From contig NZ_JACHBR010000001.1 of the NCBI RefSeq assembly GCF_014200435.1, forward strand, positions 5,522,001-5,586,000: a stretch of 64,000 bases of DNA. The letters run 5' to 3'. The notes beneath the pieces are model-generated. The model had not been told where the DNA came from and searched no databases. It saw only the letters and a program-made list of their open reading frames with translations. Shown here piece after piece: positions 1 through 64,000 of the stretch; the stretch's first letter is position 1; every line of letters starts with the position of its first letter. This DNA comes from Sphaerisporangium krabiense. Its GTDB lineage: Bacteria; Actinomycetota; Actinomycetes; Streptosporangiales; Streptosporangiaceae. Made by a program: the position numbers and the translations under genes.

Positions 1-378
1 CAGAAGACCGGCTGGTCGGACGAAGAGGTGCTCGGCCGCGTCGGCGTGCGCGTCACCACCCTCGGGCCGAAGGGCGCCCGCATCGACCGCGAGGGCGAGC
101 CGTCCGTCCACGTCCCCCCGGCCGCCGAGCGCGGCAAGGTCGACCCGACCGGCGTGGGCGACGCCTTCCGCGCGGGCTTCCTGTCCGGGCTCGCCTGGGG
201 CGTCTCGCCCGAGCGCAGCGGCCAGGTCGGCAACCTGCTCGCCACCCACGTCCTCGAAGAGGTCGGCGGCCAGGAGTACCAGCTCGGCCGGCAGGGCTTC
301 CTGGACCGCTTCGCCGCCGCCTACGGCGCCGAGGCCGCCGGAGAGATCACCGAGCACCTCGACTGCTTCCACGCCTGA
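1..378 (+). CDS. PfkB-family carbohydrate kinase, C-terminal part (5' end outside window)
   Basis: The reading frame is open from the first base, so the true start lies upstream. An internal ATG at 28 is not a credible start because the fold would be incomplete. The protein contains DPTGVGDAFRAGF, the second PfkB signature, in which the GxGD aspartate is the catalytic base and the loop forms the anion hole. This places it in the ribokinase/adenosine-kinase superfamily, which phosphorylates sugars or nucleosides with ATP in the cytoplasm. The substrate cannot be told from this fragment. It converges on the tusA-like gene, with a hairpin and short tandem repeats between them. Confidence 0.85.
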   Translation, partial: QKTGWSDEEVLGRVGVRVTTLGPKGARIDREGEPSVHVPPAAERGKVDPTGVGDAFRAGFLSGLAWGVSPERSGQVGNLLATHVLEEVGGQEYQLGRQGFLDRFAAAYGAEAAGEITEHLDCFHA

Positions 379-387
379 CGCCTCCGC

Positions 388-420
388 GGCGCGAGGTCTC
401 GCGCCGCGAGGTCTCGCGCC
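388..420. terminator. Hairpin between convergent genes
   Basis: GGCGCG at 388-393 and CGCGCC at 400-405 form a stem with an AGGTCT loop. Most of the unit is repeated immediately downstream (403-420). There is no T-tract. It lies between the convergent kinase and tusA-like genes, so a bidirectional transcription end is plausible but not proven. Confidence 0.4.
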
Positions 421-435
421 CGGCGCGGCATGCCC

Positions 436-477
436 GCCGCGGGTCTGTAGCCGCGGGTCAGTGGCCGCGGGTCAGTA
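436..477. repeat. Three tandem copies of a 14-bp unit
   Basis: GCCGCGGGTC starts at 436, 450 and 464 with 4-bp variable spacers (TGTA, AGTG, AGTA). The last copy includes the stop codon of the tusA-like gene, so the array touches the end of its coding sequence. No function is evident. Confidence 0.7.
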
Positions 478-771
478 GTTGCGCCGGACGTGGATCGCCC
501 AGCCGCCCTGGGGGAGCTCGTAGCTCCCCACATGGTGGTGCGACTTCAGCCGGCACCAGGCGGGGACGTCGGTGAACGCCGCGGGATCGTCGGCGAGGAC
601 GGCCACCGTCGCGTTCATCGGCACGTCGTTGATCCGCTGGGCCAGCATGATGATCGGGATCGGGCACTTGCGCCCGAGCGCGTCGATCGTCAGCGCGACC
701 GGCGGCGGCCCCTCGGCGCCCTCCGGCGCCGCGGCGGCGTTGACCGGGGTGTCGGCGTCCCGCCTTCTCAC
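472..771 (-). CDS. TusA-family sulfurtransferase-like protein
   Basis: A 99-residue protein. The core DALGRKCPIPIIMLAQ matches the TusA/SirA/YedF signature, with the conserved Cys-Pro dipeptide whose cysteine carries persulfide sulfur. The C-terminal part (DDPAAFTDVPAWC and later residues) is the usual TusA beta-alpha-beta extension. The GTG start at 771 overlaps the TGA of the upstream cysteine desulfurase (GTGA), so the two are translationally coupled. That fits a role as sulfur acceptor or relay for the desulfurase. Starts further upstream would lie inside the desulfurase gene and are rejected. The final acceptor of the sulfur is unknown. Confidence 0.85.
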   Translation of the reverse strand: MRRRDADTPVNAAAAPEGAEGPPPVALTIDALGRKCPIPIIMLAQRINDVPMNATVAVLADDPAAFTDVPAWCRLKSHHHVGSYELPQGGWAIHVRRNY

Positions 772-1907
772 GGCGACTCCACCCCGACGGCGGCGCGGAC
801 GCGCCGCACGATCTCCGGCAGGACGGCCAGGAACCGGTCCACGTCCGTCTCGGACGCGCCCCGGGGCAGGGACACCCTGACGTTCCCGTGCGTGAGCACT
901 CCCATGGCCTCCAATACATGCGACGGACGTAGCGTACTCGCCGTGCACGAACTGCCCGACGAGACGGCGAACCCGGCTCTATCCAACTCGGTCAGTATCA
1001 CCTCACCTGCCACGTAAAGACACGAGAACGTGACAATGTGCGGCACTCTCTCCACCGGGTCGCCGACCACCTCCACGTCCGGCACGAGGCGCGGCACGCT
1101 CGCGCGGATGCGGTCCACCAGCGCCGACAGCCGGGCGTTCTCCGCCTCGGCCTCGGCGGCGCGCGCCCGCAGCGCCGCCACCGCCGCGACCACGGCGGGG
1201 ACGTTCTCGAAGCCCGGCACCCTGCGCCGCTCCCGCTCGTCCTCCGGCAGCGGCGAGCGCCAGCGGGTGCCCTTGCGCACGGCCAGCAGCCCCACGCCCG
1301 CCGGGCCGCCCCACTTGTGCGCGCTCCCGGTCAGCACCGACCATCCCGGCGGCACGGGCAGCCGTCCCAGCGTCTGGGCGGCGTCCACCAGCAGCGGCAC
1401 CCCCGCCGCGCGGCACGCCTCCGCGGCCTCCGCGACCGGCTGCAGCGTGCCCACCTCGTGGTTGGCCGTCTGCAGGCACGCCAGCGCCGTGCCCTCGCGC
1501 GCCACCGCCGCCGCGAACCCGGCGGGATCCACCCGGCCGGTCATGTCCACGCCGACGATCTCCAGCTCGCCGCCGTCGCGCTCGTGGGCCGCCCCCGCCT
1601 GCAGCACGCTGGAGTGCTCCACCGCGCCCGCCACCATGCGCCGCCCGGCGCGGCGGCGCCCGAGCAGCGTGCCGAGCACCCCCAGATGGACGGCCTGCGT
1701 GCCCGAGGTGGTGAAGGACACCTCGTCGGGCCGGGCGCCGATCAGCTCGGCCGCCTCCGCGCGCGCCCGCTCCAGCAGCAGCCGGGAACGGCGGGCCGCC
1801 CCGTACAGGCGGGCCGGGTCGGCGTCCGCCGCGTCCAGCGCCGTGACCAGCGCCTCGCGCGCGGCGGGGTGGAGGGGTTCGGTGGAGGCCGCGTCGAAGT
1901 ACGCCAC
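768..1907 (-). CDS. Cysteine desulfurase / class V aminotransferase
   Basis: A 379-residue PLP enzyme of the NifS/IscS type. It begins VAYFDAASTEPLHPAAREAL, the usual N-terminus of actinobacterial desulfurases. The SFTTSGTQAVHLG segment binds the PLP phosphate, TANHEVGTLQPV carries the PLP-stacking histidine, VDAAQTLGRLPV holds the aspartate contacting the pyridine nitrogen, and GSAHKWGGPAGVG holds the Schiff-base lysine. Near the C-terminus SSGSSCTASTLRPSHVL contains the catalytic cysteine. It would release sulfur from L-cysteine and pass it to the coupled TusA-like protein. The start is GTG at 1907; no ATG fits in frame. It diverges from ctaC across a 270-bp region. Confidence 0.9.
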   Translation of the reverse strand: MAYFDAASTEPLHPAAREALVTALDAADADPARLYGAARRSRLLLERARAEAAELIGARPDEVSFTTSGTQAVHLGVLGTLLGRRRAGRRMVAGAVEHSSVLQAGAAHERDGGELEIVGVDMTGRVDPAGFAAAVAREGTALACLQTANHEVGTLQPVAEAAEACRAAGVPLLVDAAQTLGRLPVPPGWSVLTGSAHKWGGPAGVGLLAVRKGTRWRSPLPEDERERRRVPGFENVPAVVAAVAALRARAAEAEAENARLSALVDRIRASVPRLVPDVEVVGDPVERVPHIVTFSCLYVAGEVILTELDRAGFAVSSGSSCTASTLRPSHVLEAMGVLTHGNVRVSLPRGASETDVDRFLAVLPEIVRRVRAAVGVESP

Positions 1908-2177
1908 GCGTTCATGGTCCCATCCGGCGGGCGGCGGCCCTCCTCCAGGGCGCGGCCGGGCCCGCCGCGGCCCCGCCGGCACGCTGGGGAGGCGCTGGTG
2001 AAGACGTGGCGGCCCCGTTACCGGGGGCTGAGAAGGAGGGCGGCCCCGGTGCGCGCTAATGTGTCCCCCAGTGTGACGTGAGACAACTTGGAGCGCGGTC
2101 CCCTCTAGAGATCGCGAATCTGAAAACGACCGCCCGGGAGGCAGCCTCTTGGGCTTCAACTGTGGAGTAGGCGACCC

Positions 2178-2960
2178 GTGAGTCCGACCCGCCGTTCGAC
2201 ACGGCGCCCGTTGGCCCGCAGGGTGCCGCGCGCCGCCGCGCTGGCGGTGCTGCTGGTGTCCCTGACGGCGTGTGGAGGCCCCGGCACGTGGAATCGTGCC
2301 GGCATGCCCGAAGGTGCCACCAAGGAGGCGGGCATCATCCAGAATCTCTGGAATGGTGCCTGGATCGCCTCCCTCGCCGTGGGTGTCGTCGTCTGGGGCC
2401 TGATCCTCTGGGCGTGCGCGTTCCACCGCAAGCGCAAGAACTCGCCCGACGCCCTGCCGCCCCAGGTGCGCTACAACCTGCCGATCGAGATCCTCTACAC
2501 CACGGTCCCGATCATCATGGTGGCGGTGTTCTTCTACTTCACCGCGCGGGACGAGAACACGATCGTCGCGGTGTCGAAGAACCCCGACGTCAAGGTGCAC
2601 GTCGAGGGCTTCCAGTGGAGCTGGCGCTTCACCAGCGAGTACGGCGGCAAGACGGCCCAGGTCGTCGGCACCCCCTCCAAGCGGCCCGAGCTGGTGCTGC
2701 CCGTCGGCAAGAAGGTCCAGTTCGACCTGTCCTCGCCGGACGTGATCCACTCCTTCTGGGTGCCCTCGTTCCTGTTCAAGCGTGACGTGATCCCGGGCGT
2801 CAAGAACGTCTTCGAGATCCAGACCAGCAAGACCGGCACGTTCGCCGGCCGCTGCGCCGAGCTGTGCGGCGTCGACCACAGCCGCATGCTCTTCACGGTG
2901 AAGATCGTGTCGCAGGCCGAATACGACTCGTACCTCAACCAGGCGGGGAGTGCCCAGTGA
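2178..2960 (+). CDS. ctaC: Cytochrome c oxidase subunit II (aa3-type)
   Basis: 260 residues. The N-terminus is an arginine-rich signal followed by a lipobox ending at Cys32 (VSLTAC), so it is probably a lipoprotein. Two membrane helices follow (about 62-80 and 103-122), then the extracytoplasmic cupredoxin domain. The CuA ligands are visible: His191, and Cys226/Cys230/His234/Met237 in [14 protein letters not shown]. Aromatic residues FQWSW (145-149) form the electron entry patch. The GTG start at 2178 has GGAG 10 bases upstream. The stop overlaps the ctaD GTG, so subunits II and I are coupled. The protein receives electrons from the cytochrome bcc complex encoded by the facing qcr operon. Confidence 0.97.
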
Positions 2961-4627
2961 CCGCCGCAAGCGAATCGATCGCCGGGGCCGTCCAGGCCCG
3001 GCGCGCCCGCAAGGGGAACGTCATCGTCCGGTGGATGTCCTCCACCGACCACAAGGTGATCGGGCACCTGTACCTGATCACCTCGTTCGTCTTCTTCCTG
3101 ATCGGCGGCGTCATGGCGCTGATCATGCGCGCCGAGCTCGCGCAGCCGGGCCTTGAGTTCGTGAGCAACGAGCAGTTCAACCAGCTGTTCACGATGCACG
3201 GCACGATCATGCTGCTCATGTTCGCGACCCCGCTGTTCGCGGGCTTCGCCAACGAGCTGATGCCGCTGCAGATCGGCGCCCCCGACGTGGCGTTCCCGCG
3301 CCTCAACATGGTGAGCTACTGGCTCTACCTCTTCGGCAGCACGATCGCCGTCTCGGGCTTCTTCACCCCCGACGGCGCCGCCTCCTTCGGCTGGACGGCC
3401 TACACCCCGCTCTCGGACGCGGTCAGCTCGCCCGGCGTGGGCGGCGACCTGTGGATCATGGGTCTGTCGATGTCCGGCATCGGCACCATCCTCGGCGCGG
3501 TGAACTTCATCACCACGATCGTCTGCATGCGCGCGCCCGGCATGACCATGTTCCGCATGCCGATCTTCACCTGGAACGTCCTGCTCACCAGCATCCTGGT
3601 GCTGCTGGCCTTCCCGGTGCTGGCCGCCGCGCTGCTGGCCCTGGAGGCCGACCGCAAGCTCGGGGCGCACATCTTCGACTCGACGACCGGCGGTGCGATG
3701 CTCTGGCAGCACCTGTTCTGGTTCTTCGGTCACCCCGAGGTGTACATCATCGCGCTGCCGTTCTTCGGCATCATCACCGAGATCCTGCCGGTCTTCAGCC
3801 GCAAGCCGGTCTTCGGCTACATGAGCCTCATCGGCGCCACCATCGCCATCGCGGGCCTGTCCGCGGCGGTGTGGGCCCACCACATGTTCGCGACCGGCCA
3901 GGTCCTGCTGCCGTTCTTCTCGTTCATGACCTTCCTCATCGCCGTCCCGACCGGGGTGAAGTTCTTCAACTGGATCGGCACGATGTGGCGCGGCCACCTG
4001 TCGTTCCAGTCGCCGATGCTGTTCGCGGTCGGCTTCCTGGTCACGTTCCTGTTCGGCGGCCTCACCGGCATCATCCTGGCCTCGCCGCCGCTGGACTTCC
4101 AGGTCAGCGACTCCTACTTCGTGGTCGCGCACTTCCACTACGTCGTCTTCGGCACCGTGGTCTTCGCGATGTTCGCCGGCTTCTACTTCTGGTGGCCCAA
4201 GTTCACCGGCAAGATGCTGAACGACACGCTGGGCAAGGTCCACTTCTGGACGTTGTTCATCGGCTTCCACACCACCTTCCTGGTGCAGCACTGGCTGGGC
4301 GCCGAGGGCTTCCCGCGCCGCTACGCCGACTACTCGGTCGCGGACGGCTTCACCGACCTGAACGTCGTCTCCTCGGTGGGCGCGTTCATCCTGGGCGCCT
4401 CGACGCTGCCGTTCCTCTACAACGTGTGGCGCACCGCGAGGACTGCTCCCAAGGTCGTCGTGGACGACCCGTGGGGCTTCGGCAACTCGCTGGAGTGGGC
4501 AACCTCCTGCCCGCCGCCGCGGCACAACTTCACGAAGCTGCCGCGCATCCGCTCCGAGCGGCCCGCCTTCGACCTGCACAACCCGCACACGCTCGTCCCG
4601 GTCAAGGAACTGGAGGAGGCCCGATGA
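2957..4627 (+). CDS. ctaD: Cytochrome c oxidase subunit I (aa3-type)
   Basis: 556 residues, a twelve-helix haem-copper oxidase core. His81 (TMHGTIM) and His394 ligate low-spin haem a, and His392 in AHFHYVVFG ligates haem a3. CuB is held by His259 in FFGHPEVY and by His308-His309; Tyr263 is the residue cross-linked to His259. Lys335 in PTGVK belongs to the K proton channel. The GTG start at 2957 overlaps the ctaC stop (GTGA). A longer reading frame upstream runs inside ctaC and is rejected. The ATGA overlap with ctaF extends the coupled operon. It reduces O2 to water and pumps protons. Confidence 0.98.
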
Positions 4628-5019
4628 AGGTCCAGGGCTGGATGTTCCTCCTCTGCGGCATCTTCTTCGCCGCGGTGGACCTGGTGTACTGGTTCTGGTC
4701 CAAGGAGCCGACCGGTACGACCGCGCTGGCGATCTCCGTGGGCCTCGCCCTCATGATCGGCTACTACCTGCTCTTCACGGCCCGCCGCATCGGCGACCAG
4801 CCCGAGGACAGGAAGGACGCCGAGATCAGCGACGGCGCGGGCGAGCTCGGCTTCTTCAGCCCCTCGAGCTGGTGGCCGCTGTTCATCTGCCTGGCCGCCG
4901 CCCTGATGACCGTCGGCTTCGTCATCGGCTGGTGGATGTTCCTGATCGGCGTCTTCGCGGTGATCATGGCCGCCATCGGCTTCGTCTTCCAGTACTACCG
5001 GGGTCACTTCACGCACTGA
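4624..5019 (+). CDS. ctaF: Cytochrome c oxidase subunit IV (actinobacterial)
   Basis: 131 residues with four hydrophobic segments: two near the N-terminus (starting [15 protein letters not shown]) and two after a polar linker, the second ending near [11 protein letters not shown]. This is the actinobacterial small subunit IV that packs against subunit I. The ATG overlaps the ctaD stop (ATGA). It is the last gene of ctaCDF, and a canonical terminator follows at 5062-5118. Confidence 0.95.
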
Positions 5020-5061
5020 TCACCCGCGGATCTACGCGCCCGCCCCGGCGCCCGGCCCGTG

Positions 5062-5118
5062 ATCGCGGGCGGCGGCCGGTTCTTCCAAGGGACCGCCTGC
5101 CGCCCGCGATTCTTTTTT
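5062..5118 (+). terminator. Intrinsic terminator after ctaCDF
   Basis: A perfect 12-bp stem, ATCGCGGGCGGC at 5062-5073 with GCCGCCCGCGAT at 5099-5110, followed by TCTTTTTT. A real T-run is unusual in this GC-rich DNA, so this is a strong rho-independent terminator for the oxidase operon. Confidence 0.9.
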
Positions 5119-5221
5119 GGCGCGTCGTGTCGGCCTTTCTCCCTGGCTTCGGGTACGCGACACGCAGTAACCGGGTAATAACCGACAAGGAGTGATCCAT
5201 CGGAGGCGGGGGAGACGTCAC

Positions 5222-6496
5222 GTGGGACACGTCGAGATCCGGGTGGTCGCCCTGGGCGCGGGAGCTCTGGCCCTGACGCTGGCGAGTGGATGTGGAAGTT
5301 CCGGCACGGACAAGGACCGGGCCGCGGAGAACCGCGGGGACGTGGCCGTGAGCGTGTCTCCGGCCGACAGGGCGGCCCAGGTGGCCCCGGAGCTGCCCGT
5401 CACGGTCGGGGCCGTCAACGGCGCTCTCAGGAGCGTCAGCGTGCAGGCGGTCTCCAGGAACACGCAGGTCGAGGGCGTGCTCAGCGCGGACCGCACCCAG
5501 TGGCGCAGCAAGCGCCCGATGGCGCCGGGCGAGACCTACCGCGTCACCGCGGAGGCGGTGGGCCGCGGCGGCGACACCAGGAAGGTGACCAGCGAGTTCA
5601 CCACCATCAAGGCGTCCAAGGTCTACGCGGTCGACAAGCTGATCCCCAGCAAGGACAGCACCGGCCTCACCGTCGGCGTCGGCATGCCGATCATCCTGAC
5701 CTTCGACCAGCCCATCGCCGACCGGGTGTCGGTCGAGCGCAACCTCATGGTGCAGGCGTCCCGGCCCATCGAGGGGGCCTGGCACTGGTTCGACGAGAAG
5801 ACGGTGTCCTTCCGGCCCCGGCAGTGGTGGCCCGCGCACACCAAGGTCAAGGTGATCGCCCGGCTCGCCGGCGTGCGGGGCGGCCCGGGCATGTACGGCG
5901 GGCAGGACTACGTGCGCGAGTTCGAGATCGGCCGCGCCCAGATCAGCCACGCCGACACCTCCAGCCACCAGATGACCGTCAGGCGCGAGGGGCAGGTCAT
6001 CAGGACGGTCCCGCTCAGCGCCGGCCGGGGCGGCGACATGAAGTACTACACGACCAACGGCATCCACCTGGCCATGTCCCGCGAGGACGTCACCACGATG
6101 ACCTCGCCCGACGCCGGGCCCGGCAGCCCCGGGTACTACAGCATGACCGTGTACGACACCGTGCGGATCTCCGACACCGGCGAGTACGTCCACGGCGCGC
6201 CCTGGTCGGTCGGCTCGCAGGGCAACTCCAACGTCAGCCACGGCTGCATCAACATCAGCCCGTCCAACGCCAAGTGGTTCAAGGAGACCACCCTGATCGG
6301 CGACCCGATCATCGTGAGCGGCTCGCCGCGCCCCCTGGACCCGGCGAACGGGTGGGGCCACTGGCAGGAGACGTGGCCGCAGTGGCTGCGCTGGAGCGGC
6401 CTGCGCTCGGGCTTCACCACCGAGGCCTTCACGGTCGGCGGCCACGAGGGCGCGGGCGTGCCGGTCAGCGAGAGCAAGAAGAAGGTCTCCTCCTGA
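5222..6496 (+). CDS. L,D-transpeptidase lipoprotein (YkuD domain with Ig-like repeats)
   Basis: 424 residues. The N-terminal hydrophobic stretch ends in a lipobox at Cys24 (LASGC), so it is a membrane-anchored lipoprotein. Two Ig-like domains occupy roughly residues 40-240. The YkuD catalytic domain follows, with SHGCINISPSNAKWF holding the nucleophile Cys342 and the conserved His340. The protein resembles mycobacterial LdtMt2 and would form 3->3 cross-links in peptidoglycan outside the membrane. The GTG at 5222 is chosen because GGAGGCGGGGGAG precedes it and it gives a compact signal peptide. An in-frame GTG at 5192 has its Shine-Dalgarno too close. It is independent of ctaCDF because of the intervening terminator. 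Confidence 0.92.
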   Translation: MGHVEIRVVALGAGALALTLASGCGSSGTDKDRAAENRGDVAVSVSPADRAAQVAPELPVTVGAVNGALRSVSVQAVSRNTQVEGVLSADRTQWRSKRPMAPGETYRVTAEAVGRGGDTRKVTSEFTTIKASKVYAVDKLIPSKDSTGLTVGVGMPIILTFDQPIADRVSVERNLMVQASRPIEGAWHWFDEKTVSFRPRQWWPAHTKVKVIARLAGVRGGPGMYGGQDYVREFEIGRAQISHADTSSHQMTVRREGQVIRTVPLSAGRGGDMKYYTTNGIHLAMSREDVTTMTSPDAGPGSPGYYSMTVYDTVRISDTGEYVHGAPWSVGSQGNSNVSHGCINISPSNAKWFKETTLIGDPIIVSGSPRPLDPANGWGHWQETWPQWLRWSGLRSGFTTEAFTVGGHEGAGVPVSESKKKVSS

Positions 6497-6535
6497 CGCG
6501 GTCCCCTCCTGACGCGGCATCCGTCGGACGCGAAA

Positions 6536-6570
6536 GGGCCCGGGCGCGACATGCGCGCCCGGGCCCCTTG
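6536..6570. terminator. Bidirectional terminator between L,D-transpeptidase and qcrB
   Basis: A perfect 13-bp stem, GGGCCCGGGCGCG at 6536-6548 and CGCGCCCGGGCCC at 6554-6566, with the loop ACATG. It sits between convergent genes and can serve both strands. There is only a short T content on the plus side (CTTG). Confidence 0.8.
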
Positions 6571-6599
6571 TCGCCCGTGGAACCCCCGCAGGGGCTCGC

Positions 6600-8249
6600 T
6601 CAGTGGCCGATGGACTTGGTCTCGTCCGCGCCGGCTCCGACGGCGGCGTGGCCGTGGCCCTCCACGTGGTGGCCGTCGGTGTCCAGCGAGATGGCGTCGC
6701 TGTCCTCGGAGTAGGCCCGGCTGAGCTTGGCCCTGAGCCTGCCGAGCGGGTTGCGCATGCCCTTGGGGGGCACTCCCGCGCCGTCCGGCTCGGCCTCGAT
6801 GGCCGGGATGCGCTTCTTGCCCTGCACGAGGGCCACCAGGTCCTCGGCCGGGGGCACGTGGACCTCGATGTACTCGCCGTGGGGCAGGCGCTTGATGACG
6901 CCCGACTCCACGCCGTGCAGCACGGTCTCCTGGTCCCTGCGCTGCAGGCCGATGCAGAAGCGGTACGTGATGAAGTACGCGATCGCCGGCCCGACGAAGA
7001 TGGCCACGCGGCCGACCTCGGTCGTGGTGTACAGCGGGATGTGGAACGTCGAGGAGATCTCGTCGTTGGCGCCCAGCAGCCACAGGATGCCGTAGAACGT
7101 GATCGCCGAGATGCCGATCGAGGTGCGGTGCGGGTTGTTACGAGGACGGTCGGTCAGGTGGTGCTCGCGGTTGTCCCCGGTGATCCAGCGCTCCGCGAAC
7201 GGGTACAGCGCGAGCCCGGTCATGATGATGCCCATGGGCACCAGCGCCGGGATCAGCACGCTCAGCGGCAGCGTGTAACCGAGGAAGTTGATCTCCCACG
7301 CGGGCATCAGGCGCAGCGCGCCTTCCAGGAAGCCCATGTAGAAGTCGGGCTGCGAGCCCGCCGAGATGTCGGCCGGCGTGTACGGACCGAACAGCCAGAT
7401 CGGGTTGATCTGGGCGAACGTGCCGAGCAGCGCCAGCGCGCCGAACGTGAACAGGAAGTACGCGCCCGACTTGACCATGAAGGTCGGGTAGAACGGCGCG
7501 CCGACCACGTTGGTCTCGGTGCGGCCCTTGCCCGGCATCTGCGTGTGCTTCTGCACCCACATGAGGATCATGTGCGCGGAGATCAGCGCCAGCAGGATGC
7601 CCGGGATCAGCAGGATGTGCAGGCTGTAGAACCGTGAGATCACGTCCTCGCCGGGGTACTCGCCGCCGAAGAGGAAGAACGTGATGTAGGTGCCCACCAG
7701 GGGGATCGAGATCGCCACGCCCTCGGTGATCCGCAGGCCCGCGCCGGAGAGCAGGTCGTCCGGCAGGGAGTAGCCGGTGAGGCCCTCGGCGAGCGCCAGG
7801 GTCAGCAGCAGGACGCCGATGATCCAGTTGAGCTCGCGCGGCTTGCGGTACGCCCCGGTGAAGAACACGCGGAGCATGTGCACCATCATGCCCGCCACGA
7901 ACAGCAGCGCCGCCCAGTGGTGGATCTGCCGGATCAGCAGGCCGCCGCGGACGTCGAAGCTGATGTGCAGCGCCGAGGCGTACGCCTCCGACATGTGGAC
8001 GCCGTACAACTGAGGGTAGGAGCCCTGGTAGACGACCTCGCCCATGCTCGGCTTGAACCAGAACGTCAGGAACGTACCGGTCAGCAGCAGGATGATGAAC
8101 GAGTAGAGCGCGATCTCACCGAGCAGGAAGGACCAGTGGTCCGGGAAGACCTTGCGCAGGTTGCGCTGGAGGAAGTTCCCGGCGCCGAGGCGGTCGTCGA
8201 GGAAGGACGACGGCCCGGCGATGGGCTTCGGGACGGTGTCCAGGCTCAT
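6600..8249 (-). CDS. qcrB: Cytochrome bc1 (bcc) complex cytochrome b subunit
   Basis: 549 residues, the long actinobacterial cytochrome b fused to subunit-IV helices. Paired histidines that ligate the two b haems are visible in QIHHWAALLFVAGMMVHM and in LHILLIPGILLALISAHM. The quinol-site PEWY motif is not intact; the equivalent region reads PDFYMGFLEGALRLMPAWE, as expected for actinobacteria. The C-terminal tail is hydrophilic. The ATG overlaps the qcrA stop (ATGA). It is the last gene of the ctaE-qcrC-qcrA-qcrB operon and catalyses menaquinol oxidation. Confidence 0.97.
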   Translation of the reverse strand: MSLDTVPKPIAGPSSFLDDRLGAGNFLQRNLRKVFPDHWSFLLGEIALYSFIILLLTGTFLTFWFKPSMGEVVYQGSYPQLYGVHMSEAYASALHISFDVRGGLLIRQIHHWAALLFVAGMMVHMLRVFFTGAYRKPRELNWIIGVLLLTLALAEGLTGYSLPDDLLSGAGLRITEGVAISIPLVGTYITFFLFGGEYPGEDVISRFYSLHILLIPGILLALISAHMILMWVQKHTQMPGKGRTETNVVGAPFYPTFMVKSGAYFLFTFGALALLGTFAQINPIWLFGPYTPADISAGSQPDFYMGFLEGALRLMPAWEINFLGYTLPLSVLIPALVPMGIIMTGLALYPFAERWITGDNREHHLTDRPRNNPHRTSIGISAITFYGILWLLGANDEISSTFHIPLYTTTEVGRVAIFVGPAIAYFITYRFCIGLQRRDQETVLHGVESGVIKRLPHGEYIEVHVPPAEDLVALVQGKKRIPAIEAEPDGAGVPPKGMRNPLGRLRAKLSRAYSEDSDAISLDTDGHHVEGHGHAAVGAGADETKSIGH

Positions 8250-9373
8250 GCCTGCCCCCTAGCTTCGGCCTCAGCGTCCCCGCGCTCCCAGAAGCTGGGG
8301 CCCACCGGGACGTTGAAGTCGCTCTGTGCGATGAGGTACCCCTCATTGTCGACGCCGATCGGCAACTGGGGCAACGGGCGGGCCGCCGGGCCGAAGATGA
8401 CCTTGGCGCCGTCGGCCGCGTCGAACGTGGACTGGTGGCACGGGCAGAGGATGTGGTGCGTCGTCTGCTCGTAGAGCGCCGCGGGGCAGCCCACGTGGGT
8501 GCAGATCTTGGAGTAGGCCACGATGCTGTCGTGCGTCCAGTTGAGGTTGACGCCCGGCTTGAGGTCCTCGGGCCTGAACTTGATCAGGATCAGCGTGGCC
8601 TTGGCCAGCGCGTTCAGGTCGTCCTCGTGCCCCTGCGGCACCACCGACAGGATGCCGCCGGGGGAGTTGAAGTCCGCCGCGCGGATCGGCTGGCCGGTGC
8701 CCTCGACGATCAGGCGCAGGCCCTTCTTCCACACCGTGTGGCGCAGCGAGGTGCCGGGCAGGGGGCCGAGGTCCTTCAGCATCACCAGCGGCAGCAGGCC
8801 GAGCGGAGCCGCGGCCAGCAGCAGCGTGCGGCGCAGCAGCTTGTGCCGGACGAAGCCGCTCTCCTCCGCGCCCTCCAGGAACGTGCGGGCGACGTCCGCC
8901 CGCACGTCGGGGCCGGAGGCCATCAGGTGGCGCTGCTGCACCAGCGTGTACTTCGGCATGATCTGCCGCGCCCACACGACCAGGCCCGCCGCCAGCGACA
9001 GCAGCGCGAGGGCCAGGAAGCCGCCGAGCGCCAGGTTCGAGGTCTGGGTCTTCTCGACCGTGCCGACCTGGAAGATGACGTAGGACGCCACGAACCCGAC
9101 CGCGGCGAGGAAGGTCACCACGAACAGCAGGGCGGCGCGGCGCTCACCCTTGCGCGCGGCCGCGGGGTCGGGGAACTTCACCTCGCCGACCGCCACCGGC
9201 TCGTTGGCCGAGTGCGGGGGCTCGCCCGCCGTGGCCGCGCCGTGACCGCCCGCCCGGGAGCCGCCCTCGGAGGGCTCGCCGAGCAGCAGGCCGCCGCCGC
9301 GCGGCGCGGGGGTGCCGATGACACGCCTCGGAAGGCGCTCCTCCGGCTCGATCTCGTTCGGGTTGTCAGTCAT
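8246..9373 (-). CDS. qcrA: Rieske iron-sulfur subunit of the bcc complex
   Basis: 375 residues. It has a long acidic N-terminal cytoplasmic part and three predicted membrane helices, which is typical of actinobacterial QcrA. The C-terminal Rieske fold binds the [2Fe-2S] cluster through Cys291 and His293 (CTHVGC) and Cys310 and His313 (CPCHQSTF), with Cys296-Cys312 as the structural disulfide. The ATG at 9373 overlaps the qcrC stop by eight bases (ATGACTGA). An upstream in-frame codon at 9415 lies inside qcrC and is rejected. It transfers electrons from menaquinol to the dihaem cytochrome QcrC. Confidence 0.96.
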   Translation of the reverse strand: MTDNPNEIEPEERLPRRVIGTPAPRGGGLLLGEPSEGGSRAGGHGAATAGEPPHSANEPVAVGEVKFPDPAAARKGERRAALLFVVTFLAAVGFVASYVIFQVGTVEKTQTSNLALGGFLALALLSLAAGLVVWARQIMPKYTLVQQRHLMASGPDVRADVARTFLEGAEESGFVRHKLLRRTLLLAAAPLGLLPLVMLKDLGPLPGTSLRHTVWKKGLRLIVEGTGQPIRAADFNSPGGILSVVPQGHEDDLNALAKATLILIKFRPEDLKPGVNLNWTHDSIVAYSKICTHVGCPAALYEQTTHHILCPCHQSTFDAADGAKVIFGPAARPLPQLPIGVDNEGYLIAQSDFNVPVGPSFWERGDAEAEARGQA

Positions 9374-10196
9374 GGTTGACCTGCCGCCTCTTCGCGGTGA
9401 TCCAGATGGCGGCAAGGATCAGCAGGCTGATGCCGCCGACCCACGCGACGAGACCCTCGGTGACCGGGCCGATGCGGCCGAGGCCGTTGCCGCCCGGGTT
9501 GGGCTCGTTGCGGACGCCCACGATGTAGGCGATCATGTCGCGCTTCTGCTCGGGGGTGATGGTGCTGTCGTTGAAGACCGGCATCGCCTGCGGGCCCGTG
9601 GCCATCGCCTCGTAGATCTGCGTCGGCGTGGCCGGCTGCAGCGAGGGGGCGTACTTGCCGTAGGTCAGCGCGCCTCCGGCGCCGACGAAGTTGTGGCACT
9701 GGATGCAGTTGGCGCGGAAGAGCTCACCGCCCTTGGCCGGGTCGCCCTTGGCGGGGTCGACGGCCTCCAGCGACGGCTTGGTCGGGCCGCCGCCCAGCGA
9801 CTGGACGTACGCCGCCAGCTGCCGGACGGTGTCCGGGTTGACCCACTCCGGGGGACGCTTGCGCGGCGCCTGCGGCCCGGGGTTGCTGAAGGGCATGCGG
9901 CCACTGGAGACCTGGAAGTCGACGGCGGCGGCACCGACGCCGATGAGGCTCGGGCCCGATGCACCACCGGGCGTGTAGGACCCCTCGGCGTTCAAACCGT
10001 GGCAGCTCGCGCAGTGCGCCGCGAACAGGTCCTTGCCCGCGGCCACGTCGTCCGCCTTGCCGGAGGCGATCGCCGCGTCGGCCCGGTCACCTCCGGGCAC
10101 CAGCAGGGCGTACACCCCTCCGAGGACGCTCAGGGCCAGAAGGAGGACGACATAGCGCGCGAGTGGATGCCGTCTCCGAGCGGTGATCGAGTTCAC
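9366..10196 (-). CDS. qcrC: Dihaem cytochrome c subunit of the bcc complex
   Basis: 276 residues. Two CXXCH haem-binding motifs are present: CASCH (62-66) and CIQCH (164-168). An N-terminal signal-anchor helix follows ARRRHPLARY, and a C-terminal helix ends with the KRRQ positive patch. Dihaem QcrC replaces a soluble cytochrome c in actinobacteria and hands electrons directly to CuA of CtaC in the supercomplex. The GTG at 10196 is chosen because GAGG lies 6 bases upstream. An in-frame ATG at 10217 overlaps the ctaE stop (ATGA) but has no visible ribosome-binding site, so it remains an alternative. Confidence 0.95.
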   Translation of the reverse strand: MNSITARRRHPLARYVVLLLALSVLGGVYALLVPGGDRADAAIASGKADDVAAGKDLFAAHCASCHGLNAEGSYTPGGASGPSLIGVGAAAVDFQVSSGRMPFSNPGPQAPRKRPPEWVNPDTVRQLAAYVQSLGGGPTKPSLEAVDPAKGDPAKGGELFRANCIQCHNFVGAGGALTYGKYAPSLQPATPTQIYEAMATGPQAMPVFNDSTITPEQKRDMIAYIVGVRNEPNPGGNGLGRIGPVTEGLVAWVGGISLLILAAIWITAKRRQVNHD

Positions 10197-10213
10197 CGAT
10201 ATCCTCGTTCCGA

Positions 10214-10840
10214 TCATTTGATGATGTAGATGGTCGCGAAGAGGCCGATCCAGACGACGTCGACGAAGTGCCAGTAGTAGGACACGACGATCGCGCTGGT
10301 GGCCTGCTCATGTGTGAAGCGCTTCGCGGCGTACGTGCGTCCCAGCATGAACAGGAACGCGATCAGGCCACCGGTCACGTGCAGGCCGTGGAAGCCCGTG
10401 GCCAGATAGAAGATCGAGCCATAGGCGTTCGAGGACAGGGTCAGACCCTCTTCCACGAGGTTGCGGTACTCGTACAGCTGGCCTCCGACGAACCACGCGC
10501 CCATGAGGAAGCTGACGATGTACCAGAACCGGAGCTTGCCGACCTGTCCCTTTTCTGCGGCCCACACGCCGAGCTGGCACGTCACACTGGACAGGACCAG
10601 GACGATCGTGTTGACGAGCGCGTAGGGGACGTCGAGGTGGACGCCCTCGGGAAGGGTGGGCCAGGGCTTGTCCATGCCCAGGCTGACCGACCGGATCGTG
10701 AAGTACATCGCGAACAGCGCCGCGAAGAACATGAGCTCAGAGGACAGCCAGACGATCGTGCCGACGCTGACCAGGTTCGGCCGGCGGGACGATGGGGCTG
10801 TCGTCGTCGTGATTGCGGATGCTGTCGCCACGCGCAGCAT
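10214..10840 (-). CDS. ctaE: Cytochrome c oxidase subunit III
   Basis: 208 residues with five hydrophobic segments, the short actinobacterial form of subunit III. Characteristic stretches are [34 protein letters not shown] and the terminal [15 protein letters not shown]. It stabilises subunit I and the proton path. The ATG at 10840 is chosen over an upstream extension that would add about 49 residues of non-conserved sequence; GTG at 10831 is also possible. It is the first gene of the leftward ctaE-qcrCAB operon and diverges from the receiver-like gene. Confidence 0.95.
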
Positions 10841-11021
10841 TATTGCGGCTCGACCGGTCGGGTCGCCGCACGACCCCCCGCTAAGGGGCACTTGACGCGG
10901 ATAAACCGGACATACGCCGGGTTCTACGCCAAGTATGGCTCGTCTGGGCTTCGGTCGGCGGGGACCGGTACCATCTTTGGTGACCATACCTCGTCAATCG
11001 ATAGTGAGCGCGACCGTGAGC

Positions 11022-11420
11022 ATGAGGGTTCTCGTCTACAGCGACGACGCCGGCACCCGTGAGAAGGTCCGGCTGGCGATCGGAAGGCGTCCCGCGGCCG
11101 ACGTGCCCCAGGTCGAGATCGTCGAGTGCGCCACCCAGCCCGCCGTCGTCAAGCATCTCGACTCCGGGAACATCGACGTCGCCGTCCTCGACGGCGAGGC
11201 CGTCCCCGCGGGCGGCATGGGCATCTGCCGCCAGGCCAAGGACGAGGTCTACGACTGCCCGCCCATCTGCCTGGTCATCGGCCGCCGCGACGACCGCTGG
11301 CTCGCCGAGTGGTCCCGCGCCGACGCCGTCGTCGCCCAGCCGATGGACCCCATCGCCCTCGCCGAGGCCGTGGCCGGCCTCATGCGGCGCCGCTCGGAGA
11401 CCCGCATCGCCTCCCACTGA
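11022..11420 (+). CDS. Receiver-like (CheY-fold) protein of unknown signal
   Basis: 132 residues. The pattern fits a response-regulator receiver fold without an output domain. An acidic pair follows strand 1 (VYSDDAGT), the putative phospho-acceptor aspartate is in VAVLDGEAVPAGG, and later ICLVIGRRDD and VAQPMDP match strands 4 and 5. The Thr/Ser and Lys switch residues of classical receivers are not clearly kept (Pro replaces Lys-Pro context), so phosphorylation is uncertain. The ATG at 11022 starts MRVLVYSDD; GTG at 11016 is an alternative. Related proteins occur beside ctaE and trpD in other actinobacteria (from memory), but a function is not established. Confidence 0.75.
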   Translation: MRVLVYSDDAGTREKVRLAIGRRPAADVPQVEIVECATQPAVVKHLDSGNIDVAVLDGEAVPAGGMGICRQAKDEVYDCPPICLVIGRRDDRWLAEWSRADAVVAQPMDPIALAEAVAGLMRRRSETRIASH

Positions 11421-11599
11421 CCGTCGCCGCCCGTCGCGCCGACGGCCGACGGCCAGGCCGACCGTTGACGGTCCCACCGCCCGCCGACCGTTGGACCATC
11501 TCCTGTAGACCAGCTCCTCGACGGCCGACCGCAAGACCGTCTCGCCCACCGATCGTCCGTCACCTGCCGCCATCGACCTTCTCACCGACCGGAGCCCCC

Positions 11600-12685
11600 A
11601 TGGACGCGCGCACCACGTGGCCCGCGCTGCTCACCGCCCTCCTGTCCCGCGAGAACCTCACCGCCGACGAGACCGCCTGGGCGATGAGCGAGATCATGTC
11701 CGGGTCGGCGACGTCCGTGCAGATCGCGGCGTTCGCCACGGCGCTGCGCGCCAAGGGCGAGACCGTCGCCGAGGTCACGGGGCTCGCGCGCACCATGCTC
11801 GCGTTCGCGACCCAGCTCACGATCGACGGCCCGACCGTCGACGTCGTCGGCACCGGCGGCGACCGCGCCCACACCGTCAACGTCTCCACCATGGCCGCCA
11901 TCGTCGCGGCCGCGGCGGGCGCCAAGGTCGTCAAGCACGGCAACCGCTCGGCGTCCTCCTCCTGCGGCGCCGCCGACGTGCTCGAACAGCTCGGCATCGT
12001 CCTGGAGATGAAGCCGGAGGCCACCGCGCGCGTGGCCGCGGAGGCGGGCATCACCTTCTGCTTCGCGCCGGTCTACCACCCCGCGCTGCGCTACGCGGGC
12101 CCCGCCAGGTCCGAGCTCGGCGTGCCCACCTTCTTCAACTTCCTCGGCCCGCTCACCAACCCCGCCCGCCCCAAGGCCCAGGCCATCGGCGTCTACGACT
12201 CCCGCATGCTGCCGGTCATCGCCGGGGTCTTCGCCGAGCGGGGCGTGTCCGCGCTGGTGTTCCGCGGCGACGACGGCCTGGACGAGCTGTCCACCGCCGG
12301 CACCTCCACGGTCTGGGTGGTCAGGGACGGCGCGGCGGTCCAGACGGTCTTCGACCCCCTGGACATCGACGTCCCCCGCTCCGACCCCGGCGCGCTGCGC
12401 GGCGGCGACCGCGAGTTCAACGCCAAGGCCGTCCTCGACCTGGTCGACGGCAAGACGGGCCCCGTCCGCGACGCCGTCCTCCTGAACGCCGCCGCCGCCC
12501 TGGTCAGCGTCGACGCCCTCACCCTCCCCGCCGGCACCCCGCCCCTGGACGAGACCGGCGCCGGCGAGGCCCTCGTCAGCGCCATGGCCACCGCCTACGC
12601 CCGCGCCGCCGAAGCCGTCGACTCCGGCCGCGCCTCGGAGACCCTCACCCGCTGGATCGAGGTCAGCCGCTCCCACGGCTCCTAG
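11600..12685 (+). CDS. trpD: Anthranilate phosphoribosyltransferase
   Basis: 361 residues. It catalyses transfer of phosphoribose from PRPP to anthranilate, the second committed step of tryptophan synthesis. The PRPP-binding glycine motif GTGGDRAHTVNVST begins near residue 84. KHGNRSASSSCGAAD (112-126) binds anthranilate and phosphate. Later VFRGDDGLDELS carries the Mg-binding acidic pair. The ATG at 11600 has GGAG eight bases upstream and follows a 179-bp gap with no recognisable element. No other trp genes lie nearby, which is usual for actinobacterial trpD. It converges on the ArsR gene. Confidence 0.96.
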   Translation: MDARTTWPALLTALLSRENLTADETAWAMSEIMSGSATSVQIAAFATALRAKGETVAEVTGLARTMLAFATQLTIDGPTVDVVGTGGDRAHTVNVSTMAAIVAAAAGAKVVKHGNRSASSSCGAADVLEQLGIVLEMKPEATARVAAEAGITFCFAPVYHPALRYAGPARSELGVPTFFNFLGPLTNPARPKAQAIGVYDSRMLPVIAGVFAERGVSALVFRGDDGLDELSTAGTSTVWVVRDGAAVQTVFDPLDIDVPRSDPGALRGGDREFNAKAVLDLVDGKTGPVRDAVLLNAAAALVSVDALTLPAGTPPLDETGAGEALVSAMATAYARAAEAVDSGRASETLTRWIEVSRSHGS

Positions 12686-12761
12686 ACGGCGGACCTTTCC
12701 CGCAGGCTCATCGACGAAGCGACGACGGCCGTCGTGTGAACGCCCGGATCGCCTTCTCGGC

Positions 12762-13118
12762 TCAGTCGTGACGGGGGATGCCTGACACCTCGTGGTCGGC
12801 GTGGAAGAGCGCCTCCTTGATGAGAGAGCGGACGTGGACGTCGCGTGCCCGGTAAAGCACCCGGCGTCCGTCCCTGCGCGTCTGGACCAGCCCGGCGAGA
12901 CGGAGTTTGGCCAGGTGCTGCGAGACCGAGGGGCGGGCGGCCGCGAGGGTTTCGGCGAGGCTGCCCACGTCGTACTCGCCGGAGGACAGCAGCCACATCA
13001 ATCGCAGCCGGGTGCCGTCGCTGAGCAGGCGGAACGCGTCCACCGCCGCGCTGACCTGCTGGTCGGTCGGCTGCTGTTGCACAGGAGTCGCACCTGATTC
13101 GTTGTCGCGTGCGTACAT
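12762..13118 (-). CDS. ArsR/SmtB-family metal-sensing repressor (CzrA/SmtB alpha-5 type)
   Basis: 118 residues. The winged helix has the recognition helix ARPSVSQHLAKLRLAG (about 61-76) and the wing RRDGRRVLYRA. The C-terminal helix contains Asp93-x-His95-(x10)-His106-x2-His109, exactly the D-x-H-x10-H-x2-H set used by CzrA and SmtB to bind Zn(II) or Co(II) across the dimer. No alpha-3 CXC motif is present, so arsenic or cadmium sensing is unlikely. The ATG at 13118 is 48 bases from the divergent CDF exporter, so it most likely represses both genes until zinc rises. The pair interrupts the trpD to AsnC interval. Confidence 0.9.
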   Translation of the reverse strand: MYARDNESGATPVQQQPTDQQVSAAVDAFRLLSDGTRLRLMWLLSSGEYDVGSLAETLAAARPSVSQHLAKLRLAGLVQTRRDGRRVLYRARDVHVRSLIKEALFHADHEVSGIPRHD

Positions 13119-13166
13119 GGCTACATATACTGCCGGGCCAGGCGAAGTCAGGGAAGAAGGGCCGAC
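13111..13166. promoter_or_regulatory. Divergent control region of the ArsR/CDF pair
   Basis: The 48-bp interval between the two starts is AT-richer than its surroundings and includes TACATGGCTACATATA, a direct repeat of TACAT. ArsR-family operators are usually AT-rich inverted repeats of about 12-2-12. I do not see a perfect one, so the operator position is inferred from the divergent layout only. Shine-Dalgarno sequence GGGAAGAAGGG precedes the exporter ATG. Confidence 0.4.
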
Positions 13167-14237
13167 ATGTCGGATGGCGACGGCCACGGTCATGGCCACG
13201 GCGGGCACAGGCATGATCACAGCGACGGGCATGAGCAGGGGAGCGAGCTCACCGCGCTGAGGAAGCTGCTCCACACGGTGGGCCATGCCTTCACCCCGCA
13301 CGGCCACGACAGCACCGGCAAGACGGACGAGGCGCTGGAGTCCAGCAGCCGCGGCATGCGCGTGCTGGCCATCTCCTTCGCCGCGCTCACGGTGACCGCC
13401 ATCGTGCAGGCGGTGATCGTCGCCTTCTCCGGCTCGGTCGCGTTGCTCGGTGACACCTTGCACAACTTCGCCGACGCCTTGACGGCCGTCCCGCTGGCCT
13501 TGGCCTTCTGGGTGGGCCGCCGGGCCGCGACCCGCCGCTTCACCTATGGGTACGGCAGGGCGGAAGACCTGGCCGGCATCGTCATCATCGTGCTCATCGC
13601 GGCATCTGCCGGTCTGGCCGGATATGAGGCGGTCAAGCGTCTGATCAGCCCGCAGGACGTGCGGGCTCTGGGCTGGGTGGCCGCCGCAGGCCTGGTGGGC
13701 TTTCTCGGCAACGAGTTGGTCGCCCGTTACCGGATCAAGGTCGGCAGGGAGATCGGCTCGGCCGCCCTGGTGGCCGACGGGCTGCACGCCCGCACCGACG
13801 GTTTCACCTCCCTCGCCGTCCTGCTCGGCGCCGGTGGCGCCGCTCTCGGATTCCCCATCGCCGACCCGATCGTGGGCCTGCTGATCACGGTGGCGATCGT
13901 CTTCGTCCTGCGGGACGCGGCCCGGGAGATCTACCACCGGCTCATGGACGCCGTCGACCCCGAACTGGTGGAGCGCGCCGAACACCTGCTCGCGGAGGTT
14001 CCCGGTGTCGAAGGCGTCGGTTCGGTGCGGCTGCGCTGGATCGGCCACACGCTCCGGGCCGAGGTGGACATCGTGGTGAGTCACCGGCTCACCTTGGTCG
14101 AGGCGCACGCGGTCGCGGTGGAGGCCGAGCACCGGCTGATCCACGACCTGCCGCGGCTGCGCGCGGCCACCGTGCACGCCGACCCCGACGGCCCGGTCGG
14201 CGCCGATCACCACGCGGTGCTGGCCACCCACCGATAG
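13167..14237 (+). CDS. Cation diffusion facilitator (Zn-type efflux pump)
   Basis: 356 residues. The cytoplasmic N-terminus is histidine-rich (HGHGHGGHRHDHSDGH), likely a metal-collecting loop. Six membrane helices follow. The transport site is readable as His99-Asp103 (HNFAD) in helix 2 and His207-Asp211 (HARTD) in helix 5; an HD-HD tetrad is known to select Zn(II) or Cd(II) over Mn(II). A C-terminal ferredoxin-like domain follows from about residue 265. It exports zinc by proton antiport. The divergent ArsR gene carries the matching zinc site, which supports the assignment independently. Confidence 0.92.
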   Translation: MSDGDGHGHGHGGHRHDHSDGHEQGSELTALRKLLHTVGHAFTPHGHDSTGKTDEALESSSRGMRVLAISFAALTVTAIVQAVIVAFSGSVALLGDTLHNFADALTAVPLALAFWVGRRAATRRFTYGYGRAEDLAGIVIIVLIAASAGLAGYEAVKRLISPQDVRALGWVAAAGLVGFLGNELVARYRIKVGREIGSAALVADGLHARTDGFTSLAVLLGAGGAALGFPIADPIVGLLITVAIVFVLRDAAREIYHRLMDAVDPELVERAEHLLAEVPGVEGVGSVRLRWIGHTLRAEVDIVVSHRLTLVEAHAVAVEAEHRLIHDLPRLRAATVHADPDGPVGADHHAVLATHR

Positions 14238-14352
14238 AGCCGAACCAGGAATGCTTCCCCCACCCCGAGCAGCCTCAGGGCATGGTTACACAGCGTGCCG
14301 ATGTGGGCACAGAATCACCGATCGGGGGCATTGAGAAAGTTCGGGGACGGCC

Positions 14353-15333
14353 GTGGCGCGCGTGAAGGGGTTGTCGGCACTGATGGCTGCCGCGGTCATG
14401 GCAGCCGGATGCTCCCTTGCCGGGGGCGACGCGCGGACCGCCACCGGGGTCGGCTCCGTGCGGCATGACGGCGATCCCGGCGAGACCCCGTCCCCGGCGG
14501 CCGGTGGCGAGGCGGAGTGGGAGGGCGTGGCGCGCGCGCTGGGCCGGGCGGGGAAGCTGTCGTCGGACAAGAAGGTCTACCGGGTTTCGTTTCCGCGCTC
14601 GGACCTGAAGGTGACCTCCTACGGGGTGAGCATCGAACCGGGCCTCGCCCTCGGAGGGTATGCCGCCTTCACCCGCCACTCCGGCGGCGATGTTCTGATG
14701 ATGGGCGACCTGGTGGTCACCGAGCCGGAGTCGCAGAAGGTCACCGACGTCCTGCAGCGTCAGGGGATCCAGCAGACCGCGCTGCACAAGCACCTGCTGT
14801 CCCACCAGCCGGAGGTGTGGTGGACCCACGTCCACGCCAGCGGACCCGATGCGGTGGCCATCGCCCGCTCCATCCGGGCCGCCCTGGACGTCACCGCCAC
14901 CCCGCCGCCCCCGGCCGCGGCCCCCAAGCCCGCCCTGCGGCTCGACACCGCCGCGATCGACCAGGCGATGGGGACCAAAGGCACCAACGACGGCGGAATC
15001 TACAAGTTCACCTTCAAACGCACGAAGCCGGTCACCGAGCACGGCCGCGTCATCCCGCCCGGGATGGGTGTGACCACGGCGATCAACTTCCAGCCCACCG
15101 GCGGCGGCAAAGCCGCCGTCAACGGCGATTTCGCCATGGTCGCCGACGAAGTCCAACGCGTCATCCGGGCCCTGCGCCGCGGTGGCATCGACATCGTGGA
15201 GATTCACAATCATGCCCTGCACGACGAACCACGCCTGTTCTACATGCACTTCTGGGCCGACGACGACGCCGTGAAACTCGCCAGGACCCTGCGCCAGGCC
15301 GTCGCCGAGCAAGCCGTCACCCCGGCGGCGTGA
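14353..15333 (+). CDS. Lipoprotein with two DUF1259 domains
   Basis: 326 residues. A lipobox ends at Cys20 (VMAAGC). Two copies of the DUF1259 domain follow, about 54-180 and 195-322. Equivalent positions in the copies read HKHLLSHQPEVWWTHVHASG and IHNHALHDEPRLFYMHFWA, each rich in histidines that could bind metal. The function of DUF1259 is not established. The GTG at 14353 is preceded by GGGGACGG. It stands just after the zinc exporter on the same strand with a 115-bp gap, so a link to extracytoplasmic metal handling is possible but speculative. Confidence 0.85.
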   Translation: MARVKGLSALMAAAVMAAGCSLAGGDARTATGVGSVRHDGDPGETPSPAAGGEAEWEGVARALGRAGKLSSDKKVYRVSFPRSDLKVTSYGVSIEPGLALGGYAAFTRHSGGDVLMMGDLVVTEPESQKVTDVLQRQGIQQTALHKHLLSHQPEVWWTHVHASGPDAVAIARSIRAALDVTATPPPPAAAPKPALRLDTAAIDQAMGTKGTNDGGIYKFTFKRTKPVTEHGRVIPPGMGVTTAINFQPTGGGKAAVNGDFAMVADEVQRVIRALRRGGIDIVEIHNHALHDEPRLFYMHFWADDDAVKLARTLRQAVAEQAVTPAA

Positions 15334-15417
15334 GAAGGAGCTCGGCCCCTGAGCCCGCGGATGAGGGCGACCGGTCCGCGGCAGGCCCGGGGGAAGTGAT
15401 CGTTTCCTTCGATCCTG

Positions 15418-15705
15418 TCAGTCGGCCTCGGTGAAGCCGATGGAGAAGGCGGCGTCGAGGTCGTGTTTGGAGTAGGTGCGGAAGGCGAGGTGGGTCTCGG
15501 TGGCGAGGACGCCCTCGACCTTGTTGATGCGGCCGGGGATGACCTCGGCGACGTCGTCGTAGTGAGGGACGCGGACCATGGCGACGAGGTCGTAGTCACC
15601 GGTGATCGAGTAGACCTCGCTGACGCCGTCGAGCTCGGCGATCGTCTCGGCGACCTCGGGAATCCGGGCGACCTCCGCCTTGATGTGGACGATCGCGGTG
15701 ATCAT
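15418..15705 (-). CDS. Stand-alone Lrp/AsnC ligand-binding (RAM) domain protein
   Basis: 95 residues covering only the regulation-of-amino-acid-metabolism domain of Lrp/AsnC proteins (MITAIVHIKAEVARIPEVAE, then VSEVYSITGDYDLVAMVRVP). There is no DNA-binding helix-turn-helix. Such stand-alone domains form oligomers that bind amino acids and may modulate full-length Lrp proteins. The ATG at 15705 has GGAGAGAG upstream. A longer frame upstream has no homologous sequence and is rejected. In related genomes this gene lies close to trpD (from memory); here the ArsR/CDF/DUF1259 genes lie between. Confidence 0.92.
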   Translation of the reverse strand: MITAIVHIKAEVARIPEVAETIAELDGVSEVYSITGDYDLVAMVRVPHYDDVAEVIPGRINKVEGVLATETHLAFRTYSKHDLDAAFSIGFTEAD

Positions 15706-15850
15706 ACGCGCTCTCTCCTTCGAGTACCGAGTACGGCCTGGCCCGACTCTAGCGCCGAGCGGCGCCCCCGCCCTCATCGGAGCCGGGCGGGGGCGGTGGC
15801 GTGCCTGGCGCGCCGGCGTTGTTCGGGGAGGTCCAGGAATAGGGGACGCC

Positions 15851-18800
15851 TCAGTACGGGGATGCCGACGAGTAGTGGCGGCCCAGCCATCCCGTGGCCA
15901 TGTGGTCCCCGCGTTTGGTGAAGATCGCTCCGCCGGTGTCGGCATCGTCGGGGTCGTCGGGGGGACGGGGCGGGTACGCGGCCGTCGCCTTGCCGATCAC
16001 GGCGGTGGTCGCGGTGGCCCGGCCGTTCCAGGTGATCAGGTGGCCGGCGCTGATATCGGTGACGCTCACGTGGTCGAGGCCCTCGGCCAGCTCGCATCCG
16101 GTGGTCCGTTCCCGGAGCAGGCCGATGTACTGATCGTGGTCGAGCTGACAGTCGCGCGGCGGAGTGGTCTGGGCCCAGTCGGGACTGGTGAAGCCCGACT
16201 CCGTGGCGCACCGCCACAGGGTCGGGACGAACTCCTTGGCGAGAGGGGCGGTCGCCATCTGCTCGCACATCCACAGCAGCCTGCCGGAGCCTCGCCGGGG
16301 ACCCCACCGGCGCCAGCGCACCCGGCGGTCGATGTCGCCGGCGACGATCGCGATCCACGGGTGCATGGTCCCCAGGTAGCCCTGCGCTCCGAGCCAGGCG
16401 AAATAGCGGGACGCCGCCTCGAGGATCGGGGCGATGGTGCTGGAGGGCAGGCCCGCGACGAAGCGGAAGGACCGCGTGAACAGCCGAGGGCTGTGCGCCG
16501 CCAGCAGCAGCGCCGCCCGTGCGAGATCGCCTGGCCCGTACGTGCGGGCGGCGCCGAGCCCGCTGACCGCGCTGCTGGAGTCGTTCTCCTCGCGCCGGCC
16601 GCCGGCCCTGATGATCTTCGCCACGACCGGCCGGAGGAAGTCGGCCACCGGGGCGAAGGCGAGCTCGGGCACGAGCGCGGCCACCACGTGGATCAGGACG
16701 TCCTCCGCGATGTCGGGATCGGAGGGGACGGGGATCTCGCCCAGTACCGCGCGGAGGTCGGCGGCCACGTCGGTGTTGACCATCAGCCGCGCGGTGAGCA
16801 ACCCGAGGTCGGTCACGGCGACACGCGTGTCGCCGCCGTTGCCGGGGACCTGCGTGAGGTAGCCGTGGTCGATGAGGAAGTCGACGGCCTCGATCACCGG
16901 CTCGGTGTCGTCGTCCCCCTGGTGGTGGCACAGGGTGTGCTTCCACCACTGCTCGGCCTGTTCGACGCTGGTGATGCGCCCCTGGACCACCTCGGCGAGG
17001 ACATGATCGGTGAGCGTCGCGTGGATCTGTGAATGGACGTGGTATCCGTCCACCAGCGCGCCCTGCCAGTCGGCGCGTTTCACCTCGCTGGTGATGAGAT
17101 AGGCCCAGCCTTCGTGCTCGCCCGCCCCGACCCGGCCGGCGCGGCCGAACATCTGCAGCAGGGTGGCGACGTCGAGGGGGTCGCGGCCGACCATGGTGTC
17201 GCGGACGATGACGGCGCGGGCGGGCAGGTTGACGCCGGCGGCGACGGTGGTGGTGGCCACCAGGACATCGAAGTCGCGGCTGCGGAAGCGGGCCTCGGCC
17301 TCGTGCTTGAACTCCCAGTCCTTGTAGTGCAGGCCGATCCTGGCGGCGGTGCAGAGCTCGTTGACGCGGTCGATGTCCTCGTCGTCGACGCCCCTGATGT
17401 CCACGCCGCGTTCGGCGGCCAGCGCCAGCGCGGTGACGCGGACGTTGCGTTTGCTCCCGCAGAACACCAGAACGCTCCCGCCGTCGTCGGTGACGCGCCG
17501 GGCCAGCACGACGGCGAGGCGGTTGCGCACGCTGTTGTCCGCGGCCTGATCGGGGGTGACGGGGATGGCCGGGAGCTGCCAGGTCAGTCGGCTGGGACGC
17601 CAGGCGGTGGAGATGAGCCGGCCGTTGAGCCATTCGGCGATCTCGGCGGCGTTGGACACCGTGGCCGACAGCCCGACGATCCGGACGGGGGAGTTCACAC
17701 CGCGGACCCGGGCGAGCAGGGCCTCCAGGAGAGGGCCTCGTCCGGGGGAGCCGAGGAGGTGGACCTCGTCGACGACCAGGCAGCCGACCTCGCCGAGCGC
17801 GGCCTGCAGGGAATTGGTCCTGCAGATCGCCTCGAACTTCTCGGTGGTGGCCACCCATAGATCCGCGGCGCGGATCCGCTCGATATCGGTGGTGTACTCG
17901 CCGGACAGCCGTTCGACGCGGAGTCCCTTTCCGCGCCAGCCTTCGAGTTCCCGGTCCAGTTCGTCGGTCAGGGACCGTTGCGGGACCAGCCACGCCGCCT
18001 TGCGCCCCTCGCCCAGGATGGCGCGCAGGACGGCGAGCATGCCGATGACGGTCTTCCCGGCCCCGGTCGGGGCGGTGATGACCAGGTGGCGTTTGGAGTT
18101 CAGCACCGCGGGAGCGGCCTGGACCTGGGCCGGGTTGAGCCGGTCGAACGGGAGGTAGTCCAGCCACGCCTGCGGGACCAGGTCGGCCGCGGGGACGAGT
18201 TCGGACCGGTGGTCGGTGACCGTCTCCTCGTGGGTGTCCCAGATCTTCTCGAACGCGTCGCGGGCGTTGCAGGCCGGCTGCCCGGATACGGGGGAACGCC
18301 AGAAGAGCCTGTCGGCCCCTGGCCGGGTCAGCGCGGTGATGACCGAAAGCGGCGCCGCCCGGCCGTCCGCGCCGACCGTCGAGACGATCTCGTTCTCGGC
18401 CCAGTACGCCACCGATCGGTGGGGGACTCCCGCCGCCGCCAGTGTCGTGCGCAGCCGGCCGAACTCCGGCCCGTCGGGGAGGATGACCCGGACGTCGGTG
18501 CCCGGTGGCAGCGGCGGCAGCGTCCACCGCGGATTGGTGATCTTGCACCAGTGCAGCAGACGGTGCTCCGCCGGCGGCTGCTCCGTGATCTCCTGAGATG
18601 GCTTGGCATCGCGGGCGCCGGATCCCTGGTGAGGGGAGAGATGGGGCAGGAGGCCCAGCATCCGGCCCGCACGGATCGCGGCGACCTGTGACCCTGGCGG
18701 CGGCGCCGGGGCGTCGTCGTGGCCCGCCGCGGCCGGGCCGGGCGCGGGCCCTGCCGCCAGCGCGGCGCCGGGATCCTCGAAGGGGGCGTCCACGGGAAGG

Positions 18801-19414
18801 TCGCCCAGCACGGGACGGCGCGAGATCCTGAGATGTTGCAGGGTGAAGGTCGCGGGACAGGCCGGGCAGACCACGGCGAACTCCGCTCGCCGTGCTCCTT
18901 CGACCTGATAGGCCCGGGTCATGCCATGAAGAGCGCCGTCACAGGTCGGGCAGCACAGATCGGTCTGGCGGAGGTACCGCCATCCCGGGAGGGCGAACCG
19001 GGCCACCGCCAGGCTGGGGCGCACGCCCCACATCCACTGGGCTACGCCGGCGACGGTCGTGTCGCCGGGCGCGCCACGATCCGCCGCGGACGGGGCCGGT
19101 CGTCCTCCCGGCCCCGGCTGCTGGAGAAGATCGGCGTACTCGCGCAGCCTCAGGTCGTCAAGGGTGAAGGTGGCCGGGCAACGCCGGCAGACGACCGCCA
19201 CATAGGGGGAGTTTCGTCCGTCGCGCTCGTCGGCTTTCCACATGGTGTGCAGAAAAGCGTGACATCGCGGGCATTGAGCGGTGACCTGCTCGCGGTAAGT
19301 CCAGCCGGGCTGCGCGAATCGTTCGATCGCCGGTTCGGGGCGAACCCCCCAGAGTGACTCCGCCAATTCCGGGACGGACAGGCCGTCGCTTTCGTGGGAG
19401 CTGTCGCCGTTCAC
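15851..19414 (-). CDS. Ski2/Hel308-type helicase with duplicated N-terminal four-cysteine module
   Basis: 1187 residues. Residues 21-92 and 128-198 are two copies of one module: WGVRP, then RFAxPGWxY, a C-P-x-C pair, a second C-x-x-C pair and PATFTL. Zinc could be held by Cys48/51/76/79 and Cys155/158/183/186. Residues 283-430 are unassigned. The helicase core reads APTGAGKT (448-455, motif I), VVDEVH (547-552, II), GLSATVSNAAEIAEWL (581-596, III), VLVATTTVAAGVNLPARA (V) and QMFGRAGRVG (754-763, VI). The DEVH box and motif III are of the Ski2/Brr2/Hel308 kind. The remaining 400 residues are helical and unassigned. The GTG at 19414 has GAGG five bases upstream. It has no partner gene. RNA or DNA unwinding is inferred; defence or repair roles are speculation. 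Confidence 0.85.
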   Translation of the reverse strand: MNGDSSHESDGLSVPELAESLWGVRPEPAIERFAQPGWTYREQVTAQCPRCHAFLHTMWKADERDGRNSPYVAVVCRRCPATFTLDDLRLREYADLLQQPGPGGRPAPSAADRGAPGDTTVAGVAQWMWGVRPSLAVARFALPGWRYLRQTDLCCPTCDGALHGMTRAYQVEGARRAEFAVVCPACPATFTLQHLRISRRPVLGDLPVDAPFEDPGAALAAGPAPGPAAAGHDDAPAPPPGSQVAAIRAGRMLGLLPHLSPHQGSGARDAKPSQEITEQPPAEHRLLHWCKITNPRWTLPPLPPGTDVRVILPDGPEFGRLRTTLAAAGVPHRSVAYWAENEIVSTVGADGRAAPLSVITALTRPGADRLFWRSPVSGQPACNARDAFEKIWDTHEETVTDHRSELVPAADLVPQAWLDYLPFDRLNPAQVQAAPAVLNSKRHLVITAPTGAGKTVIGMLAVLRAILGEGRKAAWLVPQRSLTDELDRELEGWRGKGLRVERLSGEYTTDIERIRAADLWVATTEKFEAICRTNSLQAALGEVGCLVVDEVHLLGSPGRGPLLEALLARVRGVNSPVRIVGLSATVSNAAEIAEWLNGRLISTAWRPSRLTWQLPAIPVTPDQAADNSVRNRLAVVLARRVTDDGGSVLVFCGSKRNVRVTALALAAERGVDIRGVDDEDIDRVNELCTAARIGLHYKDWEFKHEAEARFRSRDFDVLVATTTVAAGVNLPARAVIVRDTMVGRDPLDVATLLQMFGRAGRVGAGEHEGWAYLITSEVKRADWQGALVDGYHVHSQIHATLTDHVLAEVVQGRITSVEQAEQWWKHTLCHHQGDDDTEPVIEAVDFLIDHGYLTQVPGNGGDTRVAVTDLGLLTARLMVNTDVAADLRAVLGEIPVPSDPDIAEDVLIHVVAALVPELAFAPVADFLRPVVAKIIRAGGRREENDSSSAVSGLGAARTYGPGDLARAALLLAAHSPRLFTRSFRFVAGLPSSTIAPILEAASRYFAWLGAQGYLGTMHPWIAIVAGDIDRRVRWRRWGPRRGSGRLLWMCEQMATAPLAKEFVPTLWRCATESGFTSPDWAQTTPPRDCQLDHDQYIGLLRERTTGCELAEGLDHVSVTDISAGHLITWNGRATATTAVIGKATAAYPPRPPDDPDDADTGGAIFTKRGDHMATGWLGRHYSSASPY

Positions 19415-19774
19415 TCATACCTCGATCGGGTGAAGTGCCGGACATGTGCTGTCACCTCGGGTAACGCGGCAGGCTCGACGGGGAAGCCGGTGTGGCGGGT
19501 CTCGATGCCGAGCACGTCGCGGCCGTCACGCGGAGAGCCGGATCGCGGCGCCGCGAACGCCTTCACAGGGTATAGCGGATATAGGGGTTACGCATGGTTA
19601 TGAGGAGATTATTTATGCGGGATTATTGGCATTTATCGACGTGAATGCATGACATAAGTGGCGACTTGGAGTTATGTGTGCTCTGGGTGTCTTATGCTTT
19701 TGTGTCGGATTCTTTGACCTGCGTGACAGCCGGCGCCAACGAGGTCAACCGATGGGGAAGGGCGACCGGAGCCC
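19415..19774. other. AT-rich intergenic segment beside the helicase gene
   Basis: 360 bp without a convincing gene. Bases 19561-19680 are about 43% GC by hand count, against roughly 70% or more in neighbouring genes. The minus strand must carry the helicase promoter here; CTATATCC and TATACC are possible -10 elements, but I cannot pick one. On the plus strand GAGGAG precedes ATG at 19615 in a nine-codon frame, and another frame of 45 codons starts at 19645; both look fortuitous. The composition suggests an insertion boundary. Confidence 0.6.
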
Positions 19775-21514
19775 TCAGGTGAGCGGCCTGCCCTCACGGC
19801 GCTGACGAGGCTCCAGGCCCTGGTAGGCGCGGTCGATGCGGCCCTTGAGGCGGCCCGCGCCGCGGGCGGGGGTGCTCCAGGTGCCGTCCAGGCGGACCAG
19901 GCGGACGCCGGGGGAGTCGAGCCAGCGCAGGACGCACTCGGTCTCCTCGGCGATCGCGGCCGGGAGCGGGCCGGGGCCGGGGGTGACGGTCTCGGCGGTG
20001 GCGACCAGGGCGTCGACGTAGGGGACCGGGTGCGCGCCGCGCGGCATCACGCCCGCGGCGGCCAGGCGGCCGTGCCGGACGACGTGGATGTCCCAGCCGC
20101 CGTCGAACGAGGGGCTCGCGGCGATCAGTTCCGGGATGCCGGTCAGCGACCGCAGGCGCTGCATGCGCGCGGCCGTGCGCACGTAGACGGCGAGCCGGTC
20201 GCGGTCGACCGCGGCCTCCTCGTAGCGCTGCTCGGCGGCGAGCCGTTCCATGCGGGCCTGGAGCGCGGCGAACACCGGGCCGGGGTCGTGCTCCATGGCC
20301 GAGCGCGCGGCCTCGGCGTGCAGGCCGTACTCGCCGACGGTCTGCCGGCCCTCGCAGGGCGCGCCGCAGCGGCCCATCTCGGCCAGCGCGCAGGCGGACC
20401 GGCGGGTGCGCGGGGTGATGCGCTCGGTGCACTGCCGTAAGGGGACGGCCTCGTGCAGCGCCGTCCGGGCGTCCTCGGCGCCGCGGGCCGAGGTGAAGGG
20501 GCCGAGGTAGGTGGCGGCGTCGGCCTTGACCTCGCGGACGATGGACAGGCGCGGGAACGGCTCGTCGGTCAGCTTGAGCCAGACGACCTTCTCGGGAAAG
20601 CGGGAGCGCCGGTTGTAGCGGGGTTTGGTGGCGCCGATGAGGCGCAGCTCCCTGACCTCGGCCTCCAGCCCGGTGGCGCAGACGATCGGGCGGACGCGCT
20701 CGGCGATGCCGATCATCTCGCGGATGCGGGGCCGGGTCTCGCTCGCGGTGAAGTAGGACCGCACGCGGGTGCGCAGGTCGCCGCTCTTGCCGACGTACAG
20801 CGCCTCGCCGCGCTCGTCCTCGAAGACGTAGACGCCCGGGGCGCTCGGGATCGCGGCGGCGAGATGGCGCTTGCGCTTCTGCTCGGGGGTGGGGGCGCGG
20901 ACGAAGCCCCGCAGCTCCTCCAGCGTGTGGACCTCGTAGGCCCCGACGCGCTCGATCAGCCCGTGCAGGACCTCGACGGTGGCCCGCGCGTCGGCCAGGG
21001 CCCGGTGGCACGGCTCGGAGGACGACCGGAAGAACCGGGCCAGCGTGGCGAGCTTGCAGTTGGGGACCTCGTCGCGGGTGAGGACACGGCGGGCGAGATC
21101 GGCGGTGTCGACCACCGGGTTGGCCGGGGGAGCGTAGCCGCCGGCCTGGCAGCACGCCTTGATGAAGCCGACGTCGAACGGGGCGTTGTGCGCGACGAGG
21201 GTGGCGCCGCGGATGAACTCCAGGAAGGACGGCAGGACCTGCTCGACGCGGGGGGCGGCGGTGACCATGACGTCGGTGATGCCGGTCAGGACGGTGATGA
21301 ACGGGGGAATGGGGCGCCCGGGGTCGACGAGGGTGGCGAACTCGCCGACGACCTCGCCGCCGCGGACCTTGACGGCGCCGATCTCGGTGATGGCGTGCTC
21401 GGCGGGGGAGCCGCCCGTCGTCTCGAGGTCGAACACGACGAAGGTCACCTGGTCGAGGGGCGTGCCCAGCTCGTCCAGCGTTCCCTGAATCCCGTTCTCC
21501 ACGACCAAGACCAT
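19775..21514 (-). CDS. DEDDh exonuclease fused to GIY-YIG/UvrC-like nuclease
   Basis: 579 residues. The N-terminal part (about 20-190) is a DnaQ-like 3'-5' exonuclease: FDLETTG (DxE), AHNAPFDVGFI and HRALADAR (the H-x4-D of DEDDh enzymes). The GIY-YIG nuclease starts near 222 with APGVYVFEDE and LYVGKSGDLRTRV, followed by UvrC-like segments including CGAPCEGR and a UVR-like helix pair (AAEQRYEEAAVDRDRLA). This resembles the Cho-type proteins of actinobacteria. A DNA-repair role is likely but the exact substrate is unknown. The ATG at 21514 gives MVLVVENGIQGTLDELGTPL; GTG at 21547 is an alternative start. Confidence 0.88.
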   Translation of the reverse strand: MVLVVENGIQGTLDELGTPLDQVTFVVFDLETTGGSPAEHAITEIGAVKVRGGEVVGEFATLVDPGRPIPPFITVLTGITDVMVTAAPRVEQVLPSFLEFIRGATLVAHNAPFDVGFIKACCQAGGYAPPANPVVDTADLARRVLTRDEVPNCKLATLARFFRSSSEPCHRALADARATVEVLHGLIERVGAYEVHTLEELRGFVRAPTPEQKRKRHLAAAIPSAPGVYVFEDERGEALYVGKSGDLRTRVRSYFTASETRPRIREMIGIAERVRPIVCATGLEAEVRELRLIGATKPRYNRRSRFPEKVVWLKLTDEPFPRLSIVREVKADAATYLGPFTSARGAEDARTALHEAVPLRQCTERITPRTRRSACALAEMGRCGAPCEGRQTVGEYGLHAEAARSAMEHDPGPVFAALQARMERLAAEQRYEEAAVDRDRLAVYVRTAARMQRLRSLTGIPELIAASPSFDGGWDIHVVRHGRLAAAGVMPRGAHPVPYVDALVATAETVTPGPGPLPAAIAEETECVLRWLDSPGVRLVRLDGTWSTPARGAGRLKGRIDRAYQGLEPRQRREGRPLT

Positions 21515-21730
21515 ACGATCGCCGACCGACAGTTCCGCGTGGGGCACGGGAAATCCGTGCGGAATCCGGTCGCAACCCCGCGGCCCGACGATCGTTATAC
21601 GACGTGCGTTCGGTGCGCTCCGGCGCCTCGGACGCCGCGCCGGCGGTCTTCCGCCGGCGCGCCGGAAACGGCCGCCCCGCAGGTCAGGGCGGCTTTGATC
21701 ACTCGACTCCAGAAATATCCGGAGGTGCGC

Positions 21731-22297
21731 ATGCGCAAGCCTGCCATCCTGATCGCGTCTCTCGCCGTCGCGGCGGGAACGCTCCTGTTACCCGCTTCCG
21801 CTCAGGCCGCCCCGGTTCCGGGCCGCGCGGAGACCGCCGCCACCACGGGGACCGCCGCCACCGCGGCGCGCTCGGACGCCGCGGCGGCCCGCTCGCGCGT
21901 CAACGTCAGCTATCCCAGGGGCATGCGGCGCGGCGGTTACGCGACCTACACCTTCAAGGTGACCGGCGCGCGCCAGATCCAGGACGACGGGCTCGTGCTC
22001 GCGACGTTCCTGCCGCCCAAGGAGGTCTCCAAGGTCCGCTTCCTGAGGAAGCCGCCGAACGCCTCGTGCGCGTACCGCAACCCGCGGGTGTACTGCGTGG
22101 TCCGGCTCGGCTCCGCCGACACGCTGAGCATGCAGATCCGCGTGTGGGTGAAGTACCGGTACGGCGGCACGTTCATGGCGGACCACTACTGGGCGCCGGT
22201 CAGCTTCGAGTCCGGGCTGACCGCCCGCGACTACGTCGACCAGCTCACCCGCGACGACCGGATCGGGCGGTCGAAGACCAAGATCTCGCTCCGCTGA
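21731..22297 (+). CDS. Secreted protein of unknown function
   Basis: 188 residues. A clear Sec signal peptide (MRKPAILIASLAVAAG onward, cleavage after SAQA near residue 29) is followed by an Ala/Thr linker and then a beta-rich domain with two cysteines (SCAYRNPRVYC) that may form a disulfide. The pattern of alternating basic and hydrophobic residues (RIQVWVKYRYGGTF-like) suggests a small Ig-like or DUF11-like fold, but I do not recognise the family. The ATG at 21731 has a perfect GGAGG six bases upstream. It is transcribed divergently from the exonuclease gene. Confidence 0.75.
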   Translation: MRKPAILIASLAVAAGTLLLPASAQAAPVPGRAETAATTGTAATAARSDAAAARSRVNVSYPRGMRRGGYATYTFKVTGARQIQDDGLVLATFLPPKEVSKVRFLRKPPNASCAYRNPRVYCVVRLGSADTLSMQIRVWVKYRYGGTFMADHYWAPVSFESGLTARDYVDQLTRDDRIGRSKTKISLR

Positions 22298-22305
22298 GCG
22301 TCCCC

Positions 22306-22335
22306 CCGGCCCCGCGCGTTCCCCCGCGGGGCCGG
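22306..22335 (+). terminator. Hairpin terminator after the secreted-protein gene
   Basis: A perfect 11-bp stem, CCGGCCCCGCG at 22306-22316 and CGCGGGGCCGG at 22325-22335, with an eight-base loop, nine bases after the stop codon. No T-tract follows, which is common for actinobacterial terminators. Confidence 0.7.
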
Positions 22336-22612
22336 GCGGGGCCCGGCCACGACGCGGCGAGGGTCCTCCCAGCTCAGGAGTACCGTCCCCCGGGCCCGCG
22401 CGTCCGGGGGCGCGGGTGGCGTCCACCTGGGATCACACCTTCGTCGGGCCGGGCGTGCGCGGCCGGCCCCGCCTGCGACGTCGGCCGGCGCGCGCCGCGC
22501 GGAGGGCCGCCGCGCGGGGAACCCGGCACTGTGCGCTCTGACCACGGACGCGTCAGCCGTACCCTTGTCGGATAGGGAGTTTCTGAACGGCCAGTCAGCT
22601 AGGGGAAGTCGG
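22336..22612. other. Remaining intergenic DNA before the NYN gene
   Basis: With the preceding hairpin this makes a 315-bp gap. It is GC-rich with no open frame that looks coding. The last 60 bases (from about 22545) are more mixed and contain the Shine-Dalgarno AGGGGAAG at 22601, so the NYN promoter probably lies there. I see no repeat or RNA signature. Confidence 0.5.
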
Positions 22613-23935
22613 ATGAGTTCAGCCGGTGAAGGTCTGTCTCGCCCGCTGCCCGAGCAGGTCCGCTTACACGTCGTCGAGCTCGCGGCCCAGGTGCTCGGCT
22701 CGATGCAGCCCCCGGCCATCCCGCCTCCGCTGCGCGGCATCGCCAAGTTCGACCCGCGCAAGCGCGCCCGTCTGGGCAGCGCGCCGATCGCCGCGCAACT
22801 GGAGACCGACAAGGAGTTCCGCGAGATCGTCGCGGAGGCGCTCCAGGACGCCTGGCCCGAGCTGGTCGCGAGCCTGGAGGAGGGCAACGTCCCGCCGGCC
22901 GCCGAGCCGGTGCTCGTGGCCGCCGCCGCCTACCTGACGCGCCCGCCCGGCTGGCCCGGGCTGGTGGAGACCGCGCGCGCCGACCTGGAGCAGGCGGCCG
23001 TCGTGGCCGAGGGCAGCGCGCAGGAACAGGCGCTGACGCGGCTGCGCGAGCAGCTCGCCACCCAGAAGACCGCGGCCAAGGAGGAGACCGACCGGCTGCG
23101 CGAGCAGCTCAAGGCGTCGCGGGCCGAGGTCGCCGACCTGCGCCGCAAGCTGCACGACGCCCGCGAGCGCGGCCGGCTCGCCGAGGAGCGCGCCGCCGAG
23201 CTCGAGGCGGCGGCCCAGGAGGCCAGGGCCGCCGTCAGCTCGGCCGCGAGCGCGGGCGAGACCGAGCTGCGCAAGCTGCGCGAGCGCCTCACCGACGCCG
23301 AGCGGCAGCTGGAGGCGAGCCGCCGCGCGGCGCGCGAGGGGCGCAGCATCGAGGACGCCCGCATCCGCGTGCTCCTGGACACCTTGCAGGACGCCGCGGC
23401 CGGGCTGCGCAGCGAGCTGGCCCTGCCCGTGGCGATCAGCAGGCCGGCCGACTCGGTGAGCGCCGTCGCTCCCGGCCGTCCCTCGGTCAGGGCCGTGCCC
23501 GCCCGCGCGCTGTCCGACGACGACCCCGCGCTGCTCGACCAGCTCCTCGCGATCCCGCAGCTCCACTTGATCGTGGACGGCTACAACGTCACCAAGACCG
23601 GCTATCCCACGCTCACCCTGCTGGACCAGCGGTCGCGGCTGCTGACGGGCCTCGGCGGGCTGGCGGCGCAGACGCGCGTCGAGGTGACGTGCGCCTTCGA
23701 CGGCGCGGAGCTGAACGGCCCGGTGCAGGTCTCCGCGCCGCGCGGGGTGCGCGTGCTGTTCAGCGCGCCCGGCGAGATCGCCGACGACCTCATACGGCAG
23801 CTCGTGCGCGCCGAGCCGCCCGGGCGCGCCGTGGCCGTGGTCTCCTCCGACCGCGAGGTGGCCGAATCCGTGCGCCGCATGGGCGCCAGGCCCGTGCCGT
23901 CCACGCTGCTGCTGCGCCGCCTCGGCCGCGCCTGA
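22613..23935 (+). CDS. NYN-domain (YacP-like) RNA-binding/nuclease protein
   Basis: 440 residues. Residues 1-140 are helical. About 145-265 form a long coiled coil rich in Glu, Arg and Ala (heptads such as LREQLKASRAEVADLRRKL). The C-terminal third (about 310-438) is a NYN domain: LIVDGYNVTKTG holds the first catalytic aspartate, CAFDGAEL and the conserved SSDREV hold further acidic residues. NYN domains are PIN-like RNases, and YacP relatives process or bind RNA. The ATG at 22613 has AGGGGAAG upstream; a TTG at 22565 would add an unlikely 16-residue extension. It is a conserved actinobacterial gene commonly near NlpC/P60 genes. Confidence 0.88.
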   Translation: MSSAGEGLSRPLPEQVRLHVVELAAQVLGSMQPPAIPPPLRGIAKFDPRKRARLGSAPIAAQLETDKEFREIVAEALQDAWPELVASLEEGNVPPAAEPVLVAAAAYLTRPPGWPGLVETARADLEQAAVVAEGSAQEQALTRLREQLATQKTAAKEETDRLREQLKASRAEVADLRRKLHDARERGRLAEERAAELEAAAQEARAAVSSAASAGETELRKLRERLTDAERQLEASRRAAREGRSIEDARIRVLLDTLQDAAAGLRSELALPVAISRPADSVSAVAPGRPSVRAVPARALSDDDPALLDQLLAIPQLHLIVDGYNVTKTGYPTLTLLDQRSRLLTGLGGLAAQTRVEVTCAFDGAELNGPVQVSAPRGVRVLFSAPGEIADDLIRQLVRAEPPGRAVAVVSSDREVAESVRRMGARPVPSTLLLRRLGRA

Positions 23936-24002
23936 CCGGCGCTTTTCCGGGCTCGGGACGGCCTCTCACCGGCCGGGTTCGCGGCGGCGCCAAGAAATCA
24001 TC

Positions 24003-24032
24003 AGAAAAGGTGCAGGTATCTGCGGCTTTTCT
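24003..24032. repeat. Two-stage hairpin between NYN and NlpC/P60 genes
   Basis: AGAAAAG (24003-24009) pairs with CTTTTCT (24026-24032), and inside it GCAG (24012-24015) pairs with CTGC (24020-24023) around the loop GTAT. The outer stem is AT-rich, unlike the other hairpins in this window. It could be a terminator for the NYN gene (TTTTCT at the 3' edge) or a leader structure of the next gene. Confidence 0.55.
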
Positions 24033-24083
24033 GTAGGATCACGCCCTGTCTCACTTGTCTCACATGAGGGGGCTGGCGTCCCA

Positions 24084-25070
24084 GTGCTCGCGCGTGGCAT
24101 CCGAGGAGTCGGGCGGATTCCTGTCCTCACAGGTCTGATCGCCGCCGTCTTGGTGACGCAGGCGGGCGGGGCCGGCGCCGAGCCGAAGCCGACGGTCGCC
24201 CAGGCCAAGGCCAGGCTGGCCAAGCTCAACGAGCGCGCCGATCTCGTCGTGGACAAGTACAACGACGCCGGCGAGCGCTGGAAGAAGGCCCGCAAGGACT
24301 ACAACAAGGTCAACGGGCGTCTCAAGGAGCAGCTCGGCAGGATCGACGGCCTGCGCGCGGGCCTGGTGTCGATGGCCGTGAGCACCTACCAGTCCGGCGA
24401 CATGCTGTCCTGGCCGAGCCTGATCACCCAGGGCGATCCGGACGCGCTGCTGAGCGGGCTCGCCTCCGTCGACCAGATGTCGGCGGACCGGGCGCGCAAG
24501 CTCGCCGCCTACGAGCAGGCGATCGCGTCGCTCCAGGGCGAGCGCGACGACGCCAAGAAGTCCTACGACAAGGCGATCGAGCTGCTGAACGAGCTCAAGC
24601 GCCAGAAGAAGGACGTCGAGAAGCTCGTCGGGGAGCAGGAGCGCCTGCTGCGCAGGCTCAACGCCTACAACCCCGGCAACCCCAACAGCCCGGGCATCAA
24701 GTACACCGGTCCGGCGTCCGGCAACGCGCGGGCGGCGCTGCAGTACGCCTTCGCGCAGGTCGGCAAGCCGTACCGGTACGGCGGCACCGGTCCCGACGGC
24801 TTCGACTGCTCGGGTCTCACGCTGATGGCCTGGCGGGCCGCGGGCGTCACGCTGCCGCGCACCGCCGCCCAGCAGTACAACTGGGGCGCCTCGCGGCGGG
24901 TGCCGCTCAGCGCGCTCCAGCCGGGCGACCTGCTGTTCGCCTCGGGCCTCGGCCACGTCGGGATGTACGCGGGCGACGGCAAGATGGTGCACGCGCCGCG
25001 CACGGGCACCGTGGTGAGCGTCGTCCCGCTGTCGTCGTACCGGGGCATCTTCGCCGCCGTGCGTCCCTGA
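24084..25070 (+). CDS. NlpC/P60 peptidoglycan endopeptidase with coiled coil
   Basis: 328 residues. A signal peptide (cleavage near residue 31, GGAGAEP) is followed by a long coiled coil (about 36-195), as in mycobacterial RipA-type proteins, and a C-terminal NlpC/P60 domain. Catalytic residues are Cys242 in FDCSGLTLMAW, His291 in GLGHVGMYAG and probably His303. It would cut the D-Glu-diaminopimelate bond in stem peptides outside the cell, probably during division. The coiled coil may self-inhibit or recruit the enzyme to a partner such as FtsX. The GTG at 24084 follows AGGGGGCTGG. No c-di-AMP riboswitch signature was seen upstream, unlike the second copy at 27902. Confidence 0.93.
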   Translation: MLARGIRGVGRIPVLTGLIAAVLVTQAGGAGAEPKPTVAQAKARLAKLNERADLVVDKYNDAGERWKKARKDYNKVNGRLKEQLGRIDGLRAGLVSMAVSTYQSGDMLSWPSLITQGDPDALLSGLASVDQMSADRARKLAAYEQAIASLQGERDDAKKSYDKAIELLNELKRQKKDVEKLVGEQERLLRRLNAYNPGNPNSPGIKYTGPASGNARAALQYAFAQVGKPYRYGGTGPDGFDCSGLTLMAWRAAGVTLPRTAAQQYNWGASRRVPLSALQPGDLLFASGLGHVGMYAGDGKMVHAPRTGTVVSVVPLSSYRGIFAAVRP

Positions 25071-25081
25071 CGCGGGACACG

Positions 25082-25121
25082 ATCCCCGGCGGCGCCGTTC
25101 TCGGCGCCGGATCGCCGGGAT
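25082..25121 (+). terminator. Hairpin terminator after the first NlpC/P60 gene
   Basis: GGCGCCG (25091-25097) and CGGCGCC (25102-25108) form the upper stem around TTCT, extended by ATCCCCGGCG against CGCCGGGAT with a small bulge. It starts 12 bases after the stop codon. Confidence 0.75.
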
Positions 25122-25386
25122 ACGGAAATCCGGCATAGTTTCCTATTGACGACGCCTTGCCGCCGTGCAGCGGACGCACCTCACGGTAAGACTAATATTC
25201 TGGCCGGTAATTCGGTTTAACCCGCAGAATATCCCGATATAAGCCAAATTATGCGGCTTAGGGGTGCTCGGCATTCCCGGGGTCGCGGGCGCGGATTCGT
25301 TGAACGGTCGTGCGGTCATGGTGACATTTGATAAGAAATGAGCACTCTTGATCGGGCGTCCGGACGTCCCTGTGACTCGGGCCGCG
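25122..25386. other. AT-rich, structured intergenic region; possible small RNA
   Basis: Part of a 349-bp gap between convergent genes. Bases 25201-25260 are about 45% GC by hand count. It contains ATATTCTG (25195-25202) with its exact inverse CAGAATAT (25225-25232), the palindrome GGTTTAACC between them, and TAAGCC (25240-25245) with GGCTTA (25255-25260). No open frame looks coding. Either a structured non-coding RNA or relics of inserted DNA could explain it; neither is shown. Confidence 0.45.
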
Positions 25387-25414
25387 CGGCCCGTTCCGGT
25401 CCTGGAACGGGCCG
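25387..25414 (-). terminator. Hairpin terminator for the ArsR-MFS operon
   Basis: A perfect 11-bp stem, CGGCCCGTTCC at 25387-25397 and GGAACGGGCCG at 25404-25414, with loop GGTCCT, five bases beyond the MFS stop codon on the minus strand. Confidence 0.75.
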
Positions 25415-25419
25415 GTTTC

Positions 25420-26724
25420 TCACGCCTCGGCGGCGGGTGCCGTAGGCAGGTCGCGGTCGCGCCGCAACGGCCCCGCGAACAGAATGAGGCCGCTCAGGGC
25501 CACTCCCGCCATCGCGACCCACATGGCGGGGCGCACGCCGAGCGCGTCGCCGAGCGCCCCGGCGGCCACGGCGCCGACCGGAATCGTGCCCAGGTTGACG
25601 AACTGCATCGTGACCGAAACCCGGCCGAGCAGATGGCGCGGGCAGTACGCCTGCCGGAACGCGCCTTTGATCACATTTCCCGCCACGACGCCCGCGACCA
25701 CCATCAGGGCGCCCGCGACCCCTAGGGCCAGCCACGGCCCGGGACGCGCGGCGGGGAGCAGCAGCCCGAACGGCGTGCACGCCACCTCGCAGACGATCAG
25801 GGCCCTGGCGCTGCCGAGGCGGCGGGAGATCCAGGTGGCCAGGGCGGCGCCCGCGACGCCGCCGACGCTGGTGGCGGCGATCAGGCCGCCCGCCGTCCCG
25901 GCGCTCACACCGACGTCGCGCACCAGGAAGACCACGAGGATGGCCTGGTAGCCGACGAGGAACAGGTTCGACATGGCCCCGAACAGGGTCAGGACCCGCA
26001 GGTAGGGGTCGCGCAGGACGAACCGCATGCCCTCGCCGATCTGCCGGCGCAGCGTGGCCGTCTCGCGCACCGGGGCGGCCGCCTCGCGCGCCCGCATCGC
26101 GAGCAGGCAGACCGCGGAGATCACGAAGGTGGCCGCGTCGGCGAGCAGGCCGGCGACCGCGCCGAACGCCTGGGCGGCCAGGCCGCCCGCGCCCGGGCCC
26201 GCGACCTGGGCGGCCGACTCGCCGCCCTGGAGCTTGGCGTTGCCCTCCCGCAGGTCGGCCGTGGCGACCACCGAGGGCAGCAGGACCTGGTAGGCCGTCT
26301 GGAAGAACACCTTGGCGGCGCCGGCGACCAGGGCCGCGGCCATCAGGTGGCCGATGGTGAGCACGCCCAGCCACGCGGCCACCGGGACGCTGCAGAACGC
26401 CAGCGCCGACACCACGTCGCAGGCCAGCATGACCGGGCGCCGGGGCAGCCGGTCGACCCAGGCGCCCGCGGGCAGGCCGATGAGCAGCCAGGGCAGCCAG
26501 GCCGCGGCGGTCAGCACGCCCACGGCCAGGGCGTCGGCGTGCAGCACGGTGACGGCCACCAGGGGCATCGCGACGCTGGTCACCGAGCTGCCGAACGCGC
26601 TGGAGGTCTCGCCGATCCACAGCAGGCGGAAGTCGCGCTCGCGCAGCAGGCCCCCGACGCCGCGGCGCGCGGGGGAGCGGCCGGAGGGGCCCGGCTGCGG
26701 GGATCGCGCCTCCAGGGCGTTCAT
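25420..26724 (-). CDS. MFS transporter (MFS_3/EntS-like exporter)
   Basis: 434 residues with about eleven to twelve membrane helices. The N-terminal RDFRLLWIGETSSAFGSSV and the loop GAWVDRLPRRPVMLACDVV are typical of the MFS_3 (transmembrane secretion effector) group that includes EntS and macrolide exporters. The second half has FGAMSNLFLVGYQAILVVFL. The substrate is unknown; export of a small hydrophobic compound is the family norm. The ATG at 26724 overlaps the stop of the regulator gene upstream (ATGA), so the two are one operon and the regulator probably controls the transporter. Confidence 0.88.
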   Translation of the reverse strand: MNALEARSPQPGPSGRSPARRGVGGLLRERDFRLLWIGETSSAFGSSVTSVAMPLVAVTVLHADALAVGVLTAAAWLPWLLIGLPAGAWVDRLPRRPVMLACDVVSALAFCSVPVAAWLGVLTIGHLMAAALVAGAAKVFFQTAYQVLLPSVVATADLREGNAKLQGGESAAQVAGPGAGGLAAQAFGAVAGLLADAATFVISAVCLLAMRAREAAAPVRETATLRRQIGEGMRFVLRDPYLRVLTLFGAMSNLFLVGYQAILVVFLVRDVGVSAGTAGGLIAATSVGGVAGAALATWISRRLGSARALIVCEVACTPFGLLLPAARPGPWLALGVAGALMVVAGVVAGNVIKGAFRQAYCPRHLLGRVSVTMQFVNLGTIPVGAVAAGALGDALGVRPAMWVAMAGVALSGLILFAGPLRRDRDLPTAPAAEA

Positions 26725-27296
26725 GGCCGCCCCGGGACGCCGAAGGCGAACAGGAACACCGGGTCCCGCCGGGCGCCGTCGTCGGGGACGTCACGGGCCG
26801 CCCAGCGCTCGAACAGGGCGATGACCTCCCCGCTCAGCTCGGCGAGCTCGGCGGGCGTCAGCCGCAGCCACTTGTCGGCGGAGAAGGGCGCGTTCTCCCA
26901 GGCCGCGCGCTCGTCCTCGGTCATGGCGTAGTAGGCGCGGACGATGCCCACGTGGTGGTCCAGGTTGATCGACTCGGCGGCGCCGGCCACGGCGGCCGAG
27001 GCGGGGTCGGACTCGAAGTCGCGGGTGGACCACCGGAGCGACGCCGACACCAGGCGCCACCAGCGCTCGCGCCGGTCGCGGGCCAGCTCGGGGGCCTCCT
27101 CGACCAGCTCTCCCGAGGCGAGGACGCGCAGGTGGTGGCTGACGTTGGCCACGGCCTGCCCGGTGTGGTCGGCCAGCATGCTGGCGGTGCAGGGCCCGTA
27201 GACCTTGAGCGCGTCCATGAGGCGGCGCCGCAGGGGGTGTGCCAGGGCGGCCAGCACGCGGGAGTCGGTGATCTGCCGGACGTTCTCGTTCTCCAT
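26721..27296 (-). CDS. ArsR-like winged-helix regulator
   Basis: 191 residues. The N-terminal winged helix reads LAALAHPLRRRLMDALKVYG, then ASMLADHTGQAVANVSHHLR as the recognition region (about 42-61). The C-terminal 110 residues are mostly helical and acidic with a DHHVGIVRAYYAM segment and do not look like a metal site. This is the HTH_20 type of ArsR-like regulator, often paired with MFS exporters. ATG at 27296 is preferred; GTG at 27305 would add three residues. A perfect inverted repeat at 27329-27358 lies 33 bases upstream and is the likely operator. Confidence 0.85.
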   Translation of the reverse strand: MENENVRQITDSRVLAALAHPLRRRLMDALKVYGPCTASMLADHTGQAVANVSHHLRVLASGELVEEAPELARDRRERWWRLVSASLRWSTRDFESDPASAAVAGAAESINLDHHVGIVRAYYAMTEDERAAWENAPFSADKWLRLTPAELAELSGEVIALFERWAARDVPDDGARRDPVFLFAFGVPGRP

Positions 27297-27328
27297 GGGT
27301 CCCACGCTGGCATGGGCAACACTCCTTG

Positions 27329-27358
27329 CGCAAGAGCCATTGCTAAAGACCTCTTGCG
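27329..27358. promoter_or_regulatory. Candidate operator of the ArsR-MFS operon
   Basis: CGCAAGAG (27329-27336) and CTCTTGCG (27351-27358) are perfect inverse copies separated by 14 bases. The left half also overlaps the ten-base palindrome CTTGCGCAAG (27325-27334). The position just upstream of the regulator start fits autorepression. This is inferred from sequence symmetry only. Confidence 0.6.
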
Positions 27359-27737
27359 TATTGACATCTCTGGAGAGGCCCGCAACCGCCGATCCGGCCC
27401 GTCAAGATCAAGAACTGGTGGGACGGATGTGACGGATGTGACGAAGGTCGGGCCCTGTTTCCACGCATGTGAGAGGAATCACATTCGGGTAACAGAGGGC
27501 ATTGATATCCAGGCGTTATCGGTTAGTGATCAGTCGTAATGATCTACGTTGTGCTGACCCACCCTTTGCTGGAATTTCGCAATCTGTGTAGCTTCTGGGC
27601 CGCGGCGAGCAACGCCATGCCGTCGCGAACGAGGGCCGATCCGCAAGATCGGCCGACGCACCACCCATCCATTCGGCCGTCGTCGCCGGCGCATGCCGGC
27701 GAAACCGGGGACCCGACAAGGAACCCACCCCTCGGCG
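27359..27737. other. Intergenic region upstream of the c-di-AMP riboswitch
   Basis: No convincing gene. It holds two tandem copies of GACGGATGT (27422-27439) and a hairpin CGCCGGC-GCAT-GCCGGCG (27684-27701). A short frame starting at 27539 overlaps the riboswitch and is judged non-coding. The promoter of the NlpC/P60 leader transcript must lie within this region; I could not place its boxes with confidence. CCGGGGACCC at 27706 repeats a riboswitch-like sequence found again at 27771. Confidence 0.5.
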
Positions 27738-27875
27738 GCCTGCCGAATCCGTGCGGCAAGGAGCACGGAGCCGGGGACCCAATTGACCTTCCACCCGGGA
27801 GGTCGGGGGTGAATCGGCGCCTCGCGCGCCGTAGGGCTGCTTCCCTGCCCGAATCCGTCAGCTAACCCGGTAGGC
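27738..27875 (+). promoter_or_regulatory. Cyclic di-AMP riboswitch (ydaO-yuaA class)
   Basis: The leader carries conserved blocks of this class: GAGCCGGGGACCC (27768-27780), GGGGTGAATCGGCG (27806-27819), CCGTAGGGCTGCTTCCC and CCCGAATCCGTCAGCTAACC (27848-27867). The closing helix P1 is visible: GCCTGCCG (27738-27745) pairs with CGGTAGGC (27868-27875) with a single G-U pair. In actinobacteria this riboswitch commonly controls cell-wall hydrolase genes, and here it precedes an NlpC/P60 gene by 27 bases. In known members c-di-AMP binding turns expression off. The assignment rests on sequence blocks recognised by eye. Confidence 0.9.
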
Positions 27876-27901
27876 GTAAGTGGAAGATCCTAGGAGCGAT
27901 C

Positions 27902-28546
27902 CTGTCCAGCACCACCCCTAGCCCCCGCCTGCCCCGAATCGCCAGGTTCTCCTTCGGCGGCGCCGTCCTCACCGTGTCGGCCTCCGTCGCCCTGGCGGCC
28001 CTGCAGGTCCCGGCGGCGCACGCCGCCACGCCGGTCACCCCCGTCGTTCCCCCGGTCGCCACGGCGGAACCCGCCGCGGCTCCCGAGAGCGAGGCGGCGG
28101 CGACCACCACGGGCTCCACGGCCGCGAAGACCTCCAAGACCAAGAAGGCCAAGAAGACCAAGCTGACCAGGGCCGCGCGGCAGCGCGTCAAGGCGCGCAC
28201 CGCCGTGGCCGTCGCCAAGCGGCAGATCGGCGACCCCTACCGCTGGGGCGCCGCCGGCCCCGGCGCGTTCGACTGCTCGGGTCTCGTCCTGTACTCCTGG
28301 CGCAAGGCCGGCGTCAAGCTGCCCCGCGTCACCGGCGCGCAGTACCGCTCGGTGCGCAAGAAGGTCGCGTGGAAGAACCTCAAGCCGGGCGACCTGATGT
28401 TCTTCCGCGGGCTCGGCCACGTCGGCATGTACGTGGGCCACGGCAAGATGATCCACTCCCCGCACAGCGGCGCGCGGGTGCGGATCGACAAGCTCAACGG
28501 TTACCGCAAGGGCAGCTTCGTCGGAGCCGTCCGCCCCGGCGCGTGA
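27902..28546 (+). CDS. Riboswitch-controlled NlpC/P60 peptidoglycan hydrolase (probable CTG start)
   Basis: 214 residues from CTG at 27902. Between the in-frame stop at 27863 and GTG at 27974 there is no ATG, GTG or TTG. GTG at 27974 has no ribosome-binding site and would remove the basic end of the signal peptide. CTG at 27902 has AGGAG five bases upstream and yields SSTTPSPRLPRIARF plus a hydrophobic core ending AAHA. A lysine-rich linker (KTSKTKKAKKTK) leads to the NlpC/P60 domain: Cys125 in FDCSGLVLYSW, His173 in GLGHVGMY and His185. If GTG is used the protein is 190 residues. It hydrolyses peptidoglycan outside the cell and is tied to c-di-AMP by its leader. Confidence 0.85.
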   Translation: MSSTTPSPRLPRIARFSFGGAVLTVSASVALAALQVPAAHAATPVTPVVPPVATAEPAAAPESEAAATTTGSTAAKTSKTKKAKKTKLTRAARQRVKARTAVAVAKRQIGDPYRWGAAGPGAFDCSGLVLYSWRKAGVKLPRVTGAQYRSVRKKVAWKNLKPGDLMFFRGLGHVGMYVGHGKMIHSPHSGARVRIDKLNGYRKGSFVGAVRPGA

Positions 28547-28614
28547 CCGGTCCCGGCAGGCGCCTCCGCGCGGCCGTCTCCCCGCGGACGCCCCCGCGCT
28601 GAGCGCACCAGGCC

Positions 28615-28663
28615 GTGAAGGCCCCGTCCACCCTCACCCCTCGCGGGCGGACGGGGCCTTCAC
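28615..28663 (+). terminator. Strong hairpin terminator after the second NlpC/P60 gene
   Basis: A perfect 15-bp stem, GTGAAGGCCCCGTCC at 28615-28629 and GGACGGGGCCTTCAC at 28649-28663, with a 19-base loop and GTTCCC after it. Confidence 0.85.
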
Positions 28664-28735
28664 GTTCCCGGCGCCCGCCGCCCCTGCCCGTCCCGGGCCG
28701 CGTTGGCGGGGCGGGCCGCCCGGTAGATTGCCCGC

Positions 28736-29641
28736 ATGCGCGTCGTCCGGCTGGGGGCCTCACTCGCGGGCCTGCTGGCGGCCCTGAGCGCGCCGGCGGC
28801 GGCTCCGGCGCTCTGGGACGCCCTCCCGGCCGCGCCCGGGGCGTCAGCGGCGCTCTCCGGCGCGCCGGCCGTCCCCCGGGCCGCCACCGCCGACCCGGGA
28901 AGGCTCGCGCGGGCCGCGGTGGCCGAGCGCCCGGACGTCTGGGCGGGCGCGAGGATCGTCATCGGCGAGCGCTCCGTCGTGGTCGGTGCGGCACGGACGG
29001 GCGCCGCCGAGGCGGCCGATCTGGCCCGCAGGGCCGACCGTGCCGCCCGCGTCGTGGCGCGGCTGGCCGGGCCGGTGCGCCCGCTGGTGCTGCTGCCCGG
29101 CACGACCGCGCAGGCCGCCGCGCTCGCCGCGCCGGCCTCGGTGCGCGGGCTCGCCGCGGTCGCGGCCGTGGACCACGTGATCGTCGAGCCGGGCGCGTAC
29201 GCGCGGCTCAGCGACGCCGGGCGCGACGTCGTCCTGGCCCACGAGCTCACCCACCTCGCCACCGGCGCGGCCACGGACGCCCGCACGCCCAAGTGGCTCA
29301 TGGAAGGCTTCGCCGACTACGTCGGCTACCTGGACTCGGGCATCCCCGCGCCGGCGGCCGCCGCCGAGCTGGCCGCCGAGGTGCGCGCGGGCCGGCGCCC
29401 GATCGCGCTGCCGGGCCCGCAGGCCTTCGCGCCGGAGTCCCCGCGCCTGGCGCAGGCGTACGAGGAGGCGTGGCTCGCCTGCCGGTATGTCGTGGCCCGT
29501 TACGGTGAGCGCGCCCTCGTCGCCCTCTACCGTGAGTTCAGCGGGGGCGGCGCGCCGGGCGCGCTTCCCCGCGTGCTCGGAGTGAGCGCGGAGCGGTTCA
29601 CCGCCGCCTGGCGCGCCTACGTGGTGGCGGAGCTGTCGTGA
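28736..29641 (+). CDS. Secreted HExxH metallopeptidase (peptidase MA-like)
   Basis: 301 residues. A signal peptide (MRVVRLGASLAGLLAALSAP) is followed by an Ala-rich region and a gluzincin-type domain. The zinc motif is HELTH (169-173), with Glu190 in PKWLMEGFADYVGY as the likely third ligand or helix-capping residue, a spacing seen in peptidase MA and related families. The conserved LAQAYEEAWLACRYV follows. Its substrate is unknown, but it acts outside the membrane. The ATG at 28736 is the only sensible start. The next gene is also a zinc peptidase. Confidence 0.82.
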   Translation: MRVVRLGASLAGLLAALSAPAAAPALWDALPAAPGASAALSGAPAVPRAATADPGRLARAAVAERPDVWAGARIVIGERSVVVGAARTGAAEAADLARRADRAARVVARLAGPVRPLVLLPGTTAQAAALAAPASVRGLAAVAAVDHVIVEPGAYARLSDAGRDVVLAHELTHLATGAATDARTPKWLMEGFADYVGYLDSGIPAPAAAAELAAEVRAGRRPIALPGPQAFAPESPRLAQAYEEAWLACRYVVARYGERALVALYREFSGGGAPGALPRVLGVSAERFTAAWRAYVVAELS

Positions 29642-29705
29642 CCGCCCGCCGCACGCGCGCCCGGGGCCGTCGTGACCGCGCGGCACGCAGGAAAGGCTGG
29701 TATCG

Positions 29706-31001
29706 GTGGCGGAGCTGACCGAGGAGACCCGCCCCGGCGGGCGGGCGGGCGGCGGAGCCCGGGCGGCGGGCGTCGCGCTCGTGGCGCTCGGCGCGGTCAT
29801 GGCCGCCGTCGTCGCGCTGACGACCCCCTGGGACCCCTTGGGCGGCGCCCCCGCCGTGCCGGCCGACCCCGCCCGCGACTTCACCCCCGCGCAGATCTCC
29901 CGGGCCGCCGCCTTCGACGCCGCCGTCAGCCCGCCGTCCTACCTCTCGCTGGCCGTGACGCTGCTGGTGGCGGGCGCGCTGGTCCTCACCCCGGTGGGGG
30001 CGTGGGCGGTGGGCAGGCTCAGGGGGCCGTGGTGGCTGCGGGCCCTGGCCGGGGTGCTGCTGCTGTCCGCGGTGACGCTGCTGCTCAAGTGGCCGTTCGG
30101 CATGTGGTACGAGACCCGGCTGCGCGCGTACGGGCTGTCCACGCAGGGCTGGGCGGGGTGGTCGGCCGACCGGCTGAAGAGCTTCGCCGTGCAGACCGTG
30201 CTGGTCGCCGTGATGATCCTCGCGGTCGTCTGGCTGGCCCGCCGGCTGCCGGCCCGCTGGTGGATCCCCGCCGCCGCGGGGGCCTTCGTCCTCACCGTCG
30301 CCGCCTCGTTCGCCTACCCCGTGGTCGTGGAGCCGCTGTTCAGCGACTTCAAGCCGCTGCCGCGCGGGCCGCTGCGCGCCGAGCTGATCGCCATGGCCGG
30401 CCGCGACGGCGTCCCCGTCCGTGACGTCCTGGTCGCCGACGCCTCCCGCCGGACCAGCGCGCTCAACGCCTACGTCTCCGGCTTCGGTGCGACCCGGCGG
30501 GTCGTCGTCTACGACACGCTGCTGCGGGCTCCGGAGAAGGAGGTCGTGCTGGTGGTCGCGCACGAGCTCGGCCACGCCCGCGAGGACGACGTGCTGTACG
30601 GCACGCTGGTCGGCGGGCTCGGCGCCGCGGCGGGCGCGTGCCTGCTGTACCTGGTGGCCGGCGCGCCGGCGGTGCGCCGCCGCGCCGGGACGCCCTCGGT
30701 GGGCGACCCGCGGTCCGTGGGGCTGCTGCTGGGCCTGATCACGCTCGCCTCCGTGCTGGCGGGACCGGCCGAGAACGTGGTGAGCCGGGCGATCGAGGCC
30801 AGGGCGGACGTCCACGCCCTCGACCTCACCCGGGACCCGGCGACGTTCGTGGCGATGCAGAAGCGGCTGGCCGTCACGAACCTCTCCGACCTGTCGCCGG
30901 ACGCCGTGGACTACCTGCTGCACGCCTCCCACCCCACGACCCCGCAGCGCATCGCCCTCGCACGCGCCTGGGCCCGCGAGAACGGGCTGCCCGAGCCGTG
31001 A
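29706..31001 (+). CDS. M48 family membrane metallopeptidase (Ste24-like)
   Basis: 431 residues. Several membrane helices (about 22-40, 78-102, 110-127, 160-178, 188-205) precede the cytoplasmic-face catalytic domain. HELGH (286-290) binds zinc, with IEARADVHALDL carrying the third-ligand glutamate. SALNAYVSGFG before it is a conserved Ste24/HtpX feature. It is a CAAX-protease-type integral membrane peptidase, probably for membrane-protein quality control in bacteria. The GTG at 29706 has GGAAAGG upstream. The stop overlaps the glycosyltransferase start (GTGA), indicating coupled translation. Confidence 0.9.
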   Translation: MAELTEETRPGGRAGGGARAAGVALVALGAVMAAVVALTTPWDPLGGAPAVPADPARDFTPAQISRAAAFDAAVSPPSYLSLAVTLLVAGALVLTPVGAWAVGRLRGPWWLRALAGVLLLSAVTLLLKWPFGMWYETRLRAYGLSTQGWAGWSADRLKSFAVQTVLVAVMILAVVWLARRLPARWWIPAAAGAFVLTVAASFAYPVVVEPLFSDFKPLPRGPLRAELIAMAGRDGVPVRDVLVADASRRTSALNAYVSGFGATRRVVVYDTLLRAPEKEVVLVVAHELGHAREDDVLYGTLVGGLGAAAGACLLYLVAGAPAVRRRAGTPSVGDPRSVGLLLGLITLASVLAGPAENVVSRAIEARADVHALDLTRDPATFVAMQKRLAVTNLSDLSPDAVDYLLHASHPTTPQRIALARAWARENGLPEP

Positions 31002-32128
31002 ACCCCCGGGGCCGCGTCCTCATCGTCACCAACGACTTCCCGCCGCGCCCGGGGGGCATCCAGGCGTTCGTGCACGCCCTCGCCGAGCGCCGGCCGCCCG
31101 GCTCGACCGTGGTGTACGCCTCGCGCTGGCCCGGCTGGGAGGAGTTCGACGCGCGCCGCCCCTACCGGGTGGTGCGCCACCCCACCTCGCTGATGCTGCC
31201 GCTGCCCGGCGTGGCCCGGCGCGCGGCGGCGCTGGTGCGGCGGGAGAAGTGCGAGACCGTGGTGTTCGGCGCCGCGGCCCCGCTCGGCCTGCTGGCACCG
31301 GCGGTGCGGGCGGCGGGGGCGCGCCGGGTGGTCATGCTGACCCACGGCCACGAGGCGGCCTGGGCGGGCACGCCGCTGGCGCGCGGCGTGCTGGCCAGGA
31401 TCGGCGCCCACGCCGACGCGATCACCTACCTGGGCGAGTACACCCGGGAGCGGCTGGCCCGGGTGGTGCCGCCGTCCCGGCTGGTCAGGCTGGCCCCGGG
31501 CGTGGACACCGAGCTGTTCCGGCCCGGCGCGGGCGGGGCCGGGGTGCGCGCCGAGCTGGGCATCGGCGGCAGGCCGGTGGTGGTGTGCGTGTCGCGGCTG
31601 GTCGCGCGCAAGGGCCAGGACACGCTGGTGCGCTGCTGGCCCGCCGTGCTGCGCGCCGTGCCCGACGCGGTGCTCTTGCTGGTCGGCGGCGGCCCGTCGC
31701 GGCGCGCCCTGACGCGGCTGGTCGCGGCGCGCGGGCTCGGCGGCTCGGTGGTCATCACCGGGCCGGTGCCGTGGAGCAGCCTGCCCGCCTACTTCGACGC
31801 CGGGGACGTGTTCGCCATGCCCTGCCGCACCCGGCTGCGCGGCCTGGACGTGGAGGGGCTCGGCATCGTCTACCTGGAGGCGTCCGCCACCGGGCTGCCC
31901 GTGGTCGCGGGCCGCTCGGGCGGCGCGCCGGACGCGGTGCGCGAGGGGGAGACGGGCCTGCTGGTGGACGGCGACCGCCCCGAGCAGGTGGCCCGCGCGC
32001 TCGCCGTGCTGCTCAAGGACCCGGACCGGGCCCGCGAGATGGGCGCACGCGGCCGGGCGTGGATCGAGCGGGAGTGGCGCTGGGACCTGGTCGCCGGGCG
32101 GTTCTCCGAGCTGCTGACCGGCGGGTGA
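30998..32128 (+). CDS. GT4 glycosyltransferase, PimB'-like mannosyltransferase
   Basis: 376 residues, GT-B fold. The N-terminus RVLIVTNDFPPRPGGIQAF, the central CVSRLVARKGQDTLV and the nucleotide-sugar site LDVEGLGIVYLEASATGLPV with the E-x7-E arrangement match the actinobacterial PimB' group, which adds the second mannose to phosphatidylinositol monomannoside from GDP-mannose at the inner face of the membrane. Sequence alone cannot exclude another GDP-mannose or UDP-sugar acceptor. The GTG overlaps the M48 peptidase stop, so the two are made together, which fits a membrane-maintenance operon. Confidence 0.85.
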   Translation: MNPRGRVLIVTNDFPPRPGGIQAFVHALAERRPPGSTVVYASRWPGWEEFDARRPYRVVRHPTSLMLPLPGVARRAAALVRREKCETVVFGAAAPLGLLAPAVRAAGARRVVMLTHGHEAAWAGTPLARGVLARIGAHADAITYLGEYTRERLARVVPPSRLVRLAPGVDTELFRPGAGGAGVRAELGIGGRPVVVCVSRLVARKGQDTLVRCWPAVLRAVPDAVLLLVGGGPSRRALTRLVAARGLGGSVVITGPVPWSSLPAYFDAGDVFAMPCRTRLRGLDVEGLGIVYLEASATGLPVVAGRSGGAPDAVREGETGLLVDGDRPEQVARALAVLLKDPDRAREMGARGRAWIEREWRWDLVAGRFSELLTGG

Positions 32129-32223
32129 CCGGGTCATCGCGTTCGCACATGTCAATCGCGAGGGTGTGCACTCGCTCCGACATGTTCCCCCACGCTCGCA
32201 CACGACCGCGCCGGGCGCGGGTG

Positions 32224-32263
32224 GCCGATCGGGGCCGGCCCCCTCTGCCCGGCCCCGATCGGC
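32224..32263. terminator. Bidirectional terminator between glycosyltransferase and iclR-type gene
   Basis: A perfect 15-bp stem, GCCGATCGGGGCCGG at 32224-32238 and CCGGCCCCGATCGGC at 32249-32263, between convergent genes, with a ten-base loop. Confidence 0.85.
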
Positions 32264-32275
32264 GGCCCCGCGGGG

Positions 32276-33100
32276 TCAGCGGGTGGCGCCCAGCTTCCTG
32301 GAGACGCGCAGCGCCGCCTCGGCCACCAGCGGCCCGAGCTGGCGCACCCGGGCGGCCGTGATCCGCGAGGTCAGGCCGGAGACGGAGATCGCCGCGGTGA
32401 CCGCGTCGCCGTGGCCGAAGATCGGGGCGGCCACGCAGCGCACCTCGGGCTCGTTCTCGCGGTCGTCCACCGCGTAGCCGCGCTGGCGGATCCTGCTGAG
32501 CTCGGCGCGCAGGTGCGCCGGGTCGGTGATGGTGAAGCGGGTGACGGCGGGCATCCCGGCGGCCACGACTTGCTGCAGGTCGGCCTCCGGCTGCCAGGCG
32601 AGGATCGCCTTGCCCACGGCGGTGCGGTAGGCGGGCACGCGGCTGCCGATGCGCGAGGCCATCCGCACGGTCGCGGTGTTCTCCACCTTGTCGATGTAGA
32701 CCACGTCCGGCGGGTCGTACACCACCAGGTGGACGGTCTCGCGGACCTCGGTCATGAGCCGGTGCGACTCCTCGGCGGCGACGGTGCGCAGGTCGAGGGT
32801 GGCGAGGTAGGCCTGGCCGAGCAGCAGGGCGCCGTGCCCGAGCCGGTAGGCGCCGGTCCTCCGGTCGCGTTCCAGCAGCCTGGCCTCGATGAGCGGGGTG
32901 GTCAGCCGCAGCACGGTGCTCTTGGAGACCCCGAGCTCCTCGGCCAGCGAGGTGAGGGACAGGCCCTGGCCGGTGCCGGCGTGGGCGCGGACGTGGTCGA
33001 GCACGGCCAGCGCGCGCCGCAGCGACAGCGACTGGTTGCGCGCGGGGGTGGCGGGGCCGGTCAGGGGGGTCGTGGAACGGTGATCCGGCTTATCGAACAC
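32276..33100 (-). CDS. IclR-family regulator of the adjacent ABC importer
   Basis: 274 residues. The winged helix (about 26-80) contains LTSLAEELGVSKSTVLRLTT. The IclR effector domain follows, with VVYIDKVENTATVRMASRIG, VPAYRTAVGKAILAW and RCVAAPIFGHGDAVTAAISVSG. IclR proteins sense small organic acids or sugars. It is divergent from the substrate-binding protein gene with 138 bases between, so it very likely controls that transporter. The GTG at 33100 is chosen for a compact N-terminus; ATG at 33148 would add 16 residues and is possible. Confidence 0.88.
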   Translation of the reverse strand: MFDKPDHRSTTPLTGPATPARNQSLSLRRALAVLDHVRAHAGTGQGLSLTSLAEELGVSKSTVLRLTTPLIEARLLERDRRTGAYRLGHGALLLGQAYLATLDLRTVAAEESHRLMTEVRETVHLVVYDPPDVVYIDKVENTATVRMASRIGSRVPAYRTAVGKAILAWQPEADLQQVVAAGMPAVTRFTITDPAHLRAELSRIRQRGYAVDDRENEPEVRCVAAPIFGHGDAVTAAISVSGLTSRITAARVRQLGPLVAEAALRVSRKLGATR

Positions 33101-33238
33101 GCAGGTCAACTTAGGCGCAAGATTGCCAGTGACGCCACTTTGCACCATGAAATTCCGCAATGCACAACAAATCACCCTGGCTCTTCCCGTGATCGCGGAC
33201 CGCTTTCTAAGGTCTGCCGCCAACGGGAGGAGACTGCT
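33101..33238. promoter_or_regulatory. Divergent control region, IclR gene / ABC importer
   Basis: 138 bp, more AT-rich than the flanking genes. The sequence TGCACCATGAAATTCCGCAATGCAC (33141-33165) carries two TGCAC copies and the near-symmetric TTGC/GCAA pair around an AT-rich centre, a plausible IclR site. Shine-Dalgarno GGGAGG for the binding-protein gene is at 33226. Confidence 0.4.
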
Positions 33239-34501
33239 GTGAGAATGCTTGACCGGGCGGTCGCGGGACTGGCCCTGCTGGCCCTGGCCGCCTGCGCGCC
33301 GTCCACCGCCCCGGCGACGAGCGGCGGAGACGAGAAGTCGGGAACGCTGCGGGTCTGGCTCTTCGACGAGCCGAACCGGGCCCCCAAGGAAAAGGTCGTC
33401 GGCGAGGCGATCAAGGAGTTCACCGCCGCGAACTCGGGGGTGACGGTCGAGGTGTCCTACATCCCGACGACCCCCGCGCGGCACGAGAAGTTCAAGGGCG
33501 CGTTCAACGACCCCGCCAGCGCCCCCGACGTCGCCGAGTACGGCAACACCGACCTGGCCGAGTACGCCGCCGCGGGCGGGTTCGCCGACCTCGGCGCCGA
33601 CCTTCAGGCGTGGACCGAGGGCAAGGACGTCAACGCGGAGCTGCTGAAGACCGCCACGGTCGACGGCAAGGTGTACGGCCTGCCCTGGTACATCGGCATC
33701 CGCGCGCTGTACTACCGCACCGACGTCTTCGACGAGCTCAAGCTGAAGCCGCCGGCGACCATCGACGAGCTGATCACCACCGCGCGGAAGATCCGCGAGA
33801 AGAAGCCGGACCTGTACGGCCTCGCCGCCGGCGGCGAGTACACCTTCGGCGCCCTGCCCTTCGTGTGGAGCGCGGGCGGCGACATCGAGAAGCTCGACTC
33901 GCCCGAGTCGCGCAAGGGCGTGAAGCAGTACACCGACCTGCTCGCGGACGACAACTGCCCGCCCCAGGCGTGCGCCGGCCTCACCGGCGGCAAGACCGTC
34001 GAGCTGTTCGCCAGCGGCAAGGCCGCCATGGCCATCGGAGGCAACTTCAACAGGTCGGCCATCGACGCCGGGGCCGCCGCCGGCAAGTACGCCGTCGTGC
34101 CGCTGCCCGGTCAGGAGTCCGGCTCGATCGCCCCGGCCTTCGCGGGCGGCAACAACCTCGGCGTCATGAAGAACAGCAAGCACCGCTCGCTGGCCGTGAA
34201 GTTCCTGCAGCTTCTCGGCGGCAAGACCTACCAGACGAAGATGTACGAGGCCATGGGCAACCTGCCCACCCTGACCTCGGCGCGCGACGAGCTGGCGGCC
34301 AAGGAGTCGTTCCTCAAGCCGTTCATGGACACGGTCGCCTCGGGCACCCGGTTCGTGCCCGTCGACCCCGCCTGGGTGAAGATCGACAACCAGAAGGTCA
34401 TCCCGACCATGTTGCAGAAGGTCGCCACCCAGCAGGCCACCGTCGAGCAGGCCACGACCGAGGCCGCCGCCGCGGTCAAGGCGGCGTTCGGCGGCTCATG
34501 A
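33239..34501 (+). CDS. ABC importer substrate-binding lipoprotein (sugar type)
   Basis: 420 residues. A lipobox ends at Cys19 (LALAAC). The mature part is a family-1 extracellular solute-binding protein: LRVWLFDEPN, KVYGLPWYIGIRALYYRTDVF (hinge and sugar-facing aromatics, shown across two stretches), KAAMAIGGNFNRS and FAGGNNLGVMKNSKH are typical of oligosaccharide binders. It captures its ligand outside the membrane and delivers it to the two permeases downstream. The GTG at 33239 is chosen because GGGAGG is eight bases upstream; ATG at 33245 is too far away. The stop overlaps the first permease ATG. The ligand cannot be named. Confidence 0.9.
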   Translation: MRMLDRAVAGLALLALAACAPSTAPATSGGDEKSGTLRVWLFDEPNRAPKEKVVGEAIKEFTAANSGVTVEVSYIPTTPARHEKFKGAFNDPASAPDVAEYGNTDLAEYAAAGGFADLGADLQAWTEGKDVNAELLKTATVDGKVYGLPWYIGIRALYYRTDVFDELKLKPPATIDELITTARKIREKKPDLYGLAAGGEYTFGALPFVWSAGGDIEKLDSPESRKGVKQYTDLLADDNCPPQACAGLTGGKTVELFASGKAAMAIGGNFNRSAIDAGAAAGKYAVVPLPGQESGSIAPAFAGGNNLGVMKNSKHRSLAVKFLQLLGGKTYQTKMYEAMGNLPTLTSARDELAAKESFLKPFMDTVASGTRFVPVDPAWVKIDNQKVIPTMLQKVATQQATVEQATTEAAAAVKAAFGGS

Positions 34502-35436
34502 CGACGGCCACCACGGCGCCCGCCGGCCCGGCCACGAGCGCCGGGCGGGCGGCGCCGCGCCGCGCCGGCCGGCTGCGGCCCTGGATTTACCTGCTCCCCT
34601 CGGCGGCGGTCCTGCTGCCCCTGCTCGGCTACCCCGTCTACATGCTCGGCCTGCTGTCGGTGTTCGACTACCGGCAGGCCCAGGTCAGCGGCGGGGAGCC
34701 GACCCGCTTCATCGGCCTGGCCAACTACGCGGCCCTCGCCGGAGACCCGCGGTTCTGGTCGGTGCTCGCCCAGACCGTGGTGTTCGCCGCGGCGCTGGTC
34801 GTCGCCACGCTGGCCGTCGGCGCGGCGCTCGCCGTGGTGCTGACCAGGGCGGGACGGGTGCCACGCCTGCTGCTGTCGCTGGCGGCCATGGCCGCGTGGG
34901 CGGCGCCGGCCGTCACCGGGTCCACGGTGTGGATGTTCCTCTTCGACGCCGACCTCGGCCTGGTCAACCAGGTGCTCGGCCTCGACGGCCACAACTGGTT
35001 CTACGACAAATGGGTCGCGTTCCTGATCATCGGCGCCACCGTCGTGTGGCACTCGTTCCCCTTCGTCATGGTGACGCTCTACGCGGGCATCCAGGCGATC
35101 CCCGGCTCGGTGCTGGAGGCCGCGGCGCTGGACGGCGCCTCGGCGTGGCAGGCGTTCTGGCGGGTCATGGTGCCCATCCTGCGGCCGCTCATCACGATCG
35201 TGGTCATCCAGTCGATCATCTGGGACTTCAAGATCTTCACGCAGGTGTACGTGATGACCAGCGGCGGCGGCATCGCGGGACAGAACTCGGTGCTGAACGT
35301 CTACGCCTACCAGACCGCGTTCGGCTCCTCGGAGTACGGGCTCGGCTCGGCGATCGGCGTCGTCATGACCCTGATCCTGCTGGCCGTCACCCTGCTCTAC
35401 ATCCGCGCCCTCTACCGAGGAGGGGAGAAGCTGTGA
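34498..35436 (+). CDS. ABC sugar importer permease 1 (MalF-like)
   Basis: 312 residues with about six membrane helices after a basic, Ala-rich N-terminus. The cytoplasmic EAA loop reads EAAALDGASAWQAFWRVMVP and couples to the ATPase. It is a MalF/UgpA-type subunit. The ATG overlaps the binding-protein stop (ATGA). Confidence 0.92.
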   Translation: MTTATTAPAGPATSAGRAAPRRAGRLRPWIYLLPSAAVLLPLLGYPVYMLGLLSVFDYRQAQVSGGEPTRFIGLANYAALAGDPRFWSVLAQTVVFAAALVVATLAVGAALAVVLTRAGRVPRLLLSLAAMAAWAAPAVTGSTVWMFLFDADLGLVNQVLGLDGHNWFYDKWVAFLIIGATVVWHSFPFVMVTLYAGIQAIPGSVLEAAALDGASAWQAFWRVMVPILRPLITIVVIQSIIWDFKIFTQVYVMTSGGGIAGQNSVLNVYAYQTAFGSSEYGLGSAIGVVMTLILLAVTLLYIRALYRGGEKL

Positions 35437-35491
35437 CCTCCCGCGCCCCCGCAGGAACGCCGGGACCGCACGCCGCCCGCGGGAGGACGCC

Positions 35492-36331
35492 GTGAACAGG
35501 TCCCGCCTGGTCGCGAGCACGATCGCCGTGGTCGCGGCCCTGGTCACGCTCTTCCCGATCTACTGGATGGTGCTCTCGGCGTTCAAGCCGCCGGGGGAGA
35601 TCCAGTCGCTGGAGGTCCGCCCCTGGACGCTGCACCCGACGCTGGAGAGCTTCCGGCGGGTGCTCGGCGGCGAGGACTTCGGCCGGTACTTCCTCAACAG
35701 CCTCGGCGTCGCCCTCACGGTCGTCGTCCTGTCGGCCGTCGTGGCGTTCCTCGCCGCCGTCGCGGTGACCCGGTTCCACTTCCGGTTCCGCACCACCGTG
35801 CTGATCATGTTCCTGATCGCGCAGATGGTGCCGGTCGAGGCGCTGACCATCCCGCTGTTCTTCCTGGTCCGCGACATCGGCACGGTCGTGCCCGGCGTCG
35901 GGCTGAACACGCTCGGCTCGCTGGTCCTGGTCCACCTGGCGTTCTCGCTGCCGTTCGCGATCTGGATGATGCGCGGCTTCGTCGCGGCGGTCCCCGAGGC
36001 GCTGGAGGAGGCCGCCACCATCGACGGCGCGAGCCGCGCGGTGATCCTCTGGAGGATCCTGTTCCCGCTGGTCGCCCCGGGCCTGGTCGCGACCAGCGTG
36101 TTCTCGTTCATCGCCGCCTGGAACGACTTCATCTTCGCGAGGACGTTCATCATCTCGGCCAAGGACAACCAGACCCTGCCCGCCGCGCTGCTGGTCTTCT
36201 TCAAGCCCGACGAGAACGACTGGGGCGGCATCATGGCCGCCTCCACCCTCATGACCATCCCCGTGCTGATCTTCTTCGTCGCCGTCCAGCGCCGCCTCGT
36301 CGCCGGCCTCGGCGGCGCCGTGAAGGACTGA
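35492..36331 (+). CDS. ABC sugar importer permease 2 (MalG-like)
   Basis: 279 residues with six membrane helices. The EAA loop reads EEAATIDGASRAVILWRILF, and the start RLVASTIAVVAALVTLFPIY plus MVLSAFKPPGE is the usual MalG-type N-terminus. The GTG at 35492 has GGGAGG upstream. No ATP-binding subunit gene follows; in actinobacteria such importers commonly borrow a shared ATPase such as MsiK, and that is the likely arrangement here. A short frame at 35433-35495 bridges the permeases but is probably not a gene. Confidence 0.92.
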   Translation: MNRSRLVASTIAVVAALVTLFPIYWMVLSAFKPPGEIQSLEVRPWTLHPTLESFRRVLGGEDFGRYFLNSLGVALTVVVLSAVVAFLAAVAVTRFHFRFRTTVLIMFLIAQMVPVEALTIPLFFLVRDIGTVVPGVGLNTLGSLVLVHLAFSLPFAIWMMRGFVAAVPEALEEAATIDGASRAVILWRILFPLVAPGLVATSVFSFIAAWNDFIFARTFIISAKDNQTLPAALLVFFKPDENDWGGIMAASTLMTIPVLIFFVAVQRRLVAGLGGAVKD

Positions 36332-36374
36332 CCCGCCGGGCGGCGGCCCTGCCGAGGTCCGCCGCCCCGCACGG

Positions 36375-40622
<4,248 letters not shown>

Positions 40623-40774
40623 GACCACCTTTGACAATCCGGGCCTCAACACCCCGTCACGCCATCGTATAGAGGCGATTCCGGTGCGATGAGGGCTCGG
40701 CGGGCAGCTCCCGGGCCGGTCGCTGCCCTGGGCAGGCCAATCTAACCTTGTGGGGAACGGGGCCCGCGCCCGGC

Positions 40775-41515
40775 CTACCCCTGCGCGGAGCGGGCGAGCG
40801 CGAGGCGGACCAGCTCGGCGTTGCCGCTCACCGGCTCCCCGGACGGCCCGTGCAGGACGTCCTCCAGGCCCATGCGCCCGGGCAGCCCGCGGCGCACCGC
40901 CTCCTCCAGCAGCGGCCAGGCCGCCGTGCCCTCGCCGTGCAGCAGGCGCGGAGCCGTCAGGCCGAGGGCGTCGAGCCCGTCCAGGACGCGCGCCGCCTCC
41001 GGCACGGCGTCCTCCGCGGACGCGTCCATGATCTCGACGAGCACGCGCATGACCCGGCCGGCCAGACCGGAGGCCGCCAGCTCCTCGGCGTCGTCCCGCG
41101 ACCACACCCCGGCCTCCACGCCCACGCCGGACCCCAGCACGGCCACGGCCAGGTCGTGGAACCCCGGCTCCGAGACGTTGCAGGAGGCGAAGTCGGGCCG
41201 TTCCTCGTCGGGGAGCGACGCCCACGCGCGCACCGCGCGCAGCCGGGCCTCCACGTCGCCGCCGGTGATCCACAGGCCCGTGGAGACGCCCACCGGCAGC
41301 CCCGGCACGGCCCTGCGGATCGCGGAGACGGCGGCCCCGACCGCCGGGGCGTCGAGCGTCTCCAGCCCGCCGGCGTCACGGGGATGGGCGTGGACCGCCG
41401 ACGCTCCCTGCGCGGCCACGGCGCGGGCGTCGTCGGCCAGGTCCTGAGGAGTGAGCGGCAGCGCGGGATGCTCGCCCGGCGCGCGCCCGCCGTTGAGGGA
41501 TGCCTTCAACCACAC
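40775..41515 (-). CDS. BKACE-family beta-keto acid cleavage enzyme
   Basis: 246 residues. The start MWLKASLNGGRA and later SAVHAHPRDAGG (zinc-binding His-x-His) are typical of the 3-keto-5-aminohexanoate cleavage (BKACE, formerly DUF849) family. These TIM-barrel enzymes use acetyl-CoA to cleave beta-keto acids. The usual length is 270-310, so this is a compact member. The GVSTGLWI and LLHGEGTAAWPLLEEA segments fit the substrate and CoA pockets. The substrate cannot be predicted. The start is GTG at 41515. It sits 22 bases from the FadD gene on the same strand and may share its transcript. Confidence 0.85.
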   Translation of the reverse strand: MWLKASLNGGRAPGEHPALPLTPQDLADDARAVAAQGASAVHAHPRDAGGLETLDAPAVGAAVSAIRRAVPGLPVGVSTGLWITGGDVEARLRAVRAWASLPDEERPDFASCNVSEPGFHDLAVAVLGSGVGVEAGVWSRDDAEELAASGLAGRVMRVLVEIMDASAEDAVPEAARVLDGLDALGLTAPRLLHGEGTAAWPLLEEAVRRGLPGRMGLEDVLHGPSGEPVSGNAELVRLALARSAQG

Positions 41516-41537
41516 CCGGCCACCGTACCGGGGACGC

Positions 41538-43352
41538 CTATGCTCGGGTGTCCACCGCGTACAGATTGTCGATGTCCTTGCCGAAGTCCCGCACGACGAG
41601 GTTGCGCTTGACCTTCAGCGAGGGGGTGAGATGTCCGCTCTCCTCGGTGAAGTCGGTGTCCAGGATCACGAACTTCTTCACCTGCTCGGCCTTGGAGACC
41701 AGCGTGTTGGCCTCGTCCACCGCCGACTGGACCGCGGCCACGACGGCGGGGTCGGAGGCGAGCTCGGCGAGCGAGGCCCCCTGCCTGCCGTTGGCGTTCT
41801 TCCATTGGCCGAGCGCCTCGGGGTCCAGCGTGACCAGCGCGGCCACGTAGGGACGGTCGTCGCCGACCACCATGGCCTGGCTGACCAGCGGGTGGGCGCG
41901 GATGCGGTCCTCCAGCGGGCCGGGCGCGACGTTCTTGCCCGCCGCGGTGACGATGAGCTCCTTCTTCCTGCCGGTGATGCGCAGGTAACCGTCGGAGTCC
42001 AGCTCGCCGACGTCGCCGGTGTGGAACCAGCCGTCCGCGTCGACGGCCTCGGCGGTGGCCTCGTCGTTGTTCCAGTACCCGTCGAAGACGTGGCGGCCCT
42101 TTACCAGCACCTCGCCGTCGCCGGCCACGCCGATCGTCACGCCGGGGAACGGCTTGCCCACCGTGCCGATCTTGTTGGCGCCGGGGATGTTGACCGTCGA
42201 GGGCGCGGAGGTCTCGGTGAGCCCCCACCCCTCGAAGACCTCGATGCCCGCGCCCCTGAAGAAGTGGCCGAGCCGCTCGCCGAGCGCCGACCCGCCCGAC
42301 ACCGCGGCGGTGAGCCGGCCGCCGGTGGCCGCGCGCAGCTTGGCGTACACGAGCCGGTCGTACAAGGCCCGCCGCAGCCGCAGCCCGGCGCCCGCGCCGC
42401 CCGAGCTCTCCGCCTTACTCCACGCGATCGCGGTGGCCACCGCGCGGTGGAAGATCGCGCTCTTCAGCCCGCCCCCGGCCGCGGCCTTCTGCTCGGCCGC
42501 GTTGTAGACCTTCTCGAACACCCGCGGCACGCCGAGCAGGAACGTCGGCCTGAACGCCGCGAGGTCGGGCGCGACGTTCTTCATGTTGGGCGTGTGGGCG
42601 AGCACCGTGCCGGTCTCCACGAGCACGACCTGGATGAGGCGGGCGAAGCTGTGCGCGAGCGGCAGGAACAGCAGCGCGGCCCGGTCGTCCTGCTCGAACA
42701 GGGCCTCCAGCGGGCCCGTGGCGACGTTGCGCGCGGTGAACAGCAGGTTGTCGTGGGTGAGGCGGCAGCCCTTGGGGCGCCCGGTCGTGCCGGAGGTGTA
42801 GATGATCGTGGCCAGGTCGCGGCCGCTGCGGGAGGTGCGGCGCTCCTTCAGCGTCTCCTCGGGCACGTCGGCGCCGCCCGCGGTCAGCCGCGAGAACGCG
42901 CCGCCGTCCACGCACCAGATCGACGGCTTGTCCGGCAGGCCGGCGACGGCCCGCGTCACGACCTTTTCGTGCGCCTCGGTCTCGACGATGACGGCGGTGG
43001 CGCCGCTGTCGGAGACGATCCAGTTGACCTGGTCGGCGGAGGAGGTCTCGTAGATCGGCACGCCGACCCCGCCCGCCGCCCAGATGGCGTAGTCGGCCAC
43101 CGTCCACTCGTAGCGGGTGCGCGACATCAGGGCCACCCGGTCGCCGGGGCGCACCCCCGCGTCGATCAGGCCCTTGGCGACCCCGGCGACCTGGTCGCGG
43201 AACGCGGCGGCGGTCACCGGGACCCAGGCCCCGCCGTCACCGCGGCTGATCACCACGGCGTCCGGTTCCTGCTCGCCTCGGGTGAAGACGGTGTCGGCGC
43301 AGTTGGCGGACGCCGGGACGTCCACCAGCACGGGAACGCTGTACTCGCGCAC
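41538..43352 (-). CDS. Long-chain acyl-CoA ligase (FadD15-like)
   Basis: 604 residues. The AMP-binding signature IIYTSGTTGRPKGCRLTH is the phosphate-binding loop; GWGLTETSAP, WFHTGDVGELDSDGYLRITG and GRKKELIVTAAGKNV complete the ANL-superfamily motifs. The size and N-terminus place it with FadD15-type long-chain fatty acid CoA ligases. The GTG at 43352 is chosen because GAGGAG is six bases upstream; TTG at 43358 would be directly on the ribosome-binding site. It activates fatty acids for beta-oxidation or lipid synthesis. Confidence 0.93.
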   Translation of the reverse strand: MREYSVPVLVDVPASANCADTVFTRGEQEPDAVVISRGDGGAWVPVTAAAFRDQVAGVAKGLIDAGVRPGDRVALMSRTRYEWTVADYAIWAAGGVGVPIYETSSADQVNWIVSDSGATAVIVETEAHEKVVTRAVAGLPDKPSIWCVDGGAFSRLTAGGADVPEETLKERRTSRSGRDLATIIYTSGTTGRPKGCRLTHDNLLFTARNVATGPLEALFEQDDRAALLFLPLAHSFARLIQVVLVETGTVLAHTPNMKNVAPDLAAFRPTFLLGVPRVFEKVYNAAEQKAAAGGGLKSAIFHRAVATAIAWSKAESSGGAGAGLRLRRALYDRLVYAKLRAATGGRLTAAVSGGSALGERLGHFFRGAGIEVFEGWGLTETSAPSTVNIPGANKIGTVGKPFPGVTIGVAGDGEVLVKGRHVFDGYWNNDEATAEAVDADGWFHTGDVGELDSDGYLRITGRKKELIVTAAGKNVAPGPLEDRIRAHPLVSQAMVVGDDRPYVAALVTLDPEALGQWKNANGRQGASLAELASDPAVVAAVQSAVDEANTLVSKAEQVKKFVILDTDFTEESGHLTPSLKVKRNLVVRDFGKDIDNLYAVDTRA

Positions 43353-43512
43353 GTTCAACTCCTCTGGCGGGCCGCCGGTAGTTCCGTCACAGACGCCTTA
43401 AAGGGCGAATCCACGCTATCAGTGTCATCCGTCGGGTAACCCTGTCGTGAGCAACGTGTCGCTCACCCGGCCAAGCGGTAGGTAGGCCGCCGGCGCGTCT
43501 ACGATGTCCGTC

Positions 43513-44280
43513 ATGCGGGTGCATGTCGTCAGTGACGTCCACGGGCGCGCCGACGCCCTGGCCCGGGCCGCGGACGGCGCCGACGCGCTGGTCTGCCTGG
43601 GCGACCTTCTGCTCTTCGTCGACTACGCCGACCACTCCCAGGGCATCTTCCCCGACCTGTTCGGCGCCGAGCGCGCCACCGAGTACGTCCGGCTGCGCGC
43701 CGCCGGACGCCTGGACGAGGCGCGGGACATGTCCGCCGCGCTGTGGCAGGACCTCGGCGGCGACCCGCGCGAGCACATCGAGCGCGCCGCGCGGGAGCAG
43801 TACGCCCGCCTGTTCGCCGCGATGCCCACGCCCGCCTACCTCACCTACGGCAACGTCGACCTGCCCGCCCTGTGGGCCGACTACGTCAGGGACGGCCACC
43901 ACGTGCTCGACGGCCAGACCGCCGAGATCGGCGGTCTCACCTTCGGGTTCGTCGGCGGCGGCCTGCGCACCCGCTACCGCACCCCGAACGAGGTCGACGA
44001 CGAGGAGTTCGCCGCCAAGGTCCGCGCGGTCGGCGCCGTGGACGTCCTGTGCTGCCACATCCCGCCCGCCGTCCCCGGCCTGCTGTACGACGTCGTGGCG
44101 CGGCGCTTCGAGCGGGGCAGCCAGGCCACCCTGGCCGCCATCCGCGAGACCCAGCCCCGCTACGCGCTGTTCGGCCACGTCCACCAGCCCCTGGCGGCCC
44201 GCACCCGCATCGGCCGCACCGAGTGCGTCAACGTGGGCCACTTCCGCGGCCGGGGAAGCCCCTTCGTCCTCGATCTCTGA
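43513..44280 (+). CDS. Metallophosphoesterase
   Basis: 255 residues. The calcineurin-like metal motifs are clear: SDVHGR (D-x-H), LGDLL (GD), YGNVD (GN), CCHIPP and FGHVH (GH-x-H). It is a two-metal phosphoesterase; the DYADHSQGIFPDLFG segment is shared with actinobacterial homologues beside FadD genes. The substrate is not known. ATG at 43513 gives the usual MRVHVVSDVHG; ATG at 43504 adds three residues. It diverges from the acyl-CoA ligase gene. Confidence 0.88.
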   Translation: MRVHVVSDVHGRADALARAADGADALVCLGDLLLFVDYADHSQGIFPDLFGAERATEYVRLRAAGRLDEARDMSAALWQDLGGDPREHIERAAREQYARLFAAMPTPAYLTYGNVDLPALWADYVRDGHHVLDGQTAEIGGLTFGFVGGGLRTRYRTPNEVDDEEFAAKVRAVGAVDVLCCHIPPAVPGLLYDVVARRFERGSQATLAAIRETQPRYALFGHVHQPLAARTRIGRTECVNVGHFRGRGSPFVLDL

Positions 44281-44376
44281 TCCCCGGCCCCCGGCCCCTC
44301 CGGCCCCGGCCTTCCGCGCGGGCGGCGCGGCCCGGCGCGCGCACGTCCGCGGGCGCGGAACGAGTACGGTAAGCCC

Positions 44377-44814
44377 ATGGCTGATCGCACCATCTCCAGC
44401 ATCACGATCGCGGCCGATCCGACGGCCATCGTGGCGGTCATCGCCGACTTCCCCGCCTACCCCGAATGGGCCGGTCAGGTGAAGGCGGCGAAGATCCTTT
44501 CGGTGGGCGAGGACGGCCGTCCCGAGACCGTACGCTTCGCCCTCGACGCCGGGATGATCAGCGACGAGTACACCCTCGGCTACACCTGGCGCGGCGACGA
44601 GGCCGTCGACTGGCACATCGTCGAGCCCGGCAAGATGCTCTCCGCGCTCACCGGCGCCTACCGCCTCACCCCGGCGGGGAACGGCACCGAGGTCACCTAC
44701 GAGCTCGCCGTGGACCTGAAGGTCCCCATGATCGGCATGGTCAAGCGCAAGGCCGAGAAGGTCATCGTCGACACCGCGCTCAAGGGCCTCAAGAAGCGCG
44801 TCGAGGGCCGATGA
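44377..44814 (+). CDS. SRPBCC-family (START/polyketide-cyclase fold) protein
   Basis: 145 residues forming one SRPBCC domain: the start TISSITIAADPTAIVAVIAD, then the loop FPAYPEWAGQVKAAKIL, and a long C-terminal helix. This fold holds a hydrophobic ligand such as a lipid, quinone or polyketide. The ATGA overlap with the ArsA-like gene shows an operon. Function is unknown; a link to membrane or lipid chemistry is reasonable but unproven. Confidence 0.9.
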   Translation: MADRTISSITIAADPTAIVAVIADFPAYPEWAGQVKAAKILSVGEDGRPETVRFALDAGMISDEYTLGYTWRGDEAVDWHIVEPGKMLSALTGAYRLTPAGNGTEVTYELAVDLKVPMIGMVKRKAEKVIVDTALKGLKKRVEGR

Positions 44815-46013
44815 GCGCGGCCGGCGGCGCCGGGGCGGCCGGCCCCAGGATCCTGCTGTTCACCGGCAAGGGCGGCGTCGGCAAGACCACCGTCGCCGCG
44901 GCCACCGCCACCCTCGCCGCCCGCCAGGGGCGCAAGACGCTCGTGGTCTCCACCGACACCGCGCACTCCCTGGCCGACGCGCTCGGCGTGCCCGGCGCCG
45001 GCGAGCCCGCCGAGATCGCCCCGAACCTGTACCTCCAGCAGGTCGACACCCAGCGCGCCCTCGAGCGTCACTGGGGCGACCTGCGCGACTACGCCAGGGG
45101 AGTGCTCGCCGAGCTCGGCCTCGACGAGATCACCTCCGAGGAGCTGACCGTCCTGCCCGGCGCCGAGGAGGTCATCGCCCTGCTGGAGCTGCGCGAGCAG
45201 GTCGGCACCGGCCGCTGGGACGTCATCGTGGTCGACTGCGCCCCCACCGCCGAGACGCTGCGCCTGCTCGCCCTGCCCGAGGCCCTCGACTGGCACGTCA
45301 ACCGCCTGCTGCCCGCGGGCCGCAGGCTGCTGCGCGCGCTGGCCCCCGTGATCCGGCACGTCGCCAGGCTCAGCCTCCCCGAGGACACGGTCGTCACCGC
45401 GGGCGAGCGGCTGCACACCGGGCTCATGGGCGTGCGCGACCTTCTGACCGGCGACAACGCCTCCGTGCGCCTCGTGCTCACCCCCGAGGCCGTCGTCGTG
45501 GCCGAGGCCCGCCGCACCTTCACCTCCCTCAGCCTGTACGGCTACCGGGTGGACGCCGTCGTCGCCAACCGCGTCTTCCCCGACACCGGCTCCGACCCCT
45601 GGCGGCGCGGCTGGGTGGAGTCCCAGGCGCGCCACCTGGCCGCCGTCCACGAGTCGTTCGCGCCGTTGCCCGTCCACACCGTCCCCTACCTCCCGGCCGA
45701 GCCGATCGGGCCCGAGGCCCTGGCCGCGCTGGCCGGGGAGCTGTACGGCGAGGCGGACCCGTTCGCGCCGCCGTCCGGCGAGCCGCCGCTGGTGATCCGC
45801 GCCGACGGCGAGGTGCACGAGCTCAGCCTCGCCCTGCCGCTGGCCGGCCGCGACGAGGTGGGCCTGGCCAGGAAGGGCGACGAGCTGATCATCACCGCCG
45901 GGTCCTACCGCCGCGTGCTGGCGCTGCCGGCCGCGCTCGCCAGAAGATCGGTGCACGACGCGGCGCTCCGCGACGGCCGCCTCCGGGTACGGTTCGAGGC
46001 AGGAGGGGCCTGA
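44811..46013 (+). CDS. ArsA/Get3-like P-loop ATPase
   Basis: 400 residues. The deviant Walker A FTGKGGVGKTTVAAA (about 16-30), the switch segment STDTAHSLADAL and VVDCAPTAETLRLLALPEAL assign it to the ArsA/Get3 branch of SIMIBI ATPases. There is a single ATPase domain and no obvious metal-binding cysteines, so arsenite efflux is unlikely. A C-terminal small beta domain (from about 320) ending with LRVRFEAGGA resembles an HSP20-like or ArsA_HSP20 domain. It overlaps both neighbours. A role in handling membrane proteins or ligands together with the SRPBCC protein is a guess. Confidence 0.88.
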   Translation: MSAAGGAGAAGPRILLFTGKGGVGKTTVAAATATLAARQGRKTLVVSTDTAHSLADALGVPGAGEPAEIAPNLYLQQVDTQRALERHWGDLRDYARGVLAELGLDEITSEELTVLPGAEEVIALLELREQVGTGRWDVIVVDCAPTAETLRLLALPEALDWHVNRLLPAGRRLLRALAPVIRHVARLSLPEDTVVTAGERLHTGLMGVRDLLTGDNASVRLVLTPEAVVVAEARRTFTSLSLYGYRVDAVVANRVFPDTGSDPWRRGWVESQARHLAAVHESFAPLPVHTVPYLPAEPIGPEALAALAGELYGEADPFAPPSGEPPLVIRADGEVHELSLALPLAGRDEVGLARKGDELIITAGSYRRVLALPAALARRSVHDAALRDGRLRVRFEAGGA

Positions 46014-46813
46014 TGACGGAGATGAACGACAACACCGGCGGCGCCGTGCCCGGCGGGCGCGACGACCGTGAAGAGTGGCTGAGGAGCCGGGACGAGGAGC
46101 GGCGCGCGGAGCGCGACTCCGCCACGGACCCGGCCAGGGACGCGGGCCGGTACATCGGCTCGGACGCCGGCCCTGACGGCGGTTCCGGGACGGGCCGCGA
46201 CGCCGTCGGGGACCCGGGCAGGGATACGGACAGAGATACTGACAGGGACACGGGCAGGGACACGGGCTGGGACACCGGCCTGGACTCGGCCGCCGGGTGG
46301 GCGAGGGACGCCGCGCTGGGCGCGGCGCGTGACGTCGCCCGCGAGGTGCCCGACGCTCTGGGGTCGATGGCGGGCGAGGCGCGCAAGCTCTTCGACTCCC
46401 TGCAGCAGCGGGTCGGCCGCGAGATCGGCAAGGGCTTCGTGAAGGGCGGCGTCAGCGGCCTCGGCCAGGGGCTCGGCCAGGCGTTCGGCGGTGGCGGCGG
46501 CGCCCGCGCGCACGGCGGCGACGTGTGGGGCGAGGCCGTGAGCGGGCACCACGACGACGAGTACATCTGCCGGGCCTGCCCCGTGTGCCGGCTCAAGGCG
46601 GCGCGGCGCGAGGCCGGGGGCGACGTCGGCGACCATCTGGTGGCGGCGGCCGGCGAGCTGTTCGCCGCGTTCCGCCAGGCGGTGGACGCCGTCGCGCGGA
46701 CCGCCGAGCCCGGGCGCACGCACGCCCAGGGCCGCCAGGGGGGCGCGGGCGGCTCGGCAGGGGGCGCAGCAGGGGGCACGGACACCCGGGTGGAGCACAT
46801 CGACCTGGGCTGA
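46013..46813 (+). CDS. Acidic low-complexity protein (DUF5304-like)
   Basis: 266 residues. Residues 1-95 are low-complexity and rich in Asp, Arg and Gly, including six imperfect D-x-x-R tetrapeptides (DPGR, DTDR, DTDR, DTGR, DTGW, DTGL). A helical part (AGEARKLFDSLQQRVGREIG) and a Gly-rich stretch follow. A conserved ICRACPVCRLK near 184-194 could bind metal. The last third is Ala/Gly-rich. It matches the general layout of the actinobacterial DUF5304 protein found between ArsA-like and glucokinase genes (from memory). The ATG overlaps the ArsA-like stop by one base (TGATG). No function is known. Confidence 0.75.
   Translation: MTEMNDNTGGAVPGGRDDREEWLRSRDEERRAERDSATDPARDAGRYIGSDAGPDGGSGTGRDAVGDPGRDTDRDTDRDTGRDTGWDTGLDSAAGWARDAALGAARDVAREVPDALGSMAGEARKLFDSLQQRVGREIGKGFVKGGVSGLGQGLGQAFGGGGGARAHGGDVWGEAVSGHHDDEYICRACPVCRLKAARREAGGDVGDHLVAAAGELFAAFRQAVDAVARTAEPGRTHAQGRQGGAGGSAGGAAGGTDTRVEHIDLG
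46211..46282 (+). repeat. Six imperfect 12-bp tandem units inside the acidic-protein gene
   Basis: Units of the form GACACGGGCAGG repeat six times in frame and encode D-x-x-R-type tetrapeptides. Two units use AGA and ACT codons that are rare in this genome (GATACGGACAGA, GATACTGACAGG), which suggests the array varies by slippage and point change. Confidence 0.75.
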
Positions 46814-46849
46814 GGGCCCGGTGGCACGCCCCGGGGGAAGGGAAGAGAC

Positions 46850-47794
46850 ATGGCGCTGACGATCGGCGTCGACGTCGGTGGCACGAAGATCGCCGCCGGG
46901 GTCGTGGACGAGGACGGCCGCATCGTGGAGGACCTGCTGCGGCACACGCCCGCCGAGAGCCCCGACCAGGTCGCCGACACGATATCCGAGGTCGTGCTGG
47001 AGCTCGCGGGCCGTCACGACGTCGAGGCCGTGGGAGTCGGCGCGGCCGGGTTCGTCGACGAGACCCGGTCGATCGTCCGCTTCGCCCCGAACCTCGCCTG
47101 GCGCGAGGAGCCCTTGCAGAAGAAGGTCGCCGAGCGGGTCGGGATGCCGGTCGTCGTCGAGAACGACGCCAACGCCATGGCCTGGGGCGAGTACCGCTTC
47201 GGCGCCGGACGCGGCGAGAGCCACGTCGTGTGCGTCACGGTCGGCACCGGCATCGGCGGCGGCCTGGTCTTCGACGGCGCCCTGTACCGGGGACGCTGGG
47301 GCATGGGCGCCGAGATGGGGCACATGCAGGTCGTCCAGGGCGGGCGGCTGTGCGGCTGCGGCAACCTCGGCTGCTGGGAGCAGTACGCCAGCGGCAACGC
47401 CCTGGTCCACGAGGCCCGGGTGATCGCCGCCGCCGACCCCGGGCGCGCCGCCCGCATGCTGGAGCTGGCCGGCGGCTCGGTGTCCGACATCGAGGGCGAG
47501 CACATCACCGACGCCGCCCGCGAGGGGGACGAGGCCGCGCTGGCCGCGTTCTCCTCCCTGGCCGGCTGGCTCGGCCAGGGCCTGGCCGACGTCGCCGCCG
47601 TGCTCGACCCCGGGTGCTTCATCCTCGGCGGCGGCGTCTCGCGCGCCGCCGACCTGTGGCTGGACCAGGCGCGCACCGCGTTCCTGAGCGCCCTGACCGC
47701 GCGCGAGCACCGCCCGCACCCCGACCTGCGCGTGGCCGAGCTCGGGCCCTCCGCGGGGCTGGTCGGCGCGGCGGACCTGGCGCGGCGGCCCTGA
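46850..47794 (+). CDS. glkA: ROK-family glucokinase
   Basis: 314 residues. It phosphorylates glucose with ATP (or polyphosphate in some relatives). Motifs: IGVDVGGTKIAAGVVDE (phosphate 1), ENDANAMAWGE (catalytic Asp), VGTGIGGGLVFDG (phosphate 2), GAEMGHMQV and the zinc-binding CGCGNLGCWEQYASG. All are intact and the length is right for actinobacterial GlkA, which also mediates glucose repression in Streptomyces. The ATG at 46850 has GGGAAGGGAAGAG upstream. The conserved position after the ArsA-like and acidic genes supports the assignment. Confidence 0.93.
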   Translation: MALTIGVDVGGTKIAAGVVDEDGRIVEDLLRHTPAESPDQVADTISEVVLELAGRHDVEAVGVGAAGFVDETRSIVRFAPNLAWREEPLQKKVAERVGMPVVVENDANAMAWGEYRFGAGRGESHVVCVTVGTGIGGGLVFDGALYRGRWGMGAEMGHMQVVQGGRLCGCGNLGCWEQYASGNALVHEARVIAAADPGRAARMLELAGGSVSDIEGEHITDAAREGDEAALAAFSSLAGWLGQGLADVAAVLDPGCFILGGGVSRAADLWLDQARTAFLSALTAREHRPHPDLRVAELGPSAGLVGAADLARRP

Positions 47795-47816
47795 GGACCC
47801 GCGTCCGGAGCACGTC

Positions 47817-48506
47817 ATGATCCGCGTCGGCACCTACAACGTCCGGTCGATGTACGACGACACGGCGGCGCTGGCGCGGGTGATCACGGCCATGGCCCCG
47901 GACGTCCTGTGCGTCCAGGAGGCCCCGCGCTTCGGCCGCTGGCGGCGCAGGCGCGCCGAACTGGCGCGCTCCGCTGGCCTGCGCGTGGTCGCCGGCCGGC
48001 GGTTCGGGGGTGTCGCGGTGCTCGCCGCCCCCGGCATCCGCGTCCTGCACGCCGAGAGCCACCTGCTGCGCCCGTTCGCCGGGCTGGAGCGGCGCGGGGT
48101 CGCCATGGCCGTGGTCGCGCACGCGGGCATGCGCGTCACCGCCGTGTCGGTCCACCTGGACCTGCACGCCGCCGCGCGCCTGTGCCACGCCGTCGAGATC
48201 ATGCGGCTGGTGCGCCCCGTGTCCCTGCGGTACGGCGCGCCGGTGGTCATCGCGGGCGACCTCAACGAGCGCCCCGGCGACCCGGTGTGGGCCTACCTGA
48301 CCCGCGGCCTGGCCGACTGCTACGCGCTCGCGCCGCGCGGCGAGGGGCTCACCTACTCGGCGCGCGAGCCGCGCGACCGCCTGGACGCCGTCCTGGCCGG
48401 GGAGGGGCTCGCGGTGCGGTCCTGCGGCGGCGTCGAGGCGCCGGTCGCCGACCTGCGGGCCGCCAGCGACCACCTGCCGGTCGTCGCCGAACTCGCCACC
48501 CGCTGA
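47817..48506 (+). CDS. Endonuclease/exonuclease/phosphatase (EEP) family protein
   Basis: 229 residues. EEP motifs are present: GTYNVRSM (Asn), VQEAP (metal Glu), VHLDLH, AGDLNERPGD (Asp, Asn) and the C-terminal SDHLPVVAEL with the catalytic Asp-His. No signal peptide or membrane helix is seen. The superfamily includes DNase I-like nucleases and inositol phosphatases; which activity applies here is not visible. It starts 22 bases after glkA on the same strand and may be cotranscribed. Confidence 0.88.
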   Translation: MIRVGTYNVRSMYDDTAALARVITAMAPDVLCVQEAPRFGRWRRRRAELARSAGLRVVAGRRFGGVAVLAAPGIRVLHAESHLLRPFAGLERRGVAMAVVAHAGMRVTAVSVHLDLHAAARLCHAVEIMRLVRPVSLRYGAPVVIAGDLNERPGDPVWAYLTRGLADCYALAPRGEGLTYSAREPRDRLDAVLAGEGLAVRSCGGVEAPVADLRAASDHLPVVAELATR

Positions 48507-48629
48507 GGCGTTCCGCCGCCGCGCCGGCCGGCGTCGGCATGGGGACGGGCGGGCCGAGTTCAGGTGACCTTTCGGTCAACACTGGCGTACCTTACGCGCA
48601 CGTGATGACGGGACACGTACGATTTGGTC

Positions 48630-49850
48630 ATGTCCCGCCGCCTGTCGCGGCGTGCCCTGCCCTTGTGCGTGTTGCTGACCGGCGTGCTGACCGGTGGATT
48701 CCTGCGCGCCACATCCGCGGCGCACGCCCACGTCGACCCGGCCCGGCCGCACGCCGCCGACCGGTCGCCGTCCGCGCTGCTCCAGCAGTCGGCCACCGCG
48801 CGCCTGAAGGCCGACGCCTCCCTGTCCGACGTCGCCGGCCTGTCCCCGAACGACATCTGGGCCGTCGGCCAGGAGGACGTCTGGGAGGCGTGGCAGAACC
48901 GCAGCGTGATCACCCACTGGGACGGCTCGGCGTGGACCGAGGTCGGCATCCGCAACGACGCCTCCGGCGCCGGGCACCTGCGCTCGGTCGCCGCCCCCTC
49001 CCCGCGCGAGATCTGGGCCGTCGGCGACGGGCACGACGGACTGCCGTACGTCGTGCGCGGCGACGGCTCGGCCTTCGACCGCGTCAGCGTGCCCCAGTTC
49101 GGCTCCACCGACTGGGTCGGCGGCGTGACCGCCGTGCCCGGCCGCGCGGTCGTCGTGGGCAGCCGCGGCAAGCACCCCCTCATCGCCACCGCCACCTCCG
49201 CCGGCTGGACGGTCAGCGAGGGCGAGGAGAACGGCACCCTGTACGGCGTCGCGCTCACCCGCAAGGGCGACCAGGGGTGGGCGGTCGGCGACGACGGCAC
49301 CCGGCCGGTGATCATGCGCTTCGACGGCGACACCTGGGACCCGATGCCCGTTCCGTCCATCGATGGCGGCTTCCTGCGCGACGTCGCCGTGGACGGCCCC
49401 AAGAAGGCCGTCGCCGTGGGCGGCGTCTACCGCGACGGGGAAGAGGTCGCCCCCCTCGTGCTCACCTGGAACGGCAAGCGGTGGAGCCGGGCCGATCTCC
49501 CGGTGCGGCACGCCGAGCTGTACGGCGTCGCCGGGGACGGCAAGGGGCGCTTCTGGGCCTCCGGCTACGACCCCGACCACGCGGGCCAGGCGTTCCTGCT
49601 GCGCGGTACCGGCTCCTCGAACGGCTCCGCCTGGCGCGTCGTGCGGGGACGCCCCGCCGCCGCGCCGCGCACCATGCGGCTGCAGGCCGTCACCCACGTC
49701 GGCGACCTCACCCTCGCCGTGGGGCACGTCGTCGACGCCGGCGAGCGGTACACCGACGCCGTCGAACGCTTCCGGCCGGACACCACCAAGGGCGGCTCCT
49801 CGGACGGCGCCGGCACGCCGCGGCCCCAGACCTCGCCCGTCCAGCGGTGA
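48630..49850 (+). CDS. Secreted repeat protein, probable beta-propeller
   Basis: 406 residues. The signal peptide starts MSRRLSRRALPLCVLLTGVL and ends near AAHA (about residue 33). The mature part has repeated blades with the theme D-I-W-A-V-G (NDIWAVGQED, REIWAVGDGH, QGWAVGDDG, KAVAVGGVY) followed by segments such as THWDGSAWTEV and MRFDGDTWDPM. This is typical of actinobacterial secreted beta-propeller proteins. No catalytic motif is seen. ATG at 48630 is chosen over TTG at 48624. A possible promoter region with CACGTG lies in the 123-bp gap upstream. Confidence 0.8.
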   Translation: MSRRLSRRALPLCVLLTGVLTGGFLRATSAAHAHVDPARPHAADRSPSALLQQSATARLKADASLSDVAGLSPNDIWAVGQEDVWEAWQNRSVITHWDGSAWTEVGIRNDASGAGHLRSVAAPSPREIWAVGDGHDGLPYVVRGDGSAFDRVSVPQFGSTDWVGGVTAVPGRAVVVGSRGKHPLIATATSAGWTVSEGEENGTLYGVALTRKGDQGWAVGDDGTRPVIMRFDGDTWDPMPVPSIDGGFLRDVAVDGPKKAVAVGGVYRDGEEVAPLVLTWNGKRWSRADLPVRHAELYGVAGDGKGRFWASGYDPDHAGQAFLLRGTGSSNGSAWRVVRGRPAAAPRTMRLQAVTHVGDLTLAVGHVVDAGERYTDAVERFRPDTTKGGSSDGAGTPRPQTSPVQR

Positions 49851-49878
49851 CCGCGCGGCTCAGGGGCGGCCGGGACGG

Positions 49879-50337
49879 TCAGATGACCGCGCCGTCGTCC
49901 CAGCCCGAGTCCGGGGGAGGGCCGTCGCCCATGCGCACGATCAGCGCGACGAAGCCGCCGATGAACGCGGCGATGGCCGCGAAGATGATCCAGCCGTCCA
50001 TCGGCCACGTCAGCAGCGCGGCGAGCAGCAGGTAGGCGGGGCCGCCGAACAGCGCCAGCCAGGCGATCTTCGTGCCCGGGTCCATCTTGGGCAGCGGCGG
50101 AGGGGGAGGCGGGATGTAGTGATCGTCGTCGTCCTCCGGCGGCGCGAGGGGACGCTCGTCACCGGTCTCCTCGCGGGCCTCCACGGGGGGCCGGGCCGTC
50201 ACGGCCTGGGGGGCGTCCTCGGCCGGGACGTTCTCGCGGTCCGGCCAGGGCTGGGCGGCCGAAGGGGCTTCGGCGGTCTCGTTGAAGGAGGCGACGATCT
50301 GACGCCAGACCTCGTCCTCATCGCTCTGCGGCGTCAC
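49879..50337 (-). CDS. Small membrane protein with proline-rich cytoplasmic region
   Basis: 152 residues. The first 90 are hydrophilic and Pro/Glu-rich, including a polyproline run before KMDPGTKIAWLALFGGP. Two membrane helices follow (about 91-109 and 115-133). It ends in an acidic tail. The DPGTKIAWLALFGGPAYL segment is conserved in actinobacterial homologues next to the esterase gene (from memory). No function is known. The start is GTG at 50337. Confidence 0.75.
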   Translation of the reverse strand: MTPQSDEDEVWRQIVASFNETAEAPSAAQPWPDRENVPAEDAPQAVTARPPVEAREETGDERPLAPPEDDDDHYIPPPPPPLPKMDPGTKIAWLALFGGPAYLLLAALLTWPMDGWIIFAAIAAFIGGFVALIVRMGDGPPPDSGWDDGAVI

Positions 50338-50469
50338 CGGTCACTTCGATTCGTCCAATGCTCATGATCATGACTGGTCGGCTGGTGCTGATCGCGTTAC
50401 CGGCCCGGCTCCGCCGCCGGCGGCCCGGCGCGGAGGTCCGCCGCCATGCCGCCTCGCCGTGAGGGCCGG

Positions 50470-51231
50470 TCAGTCTCTTTGCAAGGGTACCGAGGCGTGG
50501 ATCCTGATGAATTCGAGGCTGCCCTCGAAGATCTCGGGGGCATCGTTGTCCAGAGTCGCGACGTGGTAGCTGTTGACACATTCACGCACCGTCAGGTTGT
50601 CGCCCAGCGTCTCGCTCAGCAGCTTGACGCTCGCGGGCTTCACGACATGGTCCTCCGGGCTGTGGTAGACGAGCACGGGCTGGGTCACCGCGCCGAGCTC
50701 CGACCGCACCAGCGACCACAGCCGCGGCAGGGTGGCGGCGGCGCTCACCGGAGTGCGGGTGTACCCCAGCTCGGCCACCCCCTCGCGCTTGATGTCGCCC
50801 GCCACGCCCGCCACCGAGGCCACCACGAACTTCAGCACCGGCGCCAGCCTCAGCAGCGGCACGTCGTTCACGATGGACGGGTTGACGATCACCAGGCCCC
50901 GCACCAGCGGCCCATGGACCTCCGCGAGCCGCAGCGCCATGCACCCCCCGAGCGACAGGCCCATGACGAAGACCTCCGCGCAACGCCCCCGCAGGGACTC
51001 GAAGGCACGCTCCAACTCGGCGTACCAGTCCTCCCAGCGGGTGCGGTTCATCTCCTGCCACGTCGTGCCGTGACCCGGCAGCCGGGGGAGCGACACCGTC
51101 AGGCCCGCCGCCGCCAGGTACTCCGCCCACGGGCGCAGCGACTGCGGGCTGCCGGTGAAACCATGACAGAGCAGGACGCCGATCTGGCCGCCATCGTGCT
51201 CGTACGGCTCGGCGCCCGGCATGAGCGGCAT
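50470..51231 (-). CDS. Alpha/beta hydrolase, carboxylesterase Est30-like
   Basis: 253 residues. The oxyanion-hole HGFTGSP, the nucleophile elbow GLSLGG, the acid in SPEDHVVKP and the histidine in NSYHVATLDND form a complete catalytic triad. The compact size resembles Est30-type carboxylesterases and monoacylglycerol lipases. No signal peptide is present, so it is cytoplasmic. The ATG at 51231 has GGAAGG nine bases upstream; an upstream extension to 51387 is not homologous. It diverges from the PlsC-type acyltransferase gene, suggesting a lipid-related pair. Confidence 0.9.
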   Translation of the reverse strand: MPLMPGAEPYEHDGGQIGVLLCHGFTGSPQSLRPWAEYLAAAGLTVSLPRLPGHGTTWQEMNRTRWEDWYAELERAFESLRGRCAEVFVMGLSLGGCMALRLAEVHGPLVRGLVIVNPSIVNDVPLLRLAPVLKFVVASVAGVAGDIKREGVAELGYTRTPVSAAATLPRLWSLVRSELGAVTQPVLVYHSPEDHVVKPASVKLLSETLGDNLTVRECVNSYHVATLDNDAPEIFEGSLEFIRIHASVPLQRD

Positions 51232-51454
51232 GACGTTTCCTTCCTGTCCCCACCCTGACACGCTCGCCTGATCGTCGCACGTTCCCGGCTCCGCCGCGAG
51301 ATCCGTAAGCTCGGTGTCGCGGTTGAGGGGCTCGCAAGTGTAGGTCCGGTGCGCCGGGCATGCGAAGATGACGCCACGCCGCGGCACACCGCCGTGATCG
51401 TCAAGAAGGCCCGACGACGCCGGACCGGCCGGAGCCAGAGGAGAGGTGCCCCGC

Positions 51455-52165
51455 GTGTTCTACTGGGTGGTCAAGGCCGTTCTCGGCCCGTTCCTCCATC
51501 TCCTGTTCCGTCCCTGGGCGGAGGGGAAGGAGAACGTCCCGAGGCACGGCCCGGCGATCCTCGCCGGCAACCACCTGTCCTTCGCCGACCACTTCTTCGG
51601 CCCGCTGCCGCTGCCGCGCAAGGTCATCTCGCTCGGCAAGGCCGAGTACTTCACCGGCAAGGGCGTCAAGGGCTTCTTCACCCGGCTCTTCTTCACCGGG
51701 GTCGGCACCGTGCCGATCGACAGGTCCGGCGGCAAGGCCAGCGAGGCGGCGCTGCGCACCGGCCTGCGCGTGCTGCGCGAGGGCGAGCTGCTCGGCATCT
51801 ACCCCGAAGGCACCCGCTCGCCCGACGGGCGGCTCTACAAGGGCAAGACCGGCGTCGCCCGGCTCGCGCTGGAGTCCCGCGTCCCGGTGATCCCCTGGGC
51901 CATGGTCGACACCTTCGAGATGATGCCCCCCGGCCGGCCGTTCCCCAAGTTCGGCATCCGCCCCGGCGTCCGCTACGGCAAGCCGCTCGACTTCTCCCGC
52001 TACTACGGCATGGAGGAGGACCGCCTGGTGCTGCGCGCCGTCACCGACGAGATCATGTACGCGCTCATGGAGCTGTCCGGCCAGGAGTACGTCGACAAGT
52101 ACGCCGCCAGCGCCAAGGTCGAACTGGCCCGCGCCGCCCGGCGAGCCGCCCAGTCCTCGTCCTGA
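51455..52165 (+). CDS. Lysophospholipid acyltransferase (PlsC family)
   Basis: 236 residues. Acyltransferase motifs: NHLSFADHFF (H-x4-D, the catalytic pair), GVGTVPIDRSGG, YPEGTRSPDG (E-G-T-R phosphate binding) and VPVIPWAMV. It transfers acyl chains to 1-acylglycerol-3-phosphate or related lipids at the membrane. The GTG at 51455 is chosen because it gives the familial MFYWVVK start and places the GAGGAG at a proper distance; GTG at 51446 is too near it. Confidence 0.9.
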   Translation: MFYWVVKAVLGPFLHLLFRPWAEGKENVPRHGPAILAGNHLSFADHFFGPLPLPRKVISLGKAEYFTGKGVKGFFTRLFFTGVGTVPIDRSGGKASEAALRTGLRVLREGELLGIYPEGTRSPDGRLYKGKTGVARLALESRVPVIPWAMVDTFEMMPPGRPFPKFGIRPGVRYGKPLDFSRYYGMEEDRLVLRAVTDEIMYALMELSGQEYVDKYAASAKVELARAARRAAQSSS

Positions 52166-52221
52166 CCCGGCCCGCGCGCGACCGGCCCTCGCGGGGGTAC
52201 TGGAGGAAGGATCCCCACGAG

Positions 52222-52749
52222 GTGAGTGAGGCGATGACCGAGCGGTTCGCGATCTCGCCGGCGCGGTCGAGGATCGGCTTCGAGGCGAGCAGCAGCGTCC
52301 ATCCGATCCACGCCGAGGCCGACGGCGTGACCGGCCACGTCGAGGGCGCCTTCACCGGCGGCCTCCTCGACCTCGCCACCACGCCCCGGATGAGCCTGGA
52401 GCTCCCCGTCGAGCGCCTGCGCTCGGGCAACGCCCTGTACGACGGCGAGCTGCGGCGGCGGGTCGACGTCCGCGCCCACCCGCACGTCGCCGGCGAGTCC
52501 ACCGACGTGACGGCCCTGCCCGGCCCGGGCCGCTACCTGGTCCGCGGCCGGCTCTCCTTCCACGGCGTCACCCGGCCCGCGGAGGGAGAGATCACCATCT
52601 CCGCACCGGACGACCACACGCTGCTCATCGAGGGCGAGCAGGTCTTCGACATCCGCGACTTCGGCCTCCAGCCCCCACGGGTGCTGATGCTCCGCGTCCA
52701 CCCCACGGTCCGGGTCCGCGTCCACCTCGTCGCGGAACGAGAGCGATAG
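52222..52749 (+). CDS. YceI-family lipid-binding-fold protein
   Basis: 175 residues without a signal peptide. The beta-barrel pattern of YceI is visible: SPARSRIGFEASSSVHPIHA at the start, then MSLELPVERLRSGN and the loop RRVDVRAHPHVAG, and FHGVTRPAEGEI. YceI proteins hold polyisoprenoid-like ligands. This variant resembles the cytoplasmic actinobacterial branch. Its role is unknown. GTG at 52222 or ATG at 52234 could start translation. It follows the acyltransferase by 56 bases on the same strand. Confidence 0.8.
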   Translation: MSEAMTERFAISPARSRIGFEASSSVHPIHAEADGVTGHVEGAFTGGLLDLATTPRMSLELPVERLRSGNALYDGELRRRVDVRAHPHVAGESTDVTALPGPGRYLVRGRLSFHGVTRPAEGEITISAPDDHTLLIEGEQVFDIRDFGLQPPRVLMLRVHPTVRVRVHLVAERER

Positions 52750-52767
52750 CGGCGGCGGGGACACCGC

Positions 52768-55134
52768 TCACCCGAGGTGGCCGAGGGCGGAGGCCACCGC
52801 CGCCTGGCCGAGGCTGATGCCGCCGTCGTTGGGCGGGACGTTCCTGTGGGTCAGGACGGTGAAGCCGCGCTCCTCCAGCCCGGCCGTCGCCGCGGCGACC
52901 AGGCGCGCGTTCTGGAACACCCCGCCGGACAGGGCCGCCACGCACAGCCCCGTCTGCTCGCGCACCCGTGCGCATCCCTCCACGATCAGACGGGCCACCC
53001 CGTTGTGGAAGCGCGCGGCGACCACCCCCGGGTCCGTGCCCGCCCCGAGGTCGTCCACCACCGCGCGCACCAGGTCGTGTCCCGTCGCGACGAACATCTC
53101 CTCCCCGCCGTCCACGCGCCCGGCTCCGGCGATCCGGCACGGGTACGCGCCCGCCTCGCCGGGGACGGCGGCGCGTTCCAGTTCGACGGCGGCCTGCCCC
53201 TCGTAACCGGCCGTGTCGCGGCCGACGACGATCGCGGCGACCGCGTCGAACAGGCGCCCGGCACTGGAGGTGAGCGGGGCGTTGACGCCGCGCGCGGCCA
53301 GCGCGGTCACCGCGTCCCACCGCGCCGCGTTGCGCGCGCGCACCGCGAGGCCGGCCGTCCCGGCGTCTCCACCGGAGGAGCCCCGCCGCCCGCCCTCGGG
53401 AACGCCCGCCGAGAGGTCCGCGAGGTAGGCGGCCGCCATGCGCCAGGGCTGGCGGATCGCCGCCGCGCCGCCCGGCATGGGGACCGTGGCCAGGTGACCG
53501 GCGCGCCGGAACCCGGTCAGGTCGGCGACCAGGAACTCCCCGCCCCACAGCGTCCCGTCCAGGCCGTATCCGAGGCCGTCGAAGGCGACCCCGATCACCG
53601 GGCCCGCGGCGCCGTTGTCGGTGAGGCACGACGCGACGTGCGCGTGGTGGTGCTGCACGGCGACCGGCTCGGCGTCCTCCCGCTCCAGCGCGTACTTCGT
53701 CGACAGGTACTCCGGGTGCGGGTCGTGGGCCACGATCTCCGGGCGGATGCCGAAGAGCCGCTCGAAGTGGCGCACCCCCTCGGTGAACGACCGCAGCGTC
53801 TCGTGGTTCTCCAGGTCCCCGATGTGCTGTGACACGAACGCGTGCCGCCCCCGCGCCAGGCAGAAGGTGTGCTTCAGCTCGGCCCCGCACGCGAGCACCG
53901 GGCGCCGTGCCGCGCGCACCAGCGGGGACGGCCGGGGGACGTGCCCGCGCGACCGGCGCACCGGCAGCTCGCGCCCCCGCACCACCCGGACCACCGAGTC
54001 GTCGGCGCGCGCGCGGATGGCGCGGTCGTGGAGGAGGAAGGCGTCCGCCAGGCCGCCCAGCAGGGACAGCGCGTCGGCGTCCAGGTAGGCGATCGGCTCG
54101 TCGGACACGTTCCCGCTGGTCAGGACGATGGGCTGCGGGAACTCGCGCAGGAGCAGGTGGTGCACAGGGGAGTAGGGCAGCATGACCCCGAGCGTCCGCT
54201 CGCCCGGCGCCACCGAAGGGGCGATCGTGGCGGCGTCGCCGCGTCCGCGCAGGAGCACGATGGGGCGGCGGGGGGCGATGAGCAGCCGTTCCTCCTGCCG
54301 GTCGATCCGGCACAGCCGGTGAGCCGTCGCCAGGTCCGGGACCATCACCGCGAACGGCCGTTCCGCGCGGCGCTTTCTCGCGCGCAGGGCGGCCACCGCC
54401 TCCTCCAGGTCGGCCCGGACCGCGAGGTGGTAGCCGCCGATCCCTTTGACGGCCGGCACGCCGCCCCGGCGCAGGACGTCCGCCGCCCCCGCGATCGGAT
54501 CACCGGCGGCCTCGGCCCACTCTCCCGCCCGCCGCGCGTCCTCGCCTCCGGCCGCCACGAGGAGACGCAGGCGGGGGCCGCAGGCCGGGCAGCACACCGG
54601 CTGGGCGTGGAAGCGCCGGCTCGACGGGTCGTGGTACTCGGCCGCGCACGCCGGGCACATGGCGAACGGCGCCATCGTCGTGTCCGCCCGGTCGTACGGG
54701 GAGGCCGTGACGATCGTGAACCGCGGCCCGCACGCCGTGCAGTTGACGAACGGGTACGAATACCGGCGATCGGCGGGGTCGAACAGTTCGCGCAGGCAGT
54801 CGTCGCAGGTGGCGACGTCGGGGGAGATGAGCGCGCGGCCCTGGTCGCGGCCGGTGCTCGGCACGATGCGGAACCCGGGCTCGCCGGTCACCGGGAGCGG
54901 GCGCGCGGTCACCCGCTCGACGCTCGCCAGGGGAGGCGGCCGGTGCCGTACGGCGTCCATGAACGCGGCCACGGCCTCCGGGTTCCCCTCGACCTCGATC
55001 AGCACGCCGCGCTCGTCGTTGCCCACGACGCCCCGCAGGCCGAGCCCCGTGGCGAGCCGGTGCACGAAGGGGCGGAACCCGACCCCTTGGACGATGCCGT
55101 CCACCCTGACCTCGACCCGCGCGCACGCCCCCAC
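52768..55134 (-). CDS. hypF: Carbamoyltransferase HypF ([NiFe]-hydrogenase maturation)
   Basis: 788 residues with all HypF parts: acylphosphatase domain (about 5-90, GIVQGVGFRPFVHRL), two zinc fingers (CDDC...CTAC and CPAC...CPAC, about 109-185), a YrdC domain (about 205-385) and the Kae1-like domain (about 400-785, HHHAHVASCL and ALSGGVFQNARL). It makes the carbamoyl group that becomes the cyanide ligand of the [NiFe] centre. No other hyp or hydrogenase gene lies in this window, so it is an orphan here. The start is GTG at 55134. Confidence 0.94.
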   Translation of the reverse strand: MGACARVEVRVDGIVQGVGFRPFVHRLATGLGLRGVVGNDERGVLIEVEGNPEAVAAFMDAVRHRPPPLASVERVTARPLPVTGEPGFRIVPSTGRDQGRALISPDVATCDDCLRELFDPADRRYSYPFVNCTACGPRFTIVTASPYDRADTTMAPFAMCPACAAEYHDPSSRRFHAQPVCCPACGPRLRLLVAAGGEDARRAGEWAEAAGDPIAGAADVLRRGGVPAVKGIGGYHLAVRADLEEAVAALRARKRRAERPFAVMVPDLATAHRLCRIDRQEERLLIAPRRPIVLLRGRGDAATIAPSVAPGERTLGVMLPYSPVHHLLLREFPQPIVLTSGNVSDEPIAYLDADALSLLGGLADAFLLHDRAIRARADDSVVRVVRGRELPVRRSRGHVPRPSPLVRAARRPVLACGAELKHTFCLARGRHAFVSQHIGDLENHETLRSFTEGVRHFERLFGIRPEIVAHDPHPEYLSTKYALEREDAEPVAVQHHHAHVASCLTDNGAAGPVIGVAFDGLGYGLDGTLWGGEFLVADLTGFRRAGHLATVPMPGGAAAIRQPWRMAAAYLADLSAGVPEGGRRGSSGGDAGTAGLAVRARNAARWDAVTALAARGVNAPLTSSAGRLFDAVAAIVVGRDTAGYEGQAAVELERAAVPGEAGAYPCRIAGAGRVDGGEEMFVATGHDLVRAVVDDLGAGTDPGVVAARFHNGVARLIVEGCARVREQTGLCVAALSGGVFQNARLVAAATAGLEERGFTVLTHRNVPPNDGGISLGQAAVASALGHLG

Positions 55135-55200
55135 CCGACCAGTCTCGAATGGGCTCTGACCAGGGACAACGACCGGACGGCCCGCGTGTCGCGCCGCGGG

Positions 55201-56232
55201 TCACATCGCGCGGGTCGACTCGCGGGGGACCAGTTCGGGCTGGAAGACGATCTGCCGGTGGGCGTGGGTCTCGGGGTTCTCGCACTCGTCGATGAGGAGC
55301 TCGGTGGCGACGCGGCCCAGCCTGCCGGTGGGCCGGCGGACCGAGCTCAGCGAGACGGCCGAGGCCGCCGAGAGGTCCACGTCGTCGTAGCCGATCAGGG
55401 CGACGTCCTCGGGGACGCGCACCCCCGCGCGCAGCAGGCCGCGCAGCAGGCCGAGGGCGAGCGCGTCGTTGGCGCAGAAGATCGCGTCGGGGAGGTCGTG
55501 CCCGGCCAGCAGCGTCTCGGCGGCCCGCCGTCCCGCCGGGGCGTCCATCGCCGCCACCTCGATCACCTGGAGGGCCGTGCCGGAGTCCGGCCCCGCCGCG
55601 CCGACCGCGTCGGCGGCGCCCCTGCCCCGGTCGCGGCACCGCCGGATCGCGAGCGGGCCGGTGACGTACGCCAGGCGGGTGGCGCCGGCGGCCATGAGGT
55701 GCCCGGCCGCCATGTGACCGCCGGAGAAGTCGTCCACGGCGACCCAGCACTGGTCGGGGCGGCGGACCCGGTGGTCGACCAGGACGACATGGATGCCGCG
55801 GTCGCGCACGACGTCCAGGCGGCGCGGATCGTCGCCGGACGGCGTGATGATCAGCCCGCGCACCCGCTGCTCGGCGAAGACGCGCAGGTTGCGTTCCTCC
55901 CTGGCCCGGTCGCCCGCGGAGTTGCCGAGGATCACCGCGTAGCCGCGCTCGCTCGCCGTCGCCTCGACACCGGCGGCGACGCCCGTGCAGAACGGGTCGG
56001 ATATGTCGGTCAGCGCGAGGCCGATCGTCCGGCTGTGGCCCGCGCGCAGGGTGGAGGCCGAGCCGTGCCGGACGAAGCCGAGCTCGCTGATCACCTGCTC
56101 GACGCGGGAACGCGTCCTGGCCGCGACCTTGTGGGGACGGTTGAGCACGTTGGACACGGTTCCGGGGGAGACGCCGGCCTGCGCGGCGACCTCCTTGATG
56201 CTGACCGGCCCCGCGGCACTCCCCGTGGTCAT
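55201..56232 (-). CDS. LacI-family transcriptional regulator
   Basis: 343 residues. The DNA-binding part reads VSIKEVAAQAGVSPGTVSNV then LNRPHKVAARTRSRV (hinge helix). The periplasmic-binding-protein-like effector domain includes RTIGLALTDISDPF, GLIITPSGDDPRR and DAIFCANDALALGLLRGLL. It senses a sugar. The ATG at 56232 has GGAAGGGG upstream. No sugar operon is adjacent; its targets may be elsewhere or include the divergent MFS gene. Confidence 0.92.
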   Translation of the reverse strand: MTTGSAAGPVSIKEVAAQAGVSPGTVSNVLNRPHKVAARTRSRVEQVISELGFVRHGSASTLRAGHSRTIGLALTDISDPFCTGVAAGVEATASERGYAVILGNSAGDRAREERNLRVFAEQRVRGLIITPSGDDPRRLDVVRDRGIHVVLVDHRVRRPDQCWVAVDDFSGGHMAAGHLMAAGATRLAYVTGPLAIRRCRDRGRGAADAVGAAGPDSGTALQVIEVAAMDAPAGRRAAETLLAGHDLPDAIFCANDALALGLLRGLLRAGVRVPEDVALIGYDDVDLSAASAVSLSSVRRPTGRLGRVATELLIDECENPETHAHRQIVFQPELVPRESTRAM

Positions 56233-56555
56233 CCGGACCCCTTCCGTGTTCGGGCGTTCATTAAAACGTGCGACCGCCGACCGGCGCCAGAGCCCAGGGG
56301 GAAACACCGATCCCGCCGCCGGACCCGCGCCCCGCCCCTGGTGACGCGGCGGACGGATGGCGTTCGCGCGGGCGGGGGAGCGGGGTGATCCGGTGGCTCA
56401 GGGGTGTGCCGGGGTGCGGTGTGAGGGGGGTTGTCCGGTGGCTTGGGGGGTGGTGCGGGTGAATGTGGGGGTGTACCCGGAGGTGGGATGATCTGACGGC
56501 GTCTGTATCGTCGTGCGTGTTCTTGATCGTCAAGCGAGCATCGGAGGGCCCGCAC
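56233..56555. other. Divergent intergenic region with strong G-strand bias
   Basis: 323 bp between the LacI and MFS genes. CGTT-CATTAA-AACG near 56255-56270 is a weak inverted repeat that may be a LacI-type operator. From about 56370 to 56490 the plus strand is G/T-rich with very few C and A, with many runs of four or more G. TCCGGTGGCT occurs twice (56389 and 56434). No coding frame is convincing. Shine-Dalgarno GGAGGG for the MFS gene is at 56543. Confidence 0.6.
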
Positions 56556-58007
56556 GTGACCGCATCCCCCTCGGCCACGGGGCCCGAGGCGCCCGCGAAG
56601 AGGTCCGGCATGGTCGTCGCGGTGCTCGCGTTCTGCGGGATCGTCGTCGCGCTGATGCAGACGCTCGTCGTGCCGCTGATCCCGGACCTGCCGCGCCTGC
56701 TCGGCACCTCCGCCTCCGACGCCTCCTGGGTGATCACCGCCACGCTGCTCGCCGCCGCCGTCTGCAACCCCGTCAGCGGACGGCTCGGCGACCTGTACGG
56801 CAAGCGCCGCGTGATGCTGGCCAGCCTCCTGCTCATGGTGGTGGGTTCGGTCGTCTGCGCCGTGTCGAGCGGCCTGGTCCCGGTCGTGGCCGGACGGGTG
56901 CTGCAAGGGTGCGCGATCGGCGTGATCCCGCTCGGCATCAGCATCATGCGCGACGAGCTGCCGCCGGAGAGGCTCGGCTCGGCGATGGCGCTGATGAGCG
57001 CGACGCTCGGCGTCGGCGGCGCGATCGGCCTGCCCCTGGCCGCGTTCGTCGCCGAGCACGCGAACTGGAAGACGCTGTTCTGGATGTCGGCGGGCCTCGG
57101 CGCCCTCAACATGCTGCTGGTGCTGCTCCTGGTCCCGGAGTCGCCGCTGCGCGCGGGCGGCCGGTTCGACGTGCCGGGCGCGATCGGGCTCACGGCCGGG
57201 CTGTCGTGCCTGCTGCTGGCGATCAGCAAGGGCGGCGACTGGGGCTGGGGAAGCGGCGTGACGCTGGGCCTCTTCGCCGCCGCGGCGGTGATCCTCACCG
57301 GCTGGGCGCTCATGGAGCTGCGGGTGCGCGACCCGCTCGTGGACCTGCGGACGACCGCCCGCCGTCAGGTGCTGCTGACCAACCTGGCCTCGGTCCTCAT
57401 GGGCTTCGCGATGTTCGGCATGTCGCTGGTGCTGCCGACGCTGCTGCAGAGCCCCCGCGCCTCGGGATACGGCCTCGAGCTGACCCTGTTCCAGGCGGGT
57501 CTGTGCCTGGCGCCGGGCGGGCTGATGATGATGCTGCTCTCACCGCTGTCGGCCGGCGTCTCGCGCCGGTGGGGGCCGAAGATCGCGCTCATGCTCGGCG
57601 CCCTGGTCATCACCGGGGGGTACGCCGCCGCGCTGGGGCTGATGGGCTCGGCCTGGGAGGTGGTCCTGGCCTCCTCGGTGATCGCCGCGGGCGTGGGGCT
57701 GGCGTACTCGGCCATGCCCGCGCTGATCATGACGGCCGTGCCCGCGTCGGAGACGGCGGCGGCCAACGGGCTGAACGCGCTCATGCGGTCCATCGGCACC
57801 TCCACCGCCAGCGCGGTGATCAGCGTCGTCCTGGCCCACATGACCGTCTCCCTCGGGACGTTCACGCTGCCGTCGCTGCGCGGCCTGCAGGTCGCGCTCA
57901 TCGTGGCCGCCGGGGCGGGGATACTCGGCCTGCTGATCACCGGCTTCATCCCGGGGCGCGGACGCTCCGCCGCCGGTAGGCGTCAGGACAGGCTCGCCCG
58001 GATCTGA
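56556..58007 (+). CDS. MFS drug-type exporter (EmrB/QacA, 14 helices)
   Basis: 483 residues with about 14 membrane helices, the DHA2 layout. Motifs: PLIPDLPRLLGTSASDASWV (helix 1 and loop), GRLGDLYGKRRVMLASLLLM (loop 2-3) and the antiporter motif in helix 5 (GVGGAIGLPLAAFVAE). It probably exports small toxic compounds by proton antiport. The GTG at 56556 has GGAGGG seven bases upstream; an upstream frame extension lies in the G-biased spacer and is rejected. Its 3' end overlaps the opposing methyltransferase gene by 25 bases. Confidence 0.9.
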   Translation: MTASPSATGPEAPAKRSGMVVAVLAFCGIVVALMQTLVVPLIPDLPRLLGTSASDASWVITATLLAAAVCNPVSGRLGDLYGKRRVMLASLLLMVVGSVVCAVSSGLVPVVAGRVLQGCAIGVIPLGISIMRDELPPERLGSAMALMSATLGVGGAIGLPLAAFVAEHANWKTLFWMSAGLGALNMLLVLLLVPESPLRAGGRFDVPGAIGLTAGLSCLLLAISKGGDWGWGSGVTLGLFAAAAVILTGWALMELRVRDPLVDLRTTARRQVLLTNLASVLMGFAMFGMSLVLPTLLQSPRASGYGLELTLFQAGLCLAPGGLMMMLLSPLSAGVSRRWGPKIALMLGALVITGGYAAALGLMGSAWEVVLASSVIAAGVGLAYSAMPALIMTAVPASETAAANGLNALMRSIGTSTASAVISVVLAHMTVSLGTFTLPSLRGLQVALIVAAGAGILGLLITGFIPGRGRSAAGRRQDRLARI

Positions 58008-58867
58008 CGGATGTGCTCGGGCGTCGTACGGCAGCAGCCGCCGATCAGCGTCGCCCCCGCGTCCCGCCACTCCCGGGCGGCCGCGCCGAACTCCCGCGGG
58101 TCGGCGAGCCCCAGCCAGCGGCGCCCCTCGGCGTCCCAGGTCTCCCCGGAGTTGGGGTAGACCACGATCGGCGAGCCGGTGACGTGCCCGATCAGGCTCT
58201 TGACGTGGCTCGGCGCTGTGCAGTTCACGCCGACGCCGACCACCTGGGTGTTCCCGGCGAACAGCTCCGCGCACGCGGACAGCGGCGTCCCGTCGCTGAT
58301 GCGCTCGCCGTCACGGCAGGAGAAGCTCACCCACGCGTTGACGTTCGGGGTCTCCTCGAGCAGCCGGGCGATCGCGCGCGCCTCGGTGAAGGACGGGATC
58401 GTCTCGCACGCCAGCAGGTCGGCCTGGCTGTCGGCGAGCACCTCCCAGCGGGGGCGGTGCCAGGCGAGCAGGCCCTCCTCGTCGAGGTCGTAGTCCCCGG
58501 TGTACTCGGCGCCGTTGGCGAGGCTCGCGCCGTACGGCCCCACGCTGGCCGCCACCAGGCCGCCGCCCACCTCGTCCCTGGCCTGCGCGGCGAGTTCCAC
58601 CGACAACTGCAGCAGCGCCTGGACCTCCTGGGCGACGTGCCCCCGGCGCATCAGGGCCGGGAAGCTCGCCTGGTAGCTCGCCGTGGTCGCCACGTCCGCC
58701 CCGGCGGCGAAGAAGTCGCGGTGGGCGCGCAGGATCGCCTCGGGGTTCTGCAGCAGCAGGCGGGCGGACCACAGCTCGTCCCGGAGGTCGCAGCCGAGCG
58801 CCTCCAGATGCGTGGCGAGACCGCCGTCGAGAATCAGGACGTCGGTCTCATCAAGCTCGGAACTCAC
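57983..58867 (-). CDS. mmuM: Homocysteine S-methyltransferase
   Basis: 294 residues. Zinc-binding cysteines are visible in GVGVNCTAPSHV and in the GGCCRTTPEHI pair near the C-terminus, the catalytic set of the Pfam S-methyl_trans family. ILDGGLATHLEALG at the start is the usual homocysteine-binding region. It methylates homocysteine to methionine, with S-methylmethionine as the usual donor. The start is GTG at 58867 with AGGG upstream. It diverges from the SNF2 gene and overlaps the MFS gene tail to tail. Confidence 0.9.
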   Translation of the reverse strand: MSSELDETDVLILDGGLATHLEALGCDLRDELWSARLLLQNPEAILRAHRDFFAAGADVATTASYQASFPALMRRGHVAQEVQALLQLSVELAAQARDEVGGGLVAASVGPYGASLANGAEYTGDYDLDEEGLLAWHRPRWEVLADSQADLLACETIPSFTEARAIARLLEETPNVNAWVSFSCRDGERISDGTPLSACAELFAGNTQVVGVGVNCTAPSHVKSLIGHVTGSPIVVYPNSGETWDAEGRRWLGLADPREFGAAAREWRDAGATLIGGCCRTTPEHIRQIRASLS

Positions 58868-59123
58868 GCATATACCCTATGTGGGGGCTGGTCACTCTTC
58901 GGCCACGCGGGACCCGCGAACCACGACCCGCCGCTCACCTACCGTCGCTGACCTGGGCATATGCCATCGCGACCGGCACGGCCACGAGAGGCGCGGCGGG
59001 CGGGCGCGCGCCGCGGACCCTGGCCGGGAGGTACGGTGCGGTGGCCGGAAGGCGCGTAACACCGGCGCGCCGGGAGCCGATCTGGTAGGACGGCCGGTCG
59101 AGCGGGGAGACGGGGGTGGCCGA

Positions 59124-62100
59124 GTGCTCGTGGTCCACGGTGCCTGGACCAACGGGGGCCCACTGCTATGGGCGGAGGACACCTCCGCGCGCGGGGCCGC
59201 CGCGGCGGGGGACGAGATCGTGCGCGGGGGGTCGTCCGGGCGGGCGCGCGCAGGACGCCGGGGAGTGCGGCCGCATCCGTTCGCGGCCGGGGCGGGCCTG
59301 CTCGCCGCGGCGCTGGGGGAGGGCGCCGCCGGGGCCGTTCCGGCCGAGACCACGCTGCTGTTGCCGGGGTCGGCCAGGGAGCCGGTGCCCTCGCCGGAGT
59401 CCGGTCTCGACGGCGCGGCCCGCGGCGCCCGGATCTCGCCGTGGATAGTCCCGGCGCTCGCCTTCCCGGCCTCGGGCGCGCTCGCCCTGCTGGAACGCCT
59501 GTCCTCGCCCCTTCCCGGCGAGCCGGGCGCGCCGGAGTGGGGGCCCGGCGCCGCGCTGCGCTACCTCGCCGTCGTGGCCGAGCACGCCGAGGCCCTGGTC
59601 AGGCGGGGCCGGGTGCTGCCCCAGCTCGTCATGGAGGACGGCGCGCACGCCGCCCGCTGGGTGCCGGTGATCACCGGGGCCGACGCCACCGCCTTCCGCG
59701 AGCTCGCCGCCGCCATGCCTCCGGTGTGCCGGGCGGCCGTCGAGGAGCGTCCCTCCTCCGAGGTCCTGCGCGCGGCGCTCGGCGCGCTCGCCGACGCCGC
59801 GACCCGCCGGGCGCTCCCGGACAGGCTGCTGCGCGGCAACCGCGGCGGGCCGAAGAGCCCTCTCGCGGAACGCTGGCTGTTCGCCCTCACCCGCGAGGAC
59901 CCGGCCCTGCCCGGCGCCGGCGCGCGCGAGGCCGCGGACCTCGGCGACGCGCTGCGCGGCTGGCTGGAGTCCGCCCACGACCTGGAAGGCCCGATCCGCG
60001 TCTGCTTCCGCCTCTCCGAACCCCGGCCCGGGCCCGGCCAGGAACCCGGAACCGAGGCGGGCGCAGGGGACGGGACCGGCGTCGCGGCGGGAGCCGGGGC
60101 CGCGAGCGACGGTGACGCGTGGGAGTTGGAGTTCGCGCTCCAGTCCGTGGACGACCCCAGCCTGTACGTTCCCGCGTCGCTGCTGTGGGACGGCACGCGC
60201 GTCCCCGGCCTGCCCCGCCGGCCCGACGAGACGCTGCTCGCCGGGCTCGGCCGCGCCGTGCGCCTCTGCCCGGAGCTGCACACGGCGCTGCGCGACCCCC
60301 GGCCGTCCCGCATGATCGTGGACACCGCGTGGGCGTTCGGATTCCTGCGCAGGTCCGCGCCCCTGTTGCAGGCCGCGGGGTACGGCGTGCGGCTGCCCGC
60401 GTGGGCCGGGCGCAAGGGGCTCGGCCTCAAGCTGACCACCCGCTCGCGCGGCTCCACGCCGGCGCGGGCCGCGTCGGGGCAGGGGTTCGGCCTCGGCGAG
60501 CTGGTGGACTTCCGCGTCGACCTGGCCGTCGGCGACCACACCATCGGCGAGGAGGAACTGGAGGAGCTGGCCCGGCTCAAGGTGCCCCTGGTCCGGGTGC
60601 GCGGCCAGTGGGTGGAACTGGACGACCGCCAGCTCAAGGCCGCGCTGTCGGTGATGGAGCGGCGCCGCTCGGGCCAGATGACCGTCGCCGAGGTCCTCCA
60701 GGAGGTCGTCACCGGCGGCGACGAGGAGCTGCCGCTCGTCGAGGTGGACGCCGACGGCGCGCTCGGCGACCTGCTGTCCGGCGAGGCCGACCGCCGTCTC
60801 ACCCCGGTCGCCACCCCGGCCTCCTTCAACGGCGCCCTGCGCCCCTACCAGGAGCGCGGCCTGTCGTGGCTGGCCTTCCTGTCGCGGATCGGGCTCGGCG
60901 GGATCCTCGCCGACGACATGGGGCTCGGCAAGACGGCCCAGACGCTGTCGCTCATGCTGGAGGAACGCGCCGCCGGGCCCGTGCCGCCCACGCTGCTGGT
61001 CTGCCCGATGTCCCTGCTGAGCAACTGGCAGAAGGAGGCGGCGCGGTTCGCGCCGTCCCTGCGGGTCTACGTCCACCACGGCGGGACGCGCGGGCGCGGT
61101 GAGGAACTGGACGCCGCCGTGGCGGGCGCCGACCTGGTGGTCACCACCTACGGCACGGCGCTGCGGGACGCCGAGGTCCTGCGGGGGTTCGCCTGGGGCC
61201 GGGTGGTCTGCGACGAGGCGCAGGCGATCAAGAACAGCGGCGCCCGGCAGGCGCAGGCCGTCCGCTCGATCCCGGCGGGCACCCGGCTCGCGCTGACCGG
61301 CACCCCGGTCGAGAACCACCTGGCCGAGCTGTGGTCGATCATGGAGTTCTGCAACCCCGGCCTGCTCGGACCGGCCAAGCGGTTCCGTGAGCGCTACCAG
61401 GAGCCGATCGAGGCGCGCGGCGACGAGCAGGCCGCCCATGCGCTCAAGCGGGCCACCCAGCCGTTCGTGCTGCGCCGCCTCAAGACCGACAAGACGATCA
61501 TCTCCGACCTCCCCGAGAAGCTGGAGATGAAGGTCTGGTGCACGCTCACCCCCGAGCAGGCCAGCCTCTACCAGGCCGTCGTCAACGACATGCTCACCAA
61601 GATCGACCAGAGCGAGGGCATCGAGCGGCGCGGCAACGTGCTGGCCACGATGACCAGGCTCAAGCAGGTCTGCAACCACCCCGCCCACCTGCTCAAGGAC
61701 GGCTCCCGGCTCGCCGGCCGCTCCGGCAAGCTGGCCCGGCTGGAGGAACTCGCCGAGGAGATCGTCGAGGAGGGCGACAAGGCGCTCGTCTTCACCCAGT
61801 ACGCCGAGTTCGGCGCCCTGCTCCAGCCCTACCTCGCCGCCCACCTGGACCGCCCCGTCCTCTGGCTGCACGGCGGGCTGCCCAAGAAGCGGCGCGACGA
61901 GCTCGTCGAACGCTTCCAGCACGACGACGACCCGATGATCTTCCTGCTGTCGCTGAAGGCCGCGGGCACCGGGCTCAACCTCACCGCCGCCAACCACGTG
62001 GTCCACGTCGACCGCTGGTGGAACCCGGCCGTGGAGGACCAGGCCACCGACCGGGCCTTCCGCATCGGGCAGACCAGGAACGTCCAGGTCAGGAAGTTCA

Positions 62101-62258
62101 TCTGCGCGGGCACGCTGGAGGAGCGCATCGACGAGATGATCGAGCGCAAGAAGGCGCTGGCGGAGAGCGTCGTCGGCGCCGGCGAGGACTGGATCGCCGA
62201 CCTGACGACCGAGCAGTTGCGCGAGCTGTTCCGGCTCGGCCCCGAGGCGGTGAGCTGA
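59124..62258 (+). CDS. SNF2-family DEAD/DEAH-box helicase (SWI2/SNF2 ATPase)
   Basis: 1044 residues. The N-terminal 550 residues are an Ala/Gly/Pro-rich region with the actinobacterial SNF2_assoc domain. The ATPase core has LADDMGLGKTAQTLSL (I), VVCDEAQAIKN (II), LTGTPVENHL (III), and the helicase C part LLSLKAAGTGLNL, HVDRWWNPAVEDQATDRAF (V-VI). SNF2 proteins translocate on double-stranded DNA. The GTG at 59124 begins VLVVHGAWTNGGPLLWAED, which matches family N-termini; the frame stays open a further 147 codons upstream but that part is not conserved. It is followed after 50 bases by a SWIM protein and likely forms an operon with it. Confidence 0.92.
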   Translation: MLVVHGAWTNGGPLLWAEDTSARGAAAAGDEIVRGGSSGRARAGRRGVRPHPFAAGAGLLAAALGEGAAGAVPAETTLLLPGSAREPVPSPESGLDGAARGARISPWIVPALAFPASGALALLERLSSPLPGEPGAPEWGPGAALRYLAVVAEHAEALVRRGRVLPQLVMEDGAHAARWVPVITGADATAFRELAAAMPPVCRAAVEERPSSEVLRAALGALADAATRRALPDRLLRGNRGGPKSPLAERWLFALTREDPALPGAGAREAADLGDALRGWLESAHDLEGPIRVCFRLSEPRPGPGQEPGTEAGAGDGTGVAAGAGAASDGDAWELEFALQSVDDPSLYVPASLLWDGTRVPGLPRRPDETLLAGLGRAVRLCPELHTALRDPRPSRMIVDTAWAFGFLRRSAPLLQAAGYGVRLPAWAGRKGLGLKLTTRSRGSTPARAASGQGFGLGELVDFRVDLAVGDHTIGEEELEELARLKVPLVRVRGQWVELDDRQLKAALSVMERRRSGQMTVAEVLQEVVTGGDEELPLVEVDADGALGDLLSGEADRRLTPVATPASFNGALRPYQERGLSWLAFLSRIGLGGILADDMGLGKTAQTLSLMLEERAAGPVPPTLLVCPMSLLSNWQKEAARFAPSLRVYVHHGGTRGRGEELDAAVAGADLVVTTYGTALRDAEVLRGFAWGRVVCDEAQAIKNSGARQAQAVRSIPAGTRLALTGTPVENHLAELWSIMEFCNPGLLGPAKRFRERYQEPIEARGDEQAAHALKRATQPFVLRRLKTDKTIISDLPEKLEMKVWCTLTPEQASLYQAVVNDMLTKIDQSEGIERRGNVLATMTRLKQVCNHPAHLLKDGSRLAGRSGKLARLEELAEEIVEEGDKALVFTQYAEFGALLQPYLAAHLDRPVLWLHGGLPKKRRDELVERFQHDDDPMIFLLSLKAAGTGLNLTAANHVVHVDRWWNPAVEDQATDRAFRIGQTRNVQVRKFICAGTLEERIDEMIERKKALAESVVGAGEDWIADLTTEQLRELFRLGPEAVS

Positions 62259-62308
62259 GGTGCGGCCGGTGACCACGGGCGCGCCCCGGCCGGGGGAGGA
62301 GGACTGAG

Positions 62309-63139
62309 ATGCCGGTCGGCAAGGACGGATGGTTCGAGGCGGCGGCGCCGATCCGCGTCGAGGGGGGCATCCGGGCGCGCGGCAGGCGCGGGTCCCTCGG
62401 CGAGCAGTGGTGGTCGCGCCGGTTCGTCGACATCCTGGAGCGCGTCTGCGACCCCGGCCGTCTCACGCGGGGACGCGCCTACGCCAGGAAGGGCCAGGTC
62501 CTGGAGATCCACCTGGAGCCGGGCGTCGCCCGGGCCCGCGTCCAGGGCTCCCGGCCCGACCCGTACGAGCTGTCGATCACGATCGGCGCCTACGGCGAGG
62601 CCGAGTGGGAGAGCGTCCAGGAGGCGCTGGCCGGCGAGGCGCTGTACCGGGCCGCGCTGCTCGCCGGCGAGATGCCCCCCGAGATCGTCGAGGTCTTCGA
62701 CCGGCTCGGCCTGCCGCTGTTCCCCTCCGAGCTGGACATGGAGTGCTCCTGCCCGGACTGGGGCCTGCCCTGCAAGCACCTGTCGGCCGTGCTGTACCTG
62801 CTGGCCGAGTCGTTCGACGAGGATCCCTTCCTCGTGCTCGCCTGGCGCGGCCGGGCCAAGGACGCCCTGCTGGACGCGCTGCGCGGCGCCGGCGACGACG
62901 ACGTGCCCGCCGACCCGCTGCACGTGGAGGACGTGCCGTTCGCCCGGCGCGCGGGCGACTTCTACGGCCCCGCGGTCCCGCCGGGCCGGCTGCGCCCGCG
63001 CCCCACGCCCGCCGGCGCGCCGCCCGAACTGCTGCTCCGCGCCCTGGAGCCGCCGCCCGTCAAGGTGCGCCACATCCCGTTGCTGGACATCCTGCGCCCC
63101 GCCTACCGCGAGCTCGGCACCCGCGCCGACGGCCCCTGA
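62309..63139 (+). CDS. SWIM zinc-finger protein, partner of the SNF2 helicase
   Basis: 276 residues. The SWIM motif reads CSCPDWGLPCKHLSAVLYLL (C-x-C-xn-C-x-H). The N-terminal segment EQWWSRRFVDILERVCDPGR and GRAYARKGQVLEIHLEPG are typical of actinobacterial SWIM proteins coded next to SNF2 helicases, with which they are thought to act on DNA. The ATG at 62309 follows GGGGGAGGAGGAC. The exact role is not known. Confidence 0.9.
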   Translation: MPVGKDGWFEAAAPIRVEGGIRARGRRGSLGEQWWSRRFVDILERVCDPGRLTRGRAYARKGQVLEIHLEPGVARARVQGSRPDPYELSITIGAYGEAEWESVQEALAGEALYRAALLAGEMPPEIVEVFDRLGLPLFPSELDMECSCPDWGLPCKHLSAVLYLLAESFDEDPFLVLAWRGRAKDALLDALRGAGDDDVPADPLHVEDVPFARRAGDFYGPAVPPGRLRPRPTPAGAPPELLLRALEPPPVKVRHIPLLDILRPAYRELGTRADGP

Positions 63140-63157
63140 CCCCGCCCGGGCGCGGGG
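63140..63157. terminator. Short hairpin between SWIM gene and VWA-type gene
   Basis: CCCCGC (63140-63145) pairs with GCGGGG (63152-63157) just after the SWIM stop, between convergent genes. A six-base stem is modest evidence. Confidence 0.4.
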
Positions 63158-63176
63158 CCGCCGCACGCGGTCGTGA

Positions 63177-64000
63177 TCAGGAGCGCTTCCAGAAGGACGG
63201 GCGGAAGCCGCGTCCGTGCTCCGGGCCCGCCGACCCGCCGTGCCCGCCGCCGTGTCCTCCGCCGTGCCCGCCGGTCAGTTCGGCGAGAAGGGCGTCCGTC
63301 CGGTGCCATAGCGCGTCCACGTCGGCGTCCGGGGACGTCTCGCACGCCGACAGCTCGGCGGCCAGGGCGGCGAGACGGTCCTCGCCGCCGAGGTAGGACA
63401 CCAGGGCCGCCAGGCGGCTGCCCAGGTCGGCCAGGTAGCGGCGCCGCTCCAGGCCGGGCAGGTCCGCGGCGGCGCGCAGCCGGGTCAGCTCGGCGGTGAG
63501 CTGCGGCATGACGGTGTCGGGCGACAGCCGCACCGGCGGGGGCGGCGCCGGGGCCGCCTTGGGGCTCGGCGCGCGGAAGAAGGACCTGCCCCGCGCGGCC
63601 CCGGGACGCTGGGTCGTCCGCGGCAACGGGTCCAGCAGGTCGGGCACGTCCAACTCCTCCTCGTCCCCGCCGGGCACCCTGAAGATCGCGGGCGCCGCCG
63701 TCGCGAAGGCCATCGGGGCGGCCGCCGCCATGGGCGCGGGCGGGGCCGGCATGTCCCAGCCGCTCGGCATCTCCACCGGCTGGACCACCCGGTGCCGGGG
63801 GCCGCCCTCGGCGACCACGCGGGTGTCGACGGCCACGAACGCCGTGAACCGGCACAGCACCCCGTGCCGCAGCGACGCGGCGACGATCTCGTGCTCCAGC
63901 CCGTGCTCCCCGGTCGCGTAGCGGTCCTCCAGGCGGCGCAGGTGCGCCCTGGCCCAGATCGCCCGCGCGGCCGTGCCCGTGGCCGGCGTCCCGGTGAGGC
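63177..64000 (-). CDS. VIT/VWA-type protein, C-terminal part (5' end outside window)
   Basis: At least 274 residues; the frame is open to the window edge, so the start is missing. The visible N-terminal segment ARAIWARAHLRRLEDRYA, HGVLCRFTAFVAVDTRVVAEG and HRVVQPVEMPSGWD matches the region after the von Willebrand A domain of VIT-VWA proteins. The rest is Ala/Pro-rich and a helical segment (PQLTAELTRLRAAADLPGLE) precedes a Gly/His run (GGHGGGHGGGHGG) and basic tail. An internal start at 63860 would cut the domain and is rejected. Function is unknown; such proteins are often secreted or bind partners through the metal site of VWA. Confidence 0.82.
   Translation of the reverse strand, partial: LTGTPATGTAARAIWARAHLRRLEDRYATGEHGLEHEIVAASLRHGVLCRFTAFVAVDTRVVAEGGPRHRVVQPVEMPSGWDMPAPPAPMAAAAPMAFATAAPAIFRVPGGDEEELDVPDLLDPLPRTTQRPGAARGRSFFRAPSPKAAPAPPPPVRLSPDTVMPQLTAELTRLRAAADLPGLERRRYLADLGSRLAALVSYLGGEDRLAALAAELSACETSPDADVDALWHRTDALLAELTGGHGGGHGGGHGGSAGPEHGRGFRPSFWKRS

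Follow-up and report, generated by a model that had tools for sequence, protein, structure and literature searches.

The window analyzed here, a stretch of 64,000 nucleotides from Sphaerisporangium krabiense, contains a large helicase gene that stands by itself between an Lrp gene and an exonuclease/GIY-YIG gene, which raises the question of what this helicase is and what it does. The first-pass annotation recognized a DEVH-box core of the Ski2/Brr2/Hel308 kind, saw no partner gene and proposed a role in anti-phage defense or repair. Among the best matches to this helicase family in openly licensed PMC papers, there is no title devoted to it.

The helicase core

Pfam detects a DEAD domain (residues 427-590; 3.3e-27) and a Helicase_C domain (642-763; 5.5e-9), one stretch of each, that is, a single helicase cassette. 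The PTGAGKT, DEVH and QMFGRAGR motifs were confirmed directly in the DNA (Table 1), and the complement of SF2 motifs is complete, including the DE-H box, GVNLPA and QMxGRAGR. All 63 aligned relatives share identical core residues in motifs I, II, III, V and VI, and 59 of them keep the leucine of GVNLPA. Pfam, the motifs and their conservation thus bear out the earlier identification of the core, and sequence comparison gives good support to a Ski2/Brr2/Hel308-type SF2 helicase with the core intact. The protein contains no recognized nuclease domain and no recognized effector domain of another kind.

Table 1. Features of the helicase gene and the surrounding insert (positions in the window)
Feature	Position	Strand	Remarks
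Insert	15758..19774		From the 17-mer upstream of Lrp to the exonuclease stop codon; compared with 6 closed sites
Perfect 11-bp inverted repeat	15763..15795		Some 55 bases past the helicase stop
Helicase gene	15851..19414	-	1187 aa, GTG start, single ORF
Beta-rich C-terminal domain	15875..16102	-	Residues 1105-1180; no family match
Predicted winged-helix and helical ratchet-like region	16190..17077	-	Residues 780-1075
RecA2 domain	17084..17578	-	Motif VI QMFGRAGR 17132-17155; borders approximate
Motif IVa position (in RecA2)	17315-17332		LHYKDW; placed by alignment
RecA1 domain	17579..18172	-	Walker A 18050-18070, DEVH 17759-17770; borders approximate
Alpha/beta domain of no matched fold family	18215..18568	-	Residues 283-400; borders approximate
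Four-cysteine module, copy 2	18806..19057	-	Residues 120-203
Four-cysteine module, copy 1	19127..19378	-	Residues 13-96; CPxC...CxxC
AT-rich stretch	19598..19717		Upstream of the helicase

A one-gene insert at a variable site

Within the genus, the site is closed, with the Lrp and exonuclease genes side by side, in 6 of 11 genomes; the gap is occupied by other DNA in three (a PIN-domain gene in one) and by the helicase in two, the source genome and its close sister G008, which encodes a 98% orthologue. A third genus genome carries a 64% relative at another place, full-length copies being found in 3 of the 11 genomes and at two different places. The outcome that the first-pass annotation had set against its own reading, a housekeeping helicase with a conserved place at this locus, was rejected because the site is closed or otherwise filled in 9 of the 11 genomes, the helicase being present there in the other two. 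The border 17-mer (15741-15757) is whole in four and partial in two of the six closed sites. The helicase is the only assigned gene of the insert, the rest of which is its upstream region; no integrase or transposase was recognized within the insert, and no direct repeats of 8 or more bases were found between 15701-15860 and 19701-19860. The description of a lone gene between housekeeping genes therefore stands, in the form of a one-gene insert at a variable site, and the Lrp-exonuclease gap is a place to seek further cargo.

Accessory domains on both sides of the core

The N-terminal part contains, as noted at first pass, a duplicated four-cysteine module, the length of which is about 84 residues rather than the 72 originally given. 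The two copies are 45% identical to each other, the four cysteines are invariant across 43 aligned copies, and the module count varies among relatives (0, 1 or 2). When 57 N-terminal members were compared to Pfam, four models only were matched, all weakly (Zn_ribbon_4 in 5 members, DUF7351 in 4, DZR and Lar_restr_allev in 1 each); the modules are probably zinc ribbons. A scan of 384 genomes yielded module matches at 9 places in 8 genomes, all within frames of 845-1279 aa and all on contigs that also match the helicase profile, and none in non-helicase proteins. The modules are followed by a region that had been left unassigned (residues 283-430): residues 283-400 indeed match no assigned family, but they form a conserved alpha/beta domain that is kept even in the module-free relatives. 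A predicted model of residues 10-420 (pTM 0.43) has no PDB matches at E<=0.001.

Downstream of the core, residues 780-1075 carry a family-specific RxRWR...RGxGRLLW block, and the predicted model, which shows helices here, among them a long one (991-1014), suggests a ratchet-like arrangement. The archaeal Hel308-type NCBIfam model aligns as far as residue ~911, so the unassigned C-terminus, previously taken to comprise 400 residues, begins later than residue 780; its lack of Pfam matches was correctly noted (0 of 33 C-terminal members at E<=0.01), and the C-terminal profile has no PDB matches at E<=1.

Relationship to known helicases

Hel308/HELQ helicases, DNA helicases of archaea and metazoans, possess a winged helix, a seven-helix ratchet and a helix-loop-helix domain 5. 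Neither modules like those described above nor an alpha/beta N-terminal domain is known to occur in this family. The protein shares with Hel308/HELQ the single SF2 cassette, the DE-H box and the alignment through residue ~911. The match to Hel308 (9b15) reaches 271 bits over a single stretch, whereas no cassette of ASCC3, Slh1 or human Brr2 taken singly exceeds 222 bits, and Hel308-type models lead among the NCBIfam matches. However, the protein is far below the family cut-offs (180 bits against 1200 for the Hel308 equivalog NF040935 and 236 against 887 for the best related model), its C-terminal profile has no PDB match, and motif IVa (F/YHHAGL), described as common to the Hel308, Ski2 and RecQ families in the portion of PMC10484726 used here, is replaced by LHYKDW, of which the histidine and the tyrosine are kept in 63 of 63 relatives. 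The lead of Hel308 over the three compared chains and at the top of the NCBIfam list is an argument for the main rival explanation, namely, a helicase auxiliary to DNA repair or recombination that would be the bacterial counterpart of Hel308/HELQ, would remodel stalled forks and would have been acquired as a fitness gene rather than a defense gene; the altered motif IVa argues against it, and we consider this explanation somewhat unlikely. If it is true, bacteria would have in this family a substitute for HELQ that has spread horizontally.

Different rankings emerge from whole-chain searches, with ASCC3 and Slh1 first in phmmer and Brr2 first in Foldseek. Together with a weak resemblance of the modules to Rpb9 (E 0.003), these could point to an RNA helicase that acts on ribosomes or RNA, in the manner of the ribosome-quality-control trigger ASCC3/Slh1 or of Brr2, and that might be directed at viral RNA or stalled translation. 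Both rankings, however, favor chains with two cassettes, each of which scores below Hel308 when taken singly in the three chains compared; ASCC3/Slh1 were accordingly rejected as the closest kin once the summed score was split by cassette. The helicase core is alike in all these proteins, whereas ASCC3, Slh1 and Brr2 are eukaryotic and have two tandem cassettes to the one found here, and an RNA-directed role appears improbable.

Two Ski2-like helicases of bacterial defense systems have to be considered as well. Hachiman HamB, in the part of PMC12278908 on which we rely, is a Ski2-like helicase that senses DNA damage, is likened to Hel308 and ends in an OB-like barrel. It resembles the present protein in being bacterial and Ski2-like, with extra domains at both ends and, in our case, a beta-rich C-terminus, but the similarity is confined to the core (101 bits), and HamB has a helical N-terminal domain in place of the four-cysteine modules. 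Instead of the HamA nuclease, the neighbors in the window are Lrp and the exonuclease/GIY-YIG gene, and the HamA model is absent from all 24 nearest-neighbor families of the relatives and from the 25 of 40 second- and third-neighbor families listed. BrxHI, which is also Ski2-like, is similar in the core only (97.5 bits); according to the part of PMC12839542 drawn on here, its home, type 2 BREX, is found mostly in actinomycetes, and no BREX models were matched near the relatives among the same two sets of families.

Distribution and mobility

At E<=1e-10, the C-terminal profile matches 13 of the 394 genomes searched in the class and, by genus, 7 of 138, a very patchy distribution that argues against the repair explanation. 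In trees built by a quick method, the two copies of Saccharothrix deserti fall in separate parts, and a record named Microtetraspora falls inside a Streptomyces clade; broken or partial copies also exist among the relatives. Mobility of the helicase is well supported. Six Saccharothrix loci have a common upstream gene family, the pattern expected of a stable chromosomal gene.

Relatives are encoded on plasmids of Embleya (47.7% identity over 89% of the query), Frondihabitans (46.6% over 55%) and Rhodococcus (38.1% over 60%), the last typed conjugative, as would be expected if the gene were a helper of mobile elements (plasmids, ICEs) that was left behind as cargo and served replication or transfer of the element, not the host. 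Nevertheless, just 1 of 176 matching plasmid records reaches 80% coverage of the query, the surroundings of the relatives are varied and mostly unrelated, and the insert is devoid of recognized integrases and transposases, making such an origin very improbable. A phage origin was rejected: the IMG/VR scans yielded no relative, and matches in GenBank phages are limited to the core helicase (10 records, none covering >80% of the query).

Genomic neighborhoods and a possible role in defense

No conserved partner gene was found near the relatives in 79 loci, in agreement with the initial impression. In 6 of the 79, similar Streptomyces copies, the helicase lies directly upstream of jetA, with the Wadjet type II operon (JetABCD) directly downstream on the same strand; the upstream genes of these six loci form no common cluster (locus L069 is near a contig end), and none of the remaining loci has the Wadjet families (clusters 8, 13 and 14) adjoining the helicase, which is thus no constant member of the jet operon.

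Neighbor genes, called by a GC-position heuristic rather than a trained gene finder, were scanned with PADLOC (E<=1e-15). Among 120 of 155 nearest neighbors, a set from which near-duplicate loci and very long proteins had been removed (24 families), JetA, RecD2-like, PDC-S68 and PDC-M16A models match 3 members each, MkoA and MkoC (Mokosh-type) and mad3 match 2 each, and MzaA, NsnA, Hhe, C3a206, PDC-S37, PDC-S53 and further models have single matches. Second and third neighbors (131 of 289) yielded JetB, JetC, mad3 in 2, mad6, PD-T4-6 and others among the 25 of 40 families listed. In a control of 122 genes from 20 regions at hand-picked positions in five genomes, the 25 of 42 families listed include mad3 in 5, PD-T4-6 and mad6 in 2, and a RecD2-like model in 1, with no Jet models. 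Matches were counted per family, not per gene, so a fair rate is not computable and enrichment is not claimed beyond Wadjet. Proximity of homologues to defense genes is seen for Wadjet II; the remaining matches are of several kinds and do not clearly exceed those of the control.

For the repair explanation, the neighborhoods offer two further points. RecD2-like genes (cluster 15) adjoin the helicase in 4 of the 79 loci and lie 5.6 kb away in a fifth, yet RecD2-like models match one of the 122 control genes too; and the adjoining gene in the window (19778-21547) encodes an exonuclease with a GIY-YIG domain, which we take to be DEDDh-type, but this gene is present with or without the helicase, which indicates no link between them.

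Taken together, these observations tentatively favor, at a probability of about 0.45, an SF2 helicase of the Ski2/Hel308 group that was acquired horizontally, stands alone and would act as an accessory genome-defense factor against foreign or aberrant nucleic acid. The intact motor, the accessory and mobile character of the gene and the Wadjet II adjacency point in this direction, with HamB as a possible functional precedent by analogy (in the part of PMC12278908 cited above). The PADLOC matches of the protein itself, confined to the helicase core (best 101 bits), argue against it, as do the lack of an effector domain, of a conserved partner and of IMG/VR relatives, and the common upstream gene in Saccharothrix. 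In the mechanism that we infer, the two RecA domains would hydrolyze ATP to move the winged-helix/ratchet body 3' to 5' along a single nucleic acid strand, most likely of DNA, while the optional, presumably zinc-binding N-terminal modules and the alpha/beta and C-terminal beta domains would choose the substrate. Working alone or alongside other systems, such as Wadjet, the helicase would most likely cut the success of phages, plasmids or broken replication intermediates. A more specific proposal, which we consider quite unlikely, is a one-gene immune helicase that has no PADLOC model, in which plug-in zinc-ribbon modules (0, 1 or 2) would set the target and which would act by itself at the majority of sites and serve as a Wadjet feeder or sensor in one Streptomyces lineage.

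Hel308 is described as absent from bacteria in the part of PMC12278908 considered here, yet this sporadic actinobacterial family has a Hel308-like motor, combined with modules that turned up in none of the other proteins searched and with a C-terminus without a family match, and it has moved as a single gene. If defense against phages or plasmids is its true function, it would be a one-gene system that is easily cloned and tested.

Noncoding DNA of the insert

The AT-rich stretch next to the gene, previously interpreted as a scar, is real: no other 120-base window in the 64 kb falls as low as its 40.8% GC (mean 72.6%, sd 5.8). Because the stretch precedes the start of the gene, the latter reaches only to 19414, and 19415-19774 contain no assigned gene. 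Among the 11 genus genomes, the stretch is present only in the source genome (G000) and G008; in G009, a 34-base match is confined to 19502-19535 and does not reach the AT-rich part. The scar of a lost element was rejected on this distribution, and the stretch is rather the 5' region of the insert itself. That it serves as a promoter is a guess; no sigma-70-like site and no Rfam match were found in it. On the other side of the gene, the 11-bp inverted repeat is a possible terminator, although a terminator scan found none. An imperfect 12-bp inverted repeat surrounds the AT-rich stretch.

Insertion site of the helicase gene

A Ski2/Brr2/Hel308-type helicase gene, encoding a complete set of SF2 motor motifs together with conserved extra domains, has been acquired as a single gene at a variable site in the genus, the gap between an Lrp gene and an exonuclease gene (compared in L136, L138 and L142). 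Both flanking genes are present in each of the 11 genus genomes (for G001, the comparison covered the 3' part of the exonuclease gene), and in six of these (G002, G005, G006, G007, G009 and G010) the gap is closed, with the aligned gene ends separated by 53-117 bases. The helicase occupies the gap in two genomes, G000 and G008. The gap in G004 (~1 kb) holds a PIN-domain gene and that in G001 (~3.6 kb) encodes, among others, a helix-turn-helix/DUF5753 regulator and a histidine-kinase-like ATPase; the ~9.8 kb in G003 include genes that probably encode a two-component system and an exporter. The helicase is the only gene assigned to the insert, in which no recombinase was recognized. The AT-rich stretch, the lowest-GC 120 bases of the window, is present in only G000 and G008 of the 11 genomes; the imperfect inverted repeat that flanks it could be due to chance or could represent the ends of a small element.

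Coordinates of the features discussed (positions in the window unless a locus is named)
Feature	Location	Strand	Remarks
Lrp-exonuclease gap	15741-19777		
Insert	about 15758-19774		limits from alignment to closed sites
Helicase ORF	15851-19414	-	1187 residues
Module copies	residues 13-96 and 120-203 of the helicase		common features: a W, GW of PGW, C-P-x-C ... C-x-x-C
AT-rich stretch	19598-19717		
Inverted repeat, 12 bp	19520-19531 / 19721-19732		
Exonuclease-domain protein	19775-21547		fused to GIY-YIG domain; weak UVR match
TPR proteins (cluster 3)	L040 6913-9969; L046 5293-8259 and 13722-17894; L050 6971-9934; L045 6275-9340		
Helicase match, Frondihabitans plasmid	L100 7487-12303		

Domain architecture and kinship

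The helicase core is the sole part of the protein that scores above the Pfam cut-offs, and its SF2 motif core residues are identical in all 63 aligned relatives. In an AlphaFold2 model built from 63 sequences (mean pLDDT 85.7, pTM 0.81), a pair of small modules is followed by a low-confidence linker and an alpha/beta domain; next come the two RecA domains and a helical body, and a beta-rich domain forms the C-terminal end (the domain names are our own reading). For the C-terminal 348 residues, none of 33 members matches any Pfam model (E<=0.01) and the profile has zero matches to PDB sequences (E<=1); this part contains an invariant block near residues 1019-1054 (PW, RxRWR, RGxGRLLW).

Whole-chain scores put ASCC3, Slh1 and Brr2 at the top; however, these chains contain two cassettes, and the best single cassettes of the three such chains listed score 222, 215 and 187 bits, compared to 271 for Hel308 (9b15). 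Alignments to the archaeal Hel308-type models in NCBIfam start at residue 424 or 425 and extend to residue 911 at most, with scores far below the cut-offs. Given that the protein misses the Hel308 family score cut-off and reads LHYKDW, with invariant H and Y, at the position of motif IVa (as defined in PMC10484726), it is Hel308-like but not a Hel308.

The four-cysteine modules

The four cysteines are invariant across 43 aligned copies of the module. Our profile assigned two modules to 8 and one module to 50 of 83 helicase ORFs, a set in which the gene from the window is counted twice (also as L001), and detected none in the other 25. Among the 25, L080, L093 and L094 have the module in a different reading frame and L096 is a fragment, leaving 21 module-less ORFs, most of which start shortly ahead of the alpha/beta domain. 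Because L082 retains what appear to be the last residues of a module, loss by deletion is probable at least in this case. Modules are absent from all 14 rows of one clade in the tree (Nocardia, Actinoalloteichus and others) and from the three Actinokineospora rows, which adjoin a group of six rows with two modules each; L026, a further two-module row, is placed elsewhere. This distribution reads as gain or loss of a plug-in unit. Of 384 class genomes, 8 contain the module, at 9 places in total, each of them inside a long frame on a helicase-bearing contig. Since its PDB profile matches are weak and most of them are to zinc fingers or zinc ribbons (E 0.00015 for the best, Aart, and 0.003 for Rpb9), a zinc ribbon is a reasoned guess.

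Spread, transfer and turnover

The C-terminal profile matches 13 of 394 class genomes (E<=1e-10). The best 80 of 90 relatives in the genome collection yielded 79 loci, 78 with actinomycete names and one, L084, named Melainabacteria. The latter, a 4.3-kb contig labelled Candidatus Melainabacteria that encodes a module-free relative (54% identity), is likely a mis-binned actinobacterial contig. Within the genus, G009 carries a 64% relative outside the gap, between what are presumably a regulator-like gene and, ~1 kb away on the other side, a superoxide-dismutase-like gene; the best matches of these two neighbors are widely separated in G000 and G008. In a quick tree, the two copies of Saccharothrix deserti branch apart from each other and a record under the name Microtetraspora falls within Streptomyces, placements that transfer would be expected to give. 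Frameshifted or partial copies (L093, L094, L098, G023, G221, G313 and G388) suggest turnover. The relative on a Frondihabitans plasmid may also be broken, because most of the matched stretch overlaps, or falls between, two genes with annotations of their own, one for a DEAD/DEAH box helicase and one for a helicase-related protein.

Genomic neighborhood and possible role

Apart from the helicase itself, each flanking family is limited to at most 12 of the 82 loci. Type II Wadjet provides the most specific link: in L062, L063, L067, L069, L080 and L089, an operon of this type lies immediately downstream of the helicase and in the same orientation (identity checked for JetA of L062 and JetC of L080). 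No two of these six loci have an upstream gene cluster in common, although L069 is close to a contig end. In a seventh locus, L071, a JetA-family gene is located at 7.6 kb, and a 73-80 aa ORF is common to L063 and L071. Given that the seven helicases are 81-98% identical and that those of L062, L069, L071 and L080, the ones included in the tree, form one starred clade, the pairing may reflect a single event. Wadjet is common, being present in 42% of actinobacterial genomes according to PMC10482375.

We favor defense over housekeeping repair because three of the 11 genomes have other DNA at the insertion site, the distribution is sporadic and some loci show the pairing with Wadjet. Nevertheless, no effector domain was recognized in the helicase, it has no constant partner, and PADLOC comparison with hand-picked regions did not establish wider defense-gene enrichment, so we put a defense role below even odds. 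By analogy with Hel308 and HamB (PMC12278908), the helicase would use a ratchet to travel along single-stranded DNA in the 3' to 5' direction; the modules and end domains could serve as substrate readers, and the host would benefit from action on foreign or aberrant DNA.

A TPR protein family is encoded at or near the helicase in seven loci, five of which also have a small partner gene (cluster 6). No PADLOC model matches the tested members of the TPR family, and the one long TPR protein tested has an nSTAND NTPase (NTPase5) match below the cut-off. The five TPR loci included in the tree fall in two Streptomyces clades, in which the TPR genes adjoin the helicase in opposite orientations.
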